From contig CABZFF010000005.1 of NCBI GenBank assembly GCA_902524945.1, forward strand, positions 1-64,000: a DNA stretch of 64,000 nt. Reading direction: 5' to 3'. The notes beneath the pieces were generated by a model. The model was given only the letters and a program-made list of their open reading frames with translations. It made no database searches and had not been told where the DNA came from. How positions within the stretch are numbered: position 1 is the stretch's first letter; each line of letters opens with the position of its first letter. This document shows positions 1 to 64,000 of the stretch, piece by piece. A program made the position numbers and the translations under genes. The DNA is from an uncultured Pelagibacteraceae bacterium (GTDB lineage: Bacteria > Pseudomonadota > Alphaproteobacteria > Pelagibacterales > Pelagibacteraceae).

Positions 1-245
1 AAAACTCAAAAATTTTATTTGCTGACGTCAATTCAAAAGAAAAATTAAAAACCGAAGATCTTAAAAATTTTAAATCTTTTTGTATTTTGATTGGTCCCGA
101 GGGTGATTTCTCTCCAGTGGAACGTCAGTTAATCTTACAAAATAGAGCGGTAAAACCTTTTACTCTATCTAGAAACATTCTAAGGTCTGATACCGCTGCA
201 ATAAGCGCTATTTCACTAGTAAATTTTATCAATAACTTTCATTAA
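1..245 (+). CDS. rsmE: 16S rRNA (uracil(1498)-N(3))-methyltransferase RsmE, C-terminal fragment
   Basis: Open frame to TAA at 243-245; translated end contains IGPEGDFSPVE...LSRNILRSDTAAISAI, the RsmE SAM-binding C-terminus; 5' end is outside the window. Confidence 0.85.
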   Translation, partial: NSKILFADVNSKEKLKTEDLKNFKSFCILIGPEGDFSPVERQLILQNRAVKPFTLSRNILRSDTAAISAISLVNFINNFH

Positions 246-296
246 TTGTCGCATTAATTGAAATTGTGAAATCATCTAAAAGCTATATAAAAACCC

Positions 297-2725
<2,429 letters not shown>

Positions 2726-2726
2726 A

Positions 2727-3641
2727 TTGAACCAGATAAGTATAAAAACTAGAAACTCTAAACTTGGTTTAGCCTTAGACCTAGCTTCATTTTTTAATTT
2801 AATGAAACCGAGAGTAATGTCTTTAGTTTTATTTACTTGTATGGTTGGTTTATTAATAGCTCCAATTAATGTGAGTTTTACTTCTGCTTGTATTTCTCTC
2901 TTAGCGGTAGCTATAGGTTCAGGCGCGGCTGGAGCACTTAATATGTGGTATGAGTCCGATTTAGATGCTTTGATGAGTAGAACTTGTTTAAGACCAATCC
3001 CAACTGGAAAAATAAAAAAAGATCAAGCTTTATATTTTGGTATTATTTTATCAGCCTTGTCGGTAATTATAATTTATTTTTCTGCTAACTTAATTTCTTC
3101 AATTTTATTAGCATCAACAATTGCTTTCTATTTTTTCGTTTATACAATTTGGTTAAAAAGGAAAACACCGCAAAATATTGTTATAGGTGGTGCTGCTGGA
3201 GCATTACCGCCCGTTATTGGATGGACTATAGCAACTGGAAACATTTCTCTAGAGCCGCTAATATTATTTTTAATTATCTTCTTATGGACACCGTCACATT
3301 TTTGGGCGTTAAGTTTATATAAATCAGGAGATTATAAAAAAGCAAAAATTCCAATGCTTCCAATAATTTCTGGAGTTAAGACAACAAAAATAAATATTCT
3401 TGTCTATGCTTTGATTATGTCACCAGCGATTGTAGCTCCATACTTTTTCAATTTTGCTAGTATATTTTATTTAATTGTATCTTCAGTAATGACTACTTAT
3501 TATGTCTATCTATGTTTTAATTTATATAAATCTCAAATAGCTAAGGTTTCAAACAAAATTGCAAGAAAAGTATTTATTTATTCAATTTTTTATTTATTTT
3601 CTATTTTTTTAATTTTATTAATTGATAATATTCTAAAATAA
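2727..3641 (+). CDS. ctaB: protohaem IX farnesyltransferase
   Basis: UbiA-type prenyltransferase with MWYESDLDALMSRT; TTG start; sits within the cox operon. Confidence 0.95.
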   Translation: MNQISIKTRNSKLGLALDLASFFNLMKPRVMSLVLFTCMVGLLIAPINVSFTSACISLLAVAIGSGAAGALNMWYESDLDALMSRTCLRPIPTGKIKKDQALYFGIILSALSVIIIYFSANLISSILLASTIAFYFFVYTIWLKRKTPQNIVIGGAAGALPPVIGWTIATGNISLEPLILFLIIFLWTPSHFWALSLYKSGDYKKAKIPMLPIISGVKTTKINILVYALIMSPAIVAPYFFNFASIFYLIVSSVMTTYYVYLCFNLYKSQIAKVSNKIARKVFIYSIFYLFSIFLILLIDNILK

Positions 3642-3642
3642 C

Positions 3643-3756
3643 ATGATGGATAAAAAGAAAAAAAATTTGATTACTGCTTTGATATTAATTTTATTTATGA
3701 TTTTTTTATTTTCACTAACTTTTTACAATATTGGGATTTACAATAGGGAAATATAA
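3643..3756 (+). CDS. small single-TM protein (37 aa), CoxF-like position
   Basis: ATG at 3643 to TAA at 3754-3756: MMDKKKKNLITALILILFMIFLFSLTFYNIGIYNREI; stop overlaps the ctaG start; below the ORF track length cut-off. Confidence 0.7.
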   Translation: MMDKKKKNLITALILILFMIFLFSLTFYNIGIYNREI

Positions 3757-4307
3757 TGAATATTAGCAAAAAAAACTTAACACCAATCGCTTTGGTATCA
3801 ATATTTTTACTTATGCTAGGTTTATCTTTTGCGGCGGTTCCGCTATATGATTTATTCTGCAGAGTAACAGGATTCGGTGGAACTACCCAAAACGCTACTA
3901 ACAAAGAAGTTCCAAAAATTATAGTAAATCAAGACTATAAGATGAGATTTGATACAAACATTAATAGCACTTTAGATTGGAAATTTTACCCTGAGACGAA
4001 TACTTTAAACCTAAAACCAGGTGAAGTTCATACTGTTAAGTTTAATGTTGAAAATCCTAGTAATGAAATTTCTTCAGGGTCAGCAACATTTAATGTGTCT
4101 CCATCATCATTTGGCATTTATTTAAATAAGATAGGTTGTTTTTGTTTTGAAAAACAAACTTTACAACCAGGTGAAAAAAAAGAGTTTGTATTAACTTTTT
4201 TCTTGGATCCTAAAGTAGTTGATGATAATAAAACTAAAAATATGTCAGATGTAACTTTGTCTTTTACTTTTTTTTCATCTGGCTATTATGAAAAGAGTAA
4301 CACATAA
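3756..4307 (+). CDS. ctaG: cytochrome c oxidase assembly protein Cox11/CtaG
   Basis: N-terminal TM, AAVPLYDLFCRVTGFGGT, CFCFEKQTL motif. Confidence 0.95.
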   Translation: MNISKKNLTPIALVSIFLLMLGLSFAAVPLYDLFCRVTGFGGTTQNATNKEVPKIIVNQDYKMRFDTNINSTLDWKFYPETNTLNLKPGEVHTVKFNVENPSNEISSGSATFNVSPSSFGIYLNKIGCFCFEKQTLQPGEKKEFVLTFFLDPKVVDDNKTKNMSDVTLSFTFFSSGYYEKSNT

Positions 4308-5098
4308 TGTCAGCAGAAAAACCAAAACACGATTATCATTTAGTTGACCCAAGTCCTTGGCCAATTTATGTTTCATTCGCAACTTTAGTCTTAGCTTTTG
4401 GAGCAGTTTATTACTTTCACTCTAAAGCTCTTTGGTTATTATTAATCGGTTTTGCTTTAGTAGTTTATGGCGCATTCATGTGGTGGAGAGATGTTATAGA
4501 AGAAGCAGAACATCAGGGCCATCATACCCCTGTAGTCCAAATTGGACACAGGTATGGTATGACGTTATTTATTGCTTCTGAAGTAATGTTTTTTGTTGCA
4601 TGGTTCTGGGCTTTTTTCAATGCAAGTTTATTCCCTCCAGAATCTATAGGAGGTTTATGGCCACCAGCAGATATTAAAACTTTTGACCCATGGGATATAC
4701 CACTAATCAACACTTTAATTTTATTGTTATCAGGAACCACTGTCACTTGGGCGCATCATGCAATGTTAGAAAATGACAGAAAAGGATTGGTAAATGGATT
4801 AATCGCAACAGTATTTTTAGGATTTATTTTTTCTTGTTTTCAAGCTTATGAGTATCATCACGCAACATTTACTTTAGATGGTGGAATTTATGGTTCCACA
4901 TTTTATATGTCGACTGGTTTTCATGGCTTTCATGTAATAGTAGGAACTGTTTTTCTTGCAGTTTGTTTGTTTCGATCAATGAGAGGACACTCGACGCCTC
5001 AACACCATTTTGGATTTGAAGCTGCAGCATGGTACTGGCATTTTGTTGACGTAGTTTGGTTATTCCTATTTGCTGCTATCTATATTTGGGGAAGTTAA
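4307..5098 (+). CDS. coxC: cytochrome c oxidase subunit III
   Basis: Multi-TM; SEVMFFVAWFWAFF, GFHGFHVIVGT, WYWHFVDVVWLFLF. Confidence 0.97.
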   Translation: MSAEKPKHDYHLVDPSPWPIYVSFATLVLAFGAVYYFHSKALWLLLIGFALVVYGAFMWWRDVIEEAEHQGHHTPVVQIGHRYGMTLFIASEVMFFVAWFWAFFNASLFPPESIGGLWPPADIKTFDPWDIPLINTLILLLSGTTVTWAHHAMLENDRKGLVNGLIATVFLGFIFSCFQAYEYHHATFTLDGGIYGSTFYMSTGFHGFHVIVGTVFLAVCLFRSMRGHSTPQHHFGFEAAAWYWHFVDVVWLFLFAAIYIWGS

Positions 5099-5105
5099 TC
5101 TCAAA

Positions 5106-5768
5106 TTGAAAAAAGCATTTTTATTTCAACTATTCGTAATTCTATTTGTAACAATATTTTGTGCCTTAGGAACTTGGCAACTTTATAGATTGCAATGGAA
5201 ATTAGAGCTTATAAGCGAAATAACTTTTGGATTAGACTCAAAACCAATAGAATACTCTAATTTAATTAAGAAAAATTATCAGAGAGTTAGCGCTAAAGGA
5301 AAATTTAATTATGATAAGCAAATTTACCTTTATAGTTTGAACGATAGTGGAAAACCTGGTTACGATGTAGTTACTCCTTTCAGAACAGACAAAAATCAAA
5401 ATGTTTTAATTAATAGAGGATGGATTAAAAAAGAACTTAAAGGCAGTCCAAACATAAATTTTAAAGCAGAAACTGATAAAGAGATAATTGGTCTTTTAAG
5501 AGAAATATATAAACCAAGTATGTTTAAACCAGACAACGATATTTCAAATAATATTTGGTTTTCATTAAATTTAAAAGATTTAAAAGAAGCTACGGGAGAG
5601 CAATTCAACGAATTTGTAATTTTTTTAGAGGATAATAAGGCCAAGGCACCACTTCCTAAAAAGATTAGTATAGATGTGCCAAATAATCACCTTAAATATG
5701 CTATAACGTGGTATGCAATATCAATCTCTATAATTTTTTATTATTTATATTTTAGAATAAAAAAATGA
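5106..5768 (+). CDS. SURF1 family cytochrome oxidase biogenesis protein
   Basis: N- and C-terminal TMs, GTWQLYRLQWK, LINRGWIK, HLKYAITWYA; ORF opens at 5070 but an in-frame TTG at 5106 avoids most of the coxC overlap. Confidence 0.88.
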   Translation: MKKAFLFQLFVILFVTIFCALGTWQLYRLQWKLELISEITFGLDSKPIEYSNLIKKNYQRVSAKGKFNYDKQIYLYSLNDSGKPGYDVVTPFRTDKNQNVLINRGWIKKELKGSPNINFKAETDKEIIGLLREIYKPSMFKPDNDISNNIWFSLNLKDLKEATGEQFNEFVIFLEDNKAKAPLPKKISIDVPNNHLKYAITWYAISISIIFYYLYFRIKK

Positions 5769-7144
5769 ATTATTTTAGCACTAGGAACAAATCTTTAAAA
5801 TTTAGTTTTAAAGATATTTTCTTAAGAGGTCTCGCACCAGGTGGAGGACTGTTTTTACCTAATGAAATAAAGAAATATAATCAAGAAGAACTTAATAGTT
5901 TAAGTCAGTTAAGTTATAATGATCTTGCAACAGAAATTATTTTTAATTTTTGTTCAGATGAAATTAAAAAAGAAGAACTTAATTCACTAATTCAAAAATC
6001 TTACAGTAGTTTTAAAGAAAAAGAAGTCGTAAATATAAAAAAAATTGGAAATTTAAATCTTCTTGAACTTTATCATGGTCCCACTTTAGCTTTTAAAGAT
6101 ATCGCAATGCAAGTAATTGGAAATATGTATGACTATTTAGAAGTTGCCAAAGATAAAACTGTAAATATCGTAGTCGCTACATCAGGAGATACTGGTTCAG
6201 CAGCTATAGCAGCATTAAGTAATAGAAAAAATATAAATCTTTTTGTTCTACATCCGCATAATAAAATTTCTAATATTCAACGAAAAATAATGACAACTAT
6301 TGGAGGGGCAAATATTTACAATATAGCTATAGAGGGTTCATTTGATGATTGTCAAAAAATTGTTAAACAGCTTTTCAACGAAGATAGTTTTAGAACAAAA
6401 ATAAACATGTCTGGTGTAAATTCTATTAATTGGGCAAGAATTGTTTGTCAGATTGTTTATTATTTCTACTCATTCTTCAAATTAAAAAAAAATAATATAA
6501 GCTTTTCTGTGCCAACTGGAAATTTTGGAGATATTTATGCTGGATATGTAGCAAAAAAAATGGGCTTACCAATTAATAAACTTATAGTTGCTACAAATAA
6601 AAATGATATTTTACAAAGAGTCATTAATACAGGTGAATATAAACCTGATACAGTGAAAGCAACCATAACACCAAGTATGGATATCCAGGTTGCCAGTAAT
6701 TTTGAGAGACTGCTTTATTATATATTAGATGAAAGCGATAGTAAGGTAGGGTCACTAATGAGTGATCTATCATCAAAAAGTTTATTTAGCTTAGAAAAAA
6801 AAGAAGTGGATAAAATTAAAAAAGATTTTGAAGCAGTAAAAGTTACAGATGAAGAGACAATATCTGTAATCGATGAAATATATAAAGAGCATAAATTCAT
6901 CATTGATCCTCATACTGCTACTGGTGTAGGAGCAGTAAAAAAAAGTTTTAAAAATTTAGTAGATGTAGTTGTTCTTGGTACAGCACATCCTTTTAAATTC
7001 AGCGACACAATAAAAAAAGTAATAGGTAAAAATTTAGACTCACCTGAACATCTAAAATTGAATATGGATAAAAAGGAAACATTTGATATTATTGGGAATT
7101 CAAATTCAGAAGTTAAAAATTATATTTTGGACAAAATACAATGA
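5765..7144 (+). CDS. thrC: threonine synthase
   Basis: Start MNYFSTRNKSLKFSFKDIFLRGLAPGGGLFLP; PLP site HGPTLAFKDIAMQ. Confidence 0.96.
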   Translation: MNYFSTRNKSLKFSFKDIFLRGLAPGGGLFLPNEIKKYNQEELNSLSQLSYNDLATEIIFNFCSDEIKKEELNSLIQKSYSSFKEKEVVNIKKIGNLNLLELYHGPTLAFKDIAMQVIGNMYDYLEVAKDKTVNIVVATSGDTGSAAIAALSNRKNINLFVLHPHNKISNIQRKIMTTIGGANIYNIAIEGSFDDCQKIVKQLFNEDSFRTKINMSGVNSINWARIVCQIVYYFYSFFKLKKNNISFSVPTGNFGDIYAGYVAKKMGLPINKLIVATNKNDILQRVINTGEYKPDTVKATITPSMDIQVASNFERLLYYILDESDSKVGSLMSDLSSKSLFSLEKKEVDKIKKDFEAVKVTDEETISVIDEIYKEHKFIIDPHTATGVGAVKKSFKNLVDVVVLGTAHPFKFSDTIKKVIGKNLDSPEHLKLNMDKKETFDIIGNSNSEVKNYILDKIQ

Positions 7145-7626
7145 GAATAAAAATAGGAGACAAACTACCTAACTCGGAATTATTTTATCTTGATCAAAAT
7201 AATGATGTAAAAAAAATTGGCATATTGGATCTTTGTAAAGGCAAGACTATTATTTTAGGTATGCCTGGTGCTTTCACAAAAACTTGTTCAGCTCTCCATC
7301 TTCCTGGATATATAAAAAATTATGATCTAGCTAATAAAAAAGGAATTTCTAAAATTGTTTGTGTTGCTGTGAATGATCCTAATGTAATGAAGGCCTGGGG
7401 TGAAAATCAAAATTCTGGAAGTAAAATTTTCATGGCCGGTGATCCCTTTCTTAAATTTACAAAAGCTATCGGGGCAGAAGTAGATAAATCAGAAAAAGGA
7501 TTAGGAATTAGATCTAATCGCTACACTATGTTGGTGGAGAATGGTGAAGTTAAAAAAGTAGAGGAAGAAAAAGAAACAGCTACTTGTGAATTATCTTCAG
7601 CTGAAAGTTTTTTAAAATCTATTTAG
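7141..7626 (+). CDS. peroxiredoxin (Prx5/AhpC-TSA type)
   Basis: GMPGAFTKTCSALHLPGY active-site region. Confidence 0.92.
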   Translation: MRIKIGDKLPNSELFYLDQNNDVKKIGILDLCKGKTIILGMPGAFTKTCSALHLPGYIKNYDLANKKGISKIVCVAVNDPNVMKAWGENQNSGSKIFMAGDPFLKFTKAIGAEVDKSEKGLGIRSNRYTMLVENGEVKKVEEEKETATCELSSAESFLKSI

Positions 7627-8041
7627 TTTTCGAAACTGCCAATTCATCAACAAGATTATTATATTTATTGCCAGCGTGCGCCTTAATCCACTTCCAGGTA
7701 ACTTTATGTTTTAGACAAGCATTATCCAATTTAATCCAAAGATCTTTATTTTTAACTGGTTTTTTGTTTGAGCTTTTCCAATTATTAACTTTCCACTTTT
7801 TAATCCAATCAGTTATTCCATCTTTCACATATTTTGAGTCAGTAAAAATTGTAATGTCTGATTTCTTTTTTATTTTTTTTAATGCCATAATTGTAGCCAT
7901 TAATTCCATCCTATTATTAGTTGTATTACTTTCACTTCCAGAAATACTTGATTGATTAGAATCGTCTAATATGATTGCTGCCCAACCTCCTTTCCCAGGA
8001 TTTCCAGAGCAAGCACCATCAGTGTAAATTTTTAATTTCAT
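7619..8041 (-). CDS. rnhA: ribonuclease HI
   Basis: IYTDGACSGNPGKGGWAA, NNRMELMA, TDSKYV, HAGNKYNNLVDELA. Confidence 0.97.
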   Translation of the reverse strand: MKLKIYTDGACSGNPGKGGWAAIILDDSNQSSISGSESNTTNNRMELMATIMALKKIKKKSDITIFTDSKYVKDGITDWIKKWKVNNWKSSNKKPVKNKDLWIKLDNACLKHKVTWKWIKAHAGNKYNNLVDELAVSKTK

Positions 8042-9009
8042 TAAAAAAAATAATCCTCATGGTTTTTTACATTCTTGTGAAATTCTAATCTTTTTAAATA
8101 CTCCATTGGATCTTTAATCTTTACTATTGCTCCTTCTACTTTATTTAATGTATCGAATACTCGAGTTAGCAAGAATCTCAAAGCAGCGCCTTGAGATAAA
8201 ACCTTAATATTATTCAATTCTTCTTGAGACAATTTTCTTACAGATGTATATCCATCGATAAAATTCTTTGCTTTAGTAACGTTAAAACTTAAATTATTTT
8301 TTAGACCGTCAAAACATAAAGCGTTAAAGCAAATAGCGATTTCAAACGCAAAAAAATCCTCACATGAAAAATAAAAGTCAATCAAACCACTAAATTCTTC
8401 TTGAATAAAAAAAATATTATCATGAAATAAATCTGCATGAATTATTCCTCTTGGGAGATTTTTTGGCCAGCTTTTTTCAACATCATTAAGATTTTCCTCA
8501 ATTAATCTTGGCAGATCTTTATGAATATTTTCACATTTATCTTTGACTGAATTAAATAATTTTCTCCATGAATTTATGGATAGGTCATTTTGTCGTTTTA
8601 ATTTTAAATTTTTTGTGAGTTTGTGCATTTTAGCTATTTCAGATCCGATTGATTTACAATTGGCTGGAGATAAATTTTTTTTTGCCTTTCCCTCAAGAAA
8701 TGACACGATCATTAATTTCTTCCCCCCAAAATTCGAAATAGTTTCATTGTTATTATTAGAAATAGGAGCAGGGCATTTAAAGCTAGCTTTATTTAATGAT
8801 AACATTAGATCAGAAAAAAAAGGAAGATCAGCAGATTTAACTCTCTTTTCATAAATAGTTAATATAAATTTTTTTTTATTAACTGATAAAAAATAGTTTG
8901 TATTTTCAATACCATCCTTGATTCCTTTGAATGAGTCCAACTTACCTAAACTATAATTAGATAAAATTTCCTCAATCTTTTTTTGATTTAACTTTGTATA
9001 GACAGCCAT
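8041..9009 (-). CDS. thrB: homoserine kinase (ThrB2/APH type)
   Basis: MAVYTKL...YSLGKLDSFKGIKDGIENTNYFL; HADLFHDNIFF. Confidence 0.93.
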   Translation of the reverse strand: MAVYTKLNQKKIEEILSNYSLGKLDSFKGIKDGIENTNYFLSVNKKKFILTIYEKRVKSADLPFFSDLMLSLNKASFKCPAPISNNNNETISNFGGKKLMIVSFLEGKAKKNLSPANCKSIGSEIAKMHKLTKNLKLKRQNDLSINSWRKLFNSVKDKCENIHKDLPRLIEENLNDVEKSWPKNLPRGIIHADLFHDNIFFIQEEFSGLIDFYFSCEDFFAFEIAICFNALCFDGLKNNLSFNVTKAKNFIDGYTSVRKLSQEELNNIKVLSQGAALRFLLTRVFDTLNKVEGAIVKIKDPMEYLKRLEFHKNVKNHEDYFF

Positions 9010-9953
9010 TAATTGAGTTCTTTCGGCAATTTAAATATAACCTTTTCTTCCGCAACTATTACTTCCTCAATAGATACATTTCTGTCTTTTCTTAAATTTT
9101 TCAATAAATGTTGAACAAGTTTTTCCGGTGCAGATGCTCCAGAAGATATTCCGATCGTTTCAGAATTTTCTATTTCATTATAAGGAATTTCTTTTTCAGA
9201 ATGCATTAAATGAGAATTATTACAACCCGCTTTTTTTGCAACTTCAACTAATCTCACAGAATTAGAAGAGTTACGACTACCCACTACAAAAAATATATCA
9301 CACTTGGAAGCTATCTCTTTTACTGCCATCTGTCTGTTTGTAGTTGCGTAACATATATCCTCTTTAATAGGGCCTTTAATTTTTGGAAACTTATTTTTAA
9401 GAGCTTCAATTATTTCAGCTGTATCATCTACTGACAATGTTGTTTGAGTAATATATGCAAGAGGTTTTTTAAAATTGTTTTCTTTTAGAAGATCAACATC
9501 ATTTTTTGTCTCGATTAGTTTTATTGATCCTTTTGGAAGCTGACCCATTGTGCCAACAACTTCAGGGTGATTTTTGTGTCCGATTAATAATATATCGAAA
9601 CCATTTTTATTTAATTGTTCCGACTCTCTATGAACTTTTGAAACTAATGGGCAAGTTGCATCTACAAAGGATAAATTTTTTAATTTAGCCTCTTCCGGGA
9701 CTGACTTTGGCACTCCATGAGCTGAGAAAATTACAGGTCTACTAGCGTCATCTACATCAGATAATTCATCAACGAAAATTGCACCTTTTTCTTTTAACTC
9801 TTCAACAACCTGTTTATTATGCACTATTTCATGGCGAACATATACTGGAGCTCCAAACTTGCTGATAGATTTTTCAACTATTTCAATTGCTCTTTTAACA
9901 CCAGCACAAAATCCTCTTGGTGACGCTAAATAAATTTTAAGTTCTTTTTTCAT
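9009..9953 (-). CDS. ispH: 4-hydroxy-3-methylbut-2-enyl diphosphate reductase
   Basis: LASPRGFCAGVKRAIEIVE; FSAHGVPKSV; DATCPLVSKVH. Confidence 0.97.
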   Translation of the reverse strand: MKKELKIYLASPRGFCAGVKRAIEIVEKSISKFGAPVYVRHEIVHNKQVVEELKEKGAIFVDELSDVDDASRPVIFSAHGVPKSVPEEAKLKNLSFVDATCPLVSKVHRESEQLNKNGFDILLIGHKNHPEVVGTMGQLPKGSIKLIETKNDVDLLKENNFKKPLAYITQTTLSVDDTAEIIEALKNKFPKIKGPIKEDICYATTNRQMAVKEIASKCDIFFVVGSRNSSNSVRLVEVAKKAGCNNSHLMHSEKEIPYNEIENSETIGISSGASAPEKLVQHLLKNLRKDRNVSIEEVIVAEEKVIFKLPKELN

Positions 9954-10842
9954 ATTTTTCTAAAAGATATTCTAACAATATATGCGGAAAAGTAAGTGAC
10001 GCCAAACCAATAAATATTACCTTATAAATAGCCTCGTCAAGCTTATAAAAATTATTTAAAAAATATATTGCAAATAAAAATATTACTGCAGTTACAAAAG
10101 TTAAAGGGATGGCTTTAATTACAAATTTTTTAAGTCCCGGCTTGAAAGATCTATCTAACTCAAAAATAAGAGTAATCGAATGTCTAATTGAGTGAAGAAA
10201 ACAAAAATAAACAGTGAAAGCTAAAATAGGCGACAAAAAAAGATTTAGTATGATTAAAGAAATGAAGTCCATGATCATGACACCTTTTAGATTTATATTT
10301 TCTTTTTTTGAAATGTAAACAGATGATAAAAAACCAAGACATAACATTCCAATTAAAAATTCATTACTAAAAAATCCTGCCTCAAAAACTTTAAAATTTA
10401 AAATTCTAAATATTTCATTAGTTTCTTCTCTCTTAAATAATAGTGGAGCCATAATTACTGTTGATCCTTTTAAGAAGAATAAGCATTCAGATATGAATAA
10501 TTTTTTTCTAAAAAAAAATACTGTATCTTCTTTTCCAAAATGATAGGCGGCCACAATTAAAAATAGTAATAAAATTGTGTTAGGAAATATCAACCAGAAT
10601 ATTATTATCAATGATGATATCAATACATAGGCAAGATAAAATGATACAGATTGTTTGTATCCAAATAATTTCAAAAGCTTTTTTCCTTTGATATTATCTA
10701 ATGCACCGTGAGAAATTCCCAAAATTAAAATTAAAAACAAGCAAAATACAACCGGTTCAAAATTGAACATTAGATAGAGAGGACTTATCAAAATACAAAA
10801 ATAAAAAAATATAATTGAGTGCTTAAAGTTAATATTTTCCAT
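9937..10842 (-). CDS. blh: Brp/Blh-family beta-carotene 15,15'-dioxygenase
   Basis: Multi-TM protein with GISHGALDN, AAYHFGKEDT, FLHSIRHS; next to crtY. Confidence 0.88.
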   Translation of the reverse strand: MENINFKHSIIFFYFCILISPLYLMFNFEPVVFCLFLILILGISHGALDNIKGKKLLKLFGYKQSVSFYLAYVLISSLIIIFWLIFPNTILLLFLIVAAYHFGKEDTVFFFRKKLFISECLFFLKGSTVIMAPLLFKREETNEIFRILNFKVFEAGFFSNEFLIGMLCLGFLSSVYISKKENINLKGVMIMDFISLIILNLFLSPILAFTVYFCFLHSIRHSITLIFELDRSFKPGLKKFVIKAIPLTFVTAVIFLFAIYFLNNFYKLDEAIYKVIFIGLASLTFPHILLEYLLEKYEKRT

Positions 10843-11909
10843 TAATTAAACAATGCTTTTAAAAAAATTAATTTTGGCATTTTGCTTATAATATTTATGT
10901 CTTCAATAATATTACTTTTATTTGATAAAAATTTTATAATTGTATTTGAAGAAGTTTTAAACATATTAAAAAAAATTTTAGGCATCTTTTCGGGATATTT
11001 TTCTAATACTCTTAGAAATACTTTATCTAAAAATTGATATTTTTTTCCTATGGAGAATATTTTTGCTTTATTTATATTGTCAATGTTTTTTACAATATAA
11101 CGACTATGTTCTTGAATGTTCAAAAAAGTGTAACCTGTACTTAATCGAGTCATCCCTCCAGCTGATCCAATGTTGATTATCTTATTATTATTACTTAATG
11201 ATGGAGAAAAGAGTGGTATAGCTCCTTTTTCAGTAAAATTAATTTTATAGTTCTTTATACCCAGATTATTCTCAATATAATTTTCTAACTGAAGGTCATA
11301 ATCTCTCAGACTCTGATCCTCTAAATCTGATAACCAAGTAGTTTCAATTAAAGCCTTATTTTTGCTGAATGGCAATGTGTAGAAAAAATGTACATCTTTT
11401 CTCTGATCACAATTAAAATCCATTAAGTTTATTATTTCTTCATCAAAAATATTCTTAGGTGTCTCTATCTCGATACCTTGAAAGTGTTGCCATAACTCAG
11501 ATTTATCAAGTTCTTTTTCAAAAATACTATTAAAAATAATTGAATTTTCTGAATTGACATCGTTTAGTTTTCTGAAAAAACTAATATTGGAATTTGTGGA
11601 GAGTTTAGAATTTACTTTTTTATAAAATTTTCCACTATCGATACTTTGGTAAGGAAATTTTTTATTTTTTAATTCATTAGAATTTTCAGCAGTATTAATT
11701 GTAAAATTATACCAACTTTTAATTACACAATCTTCAAAATTATGATCAAATACTTTCCAGAAAGACCAAGTTTTATCTCTCTTGTACTCTTCACGGGTTT
11801 CAATTATTGCTAAAGTTTTCTCCTTTAACTTATCATTTATTTCAAGCTCATAGGCCAAAGATAAACCCGCGCACCCACCTCCAATGATAATATAATCAAA
11901 TTCTTTCAT
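10842..11909 (-). CDS. crtY: lycopene beta-cyclase
   Basis: FDYIIIGGGCAGLSLA dinucleotide fold; GAIPLFSPS, GSAGGMTRLSTGYTFLNIQ. Confidence 0.9.
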   Translation of the reverse strand: MKEFDYIIIGGGCAGLSLAYELEINDKLKEKTLAIIETREEYKRDKTWSFWKVFDHNFEDCVIKSWYNFTINTAENSNELKNKKFPYQSIDSGKFYKKVNSKLSTNSNISFFRKLNDVNSENSIIFNSIFEKELDKSELWQHFQGIEIETPKNIFDEEIINLMDFNCDQRKDVHFFYTLPFSKNKALIETTWLSDLEDQSLRDYDLQLENYIENNLGIKNYKINFTEKGAIPLFSPSLSNNNKIINIGSAGGMTRLSTGYTFLNIQEHSRYIVKNIDNINKAKIFSIGKKYQFLDKVFLRVLEKYPEKMPKIFFNMFKTSSNTIIKFLSNKSNIIEDINIISKMPKLIFLKALFN

Positions 11910-12744
11910 TCAAATTAATTTCTTGTTCTAAAATATTATGATTTAATTGATTGTCGTAATTTAAATTTTTCATGAATAATAACTTAATAAAGTCAATAAT
12001 AGATAAAAAAGTCTGAATTATCTTTTCAAATACAGGAACATAGATTTTGCCGGCATTATTATAATTATCTATGTTATTTTGTTTGAGAATGTAGTCACCT
12101 ATTTTTCTATAAACTCGTCTTGCGACAATAACTGAAAATCTTGATTTAACTGGTATGCTACTAATAGATGTAAATGATTTTTCGTAAAATGCTTGAGACT
12201 CATTTATAATAGCTCGAATTGATGAAAAATCGTGTTCAATATATTGTCTATTACGCGCTTTATCCTCACAAACATCTCTAGCAATATTAGTAAGCTGCAT
12301 TGCTATACCAAGATCAATCGCACCTTTTAGAGCCTGCTTATTTTTTACTTTCATTATTTTTGACATCATTAATCCAACTGTTCCGGCAACTCTGTAAGAA
12401 TAAACTAGTAAATCTTTTTTCGAATTAATAACTACTTTTTCCTCCAAGTCTGTTTCAACTCCATCAAATAAATCTATTACTATTTGATAAGAAATACCTT
12501 CACTATAAATTAGTGACCACATATCTTTTATAATTTGATTATCTAGATTTTTATTCTCAAAATCTTTTTTAAATTTTAAGAAAATTTCTTTCTTTACGCT
12601 TAGATTATTATCATCATCAACTATATCGTCTAATGTTCTACAGAAATTGTATAGAGATGAACATTTATCTAATGTTTTACTTGAAAGAAAAAAACTTGCC
12701 CAATAAAAAGATTTAGCGTGTTTTTTTAATAAATTACTTTTCAT
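11896..12744 (-). CDS. crtB: phytoene synthase
   Basis: YNFCRTLDDIVDD; YRVAGTVGLMM; TNIARDVCEDKARNRQY. Confidence 0.95.
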   Translation of the reverse strand: MKSNLLKKHAKSFYWASFFLSSKTLDKCSSLYNFCRTLDDIVDDDNNLSVKKEIFLKFKKDFENKNLDNQIIKDMWSLIYSEGISYQIVIDLFDGVETDLEEKVVINSKKDLLVYSYRVAGTVGLMMSKIMKVKNKQALKGAIDLGIAMQLTNIARDVCEDKARNRQYIEHDFSSIRAIINESQAFYEKSFTSISSIPVKSRFSVIVARRVYRKIGDYILKQNNIDNYNNAGKIYVPVFEKIIQTFLSIIDFIKLLFMKNLNYDNQLNHNILEQEINLNERI

Positions 12745-14210
12745 TAAAATAAATTATCTAATACTTTTGCCGATGATAGAACTCCGGGCATTCCAGCGCC
12801 TGGATGTGTACCAGCACCTACAAAGTATAAATTTTTATATATTTCAGATTGATTATGAAATCTGAAATAAGCCGACTGAGAAAATTTTGGTTGAATTGAA
12901 AATCCAGATCCATAAAGAGTTGCAAGATCTATTTCGAAGTAGTCAGGTGTTAAATAAAAATCACTTACCACATTCTCTTTAATACCGGGTAAAACAGTTT
13001 TATCCATTTTATTTAAAACTAAATCTTTAAATTTATCACCTTCCTCGATCCAATTAACTTTAGATAAATTATTTGGGACTGGAACTAATACATAAAAAGC
13101 ATCTTGGCCTTCTGGAGCCATATTAGGATCTGTTGCAGATGGTCGGTGTAAGTAATAGCTTATGTCATCAGAAAGTATTTTTTTTTCAAAAATTTTATCA
13201 AGATGTTTTTCATAAGCTTCTCCAAAGTAAATTGTATGATGAGCAACATCCCTATATTTTTTTTTAGATCCAAAATAATAAACAAATAATCCCATCGAAT
13301 AATCCATTCTTTTCATTTTTTGTTTAAACAAAAAATCATAATCCTCTTTTGATTTTATCAAATTGTTGTAAACATTTGGGGGATCTGAGTTACAAATTAC
13401 ATAGTCGCTATTAATTATTTTTGAATTATTGATTTTAACACCCTTAACCTTTTTGTTTTCTGTAAGTATTTCAGTAACTTCAGCATTTTTAATAATTTTG
13501 ATATTTTCTTCATTCATAAGTTTTTCTAAAGCTTTAACGACGCTTCCTGTTCCTCCCATTGAGTAATGAATTCCCCATTCTTTCTCTAAATATAAAATTA
13601 ACGTATATATCGAAGTAGTACTAAAAGGATTTCCACCAACTAAAAGAGGGTGCATACTAAATACTCTTCTTAATTTTTCATCAGATATATAGTTCGAAAC
13701 TAAACTATAAACTGACTTATAACTTTTTAATTTTAATAAAGATGGAATTTGCTTCATCATAAAGACCAAATTATTAAAGGGTTTGTCAGATAAATCCGTA
13801 AAACCTTTGTCGAAGATTTTTTTAGTAAAATTCACTAAATTTTTATATCCCTCATAATCAGCAGGGTTAAATTTTTTAACTTGTTCTTCCATAGATTTAT
13901 CATCACCATTGTAATCAAATGTATCCCCATTACTAAATACAAATCTGTACCATAAATCTAAAGGCACTATTTCTACGTAGTCAGAAATATTTTTATTAAA
14001 TAGTGAAAACAATTCTTTAAATAGGTAAGGTGCGGTTATTACTGTTGGACCTCCGTCGTAAATAAACTGATCTTTTTTAAAAACTCTTGCTCGACCGCCT
14101 AGATCAGGATGTTTTTCTAATAAAGTAACTTTGTGGCCTTTAGCTTTTAATCTAAGCGCAGCAGCCAATCCTCCAAAACCTGAACCAATAATAGTTGTTT
14201 TTTTCGCCAT
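12744..14210 (-). CDS. crtI: phytoene desaturase
   Basis: IGSGFGGLAAALRLKAKGHKVTLLEK; YFVGAGTHPGAGMPGVLSSAKV. Confidence 0.96.
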   Translation of the reverse strand: MAKKTTIIGSGFGGLAAALRLKAKGHKVTLLEKHPDLGGRARVFKKDQFIYDGGPTVITAPYLFKELFSLFNKNISDYVEIVPLDLWYRFVFSNGDTFDYNGDDKSMEEQVKKFNPADYEGYKNLVNFTKKIFDKGFTDLSDKPFNNLVFMMKQIPSLLKLKSYKSVYSLVSNYISDEKLRRVFSMHPLLVGGNPFSTTSIYTLILYLEKEWGIHYSMGGTGSVVKALEKLMNEENIKIIKNAEVTEILTENKKVKGVKINNSKIINSDYVICNSDPPNVYNNLIKSKEDYDFLFKQKMKRMDYSMGLFVYYFGSKKKYRDVAHHTIYFGEAYEKHLDKIFEKKILSDDISYYLHRPSATDPNMAPEGQDAFYVLVPVPNNLSKVNWIEEGDKFKDLVLNKMDKTVLPGIKENVVSDFYLTPDYFEIDLATLYGSGFSIQPKFSQSAYFRFHNQSEIYKNLYFVGAGTHPGAGMPGVLSSAKVLDNLF

Positions 14211-14226
14211 ATGTTTATGGCTTATA

Positions 14227-14724
14227 CTAACTGGATTTTTTCTTAAGTGCTAATTTTGTTTCTTCGATACTAGAGATGTAAATCTTATCTAATTTGCTTT
14301 TATCTAGAGAGTTTTTAATCAATTTTTCCACAGATTCTAAGGCTATTTTAACTGATGCGTTTTTAATATCCTTTTCAGCTTGATTTTTGAGTTGTCTAAT
14401 TCTCTCTTCAGCATTTTTCTTTCTATTTTCCATTAATTTATGAAATTCTTCATTAGTTTTAATGACATTTTTTTCAGCTTCTTCATTAGCTTTATCTATC
14501 ATTTCTTTAACCTCTTTTTTTGAATTACTTATTTTTTTTTCATGCTCTATTAAAATATTTTTAGCATCTTCTTTGAGTTTTTCAGCTTCATGAATTTGAT
14601 TTTTAATACTTGAAATATTTTGTTCAAGAGTTTCTTTAACTTTTTGAGGAATTTTAAAATAAATTAATATTCCCAAAAAAATAAAAAAAGAAATAGTTAC
14701 CCAAAAAGTTGCATCTAATATCAT
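14227..14724 (-). CDS. atpF: F0F1 ATP synthase subunit b
   Basis: N-terminal TM followed by a long charged helix; adjacent to other F0 genes. Confidence 0.9.
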   Translation of the reverse strand: MILDATFWVTISFFIFLGILIYFKIPQKVKETLEQNISSIKNQIHEAEKLKEDAKNILIEHEKKISNSKKEVKEMIDKANEEAEKNVIKTNEEFHKLMENRKKNAEERIRQLKNQAEKDIKNASVKIALESVEKLIKNSLDKSKLDKIYISSIEETKLALKKKSS

Positions 14725-15317
14725 AAATATCTATAAATATTTTTTTTTGAAATTTCTTCTACGGTTGCTTTAATACTACTTTCATTAAGTTTTTCACCAG
14801 ATATATTTTCAATAATGTTCGATGCGATATTTTCTGAAATATTTTGAATTGAAGTAATTGAGTTCTTCTTTATTTCTAAAATCTCCTTTTGAGCTTTTGA
14901 AATTTCTTTTCCAATTTCATTCTCCATGCTTTCTTTTTTTGATTGAATATCTTTATTTAAAATATTTTTTGACTCGAAATGTATTTTTAAAACATCTTTT
15001 TTTGCATCATCTAAAATTTTTTCATACTCTTTAAGTTTTGTTTCAGATTGTTCTTTAAATTTATTAGCGTTCTCTAAATCTTCTTTTATTTTATTATCTC
15101 TGTTATCTAAATTATCTTTTATTTTTGGTAAGTAAAATTTTGATATAAAGAAGTAAAGTATTGAAAAAACTAAAACTAGCCAAAATGCTTGGGAAGCCCA
15201 ATAAGTTGGATCCAGCTGAGGCATACCAGCCTCAGCTGCATACAAATCTAAATTTATAGCTACAAAAACTATAAAAAAACTTAATAAACTTTTCATATTT
15301 AATTTACTAAAATGCAA
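14721..15317 (-). CDS. F0F1 ATP synthase subunit b'
   Basis: Second b-type subunit: FWLVLVFSILYFFISKFYLPKIKDNLDNRDNKI; b/b' pair between atpE and atpF. Confidence 0.9.
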   Translation of the reverse strand: MHFSKLNMKSLLSFFIVFVAINLDLYAAEAGMPQLDPTYWASQAFWLVLVFSILYFFISKFYLPKIKDNLDNRDNKIKEDLENANKFKEQSETKLKEYEKILDDAKKDVLKIHFESKNILNKDIQSKKESMENEIGKEISKAQKEILEIKKNSITSIQNISENIASNIIENISGEKLNESSIKATVEEISKKNIYRYL

Positions 15318-15534
15318 ATAAAATAATTAAAGCTACAACTAGTCCGAATAATCCTGTTGCTTCAGCTAAAGCAAATCCTAACAATAAGTTAGGGAATTGT
15401 TTTTGAGCTGCAGACGGATTTCTCATTGCTCCAGATAAGTAATTACCGAAAATAATTCCGATACCTACTCCAGCTCCAGCCAATGCGATTGCAGCAAGTC
15501 CTGCTCCAATCATTTTTGCCGCTTCTAACTCCAT
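15307..15534 (-). CDS. atpE: F0F1 ATP synthase subunit c
   Basis: 75 aa hairpin; GAGVGIGIIFGNYLSGAMRNPS, FALAEATGLFGLV with carboxylate Glu. Confidence 0.97.
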   Translation of the reverse strand: MELEAAKMIGAGLAAIALAGAGVGIGIIFGNYLSGAMRNPSAAQKQFPNLLLGFALAEATGLFGLVVALIILFAF

Positions 15535-15553
15535 TTTTTCCTCCTTTATTTTA

Positions 15554-16288
15554 TCAATGGTGTAAATTTAATGCATCATTTAAGTAGATGCAGGTTAATA
15601 TTGCAAAGACATAAGCTTGTAAAAATGCTACTAAAATTTCTAAGCCTGTTAGTGCAACTGAAAAACTAAGTGGTAACCATCCACCTAATATACCTAAACT
15701 TACTACAAAACCACCAAACACTTTTAACATGGTATGACCCGCCATCATATTTGCAAATAGTCGAACTGATAAACTTACCGGCCTGCTTAGATAGGATATA
15801 ATCTCAATGATAGTTATTAATGGCAAAAGTACAGCTGGGACACCACTAGGAACAAAAATACTAAAATATTTAAATCCATGTTTAATGAAACCAATAATTG
15901 TTACAGCTACAAAAATAAACAAAGCCATTATTAATGTAACAATAATGTGACTAGTTACCGTGAAAGAGTAAGGAAGCATACCAACCATGTTACAAAATAA
16001 TACGAACATGAAGAGGCAAAAAATAAAAGGGAAATAAGGCTTTGCTTTTGAACCAGCGGTATCACTTATCATTTTAGCTACAAAAGTGTAAAATAATTCT
16101 GCGATAAGCTGTAATTTGTCGGGAATAATCTTTTTTTCTTTAGATCCAAAAAACAAAAATAATAAAATAATTGAGGCACTAATTACCATAAATAAACTTG
16201 CATTAGTAAAGGATAAATCAACACCAGCAATTTTTATTTCTGGCCCTATTTTGTGGACAGTGAATTGTTGCATGGGGTTATTTGCCAT
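15554..16288 (-). CDS. atpB: F0F1 ATP synthase subunit a
   Basis: RPVSLSVRLFANMMAGH; multi-TM. Confidence 0.97.
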   Translation of the reverse strand: MANNPMQQFTVHKIGPEIKIAGVDLSFTNASLFMVISASIILLFLFFGSKEKKIIPDKLQLIAELFYTFVAKMISDTAGSKAKPYFPFIFCLFMFVLFCNMVGMLPYSFTVTSHIIVTLIMALFIFVAVTIIGFIKHGFKYFSIFVPSGVPAVLLPLITIIEIISYLSRPVSLSVRLFANMMAGHTMLKVFGGFVVSLGILGGWLPLSFSVALTGLEILVAFLQAYVFAILTCIYLNDALNLHH

Positions 16289-16297
16289 AAAAACCTT

Positions 16298-16582
16298 TTA
16301 TTTTTCTTTCTGCATTCTGTTGGCTGCCCTAATCACATTTAACATGCCAGCTGCTGCTCCCAAAAAAAAGAAAATTATTATTAACCAAGGTTTAGTATCA
16401 AACCAGCTATCAAAAATAAACCCAATAATTGTCCCAACTATTACTGCAGCGACTAATTCTGTGCCCAATTTAAAAGCATTTCCCATAAATGACCCTCGTT
16501 TTTCTTTATCATCAGAAATATCTTTTTTTATCTTGGATTTTGCAATTTTTAGGCGAGTTTTAAAGTCCTCAGGTACAGTCAT
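16298..16582 (-). CDS. atpI: ATP synthase subunit I / AtpI-like
   Basis: GTELVAAVIVGTIIGFIFDSWFDTKPWLIIIFFFLGAAAGMLNVIRAA. Confidence 0.9.
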   Translation of the reverse strand: MTVPEDFKTRLKIAKSKIKKDISDDKEKRGSFMGNAFKLGTELVAAVIVGTIIGFIFDSWFDTKPWLIIIFFFLGAAAGMLNVIRAANRMQKEK

Positions 16583-16595
16583 ATTTTTTTGTTAT

Positions 16596-19040
16596 TTAAG
16601 CAACTAACTCTTCGGCTCTTTGTAAATCAACAGATACTAGTTGGCTAACTCCTTGTTCAGCCATGGTAACACCATATAATCTGTCCATCCTAGACATCGT
16701 CAAAGCGTGGTGTGTAATTATTATGAATTTAGTATTTGTTATTTTAGTAAGATCGTCCAATAATGAACAGAATCTTGTAACGTTTGCATCGTCTAAAGGA
16801 GCATCCACTTCATCTAAAACACAAATCGGTGAGGGATTTACTAAAAAAACTGCAAATATTAAAGACATTGCAGTTAAAGCTTGTTCTCCACCAGAGAGTA
16901 ACGTTATAGATTGCAATCTTTTTCCTGGAGGAGAAACAAACATTTCTAAACCGGCTTCAAGGGGATCTTCGGAGTCTACTAATTCAATTTTTGCAGTTCC
17001 ACCATTAAATAACTTTGTATAAACCTCATTAAATTTTCTATTAACTTTTGAATAAGCCTCAAGCAAACGTTCTCTTCCTTTTTGATTAAGCTCATCAATA
17101 CTTGTTTTTAACTTTACTATAGCTGAATAAAGATCTGCTCTATCGTCTTCCATTTTTTTTATTTCTGTCTCATATTTTTTTGTTTCTTCATCAGCTCTTA
17201 AATTTACTGAACCTAGCGACTCCCTCTGTTTTTTTGTTTTTTCAATTTTTTCTGTTTGCTCCTCTATACTAGGAAAATTCTCTATCTCAACGTCACTTAA
17301 ATCAGATTGTGGTAAAATTGAGGTTTCATTTTCAATATTTAGTTCATTTTTGACGGAATACAAAAGATCTCTTTTTCTATTTTCAATTCCTTCAACAGTA
17401 GCTTCATTTCTTGCTTTATTTTCTTTAAGATCTGTAATTTTAAGTTGAATTTCCCTTAAGTTCTCGTTTATTGCACTATATTTTTTTTCAGCTTCTACCA
17501 ATTCCTTCTCAATTTCCTCATTTCTTTTTTTTATATTTTCAAGATTTTGTAAATTTTGACCTTTTGAAGTAGCTATTCTTTCCGGGTTTTTTTGATTTTC
17601 ATAAATTTCTGACTTTAGCTTATCTTTTCTTTGGTTAAGCTCAGAGACCATTTTTTCTGAATTAGCTTTTAGATTTCTCCAATTTTCTAACTCAATATCA
17701 ATATTTTTAATTCGTTCTTTCCTCTTAATAGAATCACTCTCTATTGATTTATTTTTACCATATTTTTCTGCATATTCTTCTTGAGATAAAGTTATTTTTT
17801 TAACAAGTTTTTTTAATTCTTTGAAAGTTTCTTTAGAGAGTTTTTTATTATTATCTATATCTTCTTCAATTTGGTCTAACATTATATCTAAATTATTTTG
17901 TAATTTATTAAGTTCATTTTTAGATATTTGAAGTTCTTTTGAAGAATTTGTTTCTACTTTAAATAATTTATTTTCTGTGTTTAGCAGATCCTCTTTTTCT
18001 CTTAAAATTCTTTTTTCATTTAGGTCAGCATCAAGTGAAATACTTTTTTCTCTTTCTAAATCAGACTCAACAGTTTTAATTGATTTTTCTAACTTATCTT
18101 GAAGAGATTTAACTCTAGTTTCTTCCTCTACAAGATTTGTCATGTCTAAATTTAGTTTCTGCAGTGTTGCGACACTTTCAATTTTTTTATCTCTTAGAGG
18201 GGCTAGCTTTTTATTTTCTTCATCTAGCAAAGCATTATTGTGATTGTAATCGATATTTATTGCACTTATTTCATCTTCAAGTTCACTTAGTTTTTCTTGT
18301 ATCTTCTTTTTATCTTTTTCAATTTCTTTGATCTTTAAAAAATATAAACCTGCCTCTATTTTTTTAATTTGACTAGAAATTTCTTTATATCTCGTTGCTT
18401 CCTCGGCTTGTTTTTTTAAATTATCTAATTGCTTTTGTTGTTGTCTTCTTAATTCATCTGCTTTTTTGAGATTATTCTCGGCAGCATTTAACCTTGTTTC
18501 AGCTTCTTGTCTTCTCGCATGAATGCCAGAGATTCCAGCAGCCTCCTCTAATATAGATTTTCTTTCAATTGGTTTTGCTGTTACAAGTTGGCCAATTTTA
18601 CCTTGACTTATTAAAGACGGAGAGTGAGCACCAGTGGAGAGATCAGCAAATAAAGTTTGAATGTCTCTAGCCCTTACCTCTTTATCATTAATAAAATATT
18701 TTGAACCTTTGTCTTTCTCTATTTTTCTTTTTATAGTTATTTCATCAAAATCGTTGTATTGAGTCGGTCCATTTTTTTCTAAATTATCTAGAAGCAAAGA
18801 AACCTCAGAAATATTTTTTGAAGGACGATTAGATGTACCAGAAAAAATTACATCTTCCATTCCCGACCCTCTCATACTTTTTGCAGAATTTTCCCCCATG
18901 CACCACCTAAGAGCTTCAACAATATTTGATTTACCGCATCCATTAGGTCCTACAATTCCAGTTAAACCTTTTTCTATTAAGACAGTAGTCTTTTCTGAAA
19001 AAGATTTAAATCCTGTCATTTCTAAACTTTTAAATTTCAT
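16596..19040 (-). CDS. smc: chromosome segregation SMC-family protein (814 aa, apparently no hinge)
   Basis: Walker A GPNGCGKSNIVEAL, signature LLSGGEQALTAMSLIFAVF, Walker B CVLDEVDAPLDD, coiled coil between. Confidence 0.93.
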   Translation of the reverse strand: MKFKSLEMTGFKSFSEKTTVLIEKGLTGIVGPNGCGKSNIVEALRWCMGENSAKSMRGSGMEDVIFSGTSNRPSKNISEVSLLLDNLEKNGPTQYNDFDEITIKRKIEKDKGSKYFINDKEVRARDIQTLFADLSTGAHSPSLISQGKIGQLVTAKPIERKSILEEAAGISGIHARRQEAETRLNAAENNLKKADELRRQQQKQLDNLKKQAEEATRYKEISSQIKKIEAGLYFLKIKEIEKDKKKIQEKLSELEDEISAINIDYNHNNALLDEENKKLAPLRDKKIESVATLQKLNLDMTNLVEEETRVKSLQDKLEKSIKTVESDLEREKSISLDADLNEKRILREKEDLLNTENKLFKVETNSSKELQISKNELNKLQNNLDIMLDQIEEDIDNNKKLSKETFKELKKLVKKITLSQEEYAEKYGKNKSIESDSIKRKERIKNIDIELENWRNLKANSEKMVSELNQRKDKLKSEIYENQKNPERIATSKGQNLQNLENIKKRNEEIEKELVEAEKKYSAINENLREIQLKITDLKENKARNEATVEGIENRKRDLLYSVKNELNIENETSILPQSDLSDVEIENFPSIEEQTEKIEKTKKQRESLGSVNLRADEETKKYETEIKKMEDDRADLYSAIVKLKTSIDELNQKGRERLLEAYSKVNRKFNEVYTKLFNGGTAKIELVDSEDPLEAGLEMFVSPPGKRLQSITLLSGGEQALTAMSLIFAVFLVNPSPICVLDEVDAPLDDANVTRFCSLLDDLTKITNTKFIIITHHALTMSRMDRLYGVTMAEQGVSQLVSVDLQRAEELVA

Positions 19041-19634
19041 TTAAAGATTTTTTTCTAAAACTTTTTTAAATTCTTTATAATCAATCGCTCCCAAGTATCT
19101 CTTTTCATTAATAAATATTGTAGGCGTAGATTCTATTTTATACTTCTTTTGAGCTTCAATCCTTAGATTTAAAATTTCGTCTTGAGATTGATCATTTTTA
19201 AGGCATTTATTCATTTCTTCCTCTTCTAAATCAATTTCTAACCCAATTTTTTTAATTGAGTCGTTAATCATATTTATATCAGACCCAACTGCCCACGATC
19301 TTTGTTTCTCATAAATTTTACCTAAAAATTGAAATCTTTTACTGTTATCAACATGACATCTTAAAATTATTTCAGCATTCAGAGCCGCAAGATCAAGAGG
19401 AAACGGGTGATGCTCAAATCTAATCGTACCATTTTCAATAAAGTCTTTTTTTAGTTGATAGTAAATTTTTGAATGAAAATTAGCGCAAGCTGGACATGTT
19501 AATGAAGAAAAAACTTTAACAACAACCTTGGCATCATTTTGTCCTTCACTAATGATTTTGCTTTCAACTTCTACAGAAAATATAAAAAAAGATAAAAATA
19601 ACGTTTTATATACTATTTTACTGATTCTTTTCAT
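19041..19634 (-). CDS. DsbA-like thioredoxin-fold thiol:disulfide protein
   Basis: Signal peptide; SLTCPACANFHSKIY with CPAC; STPTIFINEKRYLGA. Confidence 0.9.
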   Translation of the reverse strand: MKRISKIVYKTLFLSFFIFSVEVESKIISEGQNDAKVVVKVFSSLTCPACANFHSKIYYQLKKDFIENGTIRFEHHPFPLDLAALNAEIILRCHVDNSKRFQFLGKIYEKQRSWAVGSDINMINDSIKKIGLEIDLEEEEMNKCLKNDQSQDEILNLRIEAQKKYKIESTPTIFINEKRYLGAIDYKEFKKVLEKNL

Positions 19635-20103
19635 TGCAAGCCTTTAAAAAATTATATAGAGAATTTTTAACCTGATTATTATCTATTTTTTTTATTTTCT
19701 CGTCTATTTGTTTTAAATCTTTTATATCAGGTAAAATTTTTTTTTGTTTAATGATTTTGTTTGAGACTACTTTAAGATTTACTTCTTTTATACAGTTATA
19801 TCCGAAAAAACTATTGATCTTTTCTATAATTTCATTTTTTCCATACTCAACATCAAGCTCTTTTCCATGTGTCACATTTAGAACTAGTATTCCATCTTTC
19901 ATATCTTTTCCCATTTTCACGGTTAAAGGATAGCAGGCATCAGATATTTCCTTGCTTACCATTTTAGTCCAATTATCAACTATATTAGAATAGTTATAAC
20001 CGCCTTTTTTTAAATGCTTCCTTAGCGTCTTAGGAATTGAGCTTGAAAAAGGCCTCAAGCCTTGTATGTAAGTATGCGTTTTATTATTATTTTTGTTATG
20101 CAT
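19618..20103 (-). CDS. DUF721/DciA-family protein
   Basis: IVDNWTKMVSKEISDACYPLTVK...GILVLNVTHGKELDVEY, DUF721 pattern. Confidence 0.8.
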   Translation of the reverse strand: MHNKNNNKTHTYIQGLRPFSSSIPKTLRKHLKKGGYNYSNIVDNWTKMVSKEISDACYPLTVKMGKDMKDGILVLNVTHGKELDVEYGKNEIIEKINSFFGYNCIKEVNLKVVSNKIIKQKKILPDIKDLKQIDEKIKKIDNNQVKNSLYNFLKACNEKNQ

Positions 20104-21099
20104 TTAAATTCGACTTTATCAAAAAAAATTTTAGCTTGGTATGATAATAGCAAAAGAAATCTACCATGGCGTGTTGGCAAAAAGTCCCCTAAAAAGCTAT
20201 ATTATAGACTATTGAGCGAGTTTATGCTCCAACAAACACAAGTAAAAACTGTTATTCCATATTTTAATAAATTTATAAAAAAATTTAAAACAATTGAAGA
20301 TTTGTCCAAAAGCAACGAAAGAGAAATTTTGAAAATGTGGGAAGGTCTTGGTTATTATAGAAGAGCAAGAAATCTTTTAGCATCTTCTAAATTTCTTGTA
20401 AAAAATTATAATTCTAAATTACCAACCTCTTTAGTTCAAATTAAAAAACTTCCTGGAGTAGGGGAATATACTGCAAATGCCTTGTTAGGTTTGGTTTATA
20501 ATGAACCAAGAATTGCAGTAGATGGAAATGTGAAAAGAGTGTTTTCAAGAAATTTAAACATTGAGGAAAAAAATATAGATTTTGAAAAATTAATTGAAAC
20601 AAATAAAAAAAAACTTTTCAATATTAAACGAAATGCTGATTTAATTGAGGCTTTTATGGAATTTGGTGCATTAATATGTAAACCAAAAGACCCAAATTGT
20701 CTTACTTGCTGTTTGAATAAAATTTGTAAATATTTTAATTCTGATAAAAAAATTAAGAACGTAAGAGGTAAAATGATCAAAAATAAAAACTATGACATTT
20801 TTTGCTATATAAATAAAAAAAAACAAATCGCTCTTACAAAAAACAATCAAATCAGTTTTTTGAAAAACTTCAGTCTACCAGAGATTAAAGAAGCTAATGG
20901 TTTTGTCAAAGACCAAAATTGGAAATTTTTAAAAAATTATAAAAATTCAATTTCAAACCTAAAATTAAACATCAATCTCTATTATAAATTTTCAAATAGG
21001 CTCCCACCAGATTATAATTGGTATTCTCTTAAAGAGAACAAAGAATTCTTACCAAGTTTTACAAAAAAAATTTTAAGACAACTATCAACTTTATTTTAA
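20098..21099 (+). CDS. mutY: A/G-specific adenine glycosylase
   Basis: LAWYDNSKRNLPWR, FMLQQTQVKTVIPYF, LPGVGEYTANA, Fe-S motif CX6CX2CX5C; start placed at the ATG at 20098. Confidence 0.95.
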   Translation: MHLNSTLSKKILAWYDNSKRNLPWRVGKKSPKKLYYRLLSEFMLQQTQVKTVIPYFNKFIKKFKTIEDLSKSNEREILKMWEGLGYYRRARNLLASSKFLVKNYNSKLPTSLVQIKKLPGVGEYTANALLGLVYNEPRIAVDGNVKRVFSRNLNIEEKNIDFEKLIETNKKKLFNIKRNADLIEAFMEFGALICKPKDPNCLTCCLNKICKYFNSDKKIKNVRGKMIKNKNYDIFCYINKKKQIALTKNNQISFLKNFSLPEIKEANGFVKDQNWKFLKNYKNSISNLKLNINLYYKFSNRLPPDYNWYSLKENKEFLPSFTKKILRQLSTLF

Positions 21100-22229
21100 T
21101 GAAAAAAAAAATAGCAATAATTGGTGCTGGTATAGCAGGTTTAACTCTTGCTAATCTGATAAAAAAAAATTCCGACCATGAATTTATGTTATATGAAAAA
21201 CAAGAAAGTTTATCTCTTGACGAAGGATATGGAATTCAACTCTCCACAAATAGTGTAAAAATTTTAAATATTATCGGGTTTAGTAAAATTGATAATAATA
21301 AAATTTTTCACCCAACAGGAGTTGATTTTTATAATATTCAAAATAAAAAAATATGTGAATTAGATCTAACTCAATTTAATACAAAAGAAAATAAGTATAC
21401 TACTTTAAAAAGAACAACACTGATTGAATTTTTGAAGGACGACGTATACACACAACATTTAAGATTTGGAAAAAAAATTAAAGAAGTTTCTGAATTAAAG
21501 GGAAAAGTTCTTATAAAATTTGATGATAATACTAATGATCTTGTAGACTTAGTTGTTGGCGCAGATGGTATTTTTTCTAATACCAGATCTTTTTTCGAAA
21601 AGAAAAAAAATGAGCCAAAATTTAAAAAAGCTGTAGCTGTAAGAACAATACTTAAAACAAAATCTGAACTAGAGATTAATGAGGAAAAGATAAGTCTCTT
21701 AATGGGAAAAAACTGTCATATTGTGATTTACCCATTAAACAAGAATAAAGAAATTAATCTTGTTTGTATAATAAGAGAAAAAAAATATGATCCAGAAAAC
21801 ATTAAGTCATTAATAAATAAAGTTGTTACACAGAATTCTCGTTTTGAAAAAGTTTTTAATGGAGACTTAAAATCTTGGCCCTTATATTTTACTCCTCAAA
21901 TACTTCCATCGACAAATAACAAAGTTTTTTATATTGGAGATGCATTCAATGGTTTTTTACCAACTTTAGCTCAAGGGGCAGGACAATCTATAGAAAGTGC
22001 TTATGAATTATTTAATTTAATTCAAGAAAACAAAGCAGATATTCAGAATGCTTATTTTCAAGAGAGATCAAAAAGAGCGAAAATTGTGAGAAGGAGATCG
22101 AATATTAATTTTTTTGCTTTTCATTTTTCAAGCTCAATTATGCAAGCATTAAGAAACTTTTTCATGAAGTTTCTTGTAAAAAGAAAAAATTTTATTAGTT
22201 CTTATTTAGGAACAATTTATAATAACTAA
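21099..22229 (+). CDS. FAD-dependent monooxygenase/hydroxylase (UbiH/salicylate hydroxylase-like)
   Basis: IAIIGAGIAGLTLANLIKK; LVVGADGIFSNTR; FYIGDAFNGFLPTLAQGAGQSIESAYEL. Confidence 0.85.
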   Translation: MKKKIAIIGAGIAGLTLANLIKKNSDHEFMLYEKQESLSLDEGYGIQLSTNSVKILNIIGFSKIDNNKIFHPTGVDFYNIQNKKICELDLTQFNTKENKYTTLKRTTLIEFLKDDVYTQHLRFGKKIKEVSELKGKVLIKFDDNTNDLVDLVVGADGIFSNTRSFFEKKKNEPKFKKAVAVRTILKTKSELEINEEKISLLMGKNCHIVIYPLNKNKEINLVCIIREKKYDPENIKSLINKVVTQNSRFEKVFNGDLKSWPLYFTPQILPSTNNKVFYIGDAFNGFLPTLAQGAGQSIESAYELFNLIQENKADIQNAYFQERSKRAKIVRRRSNINFFAFHFSSSIMQALRNFFMKFLVKRKNFISSYLGTIYNN

Positions 22230-22267
22230 ACAACAAATTATTTTGATTGAATTTTTTAGTCTTTTAA

Positions 22268-22310
22268 ATTGAAGAGATTGAAGATTTTATCGACTACGCC
22301 ATCTCTCAAT
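22268..22310. terminator. weak imperfect hairpin in the only roomy protein-protein convergent gap
   Basis: attgaagagat ... atctctcaat arms with a one-base bulge; no strong GC stem or U tract. Confidence 0.25.
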
Positions 22311-22337
22311 TTATCACTTTAATGGTATTTAATTTAC

Positions 22338-23408
22338 CTAATTAATATTTGAAACTAATCTTTGTCTAAGGCTATCAATCAAAACTATCGAATTCCCAAT
22401 TTTGTAATACCAATATGTCCATCCATTGTAACTTTCAGTGCCGTTTATTTCTGCAGCTATTTTATGAATTGAACCCTCAGATTTTTTGTATTTGATGCTT
22501 CCATCTACCATTATTTTAGCATTAATTTTTTTCTTAGAGTCAAATAAAGAAGTTCCTGGTTTGATTAAACCTAATTCAATAAGCGAACCAAAAGGTATTC
22601 TTGGTTTTGTTTTATTATTTTCAATAGTATCCAAATAATTATCTTCAATGATTTTTGTTTGACTAATTCTATCTAATGCTGCCTTAAAATATTTTTTGTC
22701 TCTCTCTATCCCATAATAATTTCTACCTAATTTTTTAGATACGACAGCAGTAGTTCCTGTACCTAAGAAAGGATCAAACACAGTGTCACCTTTATTAGTA
22801 GTTGCTAATATAATTCTATGAAGAAGAGCCTCTGGCTTTTGCGTAGAATGTATTTTTTTTCCATTTTTCTTTAGCCTCTCTTTTCCACTACAAATAGGCA
22901 ATGTCCAGTCTGATCTCATCTGTAAATCATCGTTTAAACATTTAAGAGATTGATAATTAAAAGTATATTTTGACTTTTTACTTTTTGATGCCCAAATAAG
23001 AGTCTCGTGAGCATTAGTAAATCTTGTTCCCCTGAAATTTGGCATTGGATTATTTTTCCTCCAAATAACATCGTTAAGCAACCAATAACCTAAATTTTGT
23101 AAGTGGTATCCCAATCGAAAAATATTATGATACGAACCAATTACCCAAATAGATCCGTTATCTTTTAAAATTCTCTTGCATTCTTTTAACCAAGATTCGC
23201 AAAATTCATCGTAATGTTTGAAACTATTAAATTGATCCCATTTATCGGTAACACTATTTACTTTGCTTGAATCTGGACGGGTTAATTTTTCACCAATCTG
23301 CATGTTGTAAGGTGGATCAGCAAAAACTAAATCAAAAGTTTTGTCCGGAATTTTTTTTAATTCCTCTAAACAATCACCATTAATAACTTTGTTAGAAAAT
23401 TTTAACAT
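22338..23408 (-). CDS. ccrM: CcrM-type adenine-specific DNA methyltransferase (GANTC)
   Basis: FADPPYNMQIG, DPFLGTGTTAVVSKKLGRNYYGIE, C-terminal RAMA-like domain; size and layout match CcrM. Confidence 0.93.
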   Translation of the reverse strand: MLKFSNKVINGDCLEELKKIPDKTFDLVFADPPYNMQIGEKLTRPDSSKVNSVTDKWDQFNSFKHYDEFCESWLKECKRILKDNGSIWVIGSYHNIFRLGYHLQNLGYWLLNDVIWRKNNPMPNFRGTRFTNAHETLIWASKSKKSKYTFNYQSLKCLNDDLQMRSDWTLPICSGKERLKKNGKKIHSTQKPEALLHRIILATTNKGDTVFDPFLGTGTTAVVSKKLGRNYYGIERDKKYFKAALDRISQTKIIEDNYLDTIENNKTKPRIPFGSLIELGLIKPGTSLFDSKKKINAKIMVDGSIKYKKSEGSIHKIAAEINGTESYNGWTYWYYKIGNSIVLIDSLRQRLVSNIN

Positions 23409-23414
23409 TTTCTA

Positions 23415-23486
23415 GATTCAACTTTAAATTGAATCAAGGGTCAAACGATTTTAGAAAAAAAATGAGTCTTTTTGTGTTTGAGATTC
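23415..23486 (-). promoter_or_regulatory. GANTC-rich regulatory region upstream of ccrM, with predicted promoter
   Basis: GANTC at 23415-23419, 23431-23435, 23464-23468, 23482-23486; minus-strand TTGACC (23444-23439) - 17 bp - TTGAAT (23421-23416). Confidence 0.55.
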
Positions 23487-24056
23487 TTAACTCGACAACA
23501 TCTTGTGTATCGGTTTAAAACCTTTTCTATGGTGTGATGTTACACCAAATTTTTTTAAACCCTCAAGATGAGCTTTAGTTCCATAGCCAAAATTTCTTTC
23601 CCATTCATAATTAGAATACTCTTCAGACAGTTTTATCATAAATCTATCTCGATAAACTTTTGCAATTATTGAAGCTGCACTTATAACTTTAACTTTTTCA
23701 TCTCCATTTATAATTGTTTTGTAATTTTTGAGGCCTTCAGGCGCAAAATTTCCGTCTATTAAAGTAAAACCAGGTTTGACTTTAAGCCTTTCAATTGCCC
23801 TTCTCATGGAAAGCAGTGATGCTTGTAAAATATTTAAATTTAAAATTTCTTCCACAGATGCAATACCTATTGCAAAATGGGAATTATCTTTAATATGCTT
23901 TGAGATTTCCACTCTTTTTTTAAATGATATTTTCTTTGAATCTTTTAAAAGTTTTAAGTTTATACCTTTTTTAAAAACAACCGCAGCTGAAACAACAGGG
24001 CCCGCAAGACACCCTCTACCAACTTCATCGACTCCAGCTGTAATTAAATCTTTCAA
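23487..24056 (-). CDS. rnhB: ribonuclease HII
   Basis: AGVDEVGRGCLAGPVVSAAVV; IDGNFAPEG; ASIIAKVYRDR. Confidence 0.97.
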   Translation of the reverse strand: MKDLITAGVDEVGRGCLAGPVVSAAVVFKKGINLKLLKDSKKISFKKRVEISKHIKDNSHFAIGIASVEEILNLNILQASLLSMRRAIERLKVKPGFTLIDGNFAPEGLKNYKTIINGDEKVKVISAASIIAKVYRDRFMIKLSEEYSNYEWERNFGYGTKAHLEGLKKFGVTSHHRKGFKPIHKMLSS

Positions 24057-24749
24057 TTAAATTTTCAATTTTGTTTTTTTATCTCTTATCATCTTTAAAT
24101 CAATCCAAGCCATTTTTTTTTGTGCTGGCTGCCTCATTAAAAAAGCTGGATGGAAAGTGATAATTACAGAGGTTTTGAAACTTCCAAATTTTTTTTCAAT
24201 CCATTTTCCTCTCATTTTTGAAATATTAATTTCGTTACCTATCAATGCATTCATTGCAGTGCTTCCTAATAAAACTAAAATTTTTGGCTGTATGATTTCA
24301 ATATGTTTTGAAATAAATGGAAGATATCTTTTGATTTCATTATCAGTTGGCCTTCTATTATCAGGGGGTCGGAAATTAATAATATTTGAAATGTAAACCT
24401 TATTTCTGTTCAAATCTATTGCTGAAAGCATTTTATCTAACAATTGTCCTGCTCTCCCCACAAAAGGTAATCCTTCCTCATCTTCATTTGCACCAGGCGC
24501 TTCGCCCACAAGCATAATTTTTGATTTTGGATTTCCGTCACAAAAAACAATGTTTTTAGCATTTTTTTTTAAATCACAATTTTTAAGATTTTGGATAGAT
24601 TTCTTTAACAGATCTAAGTTTTTAACTTTATCCTCTGTTAATTCAAAATTGTCTCTCCTATATCTATTGATTGCCTTATTATTATAAATTAAATTATGAT
24701 TTATTAAGTTGTAGAATTTAATCAATTTAATCGAATTTTTTTTAAACAT
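24057..24749 (-). CDS. uracil-DNA glycosylase family 4/5-type
   Basis: IMLVGEAPGANEDEEGLPFVGRAGQLLDKML; NIINFRPPDNRRPT; TFHPAFLMRQP. Confidence 0.9.
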   Translation of the reverse strand: MFKKNSIKLIKFYNLINHNLIYNNKAINRYRRDNFELTEDKVKNLDLLKKSIQNLKNCDLKKNAKNIVFCDGNPKSKIMLVGEAPGANEDEEGLPFVGRAGQLLDKMLSAIDLNRNKVYISNIINFRPPDNRRPTDNEIKRYLPFISKHIEIIQPKILVLLGSTAMNALIGNEINISKMRGKWIEKKFGSFKTSVIITFHPAFLMRQPAQKKMAWIDLKMIRDKKTKLKI

Positions 24750-24752
24750 TTT

Positions 24753-26453
24753 ATGACAATTATAAAAAAACTATTTAAGATTACATCACTAAGCTTTTTT
24801 GTCATTATTTTAATTTTTTTTTCCACACTTCAAGCTAAAAACTATGATAAATATGAGAAAGCAAAGTACATCTCAGACTATATTTCGGGTACCATTCTTT
24901 TTAATCAGAGCAACTATGATGACTCATATAAATACTTAAAAAAACTTGATGGACTTGAGAAAAATCATCCAGCTTATTCATCAAAATATATTTATTCTCT
25001 CATAAATTCTGGAAATTTTAATCAAGCTTTAAATTTTTCAAAAAAAATTAGTAAGTCCCAAAAAGGCAACTTTGAGAGCGATTTAATTATTGGTTTATAC
25101 TATTTAAAAAACTCAAAGTTTGATACTTCGAAAAAATATTTCTTAAGCGCCAAGAATAGAAATTCTAGATCTATACTGGATTATTATATTGCTAAAACCT
25201 TATACATTTGGTCAGACTTAAATAAAGATGATTTAGTATCGGCTAAATCTAAATTAAATCAATTAGATGAACGGTTTCAAAGTTTAAAAAAAATACAGAA
25301 TGTTTTTATCAATTGTTATTTTGAAAGCACAAATACAAAAACACTTTTTGAGGAACTCACCACAGATCAAAAAACAGATTTCTCAAGGTATAATTATTTT
25401 TTTGCTCAATATATGTATAATGCAAATAAAAAAAAAGCAGCTAGAGATATTTTAGAAAAATCTCTTATTAGATTTCCGAGAAATTTATTGATTAATCAAT
25501 ATAAAATTGATTTAGATAACTCAGAAAATAATCTTAAATTCGATTGCAAAAAAGAAAAAGACGTTATAGCTGAGATTTTTTATATTGCAGCTAACGCTTT
25601 ATCATCTCAATCTATGTATTCATTATCAAATTTTTATTTAAATCTATCTAAGTATCTAAACAAAGAATTTCATGCATTTAATGTTTTACTAGCTGAAAAC
25701 TTTTATAAGATAGAAGATTTTCCAAAAGCAAAAAAAATTTATAATGAACTGAATAATTATGGCAGTGCTTTTAAATGGCACTCGAGTAAATTAGTTTCAA
25801 GAATTTTAATTATTGAAAACAACAAAGTTGAGTCTCTTAAATATTTAGAAAAAGCTTATAATTCATTACCAGTAAAAGGAATTTATCAAACTTTCGATTA
25901 TGCTGAATTTTTAAAAAATAATGAAGAATTCGCCAAGGCAATAAAATATTATTCTAAAATTTTAGATAAAATTGAGGAGAGTCATCCACTTTTTCCTGAA
26001 GTTACTGATGGCAGAGGGGTGTCTTACGAAAGAGTAGGTGAGTGGGAGAACGCAGAGAAAGATCTTATTGCTTCTTTAAAAGTAAGTCCTAATCAAGCAT
26101 ACGTTATAAATTATCTTGCATATTCTTGGATTGAGCAAGGTATTAAAATTGAAAAATCTTTAGAAATGCTAGAAAAGGCAAATAAATTAAAATCAAACGA
26201 TCCATTTATAATTGACTCGCTTGGATGGGCTCTTTTTAAATTGAAGCGTTATAAAGAAGCAAAAGATTATTTGCAATTAGCAGTGATGTTAATGCCAGCA
26301 GATCCAATTGTTAATGATCATTTTGGAGATGTCCTTTGGCAAAATGGTAACGAAATCCAAGCTAGATATTATTGGAACTACGTTTTGAGTCTTGAAAAGG
26401 CTGAAAAAGATTTAAAAGCAAAAATCGAACAAAAATTAATAAAAGGCCTTTAA
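24753..26453 (+). CDS. exported tetratricopeptide-repeat protein
   Basis: Signal peptide; repeated TPR helices e.g. YLAYSWIEQG...LGWALFKLKRYKEAKDYLQLAVMLMPADPIVNDHFGDVLWQNG. Confidence 0.85.
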   Translation: MTIIKKLFKITSLSFFVIILIFFSTLQAKNYDKYEKAKYISDYISGTILFNQSNYDDSYKYLKKLDGLEKNHPAYSSKYIYSLINSGNFNQALNFSKKISKSQKGNFESDLIIGLYYLKNSKFDTSKKYFLSAKNRNSRSILDYYIAKTLYIWSDLNKDDLVSAKSKLNQLDERFQSLKKIQNVFINCYFESTNTKTLFEELTTDQKTDFSRYNYFFAQYMYNANKKKAARDILEKSLIRFPRNLLINQYKIDLDNSENNLKFDCKKEKDVIAEIFYIAANALSSQSMYSLSNFYLNLSKYLNKEFHAFNVLLAENFYKIEDFPKAKKIYNELNNYGSAFKWHSSKLVSRILIIENNKVESLKYLEKAYNSLPVKGIYQTFDYAEFLKNNEEFAKAIKYYSKILDKIEESHPLFPEVTDGRGVSYERVGEWENAEKDLIASLKVSPNQAYVINYLAYSWIEQGIKIEKSLEMLEKANKLKSNDPFIIDSLGWALFKLKRYKEAKDYLQLAVMLMPADPIVNDHFGDVLWQNGNEIQARYYWNYVLSLEKAEKDLKAKIEQKLIKGL

Positions 26454-26457
26454 AAGT

Positions 26458-27297
26458 ATGGTCTTAAAGTCTTACGCAAAAATAAATTTAACATTATCAG
26501 TCAATAAAAGACTTAAAAGTGGACTTCATAGTATTCAGTCAGTTTTTTGTCTAATTAACTTACATGACAAAATATTTTTAAAAAAAAACAAAAATAAACA
26601 TTTTGACCAAGTTTCTTTCACTGGTCCTTTTTCTAAAGAAATTAACAAATCTAATAATTCGGTCAAAAAAGTGCTTAAAGTAATGAGAAAAAATAAAATT
26701 ATCCATGATTATTATTCTGTAAAAGTAAATAAAAAAATCCCAGTCTTTGGTGGCCTAGGTGGAGGCACAAGTAATGCTGCAACACTATTGAAGCACTTTA
26801 CAAAAAAAAGTTTAAATAAAAAGATATTAAGTAAAATTACAAAAGAAGTTGGTACCGATTTAGGACTTTTTTTTCATAATCAGGGATATCAAAAAAATTT
26901 GAGATCTATAATTAATTTAAAAAAAAGACATAATTTTCATTTGTTATTGATCTTTCCCCATATAAGAAGCTCCACCAAAAGTGTATATGCCAAAGTTAAA
27001 AATTACTCAAAATTGAAAAAACCTTTTAATAAAAGTCTAACTTTGAGAAAAAATTTCATTGAGCTTCTAATAAATTCTAAAAATGACTTGCAATCTATTG
27101 TTGAAAAAAAGCATAAAATTTTGAGAAAATTACTACTAAATATTAAACAATTAAAAGGATGTCATTTTTCAAGAATGACAGGCTCAGGATCTACTTGTTA
27201 TGGTTTGTTTGTTAATAAAAATAGTTCATTGGTCGCACTTAAAAAATTAAGAAAGAAATACCCTAAATTTTGGTTCTCGATTGCAAAAACTATTTAA
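26458..27297 (+). CDS. ispE: 4-diphosphocytidyl-2-C-methyl-D-erythritol kinase
   Basis: SYAKINLTLSV; VFGGLGGGTSNAATLL; RMTGSGSTCYGLF (GHMP kinase). Confidence 0.93.
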   Translation: MVLKSYAKINLTLSVNKRLKSGLHSIQSVFCLINLHDKIFLKKNKNKHFDQVSFTGPFSKEINKSNNSVKKVLKVMRKNKIIHDYYSVKVNKKIPVFGGLGGGTSNAATLLKHFTKKSLNKKILSKITKEVGTDLGLFFHNQGYQKNLRSIINLKKRHNFHLLLIFPHIRSSTKSVYAKVKNYSKLKKPFNKSLTLRKNFIELLINSKNDLQSIVEKKHKILRKLLLNIKQLKGCHFSRMTGSGSTCYGLFVNKNSSLVALKKLRKKYPKFWFSIAKTI

Positions 27298-27332
27298 ATT
27301 TATTTAATTATGATATATCTGTCATTTGTAAT

Positions 27333-27406
27333 TGGGGCATAGCCAAGCGGTAAGGCAGCGGTTTTTGATACCGCCATCCTAGGTTCGAATCCTAGTGCCC
27401 CAGCCA
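27333..27406 (+). tRNA. tRNA-Gln (anticodon TTG)
   Basis: Cloverleaf: acceptor TGGGGCA/TGCCCCA, anticodon loop TTTTGAT, T arm GGTTCGAATCC, encoded CCA. Confidence 0.95.
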
Positions 27407-27413
27407 TAGATTT

Positions 27414-28676
27414 ATGCTTAATCTAAGTTTTAATTTTTTAAAAATTATCAAGGGTTTTATTTTTCCATTTTACAGAGACAAAGATTTAAAATTTATTTTC
27501 AAAAAATTACAAGAAGGTATTCCTGGAGATAAAGTAACAGCAAGATTTGTAGGTGGATGTGTGAGGAAGCATCTCTCAAATGAAAAAATAGATGATATAG
27601 ATATTGCAACAATTTTAACAACAGATCAGATCAAAGAAAAATTTAAAAATACAAATCTAAAAGTTATTGATACAGGAGTTAAACATGGAACTGTCACCAT
27701 TGTGTCCGAAAACCACAAAGTTGAATTAACAACATTAAGAAAAGATATCAAAACAGATGGAAGACACGCAGAGGTAGAACATACTGACAATTGGCAACAA
27801 GACTCTGAGAGAAGAGATTTTTCAATTAATGCAATTTATATGGATATTAATGGAAAACTTTATGATCCACAAATGGGCACAGTTGATCTTAAAAATAAAA
27901 ATATCAAGTTTATTGGAGATCCACAAAAAAGAATAGAAGAAGATTATTTAAGAATTTTAAGATTTATAAGATTTAAAGTTATGTATGATATCGTAGTTGA
28001 ACCCACAACAAGTAATGCTATTAAACAAAATCTAGATGGTATCAAAAATATCTCTAAAGAGAGAATTTTAATTGAATTATTTAAAATTTTAGATCTTAAA
28101 AATTTTTTAACAATTAACAAAAGTAGTAATTTGAAGGAAATATTTTCAATGATATTCCCTGAATTCTTGTATCTTAAAAGATTAGAAAGACTTAAAAAAA
28201 TATATCAATACTCAGAAGTAAACGTAGATATTTTGCTAGCAGTTATGTTAATCGATGAAAAAGATAATCATGAATATTTTATTCACAAATATAATGCATC
28301 TAATAAGACCAAGGAGACCTTAGAACAATTTAAAAAAAATTTAATAAAACTCAAAAATGACAAAGAATTTTTTGAAAAAAATTTAATTAAAAATATTTAT
28401 TTTAATGGGAAAAATCATTTAATAGCTCTTAATTTGATAAACTTTTCAATAAATTCAAAAGTTAAAATAAACGATTTTAAAAAAACTCTTAATAAAATTT
28501 TAAAAATTAAAGTACCTATATTTCCAATAGATGGCGAGACCCTTATACAAAAAGGGATGCAGGAGGGACAGAAGTTAGGAAATGTTTTAAAAACTTTAGA
28601 GAAAGAGTGGATTAATAATAATTTTAAAATTTCAAATGAAAGGGTCGAAGAGATAATAAAAGTAAATTCAAATTAA
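27414..28676 (+). CDS. cca: CCA tRNA nucleotidyltransferase/polyA polymerase family
   Basis: RFVGGCVRKHLSNEKIDDIDIAT; RRDFSINAIYMD; RILRFIRF. Confidence 0.93.
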   Translation: MLNLSFNFLKIIKGFIFPFYRDKDLKFIFKKLQEGIPGDKVTARFVGGCVRKHLSNEKIDDIDIATILTTDQIKEKFKNTNLKVIDTGVKHGTVTIVSENHKVELTTLRKDIKTDGRHAEVEHTDNWQQDSERRDFSINAIYMDINGKLYDPQMGTVDLKNKNIKFIGDPQKRIEEDYLRILRFIRFKVMYDIVVEPTTSNAIKQNLDGIKNISKERILIELFKILDLKNFLTINKSSNLKEIFSMIFPEFLYLKRLERLKKIYQYSEVNVDILLAVMLIDEKDNHEYFIHKYNASNKTKETLEQFKKNLIKLKNDKEFFEKNLIKNIYFNGKNHLIALNLINFSINSKVKINDFKKTLNKILKIKVPIFPIDGETLIQKGMQEGQKLGNVLKTLEKEWINNNFKISNERVEEIIKVNSN

Positions 28677-29161
28677 ATGTATTCAACATCAAGAATTTCA
28701 AAGTTTCTCTCCCCAGATGGTGTTGCTACACTTATCATTTCACCCTTATTTTTTCCTATAAGAGCTTTCCCTATTGGACTTTTAAAAAAAATTAAATTCT
28801 TTTTTATATCTGCTTCATCCTGGCCTACTAATCTATAAGAAATCTTTTTATCTGTTTCTAAATCTTGAACTTTTACGGTTGATCCAAAAATAACTTTTCC
28901 ATCATTTTCTATTTTATTGACATCAATTACATTCGCTCTCGCAATAATATCATTAATTGCAATTACCCGGCTTTCGATTAATGCTTGTTGCTCTTTTGCT
29001 GCATGATATTCAGCATTCTCTTTTAAATCTCCATGAGATCTTGCTTCAGCTATCGCCTCTACAATTTTTGGCCTTTGAACATTTTTTAAATCATCTAATT
29101 CCTCTTTTAAATTTTGAAGACCATTTACTGTAATTGGTTCTTTTTCCATAACTATTTCCAC
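28673..29161 (-). CDS. greA: transcription elongation factor GreA
   Basis: KEPITVNGLQNLKEEL; ARSHGDLKENAEYHAAKEQQ; SPIGKALIGKNKGE. Confidence 0.97.
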   Translation of the reverse strand: MEIVMEKEPITVNGLQNLKEELDDLKNVQRPKIVEAIAEARSHGDLKENAEYHAAKEQQALIESRVIAINDIIARANVIDVNKIENDGKVIFGSTVKVQDLETDKKISYRLVGQDEADIKKNLIFFKSPIGKALIGKNKGEMISVATPSGERNFEILDVEYI

Positions 29162-29976
29162 TTTGCTTCAGGAGGAAGTGACATTAATATTGACTCTATA
29201 TTTCCCCCTGAGTTTAATCCAAATCTTGTGCCTCTATCATACAAAAGATTGAACTCCACGTATCTTCCCCGTTTGAAAAACTGCTTTTCTTTGTCTTTTT
29301 TTGTCCATTTAAATTTTTCTTTTCTCTTTATAATTTTTTTTGAAATATCTATAAAAGAAAGACCAAGTTCTCTTATAAATTTAAAGTTTTTAATCCAATC
29401 TTTAGTTTCATAGTCAAAAAAAATACCACCAATACCTCTAGCTTCTTTTCTATGTGGTAAATAAAAATATTCATCACACCATTTTTTGTATTTTTTATAA
29501 TTTTTTTTATTTTGGACACATACTTTTTTTAATTCATCATGTATCATTTTTTTTTCTTTTATATCTTTATAGCTTGGTGTTGCATCCATCCCTCCACCAA
29601 ACCACTCTTTAGAAGTTACTATAAATCTAGTGTTGAAATGTATTGCAGGCGTTTTAGGGTTTCTCATATGAGCTACCACAGAAACTCCTGATGCCCAATA
29701 TTTACCTTTCTTTTCAGCACCTAATATTTTTGATCTGAATTGTCTAGGAAAAATTCCTGAAACAGTAGATTTATTGACTCCAACTTTATCAAATATTTTC
29801 CCATTTGATAACAGAAATGAAGTTCCCCCACCTTCTTTTTTTTTGTTTTTATTCCAATCTTTTTTCGAGAATTTTACTTTATTATTTTCAAGATATTCAA
29901 ATTCTTTACAAATTTGAGTTTGTAGATATGAAAACCAGCTATCAGCCATTTTTTTTCTAAAATCAGATGTAATCAT
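29152..29976 (-). CDS. hemF: oxygen-dependent coproporphyrinogen III oxidase
   Basis: WFGGGMDATPSY, HRKEARGIGGIFFDY, GRYVEFNLLYDRGTRFGLNSGGNIESILMSLPP. Confidence 0.97.
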   Translation of the reverse strand: MITSDFRKKMADSWFSYLQTQICKEFEYLENNKVKFSKKDWNKNKKKEGGGTSFLLSNGKIFDKVGVNKSTVSGIFPRQFRSKILGAEKKGKYWASGVSVVAHMRNPKTPAIHFNTRFIVTSKEWFGGGMDATPSYKDIKEKKMIHDELKKVCVQNKKNYKKYKKWCDEYFYLPHRKEARGIGGIFFDYETKDWIKNFKFIRELGLSFIDISKKIIKRKEKFKWTKKDKEKQFFKRGRYVEFNLLYDRGTRFGLNSGGNIESILMSLPPEAKWK

Positions 29977-30422
29977 TTAAGTAAATTATTTTGCCTCAAA
30001 GCTTCTGTGGCCACTATCGCAACACTCATTGCAACATTTAGTGATCTAGTTTTTTTGTTCATAGGAATTTTTATTTTATTTTTAAACATTTGATGTATCT
30101 CCTCTGGAACCCCGGCACTTTCCCTTCCAAATAAAAGCATGTCATCTTTTTTAAATTTAAACGTATGATATGATTTTTTTGCCTTGGTTGTCATTAAAAC
30201 TATTCTTGATTTTTCAAATTTTTTTCTAAATGTCTCGAAGTCATTGTACCGATTAATCATACTTAAACTTAAGTAATCCATAACTACTTTTTTAAACCTA
30301 TTGTCGTTTAAATTAAAACCACATGGTTCTATCAAGTGAATTTTCAAATTTAAGCAAGCACCCAGTCTGATTATTGCTGCAGTATTTTGAGGGATATCAG
30401 GTTTGTAAAGTACTATGTGCAT
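29973..30422 (-). CDS. trmL: tRNA (cytidine(34)-2'-O)-methyltransferase (SPOUT)
   Basis: VLYKPDIPQNTAAIIRLGACLN; LLFGRESAGVPEEIH; RSLNVAMSVAIVATEALRQ. Confidence 0.94.
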   Translation of the reverse strand: MHIVLYKPDIPQNTAAIIRLGACLNLKIHLIEPCGFNLNDNRFKKVVMDYLSLSMINRYNDFETFRKKFEKSRIVLMTTKAKKSYHTFKFKKDDMLLFGRESAGVPEEIHQMFKNKIKIPMNKKTRSLNVAMSVAIVATEALRQNNLLK

Positions 30423-30510
30423 TATTTAAGCCTAATTTATGTGTCATTCTGACCCTAGAAATCTAAAAATATGGTTTTATTTAATAATTATAATATAAGC
30501 ACTAACATAA

Positions 30511-31032
30511 ATGAGCAAAGAAGAAAAAAAAGTTAAAAGACGAGATTTTTTATTTACAGCTAGTTACGCAGTTGGAGCTGTAGGAATCGGGGCAGTAATT
30601 TGGCCGATGATTGACCAGATGAACCCAGATAAGGCACAAAAAGCATTGGCAACTACAGAAGTTGATATAAGCCAAATAGAACCTGGTAAATCGATAACTG
30701 TTTTATGGAGAGGAAAACCCGTTTTTTTAAAGAGAAGAACTCCGGAAGAAATAAAGGAGGCCAGGGCAGTTAGCTTGGACGATTTGCCCGATCCTCAAAA
30801 GGACGAAGAAAGAGTAAAAGAAGGGAAAGATGAGTGGTTAGTAATGCTAGGTGTTTGTACTCATCTGGGGTGCGTACCTTTAAAAGACAAAGGTGATTAC
30901 AACGGATGGTTTTGTCCATGTCATGGTTCTCATTATGATGTATCTGGCAGGGTTAGAAAAGGTCCCGCACCAACTAATATGGAGATACCTAAATTTGAGT
31001 TTGTGGATAATAACACTATTAAGATTGGATAA
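30511..31032 (+). CDS. petA: ubiquinol-cytochrome c reductase Rieske subunit
   Basis: Twin-arginine-like RRDFL plus TM; CTHLGCVP and CPCHGSHYD 2Fe-2S ligands. Confidence 0.97.
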   Translation: MSKEEKKVKRRDFLFTASYAVGAVGIGAVIWPMIDQMNPDKAQKALATTEVDISQIEPGKSITVLWRGKPVFLKRRTPEEIKEARAVSLDDLPDPQKDEERVKEGKDEWLVMLGVCTHLGCVPLKDKGDYNGWFCPCHGSHYDVSGRVRKGPAPTNMEIPKFEFVDNNTIKIG

Positions 31033-31041
31033 AAAATAATT

Positions 31042-32301
31042 ATGAGCGAACATGAATACGTACCTAAGTCAAAAGCTGCTAAATGGTTTAATGATCGTTT
31101 ACCATTATTAACTCTAGGTGCGCACTTAACTGATTACCCAACTCCAAAAAACTTAAATTATTGGTGGACGTTTGGTGGAATTTTAACTTTTTGTTTGATA
31201 ACTCAAATTGTTACGGGAATTGTTCTAGCAATGCATTACGTAGCACACGCAGATTTAGCATTTGGAAGTGTTGAACATATAATGAGAAATGTTAATTATG
31301 GTTGGTTGATTAGATATATCCATAGCAATGGAGCCTCTATGTTTTTCTTAGCAGTTTATATTCATATATTTAGATCTCTATTTTATGGCTCATATAAGTC
31401 ACCAAGAGAAATAATTTGGATATTGGGATTATTAATCTATTTACTTATGATGGCAGCTGCTTTCTTAGGTTACGTTTTACCTTGGGGCCAAATGAGTTTT
31501 TGGGGAGCAACGGTAATAACTAATTTGTTTAGTGCTATACCTTTAGTAGGAGAGAGTATAACTACTTGGTTGTGGGGAGCATACTCAGTCGACAATCCTA
31601 CTTTGAATAGATTTTTCAGCTTGCACTACTTATTTCCCTTTTTAATTCTTGGATTAGTTGTTTTACATATCTGGGCGTTACACATACCCGGAAATAATAA
31701 TCCTGTTGGAATTGATATAAAGAAACCATCTAAAGATACTGTTCCTTTTCATCCCTACATTACAATTAAGGATGCATTTGCGTTATTAATGTTCATGATT
31801 ATATTTGCGGGTTTTGTATTTTTCTCACCAAATATTTTGGGCCACTCTGATAATTATATACCAGCCAATCCATTAGTTACCCCCGCCCATATTGTTCCTG
31901 AGTGGTATTTATTACCATTCTACGCAATTTTAAGATCAGTACCAGATAAATTGGGTGGTGTTATATTAATGTTTAGTGCAATATTTATTTTGTTCGTGCT
32001 GCCTTGGTTGGATACCTCAAAAGTAAGATCTGCAGTTTTTAGACCTATTTATAGACAGTTTTTCTGGATACTAGTTATTGACGTTTTAATGTTAGGTTAT
32101 GTCGGTGCTATGCCAGCAGAAGGAATTTATTTAGTCTTAGCTAGAGTAGGGACAATATATTATTTCCTTCATTTTATAGTTGTGTTACCTGTTGTAGGAT
32201 TGCTCGAGAAAACCGACCCGATCCCAATGAGTATATCCGAGCCTGTAATTACTGGTGGAGCTGAGCCGTCTCTTGCGCGGAAATTAAATGAAAAAGTTTA
32301 A
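31042..32301 (+). CDS. petB: cytochrome b (bc1 complex)
   Basis: [22 protein letters not shown]-type haem helices, [14 protein letters not shown]. Confidence 0.97.
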
Positions 32302-33070
32302 TATAATTATATACAAAATAATTATAACATTATTATTAACTACCGGATCTCTAAACAGCGCTGAAATGACTGATCCAATTAAGGTGGATTGGAGCTTTAA
32401 AGGTATAACTGGAACGTTTGATAGAGCATCATTACAGAGAGGCTTTCAAGTATATAAAGAAGTTTGCTCATCGTGTCATTCTATGCAATATCTTAGTTAC
32501 CGAAATCTCGGAGAGCCCGGTGGTCCAGAATTTACAGAGGCAGAGGTAAAAGCTATTGCGGCAAGTTTTGAGGTTACTGATGGACCAGACAACCAGGGTG
32601 AAATGTTCACTAGACCTGGAAGGCCGTCCGATATGTTTGTAAGTCCTCATCCTAATAAGGAGGCAGCAGCTGCTGCAAACGGCGGAGCGTATCCACCTGA
32701 TATGTCTGTTCTAGTTAAAGCTAGAAAAGGAGGAGCTAATTACATTTATTCAGTTCTTGTTGGTTATGAAGACCCTCCTCCAGGTGTAACTCTTGATGAT
32801 GGTGTTTACTATAATAAGTATATGATTGGTAATAAGATTAAAATGCCAAATAATTTAATGGATGGTTTAGTTGAATATGCAGACGGCACGGAATCTACTG
32901 TTGATCAAATGGCCAAAGATGTAACAACTTTTTTGGCTTGGGCTGCTGAGCCAGAACTTGAGGAGAGACATAAAACTGGTGTTAAAGTAATTATTTATTT
33001 AGTACTTTTAACAATTCTTGTTTATTTAAGCATGAAAAAAATATGGTCAAGGATTGACTCTGAAGTATAA
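32288..33070 (+). CDS. petC: cytochrome c1
   Basis: Signal peptide; CSSCHSM haem site; C-terminal TM. Confidence 0.95.
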
Positions 33071-34117
33071 AACATCACCATCTTTTATAATATAATCTTT
33101 ACCTTCGATTCTGAGCTTTCCATTTTCTTTACATTTTTCTGCACTACCATATTTGATAAAGTCTTCACATGTAACCGCCTCCGCCCTGATAAAGTTTTTT
33201 TCAAAATCGGTATGAATGACACTAGCTGCTTTTGGAGCAGGGGTATTTTTTTTTACTGTCCAGGCTCTACTTTCCTCTGGCCCAGAGGTAAAAAAAGTAT
33301 CTAATTTTAAAAGATCATAGCCTTCTTTAATAAGTTTATTCAAACCTGTTTTGTTAAGACCAATATCTTGCATAAATGTTTCTTTTTCATCTTTATCCAA
33401 ACCCGTGAGCTGATCTTCTATATCAGCACAAATATTGATTATTTTCTCGTTGGAAAATTTATCTTTGACCTGATGAGTATAATTATTTCCTTTAATCAAA
33501 CTTTCTTCATCTACATTACAGACTATAATTTTAGGTTTGATACTTAGTAAGCCAATACTTGATAGGAGTTTTTCCTCCTCAAAACTACTGATTTTTGCTT
33601 CCTCTCCTTTATTCAAAGTATTTAATTTTTCATTAAAAATTTTAATTTCTTTTTCGCTGAGAAGTTTTCTTTTACTCTTTTCTAATTTTTTTTGAATAAT
33701 ATCTAAATCTGAGAAAATAATTTCAGTTTTAATTGTTTCAAGATCAGCTGCGGGGTCAATTTTAGAATTAACGTGAGTAATTTTTTCGGAGTCAAAGCAT
33801 CTTACTAGATGTATAATTGCGTCAACTTCTCTTATATGGGAAAGGAATTTATTACCTAAGCCCTCGCCTTTTGATGCACCCTTCACTAATCCTGCAATGT
33901 CTACAAATGTGATATTAGTATAAATTTTTTTTTTGGAATTAGATAATTTTGCTAATTGATCTAACCTTTCATCAATAACATCCACGACTCCTATATTTGG
34001 ATCAATAGTACAAAAAGGAAAATTAGCTGCCTCAGCATTTTTTGAGGCTGTTAAGGCATTGAATAAAGTTGACTTACCAACATTTGGAAGCCCAACTATT
34101 CCACATTTAAATCCCAT
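33047..34117 (-). CDS. ychF: redox-regulated ATPase YchF (Obg-like)
   Basis: GIVGLPNVGKSTLFNALT; NFPFCTIDPN; VDIAGLVKGAS; IHTDFEKNFIRAEV-type TGS end. Confidence 0.97.
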   Translation of the reverse strand: MGFKCGIVGLPNVGKSTLFNALTASKNAEAANFPFCTIDPNIGVVDVIDERLDQLAKLSNSKKKIYTNITFVDIAGLVKGASKGEGLGNKFLSHIREVDAIIHLVRCFDSEKITHVNSKIDPAADLETIKTEIIFSDLDIIQKKLEKSKRKLLSEKEIKIFNEKLNTLNKGEEAKISSFEEEKLLSSIGLLSIKPKIIVCNVDEESLIKGNNYTHQVKDKFSNEKIINICADIEDQLTGLDKDEKETFMQDIGLNKTGLNKLIKEGYDLLKLDTFFTSGPEESRAWTVKKNTPAPKAASVIHTDFEKNFIRAEAVTCEDFIKYGSAEKCKENGKLRIEGKDYIIKDGDVLYFRVNP

Positions 34118-34679
34118 TAAGATTTTGATTAACTTTGCTTGAAAAAAGATCTATTTTTTTGTCAATTAGGGTTGGTATTTGTTTTACAATATTTTCAGTA
34201 ATTTCTTTTATCCGCTCTTCTTCATCCTCTTTAAAATCTTCTAGCACATGATTATTAACTTTCCTCTTTTGTTTTGGGTGCCCAATTCCTATTCTTACTC
34301 TTGAGTAATCTTTACCAATAAATTTGTCGATTGACTCAATCCCATTGTGCCCAGCACTACTTCCTCCAAATTTAGCTTTAATCTTTCCAAAATCGATATC
34401 CATATCGTCATGGAACACAATTACATCTTTAGCATCAATTTTAAAGTAATCTATAAGCTCTTTAATTGCTGTACCCGAGTTATTCATAAATGTTAATGGC
34501 TTAATTGCGTAAATTTTTTTTTCATCAATATTACCAGTGGTTAATAAACCTTTGAACTTTGGTTTTTGTTTAGAAAGTTTAAAATGAGAATTTATAGCAT
34601 CAATTATTTTAAAACCAATATTATGTCTTGTGTTAGTGTAATTAGATCCTGGATTTCCTAATCCAACAAGTAAAAGCAT
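34107..34679 (-). CDS. pth: peptidyl-tRNA hydrolase
   Basis: LLLVGLGNPGSNYTNTRHNIGF; HDDMDIDFGKIKAKFGGSSAGHNG. Confidence 0.97.
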   Translation of the reverse strand: MLLLVGLGNPGSNYTNTRHNIGFKIIDAINSHFKLSKQKPKFKGLLTTGNIDEKKIYAIKPLTFMNNSGTAIKELIDYFKIDAKDVIVFHDDMDIDFGKIKAKFGGSSAGHNGIESIDKFIGKDYSRVRIGIGHPKQKRKVNNHVLEDFKEDEEERIKEITENIVKQIPTLIDKKIDLFSSKVNQNLNGI

Positions 34680-34684
34680 ATTAA

Positions 34685-35452
34685 TTATTTTTTTTCAGCA
34701 GGTTTCTTTTCAGCAGATTTCTTCTCAGCAGGTTTCTTCTCATCAGATTTTTTATCTGAGGCTGTAACTTTTCCTTTGTCATCTTTTTTAACTGCATCTC
34801 CTTCTTTTGTAGCTGCTTCGGATCCCTCAACTGGAGTTTCTCCCTCCACACCTTCAGAAGCAGTTTCTTCTGCTGGTTTCTCAGGCTCTTTGATTACTGT
34901 GGGAGCCGCAACAGTAGCTACGACAAAATCACGATCTACTATAGTTGGTTCAACACTTTCAGGAAGTTTTACAGAGGAAATTTTAATACTAGTTCCAATA
35001 TCTGTTCCAGCAAGGTCCACTATAATTTCATTCGGTATCTGCTCGGCAGGACATTTTAACTCTACTTTCCTTCTTACAATGTTAAGCACACCACCCCTTT
35101 TTAAACCTGGTGAATCTGGATGATTAATGAATTTAACAGGGATTTCTAAAATAATTTTTTTTCCAGATATAATCCTCATAAAGTCAATATGAATTGGTTC
35201 TTCAGAAATAACGTTAAATGCAACATCTCTCGGTATTACTCTTTCTTTTTTACCTTCAATTTCGAGCTCTAACACTTTTGATAAAAACGTTTCTGAATTG
35301 ATAATACTGGAGAAATCTCTTTTACTTACAGATATATTTTGATTAGGATTTTTACCACCATATATAATAGCTGGAATTAAACCATCAGCTCGTAATTTAT
35401 TGTTGGAGCCAGAGGTTAGGTTCTTTCTTAAATTTGCTTTTAGATTGCTCAT
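34685..35452 (-). CDS. rplY: 50S ribosomal protein L25/general stress protein Ctc
   Basis: L25 fold with long Lys/Ala/Glu-rich C-terminal tail. Confidence 0.93.
   Translation of the reverse strand: MSNLKANLRKNLTSGSNNKLRADGLIPAIIYGGKNPNQNISVSKRDFSSIINSETFLSKVLELEIEGKKERVIPRDVAFNVISEEPIHIDFMRIISGKKIILEIPVKFINHPDSPGLKRGGVLNIVRRKVELKCPAEQIPNEIIVDLAGTDIGTSIKISSVKLPESVEPTIVDRDFVVATVAAPTVIKEPEKPAEETASEGVEGETPVEGSEAATKEGDAVKKDDKGKVTASDKKSDEKKPAEKKSAEKKPAEKK
34694..34753. repeat. 15-bp tandem repeat array inside rplY
   Basis: Four near-identical units of TTCAGCAGGTTTCTT type, encoding P/S-AEKK repeats. Confidence 0.8.
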
Positions 35453-35501
35453 AAAATTATTAAAATGCGTATATAACGTAAGTTCTTTACTAAAACAAGT
35501 G

Positions 35502-36434
35502 TTAATTGAATAAATCTGATACCGAATTTGAGTTGGCTATCCTTTTAATTGCTTCTGACATTAGTGAGGCAATAGATAACACCTCAATTTTATTATTATC
35601 TTTAATTTTTTTAGCATTTTCAATAGTGTCAGTGATTATTAATTTTTTAATTTTTGAATTTTTAATTTTTTTTACAGCATCTCCACTTAAAACAGCGTGA
35701 GTAATAAAAACATAGACTTCATTCGCTCCATTTTTTTTCAAAGCGTCAACAGCATTAACAATAGTTCCTCCGCTATCTATTATGTCATCTACAATTATAC
35801 AAGTTTTGTTTTTCACGTCTCCTATAATATTCATCACTTCCGATTTGCCTGGAGCCGGTCTCCTTTTATCAATAATTGCTAAATCAGCTTTTATTCTTGT
35901 GGCTAAAGCTCTAGTTCTAGCAACTCCACCGACATCTGGTGAAACACAAATTAAATTTTTTGAACTTAATTTTTTTTTTATATACTTTGCAAAAAGAGGA
36001 GCGGTGTACAAATTATCAACTGGCATATCAAAAAATCCTTGAATTTGTCCAGCGTGAAGGTCTACAGTTACTACTCTAGTTGCCCCTGCATTTGAAATTA
36101 AATTTGCAACAACTTTTGCTGAAATTGATGTCCTTGGTGCTACCTTTCTATCTTGTCTTGCATATCCAAAGTAAGGAATTACCGCTGTAATAGTTTTTGC
36201 TGAAGATCTCTTTAACGCGTCTATTACTAACAAAAGTTCCATAATATTATCATTTGCAGGATTAGATGTAGATTGAATAACAAAAACACTATTTCCTCTT
36301 ATGTTTTCATTTACTTCAATATAGATTTCGCCATCGGCAAAACTTCTTATATTAGTATTTATTAACTTGAGTTTAAGATTCTTCGAAATATCTTTGCTGA
36401 GCTTAAGATTGCTAGTTCCAGATAAGATTTTCAT
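35502..36434 (-). CDS. prs: ribose-phosphate pyrophosphokinase
   Basis: IPYFGYARQDRKVAPRTSISAK; CIIVDDIIDSGGTI. Confidence 0.97.
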   Translation of the reverse strand: MKILSGTSNLKLSKDISKNLKLKLINTNIRSFADGEIYIEVNENIRGNSVFVIQSTSNPANDNIMELLLVIDALKRSSAKTITAVIPYFGYARQDRKVAPRTSISAKVVANLISNAGATRVVTVDLHAGQIQGFFDMPVDNLYTAPLFAKYIKKKLSSKNLICVSPDVGGVARTRALATRIKADLAIIDKRRPAPGKSEVMNIIGDVKNKTCIIVDDIIDSGGTIVNAVDALKKNGANEVYVFITHAVLSGDAVKKIKNSKIKKLIITDTIENAKKIKDNNKIEVLSIASLMSEAIKRIANSNSVSDLFN

Positions 36435-36482
36435 GAAATGTGACTATATATACAATTATTTTACCAAGTTTTCAAATTTAAT

Positions 36483-37235
36483 CTAAATTAATCTTATCAC
36501 AGATATACACCTACCATAGTCCTTCTGTTTAAGAATTGTAGACCTTCTATAGCTAAAAAAGTTATTTTTTTCCCTAAAAGTATCACGATTTACGTGATCG
36601 AAGTTTACTCTCTGCTCAAGAAGTTTATCAGCTACAAATTTTCTTAAATTAAACAATTTTTTGTGCTTATTCTTATAAGTAAAATATTTTTTATTTTTTT
36701 TTGATTTTGAGATAAATTTATAATAAAATTTTAAATCAATTTCATAGTTTTTATTACCAATACATGGCCCAACACTTGCAACAATATTACAATTAGGATT
36801 TATCTTTTTAATTTTACTAATAGTATTTTTGATAATTCCTAAAAAAGCTCCTTTCCAACCAGCATGAATACATCCAATAATTTTTTTCTCTTTCTCGTAA
36901 AGTAAAATTGGGACACAATCTGCAGTTACTACACCTAATCCAATCCCTTTCATTTGAGTAATAATTGCATCTGAAAAAATTCTTTTTTTACAATTGATTT
37001 TATCAATCTTAGTAACTTTATTGCTATGGGTTTGGTGCATTAAAATGAGTTTACTGCTTTTCATTTTCATCTTTTTTTTTATAAATTCAATATTTCTTAA
37101 GATATTTTTTTTGTTATCTCTTGAGCCTCTACCACAGTTTAATCCTTTATAAAGACCTTTTGAAAACCCACCTTTTCTTGAAAAAAAACAGTGTTTTAAT
37201 TCTTTAAATTTTATAAGTTTACTAGAGTAATACAT
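36483..37235 (-). CDS. pgeF: peptidoglycan editing factor PgeF / YfiH multicopper oxidase family
   Basis: HQTHSNKV; VVTADCVPILLY; GCIHAGWKGAFLGI. Confidence 0.93.
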   Translation of the reverse strand: MYYSSKLIKFKELKHCFFSRKGGFSKGLYKGLNCGRGSRDNKKNILRNIEFIKKKMKMKSSKLILMHQTHSNKVTKIDKINCKKRIFSDAIITQMKGIGLGVVTADCVPILLYEKEKKIIGCIHAGWKGAFLGIIKNTISKIKKINPNCNIVASVGPCIGNKNYEIDLKFYYKFISKSKKNKKYFTYKNKHKKLFNLRKFVADKLLEQRVNFDHVNRDTFREKNNFFSYRRSTILKQKDYGRCISVIRLI

Positions 37236-38299
37236 TAATTGAATCCAAAAAAATTGCTTTTTTTAAACTTATAAGCCAAAATTACTTTGAATAAATTACC
37301 CATCAGTCCTGGGCTTAGCAATCTTTTTAATCGAAGATAAAGGTTAGTTTTATCCTTAAAATTCATATTATTCGCAATTATTTCAGCTCGTTTTATTATT
37401 CCTAATTTACTCAAAAATTTTTTTTGAGAGATAACTTCTTTAACTTTTAAATTATTTTTAACAAAAAATTCATTTAATAAAGAAAAGTTTACATGCGATG
37501 TAACGTCTGCTTTTCCCAAATTATTTAATAGATTGTTTTTTTTATGCTTAATTACTGATTGCAAAGTATCTAAATTATTGGAAAAAATATAACCATAATC
37601 AATAATCAAGATACATCCATTCAACCTTTTTATTACATTAATAACATTTTTAAGTTCCCTCAAACCTAATTTAGGGAATTCAATAAATTCTAATTTTTTT
37701 AATGTTTTGTAGGAATTAACAATTTTAATATCTTCTTTATCAGCTTCTTTATATGTATCAATTATTTTAAAGTTTTCTTTATAAGTATAATATTTTTCAA
37801 ATAAAAGATTTTTTTTTCTTTTAAATTGTTTAATTGGAATAGCATCAAAAAATTCATTTCCAAAAAAAATTATTGGCCCGTTTTTAATTTTTTTAAAATC
37901 ATTTACCCACTTTATGTTACTATTATTTATATTTTTTTTCTGGATTTTTTTCAAAAAATTACTTTTCTCATATAAGTAAATTTGTTTCGCCAAATCAAAT
38001 TGAGGAAATTTTTTAGAAATTTTTACAAGTATTTTGGTTAAACTACCATCGCCAGGTCCAAGCTCCACGATATTTATTTGTTTTGGTTTTCCTAAGTTCT
38101 CCCATGCAGCAATAATCCAAACTGAAATCATCTCTGAAAATAAATTAGAAATACCTGGTGCAGTTATAAAGTCTCCGTTTTTACCGAAGGGAAGCTTAGA
38201 TGAGTAATAACCAATTTTCTTGTCATAAAGAACATTTCTAAAAAATTTATCAACAGGTAAAAACTTTTTTTTTTTAAAAAATTTTAAATGAGACTTCAT
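37235..38299 (-). CDS. SAM-dependent methyltransferase, MidA/NDUFAF7 family
   Basis: FITAPGISNLFSEMISVWI; IVELGPGDGSLTKILV; FGNEFFDAIPIKQF. Confidence 0.92.
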   Translation of the reverse strand: MKSHLKFFKKKKFLPVDKFFRNVLYDKKIGYYSSKLPFGKNGDFITAPGISNLFSEMISVWIIAAWENLGKPKQINIVELGPGDGSLTKILVKISKKFPQFDLAKQIYLYEKSNFLKKIQKKNINNSNIKWVNDFKKIKNGPIIFFGNEFFDAIPIKQFKRKKNLLFEKYYTYKENFKIIDTYKEADKEDIKIVNSYKTLKKLEFIEFPKLGLRELKNVINVIKRLNGCILIIDYGYIFSNNLDTLQSVIKHKKNNLLNNLGKADVTSHVNFSLLNEFFVKNNLKVKEVISQKKFLSKLGIIKRAEIIANNMNFKDKTNLYLRLKRLLSPGLMGNLFKVILAYKFKKSNFFGFN

Positions 38300-39078
38300 C
38301 TTTTTATTAATAAAATCATTATTAATCCAAATAGAATCATAAGTGAACTTAAAATTGTTCCCATTGAAAATATATTAAAAAAATATCCTAAATGTAAATC
38401 GGGCTCTCTAAATATTTCAGATACAATTCTAAAAATTCCATAAAAAATTAAAAATATCGAAGAACAAAGACCAGTAACATAATTTTTTTTAAAAATTAAT
38501 GCTCTTAAAATTAAGTATAAAACAATTCCCTCTAGAAATGCCTCATACAACTGGGAAGGATGTCTAGGCATTAAGTCAATATTTGGAAATATTACGCTCC
38601 AAGATACATTACTGACTTTTCCAACAAGCTCACTATTAATAAAATTTGCAATTCTTCCAAAAAAAATCCCTATTGGAGAAACGCAAGCAATAATATCTAG
38701 TAAAAATAAAGGCTGAATTTTCCTCTTTATTGAGAATAAGTAAGTGCCAAAAATTATCCCTAATAACGCACCATGAAAAGACATTCCACCCTCCCAAATT
38801 TTTATAATCGAAAAAGGGTTTTCTAAATAATAAATTGGATTATAAAAAATTATATACCCAATCCTACCACCAACAATTATTGATAAAATCAAATAACTGA
38901 TTAAATTATCAAATTCATTCAAATTAAATTTATTTCCAATAACCTGAAATTTTTTAAAAATAATTTTTTTACCATACCACCATCCAATTAAAATCCCAAA
39001 AATATAAGCTAAGGAGTACCAACGGATCGATATAAACCCTAAGTCAACTAGTATAGGGTCTAAAGTATGGACGAACAT
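38296..39078 (-). CDS. lgt: prolipoprotein diacylglyceryl transferase
   Basis: RWYSLAYIFGILIGWWYG; GGRIGYIIFYN; EGGMSFHGALLG; GRIANFINSELVG. Confidence 0.96.
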   Translation of the reverse strand: MFVHTLDPILVDLGFISIRWYSLAYIFGILIGWWYGKKIIFKKFQVIGNKFNLNEFDNLISYLILSIIVGGRIGYIIFYNPIYYLENPFSIIKIWEGGMSFHGALLGIIFGTYLFSIKRKIQPLFLLDIIACVSPIGIFFGRIANFINSELVGKVSNVSWSVIFPNIDLMPRHPSQLYEAFLEGIVLYLILRALIFKKNYVTGLCSSIFLIFYGIFRIVSEIFREPDLHLGYFFNIFSMGTILSSLMILFGLIMILLIKR

Positions 39079-39129
39079 AACATCTTATAACATATTTGAA
39101 ATTAACATGCCTTTCAAATAAGATACATT

Positions 39130-39381
39130 ATGGGAAAATCTGAAAAAATTTTAAAATCTTTATCTGAACTAATCGAAAATGGTATTTTAACCTCTAAAGA
39201 TATTAGAAAAGAAATAACGAATGATTTTAAATTTAAAAAGGACAAAATAATTAATAAATTAGACCTCGTTTCAAGAGAAGAATTTGAAGTTTTGAAAAAA
39301 ATTGTACAAAAACAAGATTTAGTAATTAAAAATCTACAAAAATCAAAAAAAACTAAAACTAAAAAGGCAAAGAAACTCTGA
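39130..39381 (+). CDS. small BMFP/UbiK-like accessory protein
   Basis: 83 aa, DLVSREEFEVLKKIVQKQ coiled-coil typical of the BMFP family, Lys-rich tail. Confidence 0.75.
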   Translation: MGKSEKILKSLSELIENGILTSKDIRKEITNDFKFKKDKIINKLDLVSREEFEVLKKIVQKQDLVIKNLQKSKKTKTKKAKKL

Positions 39382-40675
39382 CTTGTAGACCCTTTAGATG
39401 ATTTTTATTTAATTGAATATTTCCACCGTGAGAATTAATTATATCTTCTACAATTGCAAGACCAAGACCAACTCCAGATTTATTCAAGCTTCTGCTTTTA
39501 TCAAGTCTAAAAAAAGGTTTAAAAACGTTTTTGTACTGGTCTTCTGATATTCCTGGTCCATCATCGTCGATTATAATTACAACGCGATTTGTAGTTTTTT
39601 GAACATTTAAAACTACATTTTTTCCGTAAGTTAATCCATTATGTATTATATTTTCAAAACATCTTTTTAAGGCTGAATATCTTCCTATTAAATTGATGTT
39701 CTCAAAAGACTTTATTTGTAAATTTTTATTAGAAAAATTTTCATCTATTTGTTTTAATAAATCATTCAAATTTATATTTGAGGTTTTTTCCTGAGCTTGT
39801 GATTTTGCAAATTGCAAATAATCATTTAACATTTTTTCCATCTCATCTATATCTTTGGACATTTTATCAGATAAATCTTTCTGATTAATCATAGCGAGTT
39901 GTAATTTTAACCTTGTAAGAGGTGTACGCAAGTCGTGACTAATACCTGATAACATTTCAGATCTTTGATTTAAATGACGGTTTATTCGTTTTATCATTCT
40001 ATCAAATTCATATGCAGCTTTTCTTATCTCTAACGCTCCTGATGGTCTAAAATCATTTACGTAGTCACCCTTACCAAATCTTTCCGCGGCTTTTGCTAAT
40101 TTTACTAGTGGCCGCGTTTGATTCTTCAGAAATATTAATGCTACTATAATCAAAATTATCGAGGGTAAAGTTGTCCATAGAACGAATAATCTTATAGAGG
40201 ATGTAGACACCATTTCTTTGGGAACCAGGAATTGAATTACCTCGTTTTCAGACTTTATTTGAATTTCAACAGCGTTTTTAAATTTAGTTGTGCTGAACCA
40301 ATAATTGTTATTACCAAAAGATGATTTTAATTCTCTTCGCAAAGATCTATCCATTGGACTAAATTTTCTCTCACCTGAGTAATTTGGTAAATTACTTTTA
40401 CTTATACCTATTTCAAAATTAAAATTGTTTTTATAACTATCTGTAAAAAAATCTAAATTTTTTTTATCATTTTGATAAACTTCCTCCACAGTTTTTAATT
40501 GTGCAACAAGAGATCTAATAATATTTTTGTTTGTTTTGATCCAAATACTATCAAAAAAGACAATAGTTATTAAAATTTGTAAAATAATAGTTGGTGCAGC
40601 TACAATAATAAGCGCTCTATAAAAAAGCCGTTTAGGTAAAATATTTTTTTTAAATTTATTCAATCCAGAGAACAT
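39359..40675 (-). CDS. sensor histidine kinase (EnvZ-like, HAMP)
   Basis: SGISHDLRTPLTRLKLQLA H-box; IIIDDDGPGI; GVGLGLAIVEDI. Confidence 0.95.
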   Translation of the reverse strand: MFSGLNKFKKNILPKRLFYRALIIVAAPTIILQILITIVFFDSIWIKTNKNIIRSLVAQLKTVEEVYQNDKKNLDFFTDSYKNNFNFEIGISKSNLPNYSGERKFSPMDRSLRRELKSSFGNNNYWFSTTKFKNAVEIQIKSENEVIQFLVPKEMVSTSSIRLFVLWTTLPSIILIIVALIFLKNQTRPLVKLAKAAERFGKGDYVNDFRPSGALEIRKAAYEFDRMIKRINRHLNQRSEMLSGISHDLRTPLTRLKLQLAMINQKDLSDKMSKDIDEMEKMLNDYLQFAKSQAQEKTSNINLNDLLKQIDENFSNKNLQIKSFENINLIGRYSALKRCFENIIHNGLTYGKNVVLNVQKTTNRVVIIIDDDGPGISEDQYKNVFKPFFRLDKSRSLNKSGVGLGLAIVEDIINSHGGNIQLNKNHLKGLQVRVSLPF

Positions 40676-41333
40676 ATCCTGACCCTCTTATAGTTTGTAA
40701 AAATTTTGGATTTTTTGGATTTAACTCCAACTTTTGTCTAAGTCTCGTGACCATAACATCTATTGAACGCTCTTGTGAAATTCCAGATATTTTTCCTATT
40801 TCTTCTCTTGAAAATGTTCTGCCAGGATTTGATAGCATCTCTATTAGAATTTTTTTCTCGGAATTATTTATTTTTTTAATTTTGTTATTGATATGTATTT
40901 TCATTTTATTCAAATCCACTTCTGCAGGACCAACTAAGTGTTTTGCGTTTAAATCAAGTTTAGAATTATTTTTGATTATATTCTTAATTCTTAAAAGTAA
41001 TTCTTTTGGCTCAAATGGTTTTCCAATGTAATCATCTGCTCCAATTTCTAATCCTTTAATTCTACTCTCAACCTCACCTTTAGCAGTAAGCAAAATAATC
41101 GGTATATTCATCTCTTTTTTAATATCTTTAGTTAGCTCGTAACCATTTTTTCCAGGCATCATTACATCAAGTATTATGATATCGAATTTAAAGTATTCTA
41201 ACTTGATTTTGGCTTGCTCAGCGTCTTCTGCGGTTGATATAACATAATTGTTTTCAGTAAGATAATCTTTTAAAAGATCCCTTATTCTATTATCATCATC
41301 TACAATTAATATGTGTATTTTTTTATTTACCAT
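40656..41333 (-). CDS. OmpR-family response regulator (PetR-like)
   Basis: ILIVDDDNRIRDLLKDYL; LDVMMPGKNGYEL; winged-helix C-terminus. Confidence 0.93.
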   Translation of the reverse strand: MVNKKIHILIVDDDNRIRDLLKDYLTENNYVISTAEDAEQAKIKLEYFKFDIIILDVMMPGKNGYELTKDIKKEMNIPIILLTAKGEVESRIKGLEIGADDYIGKPFEPKELLLRIKNIIKNNSKLDLNAKHLVGPAEVDLNKMKIHINNKIKKINNSEKKILIEMLSNPGRTFSREEIGKISGISQERSIDVMVTRLRQKLELNPKNPKFLQTIRGSGYVLWIE

Positions 41334-41763
41334 TGATTATCTTTTTTAAAACGTCTTTAAATTTTATGACAGAGTCTGAACTGGAATTTTTTAAAGCATT
41401 AAATATTCTTTTTTTTTGAGAATTATAAACTGTTTCAAAGAATATCTTTCCCTCTCTATCTAGAAATAAATTTTTTTTTCTAGTATCATTTTCATCTTGA
41501 AGCTGCTTTATCATTTTAGTTTTAATAAGGTCTCTCAAAACCCTGTTTAAGCTTTGTTTTGTGACTTTGAGTTTAAAAATTAATTCCCCTAAATTAATTC
41601 CAGGATTTCTCTCAATTAAATTCAATGCTCTTAAATGTGCTGGACCAAAAAATTTTTTGGACAAAATTTCTCTTGGATCAGATGAAGTTTCTCTGTAAGC
41701 ATAATATAGAAGCTGAATAAACTCTTTAATTTGATCATCTTTTAAATAGAGTAAATCTTTCAT
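41323..41763 (-). CDS. MarR-family regulator (PetP-like)
   Basis: LRALNLIERNPGINLGELIFKLKVTKQSLNRVLRDLI; overlaps the response regulator. Confidence 0.88.
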   Translation of the reverse strand: MKDLLYLKDDQIKEFIQLLYYAYRETSSDPREILSKKFFGPAHLRALNLIERNPGINLGELIFKLKVTKQSLNRVLRDLIKTKMIKQLQDENDTRKKNLFLDREGKIFFETVYNSQKKRIFNALKNSSSDSVIKFKDVLKKIINGK

Positions 41764-41839
41764 AATGGTAAGTTATATTGACTTATCCTTTCAAGGAATA
41801 TACTTTTTTATAGTAAAAAAATCTATATATTTACTTGAA

Positions 41840-42727
41840 ATGGAAAGCATACCTTACGATAAAAGATCGGGAAAAATCTGGTTCAACGGCAATACCGTTG
41901 ATTGGAAAGATGCTAACATCCATATTTTAAATCACGGTTTACACTACGCGAGTTGTGTTTTTGAAGGTGAGCGTGTTTATGACGGAGAAATTTTTAAACT
42001 TGAGGAGCACACAGAGAGATTGTTCTATTCTGCAAAAAGAATGGGTATAGAAGTTCCTTACAGTCAAAAAGAGATTAATGAAGCTTGCAAAAATATAGTA
42101 AATATTCAGAAAGTTAAAAACGGATATGTAAGACCTTTAATTTGGAGAGGCAGCGAAATGATGGCAATATCAGCACAAAAAAACAAAATACATGTTGCAA
42201 TAGCTACTTGGGAGTGGGGTTCATATTTTGACCCTAAATTAAAGTTAAATGGTATTAAGCTAAATATTTCTAGTTGGAGACGACCTGCACCAAATACTAT
42301 TCCATGGGATACAAAAGCAGCAGGTTTATATATGATATGTACACTTTCAAAACATGAGGCAGAGGCCAACGGTTTTACCGACTCTCTTATGCTTGATCAT
42401 GAAGGATATATTGCTGAAGCTACTGGCGCTAACGTTTTTTTTAAAAATAAGTCTAATGAATTACACACGCCAATTCCCGACTCATTTTTAGATGGTATTA
42501 CAAGACGTGAGGTTATTAAAATTGCTAAGTCAAAAGGAATTAAGATTATTGAGAGAAAAATAAGGCCTGAGGAGATGAAAGAGTTCATTGGATGTTTTTT
42601 GACAGGTACTGCGGCAGAAGTGACACCAGTTTCACAAATAAATGAGTATAAATTTAAAGTTTGTAATGTAATTTCTGATCTGAACGATGCATATCAAAAT
42701 CTAGTAAGAAAAGACTCTGCAGCTTAA
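41840..42727 (+). CDS. ilvE: branched-chain amino acid aminotransferase
   Basis: GKIWFNGNTVDWKDANIHILNHGLHYASCVFEGER; start placed at the ATG at 41840 (MESIPYDKRSG) rather than 41765. Confidence 0.94.
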   Translation: MESIPYDKRSGKIWFNGNTVDWKDANIHILNHGLHYASCVFEGERVYDGEIFKLEEHTERLFYSAKRMGIEVPYSQKEINEACKNIVNIQKVKNGYVRPLIWRGSEMMAISAQKNKIHVAIATWEWGSYFDPKLKLNGIKLNISSWRRPAPNTIPWDTKAAGLYMICTLSKHEAEANGFTDSLMLDHEGYIAEATGANVFFKNKSNELHTPIPDSFLDGITRREVIKIAKSKGIKIIERKIRPEEMKEFIGCFLTGTAAEVTPVSQINEYKFKVCNVISDLNDAYQNLVRKDSAA

Positions 42728-43308
42728 CTCTTACTATCTTCATTTATAGCGTGGTCGATACCTTTTAAGAGATAACCGTAACCGGTATATAAAGTCAAGA
42801 AAGCTGACAACCATAAAAGAATAATACCAACTGTTTGTGCATTATAGTCTTGAAAGTTAATAATCTTATTTCCAATATCCCCAGTTAACAAAATTGCAAT
42901 TGAAGTCATTTGTATAAAAGTTTTTAATTTAGATAAACTTGTCACCTGCATTATAATTTTCCCTTTAGCTAAAAATTCTCTAAGCCCAGATACCAAAATT
43001 TCTCTAGTCAAAATAATTACAGCTGCGATAACTTCATAGTTTTTTATTGTTTCATTCATCACTAGTAAGATCAGTGCTGCTGCTACCAAAATTTTATCTG
43101 CAATTGGATCTAATAATTCTCCCAACTTTGACTCTTCTTTAAAAAATCTCGCTAATAAGCCATCCAAATAGTCAGTAAAACTTGCAAGAACAAATAAAAA
43201 GAAAGGTATTAAATCTCCAAAAAAACCTGGAATAAAAAAAGTAACAACAAAAACTGGAACAATTATTATTCTACCGATAGTGAGTATATTTGGTATCTTT
43301 AATTTCAT
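42724..43308 (-). CDS. pgsA: CDP-diacylglycerol-glycerol-3-phosphate 3-phosphatidyltransferase
   Basis: NILTIGRIIIVPVF; DYLDGLLARFFKEESKLGELLDPIADKI. Confidence 0.95.
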   Translation of the reverse strand: MKLKIPNILTIGRIIIVPVFVVTFFIPGFFGDLIPFFLFVLASFTDYLDGLLARFFKEESKLGELLDPIADKILVAAALILLVMNETIKNYEVIAAVIILTREILVSGLREFLAKGKIIMQVTSLSKLKTFIQMTSIAILLTGDIGNKIINFQDYNAQTVGIILLWLSAFLTLYTGYGYLLKGIDHAINEDSKS

Positions 43309-45147
43309 TTATTCGTGGAAATAATCATATATTTTCTTTGCTATATTGTCTTCTATTCCTTCGACTGATTTTAAATCGTCGAAGCTTGCAGACTCAACAG
43401 CGCGCGCAGACCCAAAATGATTTAATAAAGCTCTTTTCCTTTGTTTTCCAATCCCTTGGATTTGATCTAACAAAGATTTGCTAAGATTTTGCTTTCTTTT
43501 AGCTCTGTGGGTACTTATCGCAAATCTATGAGCCTCATCTCTAAGTCTTTGAATAAAAAATAATAATGGATCATTTCTTTCTAAAATATATTCTTTACTT
43601 TTATAATAGATTTTTTCCTCTCCAGCATTTCTTCTTTTACCTTTTGCTATGGCCAAAATTGGTAAATCGTGCAATCCTAATTCATTAAGAACTTCTCTAG
43701 AAACTGAATATTGTCCTTTTCCACCGTCTATCATTATTAAATCTGGCAATGACAGTGAACCAGATTTTTCCTTAATAGCTTTAGAAAATCTTCTAAATAA
43801 AACTTCTTTCATCATCCCATAATCATCATTTTTTACTTTTTCATCTTTAATATTGAATTTCCTGTATCTTTTCTTAACAAAACCCTCATTACTGAAACAA
43901 ATTAATGATCCGATAGAGTCCGTTCCCTGAATGTGGCTATTATCGTAAACTTCTATCAATTCTATATTGTTATTAATATTAAACTTAGATGCTAACTCTT
44001 CGATAAGATTATTGTTAGTATCTGATTGAACGAGTTTTTGTTTCAAAGCTTGTTTGGCGTTTTTCTCCGCAAGATTAGAGATACTTAACTCATTTTTACC
44101 TTTTGCTAACTTAATAATAATATCTTTTTTATCCTTCTCAGAAAAAGTTTTTTCAATAAGTTTTTTGTCTTTGACCTCACAGTTAGTTAATATCAGCCTA
44201 GGAATAGTTTTATTTTCATAAAATTGCGATATAAAAGAACTTAATATATCTTCAACACTGTCATCTGGATCATGCTTTGGATAGAAAGCCTGATTACCCC
44301 AGTTTTGTTTTGACCTGAAAAAAAACACTTGCACACATGTTTTTCCAGTCTCTTTATAAATACTAATAACATCAGCTTCTGTTAAGTTTGTTTGATTTAT
44401 TTTTTGAGAAGTTTGTATTTGAGTTAATGCTTTTATTCTATCTCTAGCTATAGCTGCTTTCTCATAATCCAATTCTTTACTAGCTTTTTCCATTTCTTTG
44501 GATAAATTTTTCTGAATTCTTCTAGATTTACCTGAAATAAAATCAATAGCGTCGGCTACTGTGGAATCGTAATCTTTTTCATTTATATGTCCAACACACG
44601 GAGCTGAGCATCTTTTAATTTGGTAAAGGATACACGGCCTTTCTCTATTTTTAAAAACAGTGTCATCACAAACACGTAAAAGAAAAATTTTTTGTAAAAT
44701 TTTTATTGTCCAATTAGCAGATCCAATTGATGCAAAAGGACCAAAATAGTATCCAGTTTTTGATTTTTTCCCTCTTAATTTTGTAAGTTGTGGCCACTTA
44801 TCTTTATTACCAATATAAATATAAGGAAAAGATTTGTCATCACGCAAAAGAATGTTGTAACGAGGTTTATGTTTTTTTATTAAATTTGCTTCTAATAGAA
44901 GAGCCTCGCTCTCATTACTTGTGGTAGTAGTTTCAAGGTTATGTGTGAGTGAGAGCATTCTCTCGGTTCTAATTGGAAGGTTTGACTCAGTGACATAACT
45001 TTTAAGTCTATTTGGTATGTTTTTAGCTTTCCCAATATAAAGGATTTCACCAGTGGAACTAATCATTTTATAAACACCAGGGTTATTTGGTATTAGCGGT
45101 ATTTTTTCCTTAATTACTTTTTTTCCCAATTCTAAACTATTCATCAT
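43309..45147 (-). CDS. uvrC: excinuclease ABC subunit C
   Basis: [38 protein letters not shown]; helix-hairpin-helix end. Confidence 0.97.
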
Positions 45148-45539
45148 ACTTTTGATTTTGATACTTCGATACCAACAGATTTAGTTTTTTTCAAGATATC
45201 TAACTTCTCTATCTTAAGATTTATCTTTTTAACAAGTTTATTTTTAAATATCATATTAAAAATATTTTCTGCTAGATCTTCGAGTAGTTCGTGATGTCTT
45301 AAATATGAAATTTTTTCAATTTTATCGACTATTTCTTCATAATTGAGTATTGAATTTAAATCTTTACTATTAGGAAGTACATATGGATTAGTTAAAATTT
45401 CAATATTAAATTTTACTCTTTGCTTCTTTTTTTTTTCAAAATTATGTATCCCTATCGAAATATTTAAAATTAAATCTTTTATAATTACTTTTCTTTTATA
45501 TTTAAATTTTTCTTTCTTTTTGAATTTAATTATTTTCAT
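45144..45539 (-). CDS. folB: dihydroneopterin aldolase-like (FolB)
   Basis: [53 protein letters not shown]. Confidence 0.87.
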
Positions 45540-46291
45540 TCTTTTGTATTAATAATATCTGGTGTTTGCCAAGCAAGTCTTTGTCCGCTATCGATATTTA
45601 TTATTTCTCCTGTTATACTTTTATTTTCAATAAAAAACCTTACCCCGTTACATATGTTATCTAGGTCTACTTTTTTCCTTAAGGGTGTAGATTTCCATTG
45701 TTTTTTGAAATGGGCTTCGGATTGTCTTTTGTTTTTTAAAGTTGGCCCAGGTGAGATACCATTCACTCTTATATTAGGCGCTAATTTCATAGCTGATGTT
45801 TTTGTGAAAGTGGCCAATGAAGATTTACTTAAAGTGTATGAGAAAAAAAAAGGAGTTAATTTTTCAACTCTTTGATCAATTATATTAATGATACATCCTT
45901 CTTTATTTTTAACTAGCTTTTTAAAACTTTGTGTTAAGATTGCTGGTGCTTTTAAATTTATATTTATATGTTTTAAAAATGATTTTTCGGAAAAATTCTC
46001 AAGATTATCATTTTCAAAAATAGAAGCATTATTAATTAAACAATCTAATCCTTTCATAGTTTTATGGGCTTTTTTTATTAAAATTTGTGTTTGTTTTAAA
46101 TTATTTAAATCAGCTTTGAACAAATATGCTTCAGCCCCAAGTTCCTCTAATTCTTTTTTTAATTTTAAGGCGCTACTTTTAGATTTATTATAGTGAATAC
46201 CTATTTTTGTTTGAAAGTTAACTAAACTCTTTGCGATTGCAGACCCTATTCTTGTTGCTGCACCAGTGATTATTATTTTTTTGGCTTCCAT
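45536..46291 (-). CDS. SDR oxidoreductase, pteridine reductase/FolM-like
   Basis: Start [15 protein letters not shown] (TGX3RXG); [32 protein letters not shown]. Confidence 0.85.
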
Positions 46292-48444
46292 TTTTTTATC
46301 GCTTTTCTTGGTTTAGTGCCCGGCATACCCATAGTTGATCTACCTTTTGGGTATACCTTACTTTTTAAATTATATTGGGAAATTTTCGGATTTAAAGTAA
46401 TTTCAAGTTCACTCGCCTCTAATTTTCTCATTTCGTCTCTTAGTTTAGCTGCCTCTTCGAATTCTAAATTAGATGCAGCTTCTTTCATTTTTCTATTCAA
46501 AGCTTTCAGATGTTTTTTTAAGTTTCCGCCTACATTTGAGCCCTCACTAATTTTTACGTAATCTTTTTCGTAAACGGACTCTAAGATATCACTTATCTCT
46601 TTTTTAACTGACTGAGCAGTTATTCCATTTTTCTTGTTATATTCTAATTGTTTATCTCTTCTCCTTTCTGTTTCCTTAATGGCTTTTTCAATACTCTTCG
46701 TGACTTTATCAGCATATAAAATTACTTTACCATCAACATTTCGCGCTGCTCTTCCAATTGTTTGAATTAAAGAAGTTTCAGATCTTAAAAATCCCTCTTT
46801 ATCAGCATCTAAAATTGCTACCAAAGCACATTCGGGAATATCTAATCCTTCTCTCAACAAATTAATTCCTACAAGAATATCAAACACTCCCATTCTCAAA
46901 TCTCTCATGATCTCAATTCTTTCAAGAGTATCAATGTCAGAGTGCATATATCTTATTTTAAGACCATTTTCGTGGAGGTACTCAGTAAGATCTTCAGCCA
47001 TTTTTTTTGTCAGCGTAGTAGCAAGAACTCTATATCCTTTTTTTACAATCTCTTTTGCTTCGTGCATAAGATCATCTACTTGAGTTTTAGCTGGCCTTAT
47101 TTCAACTGGTGGGTCTATTAAACCTGTTGGTCTAATGATTTGATCAATATATTTATTACTTGTTTGTTTTAGCTCCCAAGGTCCTGGAGTAGCAGAGACA
47201 AAAACAGTTTGTGTTCTCATTAAATCCCACTCTTCGAATTTTAAAGGTCTATTATCCATACATGATGGAAGTCTAAACCCATACTCGGCTAACGTACTTT
47301 TCCTTGTACGGTCACCTTTATACATTCCATTTAATTGAGGGACTGTTACGTGACTTTCGTCTACAAATATAATTGCATTATCTGGAAAATACTCAAACAG
47401 AGTAGGAGGTGGTTCACCAGCTTTTCTTCCTGATAAAAATCTTGAATAATTTTCTATTCCTGCACAAGTTCCGGTAGCTTCAATCATTTCAAGATCAAAT
47501 TTAGTTCGTTCTCTTAATCTTTGTTCCTCTAAAAGTTTATTATTTTCTCTATGTTTTTTTAAAGTCTCAGCTAACTCAGATTTTATTTGTCTGATTGCTT
47601 GCTCGATAGTAGGCTTAGGAGTTATGTAATGGCTATTAGCGTAAATTTTTATAATTGAGTAATCATTTGTCTTATCTCCAGTAAGTGGGTCAAATTCTTC
47701 AATTTTTTCTAATTTATTTAAATTAAAGCTTATTCTCCATGCCCTATCTTCCAAGTGTGATGGAAAAATCTCTAAATTTTCTCCTCTTACCCTAAATGTC
47801 CCTCTAAAAAAATTTTGATCGTTTCTTTTATACTGTAAGTTTATAAATGCTCTAATTAAATCATCTCGCTCGTATTCATAGTTTTTCTTTAAAGTAATAG
47901 TCATTTTTGAGTACGCCTCTACAGAACCTAAACCATAAATACATGACACACTCGCAACAATAATTACATCATCTCTTTCTAGCAAAGATCTTGTCGCTGA
48001 GTGTCTCATACGATCAATTTGTTCATTTATTGAAGCCTCTTTTTCTATATAAGTATCAGATCTAGGAACGTATGCTTCTGGAGTGTAGTAATCGTAATAA
48101 GATACAAAATATTCAACAGCATTATCAGGAAAAAAACTTTTAAACTCTCCGTACAATTGGGCCGCTAAAGTTTTGTTTGGTGCTAGAATTAGAGCCGGCC
48201 TATTAGCTTTTTCGATAACTTTCGCCATTGTAAACGTTTTACCCGATCCTGTAACCCCTAAAAGCACTTGTTCTTGTTTATTATCTTTCAAGTTTTTTAA
48301 TATTTGCTTAATAGCCTCTGGCTGGTCACCGCTAGGTTGAAAGTCACTCTTGATTTTAAAATTAATACCTCCCTCTAACTTCTTAATTTTTTTTGAGTTA
48401 TTAACTTCTAGATCAGCTAATTTTTCTTGATAAGTATTTTGCAT
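46273..48444 (-). CDS. uvrB: excinuclease ABC subunit B
   Basis: [53 protein letters not shown]. Confidence 0.98.
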
Positions 48445-48482
48445 TTTGTGTTAATAATAAAATAATTATATTATAAATTTCA

Positions 48483-49670
48483 ATGAGCATAGTTTCCAAT
48501 AGTTTAAAACGTATAAAACCGTCGCCTACAATAGCAGTTACCTCAAAAGCTAGGGAAATGAGAGCTGCTGGAAAGGATGTTATCGGTTTAGGGGCTGGAG
48601 AGCCCGATTTTGATACTCCAGACAATATTAAAGAAGCGGCAATAGAGGCGATAAGAAAAGGGGATACAAAATATACTGCAGTGGATGGAACCCCAGCTCT
48701 AAAAAAAGCTATCCAAGCAAAATTTTCTAGAGAAAATCATTTATCATACGAGCTTGATCAAATTTCTGTTGGAACTGGTGGAAAGCAAGTTTTATATAAT
48801 GCTTTTATGGCAACTATAAATAAAGGTGATGAGGTAATTATTCCAGCTCCTTATTGGGTTTCTTATCCCGACATTGTCTTGTTAGCTGGGGGAAAGCCCA
48901 AAATAATAAAATGTGATGAAAAAAATAATTTTAAATTAACACCTGAAAAATTAACAAAAGCAGTTTCAAAGAAAACTAAGTGGATAATTATAAACTCTCC
49001 GTCTAACCCTACTGGCTCTGGTTATACAAAAGAAGAGATTATAGCATTATCGAAGATTTTAATAAAATACAAAAATTTATATATTTTAAGCGATGATATT
49101 TACGAGCATATTACTTATGAAGGTTTTAAATTTTTTACAATTGCGCAAATTGATAAATTAAAAAGTAGAACTTTGACTATGAACGGAGTGAGCAAATCTT
49201 ACTCGATGACTGGTTGGAGAATTGGTTATGCAGCCGGCCCAAAAGAAATAATTAAAGCGATGGCTAAAATTCAATCTCAATCAACTAGCAATCCTACATC
49301 TATAAGTCAGGCAGCTGCAGTAGAAGCTTTGAACGGTACACAAGACTTTATTTCAGAAAGATCAAATTCTTTTAAGGAAAGAAGAAATTTTGTTGTAGAT
49401 AGTTTAAATAATATAAAAGGTATAAGCTGCTTAAGCCCTGAAGGAGCTTTTTATGTTTTTCCAAACTGTAAAAAGCTACTAAATAGGAAAACAAAACTGA
49501 AAACTGATAAAGATTTTGTAGAGAAACTGTTAGAAGAAGCTGAGGTAGCTGTGGTTCAAGGTTCTGCCTTTGGTTTAGACGGTTACTTTAGGATATCTTA
49601 CGCTACTTCAATGGAAAATTTGAAAAAAGCAATGCAAAGAATTAAAAATTTTTGTGATAGCCTTAATTAG
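48483..49670 (+). CDS. aspartate aminotransferase (class I PLP)
   Basis: GLGAGEPDFDTPDNI; NSPSNPTGSGYT; NGVSKSYSMTGWRIGYAAGP. Confidence 0.95.
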   Translation: MSIVSNSLKRIKPSPTIAVTSKAREMRAAGKDVIGLGAGEPDFDTPDNIKEAAIEAIRKGDTKYTAVDGTPALKKAIQAKFSRENHLSYELDQISVGTGGKQVLYNAFMATINKGDEVIIPAPYWVSYPDIVLLAGGKPKIIKCDEKNNFKLTPEKLTKAVSKKTKWIIINSPSNPTGSGYTKEEIIALSKILIKYKNLYILSDDIYEHITYEGFKFFTIAQIDKLKSRTLTMNGVSKSYSMTGWRIGYAAGPKEIIKAMAKIQSQSTSNPTSISQAAAVEALNGTQDFISERSNSFKERRNFVVDSLNNIKGISCLSPEGAFYVFPNCKKLLNRKTKLKTDKDFVEKLLEEAEVAVVQGSAFGLDGYFRISYATSMENLKKAMQRIKNFCDSLN

Positions 49671-50613
49671 ACTCAGATAGATATTTTTCAGCTTCAAGTG
49701 CTGACATACAACCCATCCCAGCAGCGGTAACAGCTTGTCTAAAAATTTTATCCTTTACATCTCCTGCAGCAAAAACTCCTGGAATATTTGTTTCAGTAGA
49801 GTCAGGTTTTGTAATTAAATACCCTTCTTTGTCCATATTAAGTTGATCTTTAAACAAAGATGTTGCTGGATCATGACCTATGGCAATAAATAAACCATCA
49901 ACTTTAAGCTCTTTAACTTTATTATCTTTCACATTTTTAATTTTTAATGCATTAACAGTTTTCGGCTCTTTAGTGCCAATAACATCCTCAACTACAGTAT
50001 CCCAAATAATTTCTATTTTCTTATTAGATTTTAATTTTGCTTGAAGCATTTTTTCTGCTCTAAGTTCGTTTCTCCTATGTATTAAATAAACCTTTGAAGC
50101 AAATTTAGTTAGAAACATTGCTTCTTCAACGGCGGCATTTCCCCCGCCAACTACAGCCACTTCTTTTTCTTTAAAGAAAAACCCGTCACAAGTAGCACAT
50201 GCTGAAACTCCAAATCCTCTGAATTCTTGTTCAGATTTTAAATTTAACCATCTTGCTTGTGCTCCTGTTGAAATTATAAAACTATCTGCAGTGTAAACCT
50301 GACCACTATCACCTGTTGCTGTAAAAGGTTTTTTAGTTAAGTCAACTTTACTTATATGATCTTGTATCATCTCTGTGCCCACTGCTTCAGCCTGACCTTT
50401 CATTTCATCCATTAGCCATGGCCCCTGAATCACTTTTGAGTATCCAGGATAATTTTCAACATCTGTAGTGGTAGTTAATTGTCCTCCGGGTTGAGAACCA
50501 TGAACAAGTATTGGTTTAAGCATAGCTCTAGCCGCATAAATAGCAGCTGTATAGCCGGCAGGACCTGATCCAAGAATTAACACTTTTGTATGTTTTGTTG
50601 ATTTATTATTCAT
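49663..50613 (-). CDS. trxB: thioredoxin reductase
   Basis: VLILGSGPAGYTAAIYAARA; CATCDGFF redox motif; start placed at MNNKSTK. Confidence 0.97.
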   Translation of the reverse strand: MNNKSTKHTKVLILGSGPAGYTAAIYAARAMLKPILVHGSQPGGQLTTTTDVENYPGYSKVIQGPWLMDEMKGQAEAVGTEMIQDHISKVDLTKKPFTATGDSGQVYTADSFIISTGAQARWLNLKSEQEFRGFGVSACATCDGFFFKEKEVAVVGGGNAAVEEAMFLTKFASKVYLIHRRNELRAEKMLQAKLKSNKKIEIIWDTVVEDVIGTKEPKTVNALKIKNVKDNKVKELKVDGLFIAIGHDPATSLFKDQLNMDKEGYLITKPDSTETNIPGVFAAGDVKDKIFRQAVTAAGMGCMSALEAEKYLSESN

Positions 50614-50636
50614 TATGTAAAGGTATATAGTAACTA

Positions 50637-51590
50637 ATGTTAGAATTAAAAGCACTTCTTTTAACGCAAGGTATGCACGGCATGGTAAGTCAAGTAGAGG
50701 GATTAGCTAAAGCTTTAGGCCTAAGTTATAAACACCAAAAAATTGAATTAAAATCTTTTTGGAATTTAATTCCTCCTAAAATAAGCCCAATATCAGAAAA
50801 TTTGGTAAAAAATAAATTCGTATGTGATTGTAAAATCATTATATCTTGTGGAAGAAAAAGTGTAATACCATCAATAGCTTTAAAAAAAAGATTAGGTAAT
50901 CAAATTTTCAATATTCACATACAAGATCCTAAAGTTTCTTTTGAACACTTTGACCTTATAGTGAGTCCTGAGCATGATCGTTTGAGAGGTGAAAATATAA
51001 TTAACACAACGGGCGCTATTCACTACATTACAAAAAAAGAAATTAACGATAATTTAAAGTATTTAGGAATTGAAAAAGATAAAAGAAAAGAATTAGTAGC
51101 ATTTATTATTGGAGGACCAAACAAATATTATAATTATTCAGAAAAACAAATTCATGAACTTTTTAACAAAGTTAAAACATTATTTACTCCAGATAAATTT
51201 AAAATTATTATAATTCCTTCCTACAGAACACCTGAAAATATTTTAAAAATAGCATTTAATACCTTTAGCATTAATCATCATGTTGTAAAAAATATTGATA
51301 AAAAAGCTTATCTTTCTGCACTGGCAATCTCAAACTATATAGTTGTAACGTGCGACTCCACGTCAATGATTTCAGAGGCTGCGATGACTGGAAAACCTGT
51401 TTATATTGCCATGATGAAGTCTTTTAAGCCAACTGGAAGATTTAAAAAATTTTATTCACAATTGAAAGATTTAGGTATAACAAGAGAATTAGAAGATAGG
51501 GTTGAAAGTTGGAGTTACAATAGTTTAAATGAGGTAAATAGAATTGCTCCAATTGTAAAAGCAAAAATGAAAAAACATGGAATTATTTAA
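50637..51590 (+). CDS. ELM1/DUF1022 (mitochondrial fission ELM1-like) family protein
   Basis: SVIPSIALKKRLGN, FIIGGPNKYY, VTCDSTSMISEAAMTGKPVYI, LEDRVESWSYNSLNE. Confidence 0.85.
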   Translation: MLELKALLLTQGMHGMVSQVEGLAKALGLSYKHQKIELKSFWNLIPPKISPISENLVKNKFVCDCKIIISCGRKSVIPSIALKKRLGNQIFNIHIQDPKVSFEHFDLIVSPEHDRLRGENIINTTGAIHYITKKEINDNLKYLGIEKDKRKELVAFIIGGPNKYYNYSEKQIHELFNKVKTLFTPDKFKIIIIPSYRTPENILKIAFNTFSINHHVVKNIDKKAYLSALAISNYIVVTCDSTSMISEAAMTGKPVYIAMMKSFKPTGRFKKFYSQLKDLGITRELEDRVESWSYNSLNEVNRIAPIVKAKMKKHGII

Positions 51591-52242
51591 ATCATTAGAA
51601 AAAAGAACTAAACTATTTAGTGATCCTTTTAAACATTTTGAAATCAACCAGCCGCTGACTCAAAATGCTATTGATGAGATCTGTAGTGCAGAGATAGCTG
51701 ATCCCAGAAAACAAAATTTAAATTATGATGGAACAAGAGCTCTTGATGGAGGGGAGGGAGCCTTTCGAGCAGGAATTAAAGATGGTGGTAAAGCAAAAAA
51801 AATTAGATGTTATGTTACTAAAGAAAACTCTAATCAATTTCCAAATTTAACAAAATTTATAGAAGAATTAAGATCACCTGATGTTTATAAAAAGATTGGA
51901 TCATTAATTGGAAAAGATTTGAGTAATTCTTATGTAAGGCTAGAGGTAATTTGTGATAGAGAAGGTTTTTGGTTAAAGCCTCACTGCGATATTGAAGAAA
52001 AATTAATGTCATCAATAGTTTTTGTTAATTTACATAATGAGTCAGAAAATTTAGGAACTGATTTTTATGATGCAAAATTGAACAAAGTTAAAACAGTTCC
52101 TTATAAACATAATTATGGATACTTCTTTACCAGCGGACCAAACACTTGGCATGGAATGGAAAAAAAAGAAATTAAAAAAGAGAGAAGATGTATTCAAATA
52201 AATTATGTTACATTTGAAACTGATTGGAAAGTTAAAAGTTAA
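51577..52242 (+). CDS. 2OG-Fe(II) oxygenase-like protein
   Basis: [24 protein letters not shown] (HxD), [23 protein letters not shown] distal His/Arg. Confidence 0.75.
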
Positions 52243-55200
52243 AGATCTTGTAAAGAAGTAACGCTGATATCTTTCAATTTAAGAGATTTAATACCTTCCA
52301 AACAAACTTTTGCTGTTGACATATTCGTGCAATATGGAACTTTGTTAACTAACGTAGCCCTTCTTAAAGCTACCGCATCGCTCAACTGAGCTTCACTATT
52401 TCCGCCACCTGTATTAATTACTAATGCTATTTTTTTAGTATTTAGAATGTCAACAATATGAGGAGATCCCTGATTTACTTTATTAATTTTTTTGCACTTA
52501 ATCCCATGTTTGCTAATATAATCGGCAGTACCTCCGGTTCCACAAAGTGTGAAATTTAATTTGATTAATTGTTTTGCTAATTGCACCCCCTCTTCTTTAT
52601 GACTATTTTTCAAAGAAATAAAAGCTAAGCCTTTTTTAGGAAGAGAGTTTGAGGCTGCAATCTGACTTTTAGCAAAAGCCATCCCAAAATTTTTATCAAA
52701 ACCCATAACTTCACCTGTTGATTTCATTTCCGGCCCAAGTAAAAGATCGCTGTTTGGAAATTTGTTAAATGGAAAGACCGCCTCTTTTACTGCAAACATA
52801 TCTTTTGTTTTAGTTTTTAAATTGAAATTTGATAATTTTTCTCCTGCCATCACTCTAGAGGCTATTTTAGCAAGAGGTAAATTTTTCGCCTTTGAAACAA
52901 ATGGAACGGTTCTACTAGCTCTTGGATTAACTTCTATCACATAAATCTGATCTTTTTTAATTGCATATTGAACATTCATGAGACCTTTTACTTTCAGAGC
53001 TAAGGCTAATTTTTTTGTTTGATTTTCAATTTCTTTAATTAAAAAAGGTTTTATTGATACCGGAGGTAAACTACATGCTGAGTCACCTGAGTGTATTCCT
53101 GCCTCTTCAATGTGTTGCATAATACCAGCTACGAAAACATTTTTACCATCCGATATTGCGTCAACATCAACCTCTATTGCATTATCAATAAACTTATCAA
53201 TCAAAATCGGATTTTTTTCAGCAACTTTAAATGCTTCTCTTACAAAGTCTTTGAGTTGCCTTTTTTCATGAACAATTTCCATTGCTCTTCCACCTAAAAC
53301 GTAAGATGGCCTTACCATTAGAGGCAAACCAATTTTATCAGCAATTTTTATTGCTTGAGGAAAAGTTCTAGCGATACCGCTTTCAGCTTGTTTTAAATTA
53401 AGTTTATTTAAAAGACTCCTAAATCTATCTCTGTCTTCTGCAAGATCGATTGATGAATATTGAGTACCTAAAATTGGAAGCTTATTTTCATATAAAAATT
53501 TTGCCAGTTTAATTGGAGTTTGTCCTCCAAATTGAGTAATGACACCTTTTACATTACCTTTTGATTTTTCTCTCTTTATTATATTGAAAACATATTCATC
53601 TATTAAAGGTTCAAAATAAAGTCTGTCACTTGTATCGTAATCTGTTGACACGGTTTCAGGATTACAATTAACCATGATTGTTTCATATTTAGCTTCTTTA
53701 AGAGCAAAACTAGCTTGGCAACAGCAATAATCAAATTCTATTCCTTGACCTATTCTATTAGGGCCTCCTCCAAGTATTATAATTTTATTTTTACTAGACG
53801 GGTCGGCTTCACATTCTGAATTATAAGAGAAATTTCTTTGATAAGTAGAATACATATACGGAGTGAAAGACTTAAATTCTGCAGCACAAGTATCGACCTT
53901 TTTATAAACGGGTAAAACATTCAAAGCAGTTCTTTTCTTTCTAATAAAAGACTCTGAAGTATTGGTAAGCTCAGATAATTTTTTGTCAGAGAACCCTATC
54001 GACTTTATATAATTAAATTCATTAAAATTTTTAGGAAGACCTTTTTTTTTTATTTTTAACTCATTATTTATAATTTCTTTTATTTGATTTAAAAACCAAG
54101 GGTCAATTTTCGATAGTTTATTTATATCCTTTAAATTAATTTTTTTTCTTATAGCCTCTCCAATAAGTAAAATCTTATTTGGAATATTTTCTTTAAGTTT
54201 TTGTCTAATTTGTTTCGTATTTAAATTAAATATTTGGTCTAAACCTGAAAAACCTGTCTCTAAAGATACCAAAGCTTTTTGAAAAGACTCTTTAAAATTT
54301 CTTCCTATAGCCATTGCTTCCCCCACCGATTTCATTGATGTTCCTAAAACTGCAGCTGAGGAGGAGAATTTTTCAAAAGTAAATCTTGGGATTTTAGTGA
54401 CCACGTAGTCTATTGTGGGCTCAAAAGATGCAGGTGTAACCTTCGTAATTTCATTTTTTAATTCGTCTAAAGTGTAACCAACAGCTAACTTTGCTGCTAC
54501 CTTTGCTATTGGAAACCCTGTGGCCTTAGAAGCTAGCGCTGATGATCTTGAAACCCTAGGGTTCATCTCAATGATTACCATTCTTCCATTTTTTGGATTT
54601 ATTGCGAATTGAACATTTGACCCTCCTGTTTCCACACCAATTTTTCTCAGGCAAGCTATAGAGGCATTTCTCATTACTTGATACTCTTTGTCGGTCAAAG
54701 TTAGTGCTGGAGCGATAGTTACTGAGTCCCCAGTATGAATACCCATAGGATCTAAATTTTCTATTGAGCAAATGATTATGCAATTGTCATTTTTATCCCT
54801 GACAACCTCCATCTCAAATTCTTTCCAACCTTCTAAACACTCTTCAACTAAGACTTGATTTACAGGTGACTCGTGAAGCCCATTTTTTATTATCTTATAA
54901 AAATCTTTTTTATTTTTAGCGATACCACCTCCTAAACCCCCAAGAGTAAAAGCCGGTCTTATAATGGCTGGTAATCCGATTTGTTTTAATACTTTTGAAG
55001 ATTGTTTAAAATTGTTTACTATTTTTGATTTGGGAAGATCTAAACCAATCTCTATCATATTTTTTCTGAACTTTTTTCTATCTTCAGCATTAGATATAGC
55101 TTTTGAATTAGCGCCTATAAGTTCAATTTTGTATTTTTTAAGAATACCTTTTTTTTCTGCCTCCATTGCTAAATTTAAAGCAGTTTGACCACCCATGGTT

Positions 55201-55463
55201 GGCAAGATCGCATCAGGTTTTTCTTTAATAAGAATTTTTTCAAGAACTTCTATTGTTATAGGTTCAATATAAGTTTTATCAGCAACATTTGGATCCGTCA
55301 TAATTGTTGCTGGGTTTGAATTTATTAGAATTACTTTGAATCCTTCATCTTTTAAAGCTTTACAAGCTTGAGTGCCTGAATAATCAAACTCGCAAGCTTG
55401 CCCAATAATTATTGGCCCTGCACCAACAACTAAAATTTTTTTAATATCTTTTCTTTTTGGCAT
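52239..55463 (-). CDS. carB: carbamoyl-phosphate synthase large subunit
   Basis: [29 protein letters not shown]; duplicated ATP-grasp halves. Confidence 0.98.
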
Positions 55464-56643
55464 TTTTTTTCATACTCTTCACAAATTTATCAAATAAATA
55501 AACGCTATCCTGAGGACCAGGGTTGGACTCCGGATGATATTGAACTGAGAAAACGGGTTTATTTTTCAACTCGATACCCTCAATGCTGTTGTCAAACAAA
55601 GACTGGTGAGTAACTCTTATATTTTTAGGCATTCCTTTTTTTACTACTTCAAATCCATGATTCTGACTTGTGATTTCAACATTACCCTCAATCAAATTTT
55701 TAACAGGATGGTTAGCTCCTCTATGCCCTAATTTCATTTTTTCTGTCTTAGCACCGAGTGCTAAAGCTAGGATTTGATGGCCCAAACAGATTCCAAATAA
55801 TGGTAACTTTTTTTTGATTAATTCTTGGATTGTCGGTATTGCATATTTCCCTGTCGCCGCAGGATCTCCGGGTCCATTTGATAAAAATATTCCATTAGGT
55901 TTGAGTTTTAGAATATTTTTTGCAGCTGTTTTGCATGGTACGATTGTAACTTTACAATTAAAATCTGAAAAATATCTTAAAATATTTTTCTTAATTCCAT
56001 AATCTATGGCTACAACATGCAATATTTTTTTTTTATTTTTTAAATATCCATTTTCCTTTTTCCATGTTTTATAATCTTGCCACAAATAATTTTTCTTTGT
56101 AGTAACCATTTTTGCTAAATCTAGGTTTTTAAGGCCACTCCATTTATTAGTTATCTTAATTAGTTTTTTTATATTTAATTTATTTTTGTTATAAAAAGAT
56201 ATTGTCCCCTTAGGGGCACCTTTATCTCTAATTAAATTTGTTAAATTTCTAGTATCAATTCCAGTTATCCCAACAATCTTATTCTTTTTTAACCATTGAT
56301 CTAAATGTTTTAAAGATCTGTAATTTGATGGATTAGTTATCTCCGTATTTATTATTACTCCTTTAGTCCAAATCTTATCTGACTCGTGATCTTCTTTATT
56401 TGTTCCAACATTTCCAACGTGCGGAAAGGTAAAATTTATAATCTGATCAGCGTAGGAAGGGTCGGATATAATTTCTTGGTAACCAGTAATAGAAGTATTA
56501 AAACATACTTCGCCAGTTGCAGTACCTTTGTAACCTAAACCTACACCTTTAAAAAATTTACCGTTTTGAAGAACTAAAATAGCAGTGGAATCGATCTTTT
56601 TAAGATTTTTTTTGGAGTTTATATTTTGACTAACTTTCTTCAA
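55441..56643 (-). CDS. carA: carbamoyl-phosphate synthase small subunit
   Basis: Glutaminase site [22 protein letters not shown] extends to 56826 but the homologous region suggests a non-ATG start near 56643. Confidence 0.94.
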
Positions 56644-56773
56644 ATACAACTCATGAGTTAAAGTAAAAAACTTATAAACATGATTTTGCGCAACATATGA
56701 AATAGAAACAAAATCGTCAACAAAGTTCTTTTTATTTTGTATTAAAATTGTGATTAAAATAAAAATCTTAATT

Positions 56774-57229
56774 ATGTCTCTAAGAAAACAAATAGAAGAT
56801 AAGCTAAACCAAGCTTTAAAAGCCAAAGATAAAAATATTTATCCAACATTAAGACTAATTGTTTCGGCTATTAAAGATGCTGAAATCGCTGGAAGGTCCA
56901 AAGGCCAAAAAGAAATAAAGGATAGTGAAATTATTTCACTTCTAAAAAAAATGATAAAGCAGAGAAACGAGTCAAGCGAAGTTTATGAGAAAGCTGGTCG
57001 GAAAGAGCTTCTTGAAAATGAAAAAAAAGAAATAGACGTTATTAACATTTTTTTGCCAAAACAATTAAGTGAAGACGAAACAAAAAAAATTTGTCAAGAA
57101 ACAATCAAGTCAGTCGGCGCCTCATCAATGAAGGATATTGGAAAAATTATGGGAGTTTTGAAATCTAAATATGCAGACTCTTTAGATTTTTCAAAAGTAA
57201 GTGTGATCCTGAAAGAAATTTTGAATTAA
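56774..57229 (+). CDS. GatB/YqeY domain protein
   Basis: MSLRKQIEDKLNQALKAKDKNIYPTLRLIVSAIKDAEI; IDVINIFLPKQLS; start ATG at 56774. Confidence 0.93.
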   Translation: MSLRKQIEDKLNQALKAKDKNIYPTLRLIVSAIKDAEIAGRSKGQKEIKDSEIISLLKKMIKQRNESSEVYEKAGRKELLENEKKEIDVINIFLPKQLSEDETKKICQETIKSVGASSMKDIGKIMGVLKSKYADSLDFSKVSVILKEILN

Positions 57230-57231
57230 AA

Positions 57232-59019
57232 ATGAAATATCCTAAAGAATACTTGGATGAAATAAAATTAAGATTAAAAGTATCCCAAATAGTTGGAAAA
57301 ACTGTTCAACTTAAAAAAAGAGGAAAAGAATTTATCGGTTTATCGCCTTTTAAAAATGAAAAAACACCTTCTTTTACTGTAAATGATGAAAAAGAATTTT
57401 ATCATTGTTTTAGCACTGGTGAGCACGGTAATATTTTTGATTTTCTAATGAAAACACAATCAGTTGGTTTCGGAGAGGCAGTAAAAACTTTAGCTGCTGA
57501 GGCTGGTATGCAGCCTTATAGATTTACCAACTTTGATGAAAAAAAAGATTTAAGGTTCAATACATATAAAAAAATATTTCAAGAATACAAAGATAATTTT
57601 AATCAGCAGCTGTATAATGAAAATAATAAAGAGGCGCTAAATTATCTTTATAAAAGGGGATTAAATAAAAAAGCAATCGAAGAATTTCGCTTAGGGTTCG
57701 TTCCTTGGAAAAACAACTTTTATGAAAAATTATCAAAAAAATATTCAGAGGAAGAAATAAATTTAACAGGACTTTATTATAAAAGTGATAAAACAGGTAA
57801 ATTTGTTGACCGATTTAACTCAAGAATAATTTTTCCAGTAAATAATATTTCTGGTGACACGATCGCTTTTGGCGGCAGAATAATAGTAGATGGTAAATTT
57901 GCTAAGTATATTAATTCTCCAGAGACAGAGTTTTATAAAAAAGGAAGTATGATTTTTAACCTAGATAAAGCAAAGTTTTTGAGATCTGAGAAAGATGAAG
58001 TTTTAATCGTTGAAGGCTACATGGATGCCGTTAGCGTTTATGCTTCGGGTATTAAAAATGTAATTTCAAATTCTGGTACTGCTTTTACAGAAAGACAAAT
58101 TAATTTGGTCTGGAAATTTTTTTCTAATCCAATAATTTGTTTAGATGGAGACGAGAGCGGACAGAAAGCTGCAATAAGAATTGCAGAGAGATTATTCCCA
58201 TTAATAAGTGAAAATAGTAAAGTTTATTTTTCGGTAATGCCGGAAGACAAAGACCCAGACGATTATATTAAAGAATATGGCAAGGAAAGTTTATTAAATC
58301 TTCTGAAAAAAAAAGAAATTATTCAATCTTTTATTTGGAACTACCACTTGAAAAAAATAGATCAAAATAATCCTTATGAAATTTCAAAATTTGAGAAAGA
58401 AATTAAAAAATTATCTTATTCTATAAAGGATGAAACATTAAAAAAATACGTTCTAGAAAGTTTTCTTGAAAAACTAAATAAACTAACGCCTATTCAAACC
58501 TCAAGCCAAAATTACAAATATTACCAATCAAGAAAAAAGAAAAATTTAAAAATTTTGAAGGAAACTCAAATTATTCATCAAAAAAAAGAAAATCTTTCAA
58601 AAATACAAATAATAGAATTTTCAATTTTGTTTTTAATTTTGAATTATTCAGAAATGATATTCAAAAAAATAAAAGATCTAAATAGTTTGAATTTTTTATC
58701 TGAAAAAAATGAAAATTTAAAAAACGATATAATTTTGTCAATTAGCGCTGGCGATGATAAAATTAAAATGAATACAAAAATTAATAATGACTACAAAACA
58801 CTTATTGAAGAAATACGAGAAAACTCGAATATTCAATTAATTACTAAAGACAAAAACGATCAACAAATACTTGAGTTATTTGATGAGTTAGTTTTAGATC
58901 TGAGGGAACAAAATAATTTAAAAAAAATAGAATCTTTGGAAAAAAAATTAATAAATAATTTAGATGAAAACTCATACTCAGAATTGATGAGGCTTAAAAG
59001 TCAATTAAATAGGGAATAA
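57232..59019 (+). CDS. dnaG: DNA primase
   Basis: EKTPSFTVNDEKEFYHCFSTGEHGNIFDFLMK; TOPRIM VLIVEGYMDAVS; DGDESGQKAA. Confidence 0.97.
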   Translation: MKYPKEYLDEIKLRLKVSQIVGKTVQLKKRGKEFIGLSPFKNEKTPSFTVNDEKEFYHCFSTGEHGNIFDFLMKTQSVGFGEAVKTLAAEAGMQPYRFTNFDEKKDLRFNTYKKIFQEYKDNFNQQLYNENNKEALNYLYKRGLNKKAIEEFRLGFVPWKNNFYEKLSKKYSEEEINLTGLYYKSDKTGKFVDRFNSRIIFPVNNISGDTIAFGGRIIVDGKFAKYINSPETEFYKKGSMIFNLDKAKFLRSEKDEVLIVEGYMDAVSVYASGIKNVISNSGTAFTERQINLVWKFFSNPIICLDGDESGQKAAIRIAERLFPLISENSKVYFSVMPEDKDPDDYIKEYGKESLLNLLKKKEIIQSFIWNYHLKKIDQNNPYEISKFEKEIKKLSYSIKDETLKKYVLESFLEKLNKLTPIQTSSQNYKYYQSRKKKNLKILKETQIIHQKKENLSKIQIIEFSILFLILNYSEMIFKKIKDLNSLNFLSEKNENLKNDIILSISAGDDKIKMNTKINNDYKTLIEEIRENSNIQLITKDKNDQQILELFDELVLDLREQNNLKKIESLEKKLINNLDENSYSELMRLKSQLNRE

Positions 59020-59072
59020 TAAGAGTATAGATTTTTTCAAGTTTACTATTATATATAATCTACTTTTCTTTT

Positions 59073-60935
59073 ATGGCTGAAAAACTAATTACTAAATCTT
59101 TTGAGAGACTCTTTGATAAAGGCAAACACAGAGGATTCATAACCTATGAAGAACTTGGTAAATCTTTAGGAAAAAGAAATGGTACTAACGAAAACGTCGA
59201 AAAAGCTTTCATAATTCTTGCTGATGAAAAAATAACTTTAGTAGAAAAAAAATCCCAATTCCAATCGAATAAAAAAAAGGAAACCACTACCACTTCCGAG
59301 GAAAAAAGTTCTGATAAAAGCGATGATCCTATTAGAATGTATCTACGAGAAATGGGCGGTGTGGAATTGCTTTCTCGAGAGGGTGAAATAGCGATCGCAA
59401 AAAGAATTGAAGCAGGGAAAGATGTAATGATTAATGCGCTTACACAAAGTCCTATTGTTGGAAAGAAAATATTCGAATGGAAAGATCAAATTGAAAATAA
59501 TCAACTTTTAGTAAGGGACATAATCGACATTGACTCTACTTATGAAGATTTTGAGTCATCGGAAGAAGAAGGTGATATTAAAGTAAAAAAAACTAAAACT
59601 AAAGATGAAAAAATTAAAGGGGATGAAGATAAAAAAGATGAAGAAAATTCTCAGACAGAAGAAGATGAATTTAATGTTTCTCTTGCTAAAATGGAAGAAG
59701 AAATAAAACCTAAAATTATTAAAATTTTAGAATCCTTAAATAAAAATTATTCAAAATTAAAAAAATACCAAGTAGAAAAGTTAGAATGTTTATTGAATTC
59801 AAAAGAATTATCAGTATCAAAAAATAAAAATTTTAAAAAAATTCAAGAAATATTAGTCGATAACTTTAAGAATTTGCAATTAGCCCCACATGTCGTTGAG
59901 GAGCTAGTTCAGTCTCATTACAAAGAAAATAAAAAAATAGTTTCTTTAGAGGGAGTTCTTCTAAGATTAGCTATGGATAATAAAATTTCTCGTGAAGAAT
60001 TTTTAAAATATTATTTAGGAAATGAAATTAATCCAAAATTTGAGTCATTTTTAAAAGAAAATCCATTGTGGAAGGCTTTTTTCAAAAAATATAAAAAAGA
60101 TTTTACTGAAATAAAAGAAAGGTTAGTAGAGTTTAGTAAAAAAATAGGTTTATCAGTTGGAGAATTTAAAAAATTAGTTAGCAGGATACAAAAAGGAGAG
60201 AGGGAGTCAAGAATTGCTAAAAAAGAGATGGTAGAAGCCAATTTGAGATTAGTTATCTCTATAGCAAAAAAATATACTAACAGAGGTTTGCAATTTTTAG
60301 ATCTTATCCAAGAAGGAAATATAGGGTTAATGAAAGCCGTGGACAAATTTGAATATAGAAGGGGCTATAAATTTTCAACATATGCTACATGGTGGATAAG
60401 ACAAGCAATCACAAGATCTATAGCTGACCAAGCAAGAACAATTAGAATCCCTGTGCATATGATTGAAACTATAAATAAAATTGTTCGAACTCAAAGACAG
60501 ATAATGAGTGAATTCGGTAGAGAACCTACTCCAGAAGAATTAGCAAAAAAATTAGCGATGCCTTTAGAAAAAGTCAGAAAAGTATTAAAGATAGCAAAAG
60601 AGCCAGTCTCTCTAGAAACCCCAGTGGGAGACGAAGAGGATAGCAGTCTTGGAGATTTTATAGAAGATAAAAATGCTCTTCAACCTTTAGACACTGCAAT
60701 ACAATCAAATTTAAGTGAATCAACAACTAAAATTTTGGCTTCATTAACACCAAGAGAAGAAAGAGTATTAAGAATGCGATTTGGAATCGGAATGAATACT
60801 GATCACACTCTTGAAGAGGTGGGTCTACAGTTCTCAGTAACTAGAGAGAGAATAAGACAGATTGAAGCTAAAGCCCTAAGAAAACTAAAACACCCTAGTA
60901 GATCTAAACAACTAAAAAGTTTCCTAGAAAAATAA
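59073..60935 (+). CDS. rpoD: RNA polymerase primary sigma factor (sigma-70)
   Basis: [57 protein letters not shown]; region 4 HTH. Confidence 0.98.
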
Positions 60936-60962
60936 TTTTTTGTGATATAAGAGAATATGAAT

Positions 60963-61039
60963 GGGCCTGTAGCTCAGTTGGTTAGAGCAGTACACTCATA
61001 ATGTATTGGTCCCAGGTTCGAGTCCTGGCGGGCCCACCA
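60963..61039 (+). tRNA. tRNA with CAT anticodon (probable tRNA-Ile2, otherwise Met)
   Basis: Acceptor GGGCCTG/CGGGCCC, anticodon loop CTCATAA, T arm GGTTCGAGTCC, encoded CCA. Confidence 0.9.
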
Positions 61040-61049
61040 TTAAGTAATT

Positions 61050-61646
61050 TTAATTTTTAAGAAATTCCTCAAGTTTATTAATCAAAAAATTTAAATCGTT
61101 GTTGTTAGAACTCAATATTGAGGCAAATTCCTCTTTTTGAGTTCTTGCTAAACTTAAACCCTCAACTATTAAATCTCTGATTAATGGTTTTTCAGGATTT
61201 TTTGTATAAATTCTCCAATCAATTTTTATATCAGGACTTCCATCATCTGGTTTTATGATTGAACTTACTATTGTGTAATTTGAGCTTTTTTGCTCTGCCT
61301 CAATTACTTCAAATCTACTAGATGAATAGTCAGTTAACCTAGAGGTAAGACTTTTTAGAAAATATTTTTCGAATGAACTTTGAAATTTTGTTAAATCGCT
61401 TTTACTTGAAGATTTTCTAATCTCTCCCAGGGTATATAGACTAAGAGCTTTTATATCGACATTTTCCAATGCTATTTTTTCAATAAATTTTGCTTTATCT
61501 TCACTAGGTATGCTTTTGTCAGATAAATTTTCAATTACTTCACCAACTAATTCAGTAATAAATTCTTTAGGGTCTGAGCTGTAAGCTAATGCTTTTGAGC
61601 TTAAAATTAAAAAAAAAGAAATAAAAAAAACAAATAATTTTTTCAT
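61050..61646 (-). CDS. mlaC: MlaC/Ttg2D-family phospholipid-binding protein
   Basis: Signal peptide; LTDYSSSRFEVIEAEQ; DWRIYTKNPEKPLIRDLIVEGLSLARTQKEEFASIL. Confidence 0.87.
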   Translation of the reverse strand: MKKLFVFFISFFLILSSKALAYSSDPKEFITELVGEVIENLSDKSIPSEDKAKFIEKIALENVDIKALSLYTLGEIRKSSSKSDLTKFQSSFEKYFLKSLTSRLTDYSSSRFEVIEAEQKSSNYTIVSSIIKPDDGSPDIKIDWRIYTKNPEKPLIRDLIVEGLSLARTQKEEFASILSSNNNDLNFLINKLEEFLKN

Positions 61647-61657
61647 TAATTAATTAT

Positions 61658-62401
61658 CTACTTGTCTAAATTTCCCCATTCATCTTCTGCATTAATATTA
61701 GAATTTTTTATTTTATTTTCTCTATCCTGTAAATAAATACTTTTGATTGATGAATATAAGTCTATAGAATTTTTTTCTAAGTTATCAAAATTACTAATAT
61801 TATCTGATCTAAAGTCAATCGCTGTTGTACCCTTCACTGAGAAATAATCAATTTCGTTTCCAGAGATATTAAATAACTCTTTTTCTCTTATAGTGATATG
61901 TGCAAATGGATCCACAAAACTATCAGCATAAAGTCCAACCGCGTCTCTTAAAGTAGTAGGACCTAGAATCGGTAAAACGAAATAACAACCTGCACCAATG
62001 CCGTAAGCACCGAGAGTTTGTCCTACATCTTCTTTATTAGCTTTTAGTCCAATTTTTTCTGCTGGATTGAAAATCCCTAAAACCCCTAGTGTTGAATTTA
62101 TAAAAAAGCTTCCAACAGAGTGGCCAAGATCCTTAATATTACCCTGTAATATATTATTCGGAATAGTTAATAATGTGGAAATATTTGAAGTAAAATTTCC
62201 AGCTCCACTTTTAATTGCTTCAGGTAATTTATTGTAACCTTTAGCGACAGGTTCCATAATTGCATCGTCAAAAGCCATATTGAATTTAAATATAGGCCTG
62301 CTTACTTTTTCAAAACATTCCTCCGCAGCTTTTGCTTTACTAAATACGTTTGTAAGGAATATTGTGCAAATTGATAAAACTATGATTTTTTTTGGTATCA
62401 T
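61658..62401 (-). CDS. mlaA: MlaA/VacJ family lipid-asymmetry protein
   Basis: FKFNMAFDDAIMEPVAKGYNKLP; FFINSTLGVLGIFNPAEKIGL; ILGPTTLRDAVG. Confidence 0.9.
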   Translation of the reverse strand: MIPKKIIVLSICTIFLTNVFSKAKAAEECFEKVSRPIFKFNMAFDDAIMEPVAKGYNKLPEAIKSGAGNFTSNISTLLTIPNNILQGNIKDLGHSVGSFFINSTLGVLGIFNPAEKIGLKANKEDVGQTLGAYGIGAGCYFVLPILGPTTLRDAVGLYADSFVDPFAHITIREKELFNISGNEIDYFSVKGTTAIDFRSDNISNFDNLEKNSIDLYSSIKSIYLQDRENKIKNSNINAEDEWGNLDK

Positions 62402-62488
62402 ATTATTATGGTATATATATAATTTTAGCTTATATGCTATAAAAATTTAGCTAAAAAAAGTTTTAATTTGTTGCATTTTTAGCTTATT

Positions 62489-63226
62489 TTGAAAATCCTA
62501 ATGAGGAAAAAAATAGAATATTCACCGAATTTTTCAAAAAAAAGTAGGAGAAAACAGGATATAAAATTTGTAATTATACATTACACTGGAATGCAATCTG
62601 AAATTGAATCTTTAAATCGTCTAAAAAATCCTAATTCTAAAGTAAGCTGTCATTATTTAATTAGTAGAAATGGTCGCATTATTCAACTAGTGAAAGACAA
62701 CAAAATAGCATGGCATGCTGGTAAATCTAAGTGGAGTAAATTTAAAAATTTAAATAAATTTTCTATTGGTATTGAATTAGTTAATAAAGGATCTGAACAT
62801 GGTTATGAAAACTTTACTAATTTACAAATAAATTACTTAATTAAATTGTGCAAAATACTTAAAAAAAAATATCAAATAAAAAAAGAAAATTTTTTAGGTC
62901 ATTCTGATGTCTCTCCTTTAAGAAAGATTGATCCGGGGGAAAAGTTTCCATGGAAAAAACTAAGCAAAAATCAATTAGGAACATGGTATAACTTAAAAAA
63001 AGGAAAATTTGACTTTTCTAATAAATTTAAAATTAAGGAGCTTTTTTTTAAAAATTTACATAAAATTGGTTATAGATATATTGAAAATAAAATTAATAAT
63101 AAAAAAAAATTCATGATCATTAAAGCTTTCCAGAGAAGATATCATCCTAAAGAAGTGTCGGGTAAAATCGATAGAAAAACCTATAAAATTAGCCATTTTT
63201 TAGCTAATATAAATAAATTTACTTGA
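62489..63226 (+). CDS. N-acetylmuramoyl-L-alanine amidase (AmiD-like)
   Basis: FVIIHYTGM, VSCHYLISRNGRIIQLV, WHAGKSKW, FSIGIELVN, GHSDVSPLRKIDPG; C-terminal peptidoglycan-binding-like region. Confidence 0.9.
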   Translation: MKILMRKKIEYSPNFSKKSRRKQDIKFVIIHYTGMQSEIESLNRLKNPNSKVSCHYLISRNGRIIQLVKDNKIAWHAGKSKWSKFKNLNKFSIGIELVNKGSEHGYENFTNLQINYLIKLCKILKKKYQIKKENFLGHSDVSPLRKIDPGEKFPWKKLSKNQLGTWYNLKKGKFDFSNKFKIKELFFKNLHKIGYRYIENKINNKKKFMIIKAFQRRYHPKEVSGKIDRKTYKISHFLANINKFT

Positions 63227-63257
63227 ATAATTTTAAAAAATTTAATATTAAGATTTT

Positions 63258-63613
63258 GCCAGATAATTGGATTGTCGCTGTTAGTATAGCTAACAGAGGA
63301 AAGTCCGGGCTCCATAAAGACACAGTGCCAGTTAACGGCTGGCGAGGGTGACCTTAGGGATAGTGCCACAGAGAAAAGACCGCCTTATCAAGGCAAGGGT
63401 GAAACGGTGAGGTAAGAGCTCACCGGTTTTTTGGTAACAAAAAACGCAAGGCAAACCCCACTGGGAGCAAGGTTAAATAGAGAGGACACTGTATTTATTA
63501 CAAAAAACAGTCTTTAGTTAGTCCTCTGGGTTAACCGCATGAGCTTGAATGCGAGTTCAAGCCAAGATAAATGACATCTTCAATGACAGAACCCGGCTTA
63601 TAAATTATCTGGC
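63258..63613 (+). ncRNA. rnpB: RNase P RNA (bacterial type A)
   Basis: P1 helix gccagataatt/aattatctggc; GAGGAAAGTCCGGGCTCC near 5' end; GGCAAACCCC; conserved ACAGAACCCGGCTTA near 3' end. Confidence 0.95.
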
Positions 63614-63685
63614 TAAAATTACTTAATCTTGTTCTACTTTTGTACTGATTTCTATTTTACATTCTTATTGACTATTTTTTAAAAA

Positions 63686-63710
63686 CCCATACTATCCCAA
63701 ATAATCCCAT
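63686..63710 (-). promoter_or_regulatory. MraZ-box-like operator: three TGGG direct repeats at 10-bp pitch
   Basis: CCCA at 63686, 63696, 63706; reverse strand reads TGGGATTATTTGGGATAGTATGGG. Confidence 0.75.
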
Positions 63711-63760
63711 ATTGGAGGGTAATTTGAATATATTAATAAAAAGAGAGTTTTTAAATAAAT

Positions 63761-64000
63761 ATGTTTCTATCGTGTTTCGAAAACAAATTAGACAAGAAAG
63801 GACGTGTGTCGGTGCCAGCAACGTTTAGGTCACACTTAAACTCTATGGGTTATAATGGTTTTATAAGCTACCCATCTTTTAGCAATCCAGCTCTTGAAGC
63901 TTGTTCTCAAGATAGAATAGAAAAATTGTCTAATACAATTGACTCTCTAAATCCATTTGATGAAAAAAGAGATTTTTTTGCTACTTCAGTATTATCTGAA
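63761..64000 (+). CDS. mraZ: transcriptional regulator MraZ, N-terminal part (runs off window)
   Basis: MFLSCFENKLDKKGRVSVPATFRSHL, the AbrB-like MraZ start. Confidence 0.95.
   Translation, partial: MFLSCFENKLDKKGRVSVPATFRSHLNSMGYNGFISYPSFSNPALEACSQDRIEKLSNTIDSLNPFDEKRDFFATSVLSE

Follow-up and report, generated by a model that had tools for sequence, protein, structure and literature searches.

Results

The locus lies in a window of 64,000 nucleotides, the whole stretch of DNA analysed, from the genome (about 1 Mb) of a SAR11 bacterium (Pelagibacteraceae; assembly GCA_902524945.1, contig CABZFF010000005.1), and centres on the gap between rnhB and ccrM. The ccrM product is a beta-class adenine methyltransferase with a DPPY motif and a C-terminal RAMA domain that matches Caulobacter CcrM (6pbd) over residues 6–353 (E = 6e-138); on sequence grounds the gene is a CcrM orthologue. 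The features are listed below, with changes counted on a tree of CcrM from 93 relatives.

22338–23408, minus strand: ccrM, GANTC adenine methyltransferase of 356 amino acids (N6_N4_Mtase and RAMA domains)
23408–23409, minus strand: predicted transcription start, at or adjoining the A of the ATG (leaderless), from the distance between TTGAC and start codon
23415–23419, minus strand: GANTC site 2 (GAATC), overlapping the −10 element; intact in 83/93; outer C with 9 changes
23416–23422, minus strand: right core GTTGAAT, containing the −10 hexamer TTGAAT (23421–23416); 0 changes; 17-bp spacer as in the class-wide form
23426–23434, minus strand: left core ATTCAATTT; 0–1 changes per column
23431–23435, minus strand: GANTC site 1 (GATTC), in the spacer at about −26 to −22; intact in 83/93; outer G with 9 changes
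23439–23444, minus strand: −35 element TTGACC (23444–23439); TTGAC in all 93 genus promoters, as the search pattern demanded, and recurring class-wide
23449–23461, minus strand: A/T tracts TTTT..AAA 5′ of the −35, UP-element-like; TTTT and AAA columns 97–100% conserved
23464–23468, minus strand: third GANTC (GACTC); a GANTC within that stretch in 52/93 relatives
23482–23486, minus strand: fourth GANTC (GAATC), immediately following the rnhB stop codon; retained in some relatives
23487–24056, minus strand: rnhB

Just ahead of the ccrM start codon, positions 23415–23435 read GATTCAA-CTTTAAA-TTGAATC, which is exactly, in sequence and coordinates, the perfect inverted repeat with one GANTC per arm that the first-pass annotation had placed there; the ATG begins at 23408, 7 nt past the −10 hexamer. 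Taken as an inverted repeat alone the element is not significant: perfect 7+7 repeats number 19 in the A+T-rich window at a loop of 7 nt, which is chance level, and 364 at loops of 0–20. It is, however, the sole one of the 19 that bears GANTC in both arms. In the window GANTC is depleted, with 106 occurrences against 181 expected from shuffled sequence (about 0.6-fold), in agreement with the depletion published for CcrM-bearing Alphaproteobacteria (PMC3973325), and the rnhB–ccrM gap contains four within 72 bp (P of about 0.02 for a comparable cluster at any place in the window). Separately, a terminator-like stem followed by a T run lies on the plus strand at 23530–23547, within and antisense to rnhB.

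Conservation within the genus

Are the arms conserved in relatives, as the first-pass annotation had asked? We collected ccrM upstream regions from whole-genome and named-genome collections and aligned them on TTGAC (first T numbered 1), which yielded 93 distinct promoters, one of them from the sister genus g9, and across this set the arms are conserved. The search pattern demanded TTGAC, TTCAA (or TACAA) and TTGAA, and no genus locus with a readable flank was clearly without TTGAC; columns 11, 17–19, 23 and 29, which were not demanded, are as fixed as those that were. ATTCAATTT (offsets 11–19) and GTTGAAT (23–29) are invariant in the 93 promoters save for one sequence at offset 13, so that on the CcrM tree the core columns show 0 changes and offset 13 changes once, whereas free columns change 20–30 times (22–30 for columns such as 7, 9, −2, 31 and 33). 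The outer bases that complete each GANTC, G10 and C30, are the least conserved of the palindrome with 9 changes each, yet steadier than the free columns. Both GANTC sites are intact in 75 of the promoters, one in 16 and none in 2, and the losses at the two sites look independent. The repeat alone is at chance level, but its conservation across relatives, the decisive evidence, shows that the element is functional. As read from these alignments, the promoter element is under very strong selection and GANTC completeness under weaker but real selection; the palindrome core is better kept than complete GANTC sites, so that something other than methylation must also constrain the sequence, and the core, so judged, holds information beyond methylation.

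A few variants of the region are recorded here for completeness. Positions 23423–23424 (offsets 21–22) switch between A and G 16–18 times across relatives and carry a purine in all but one case. In a subclade (L019, L023, L025–L028, L077, L092, L102, L106, L109, L110, L119 and L120) TTTTTCACGTAAAA immediately precedes the −35. In L101, TTCACGTAAAATC abuts the ccrM start codon instead, and a promoter of the type of genus g6 is combined with a genus-like CcrM that is 82% identical to the window protein; this locus is possibly an intermediate or a recombinant.

A probable sigma-70 promoter with a leaderless geometry

The first-pass annotation had read TTGACC-N17-TTGAAT on the minus strand as a sigma-70 promoter, and the conserved −35 and −10 positions of the 93 promoters bear this out, as do the coordinates for its placing of one GANTC over the −10 and the other in the spacer. 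TTGACC is near the TTGACA consensus, the spacer is 17 bp and position 6 of the −10 is T; position 2, by contrast, is T in 93/93 rather than the usual A, which stands there in 80% of the class-wide set. An alternative −10 within the coding start (TGTTAAAAT) was discarded, as it is not conserved and many relatives read MSKF there. The A/T tracts upstream of the −35 resemble, and may serve as, an UP element. Together these features make the element almost certainly the conserved core sigma-70 promoter of ccrM. With TTGACC as −35 and TTGAAT as −10, the first transcribed base would be the A of the ATG or its neighbour and the mRNA would be leaderless, as had been proposed with a very short leader as the alternative; TTGAC precedes the start codon by 35–36 nt in 91/93 promoters, which fits this, and we regard a leaderless ccrM mRNA as very probable.

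The promoter across the order and class

Across the order the −35 and 17-bp frame are kept while the GANTC positions vary, and in several genera a GANTC touches or overlaps the −10 in different phases. In genera g2 and g4 of family f2 the promoter reads TTGACC-TC-GATTC-TATTTT-GAATC-ATATT or nearly so, with the last base of the second GANTC serving as the first −10 base and with TTGAC at 35–36 nt from the ATG; in g6 the second GANTC is shifted by one base and TTGAC lies at 41–44 nt. A single promoter GANTC is present in g7, and none in g5 and part of g8. Palindrome-like motifs also occur at other positions: ATTCAA-N7-TTGA-like over the −35 in g6 (L122–L139, L160–L179), and ATTCTA-N7-TTGAA adjoining the start codon in g8 and g5 (L140–L146 comprise g8, g7 and g5).

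The class-wide set comprised 77 genomes, nearly all from other families. TTGAC-N1-6-GANTC occurs upstream of ccrM in 42/77 families against 0.3 in shuffles, TTGAC lies 35–38 nt before the start codon in 28/77 against 0.2, and the 120 nt upstream of ccrM hold 183 GANTC where the remainder of those loci predicts 17.7, a roughly tenfold enrichment. At the position given by a 17-bp spacer the profile is C.72, A.80 and T.86 at −10 bases 1, 2 and 6, and the second GANTC, which starts at offset 20 in 25/50 cases, usually ends on the first −10 base. This form, TTGACg-N2-GANTC-N6-GANTC, shares with the window genus the −35, the 17-bp spacer, the GANTC pair inside the promoter and often the distance of 35–38 nt to the start codon. 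The window genus differs in that its second GANTC is displaced 6 nt downstream into the −10, whose second base is thereby not the usual A, and in that its sites are spaced by N11 instead of N6 and make a perfect palindrome.

Discussion

What could two target sites of the enzyme do inside the promoter of its own gene? We propose that the CcrM sites built into the ccrM promoter, one in the spacer and one overlapping the −10, would make ccrM expression self-limiting. Passage of the replication fork would leave both sites hemimethylated and the promoter would fire, after which newly made CcrM would remethylate the sites and initiation would be damped; the m6A marks would fall at about −9 of the non-template strand and, in the template strand, opposite T−7. 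Computed from coordinates, the distance of ccrM from parB is roughly 0.30–0.56 of the replichore in ten closed genomes of the family, and the gene's replication time is therefore well defined. We infer that both sites are methylated, and infer likewise the sign of the effect. On balance we favour a sigma-70 promoter with methylation-switched self-limitation; in keeping with this, methylation sensitivity of the promoter is rather likely and autoregulation of ccrM plausible, while the notion that full methylation turns the promoter off is tentative. Against a methylation switch stand the 18/93 promoters that lack one or both sites and the low conservation of the GANTC-completing bases relative to the rest of the palindrome.

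The missing A at position 2 of the −10 means that the promoter probably depends on a helper, for which GcrA, a sigma-70 cofactor that reads m6A, is the most likely candidate. In Caulobacter, GcrA contacts domain 2 of sigma and promotes open-complex formation at m6A promoters (PMC7403470), and a GANTC located between −10 and −35 is associated with cell-cycle timing (PMC4287350). The window genome encodes GcrA and the ccrM promoter has GANTC in its −10/−35 region, two marks of a GcrA promoter; the extended GcrA motif YGAKTCK is matched by neither TGATTCA nor TGAATCT on either strand. A simple GcrA model is further opposed by the lack of association between GcrA presence and a GANTC-type promoter in the 77 families (p = 0.44) and by the SAR11 genera without promoter GANTC (g5 and part of g8), which keep both GcrA and CcrM. 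An involvement of GcrA may be entertained at a little short of even weight.

Three other explanations merit consideration. The palindrome GATTCAA-N7-TTGAATC could be the operator of a protein that binds DNA as a dimer, probably a repressor sitting over the spacer and −10, with GANTC secondary. Such a protein would account for core columns steadier than the GANTC-completing bases, for the fixed N of each GANTC and for an invariant spacer half that a bare promoter does not need, and genus g6 has a similar ATTCAAT-N5-GTTGA over its −35. Yet a regulon of the palindrome had to be rejected: TTCAAT-N4-RG-TTGA is essentially confined to ccrM in eight genomes of the genus (1 match in seven, 4 in one), so that no regulon is visible, and the class-wide form retains the GANTC pair and promoter frame but not the palindrome. 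We consider the operator unlikely, and give still less credence to an ordinary constitutive sigma-70 promoter in which GANTC sites are inherited leftovers and methylation is without effect. A promoter alone does explain TTGAC, the 17-bp spacing and the −10, and some genera work without GANTC sites; the invariant spacer is not expected from it, however, nor are 9 changes at the outer GANTC bases where free columns have 20–30, nor the class-wide enrichment of GANTC upstream of ccrM.

An RNA hairpin that forms just before the ccrM start in read-through transcripts from rnhB and controls translation would suit the predicted stability of the repeat (−8.3 kcal/mol, z −2.7), and the purine-only positions 21–22 could pair with U18/U19. 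It was rejected because the 93 promoters contain no covariation: compensatory changes are absent, pair 10–30 is kept in 83/93 against 82.9 in shuffles, and the outer pairs fall within the range of their shuffles. Moreover, other promoter forms retain the promoter frame and not the repeat, which, given the predicted start, would not be transcribed. The hairpin is highly improbable, and the methylation-switched sigma-70 promoter remains the reading that we prefer.

How does this promoter compare with those described before? In Pelagibacter GANTC is the methylated motif, with 3477/3482 motifs fully methylated in strain NP1 (PMC9516812), and Brilli et al. found no ctrA orthologue (PMC2877005). The Caulobacter GcrA/CcrM promoters mipZ, podJ and ctrA P1 are likewise sigma-70 promoters with GANTC in or near the −10/−35 (PMC3667746, PMC4287350), in a system where GcrA and CcrM are both encoded, as in the window genome; the window promoter differs from them in that it lacks YGAKTCK, serves the methylase's own gene and is a putative GcrA target. 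The Caulobacter ccrM promoter has nearby GANTC sites as well and is CtrA-activated, according to PMC3667746 and PMC3973325, the latter of which, citing Stephens 1995, calls ccrM probably methylation-controlled. Here, in contrast, TTGAC forms the −35 and the CtrA box TTAA-N7-TTAA is absent between rnhB and ccrM, its nearest exact matches being at 21856 and 25018. A 2021 study predicts ccrM as a core GcrA target in 13 alphaproteobacterial orders, lost in Caulobacterales, by scoring extended GANTC motifs at any position between −200 and +100 relative to the start (PMC7987155). That study already points to conserved GANTC upstream of ccrM beyond Caulobacterales, and in the text consulted it does not report promoter phase, leaderless geometry or the SAR11 palindrome. 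In the open-licence literature we found no description of GANTC sites relative to −35/−10, of the leaderless geometry or of the SAR11 variant, which is weak evidence of absence. New in this work are the precise layout of the promoter, its leaderless geometry and the variant seen in SAR11; ccrM as a GcrA target had been predicted before.

The comparison suggests that the TTGAC/GANTC form, often with a leaderless geometry, is the commoner ccrM promoter in the class, that the CtrA-driven Caulobacter promoter may not be representative, and that related switches across Alphaproteobacteria could represent an old self-regulating loop. More speculatively, the ancestral ccrM promoter of most Alphaproteobacteria might have been a leaderless sigma-70 promoter with two CcrM sites in the spacer and at the −10 edge, a self-contained methylation thermostat without CtrA and, in some lineages, without GcrA, and in SAR11, where a site lies inside the −10, m6A itself might set melting; we hold this possible rather than probable. 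SAR11 bacteria rank with the most abundant cells of the ocean and are reported to lack ctrA, and the timing of their DNA methylation is at stake. A compact promoter whose spacer and −10 carry target sites of the enzyme it expresses is, moreover, a directly testable circuit.

Finally, within the genome of the window TTGAC-GANTC-GANTC occurs only at ccrM, and the other places with TTGAC-N20-GANTC, a tRNA-Val gene and one spot inside a coding region, were set aside. In several other Alphaproteobacteria TTGAC-GANTC-GTGATTC lies 29–40 nt before the start codon of a DivIC/FtsB-like cell-division gene (L287, L288, L297, L300 and L302, near position 1500), with PF04977 found in both of the cases tested.
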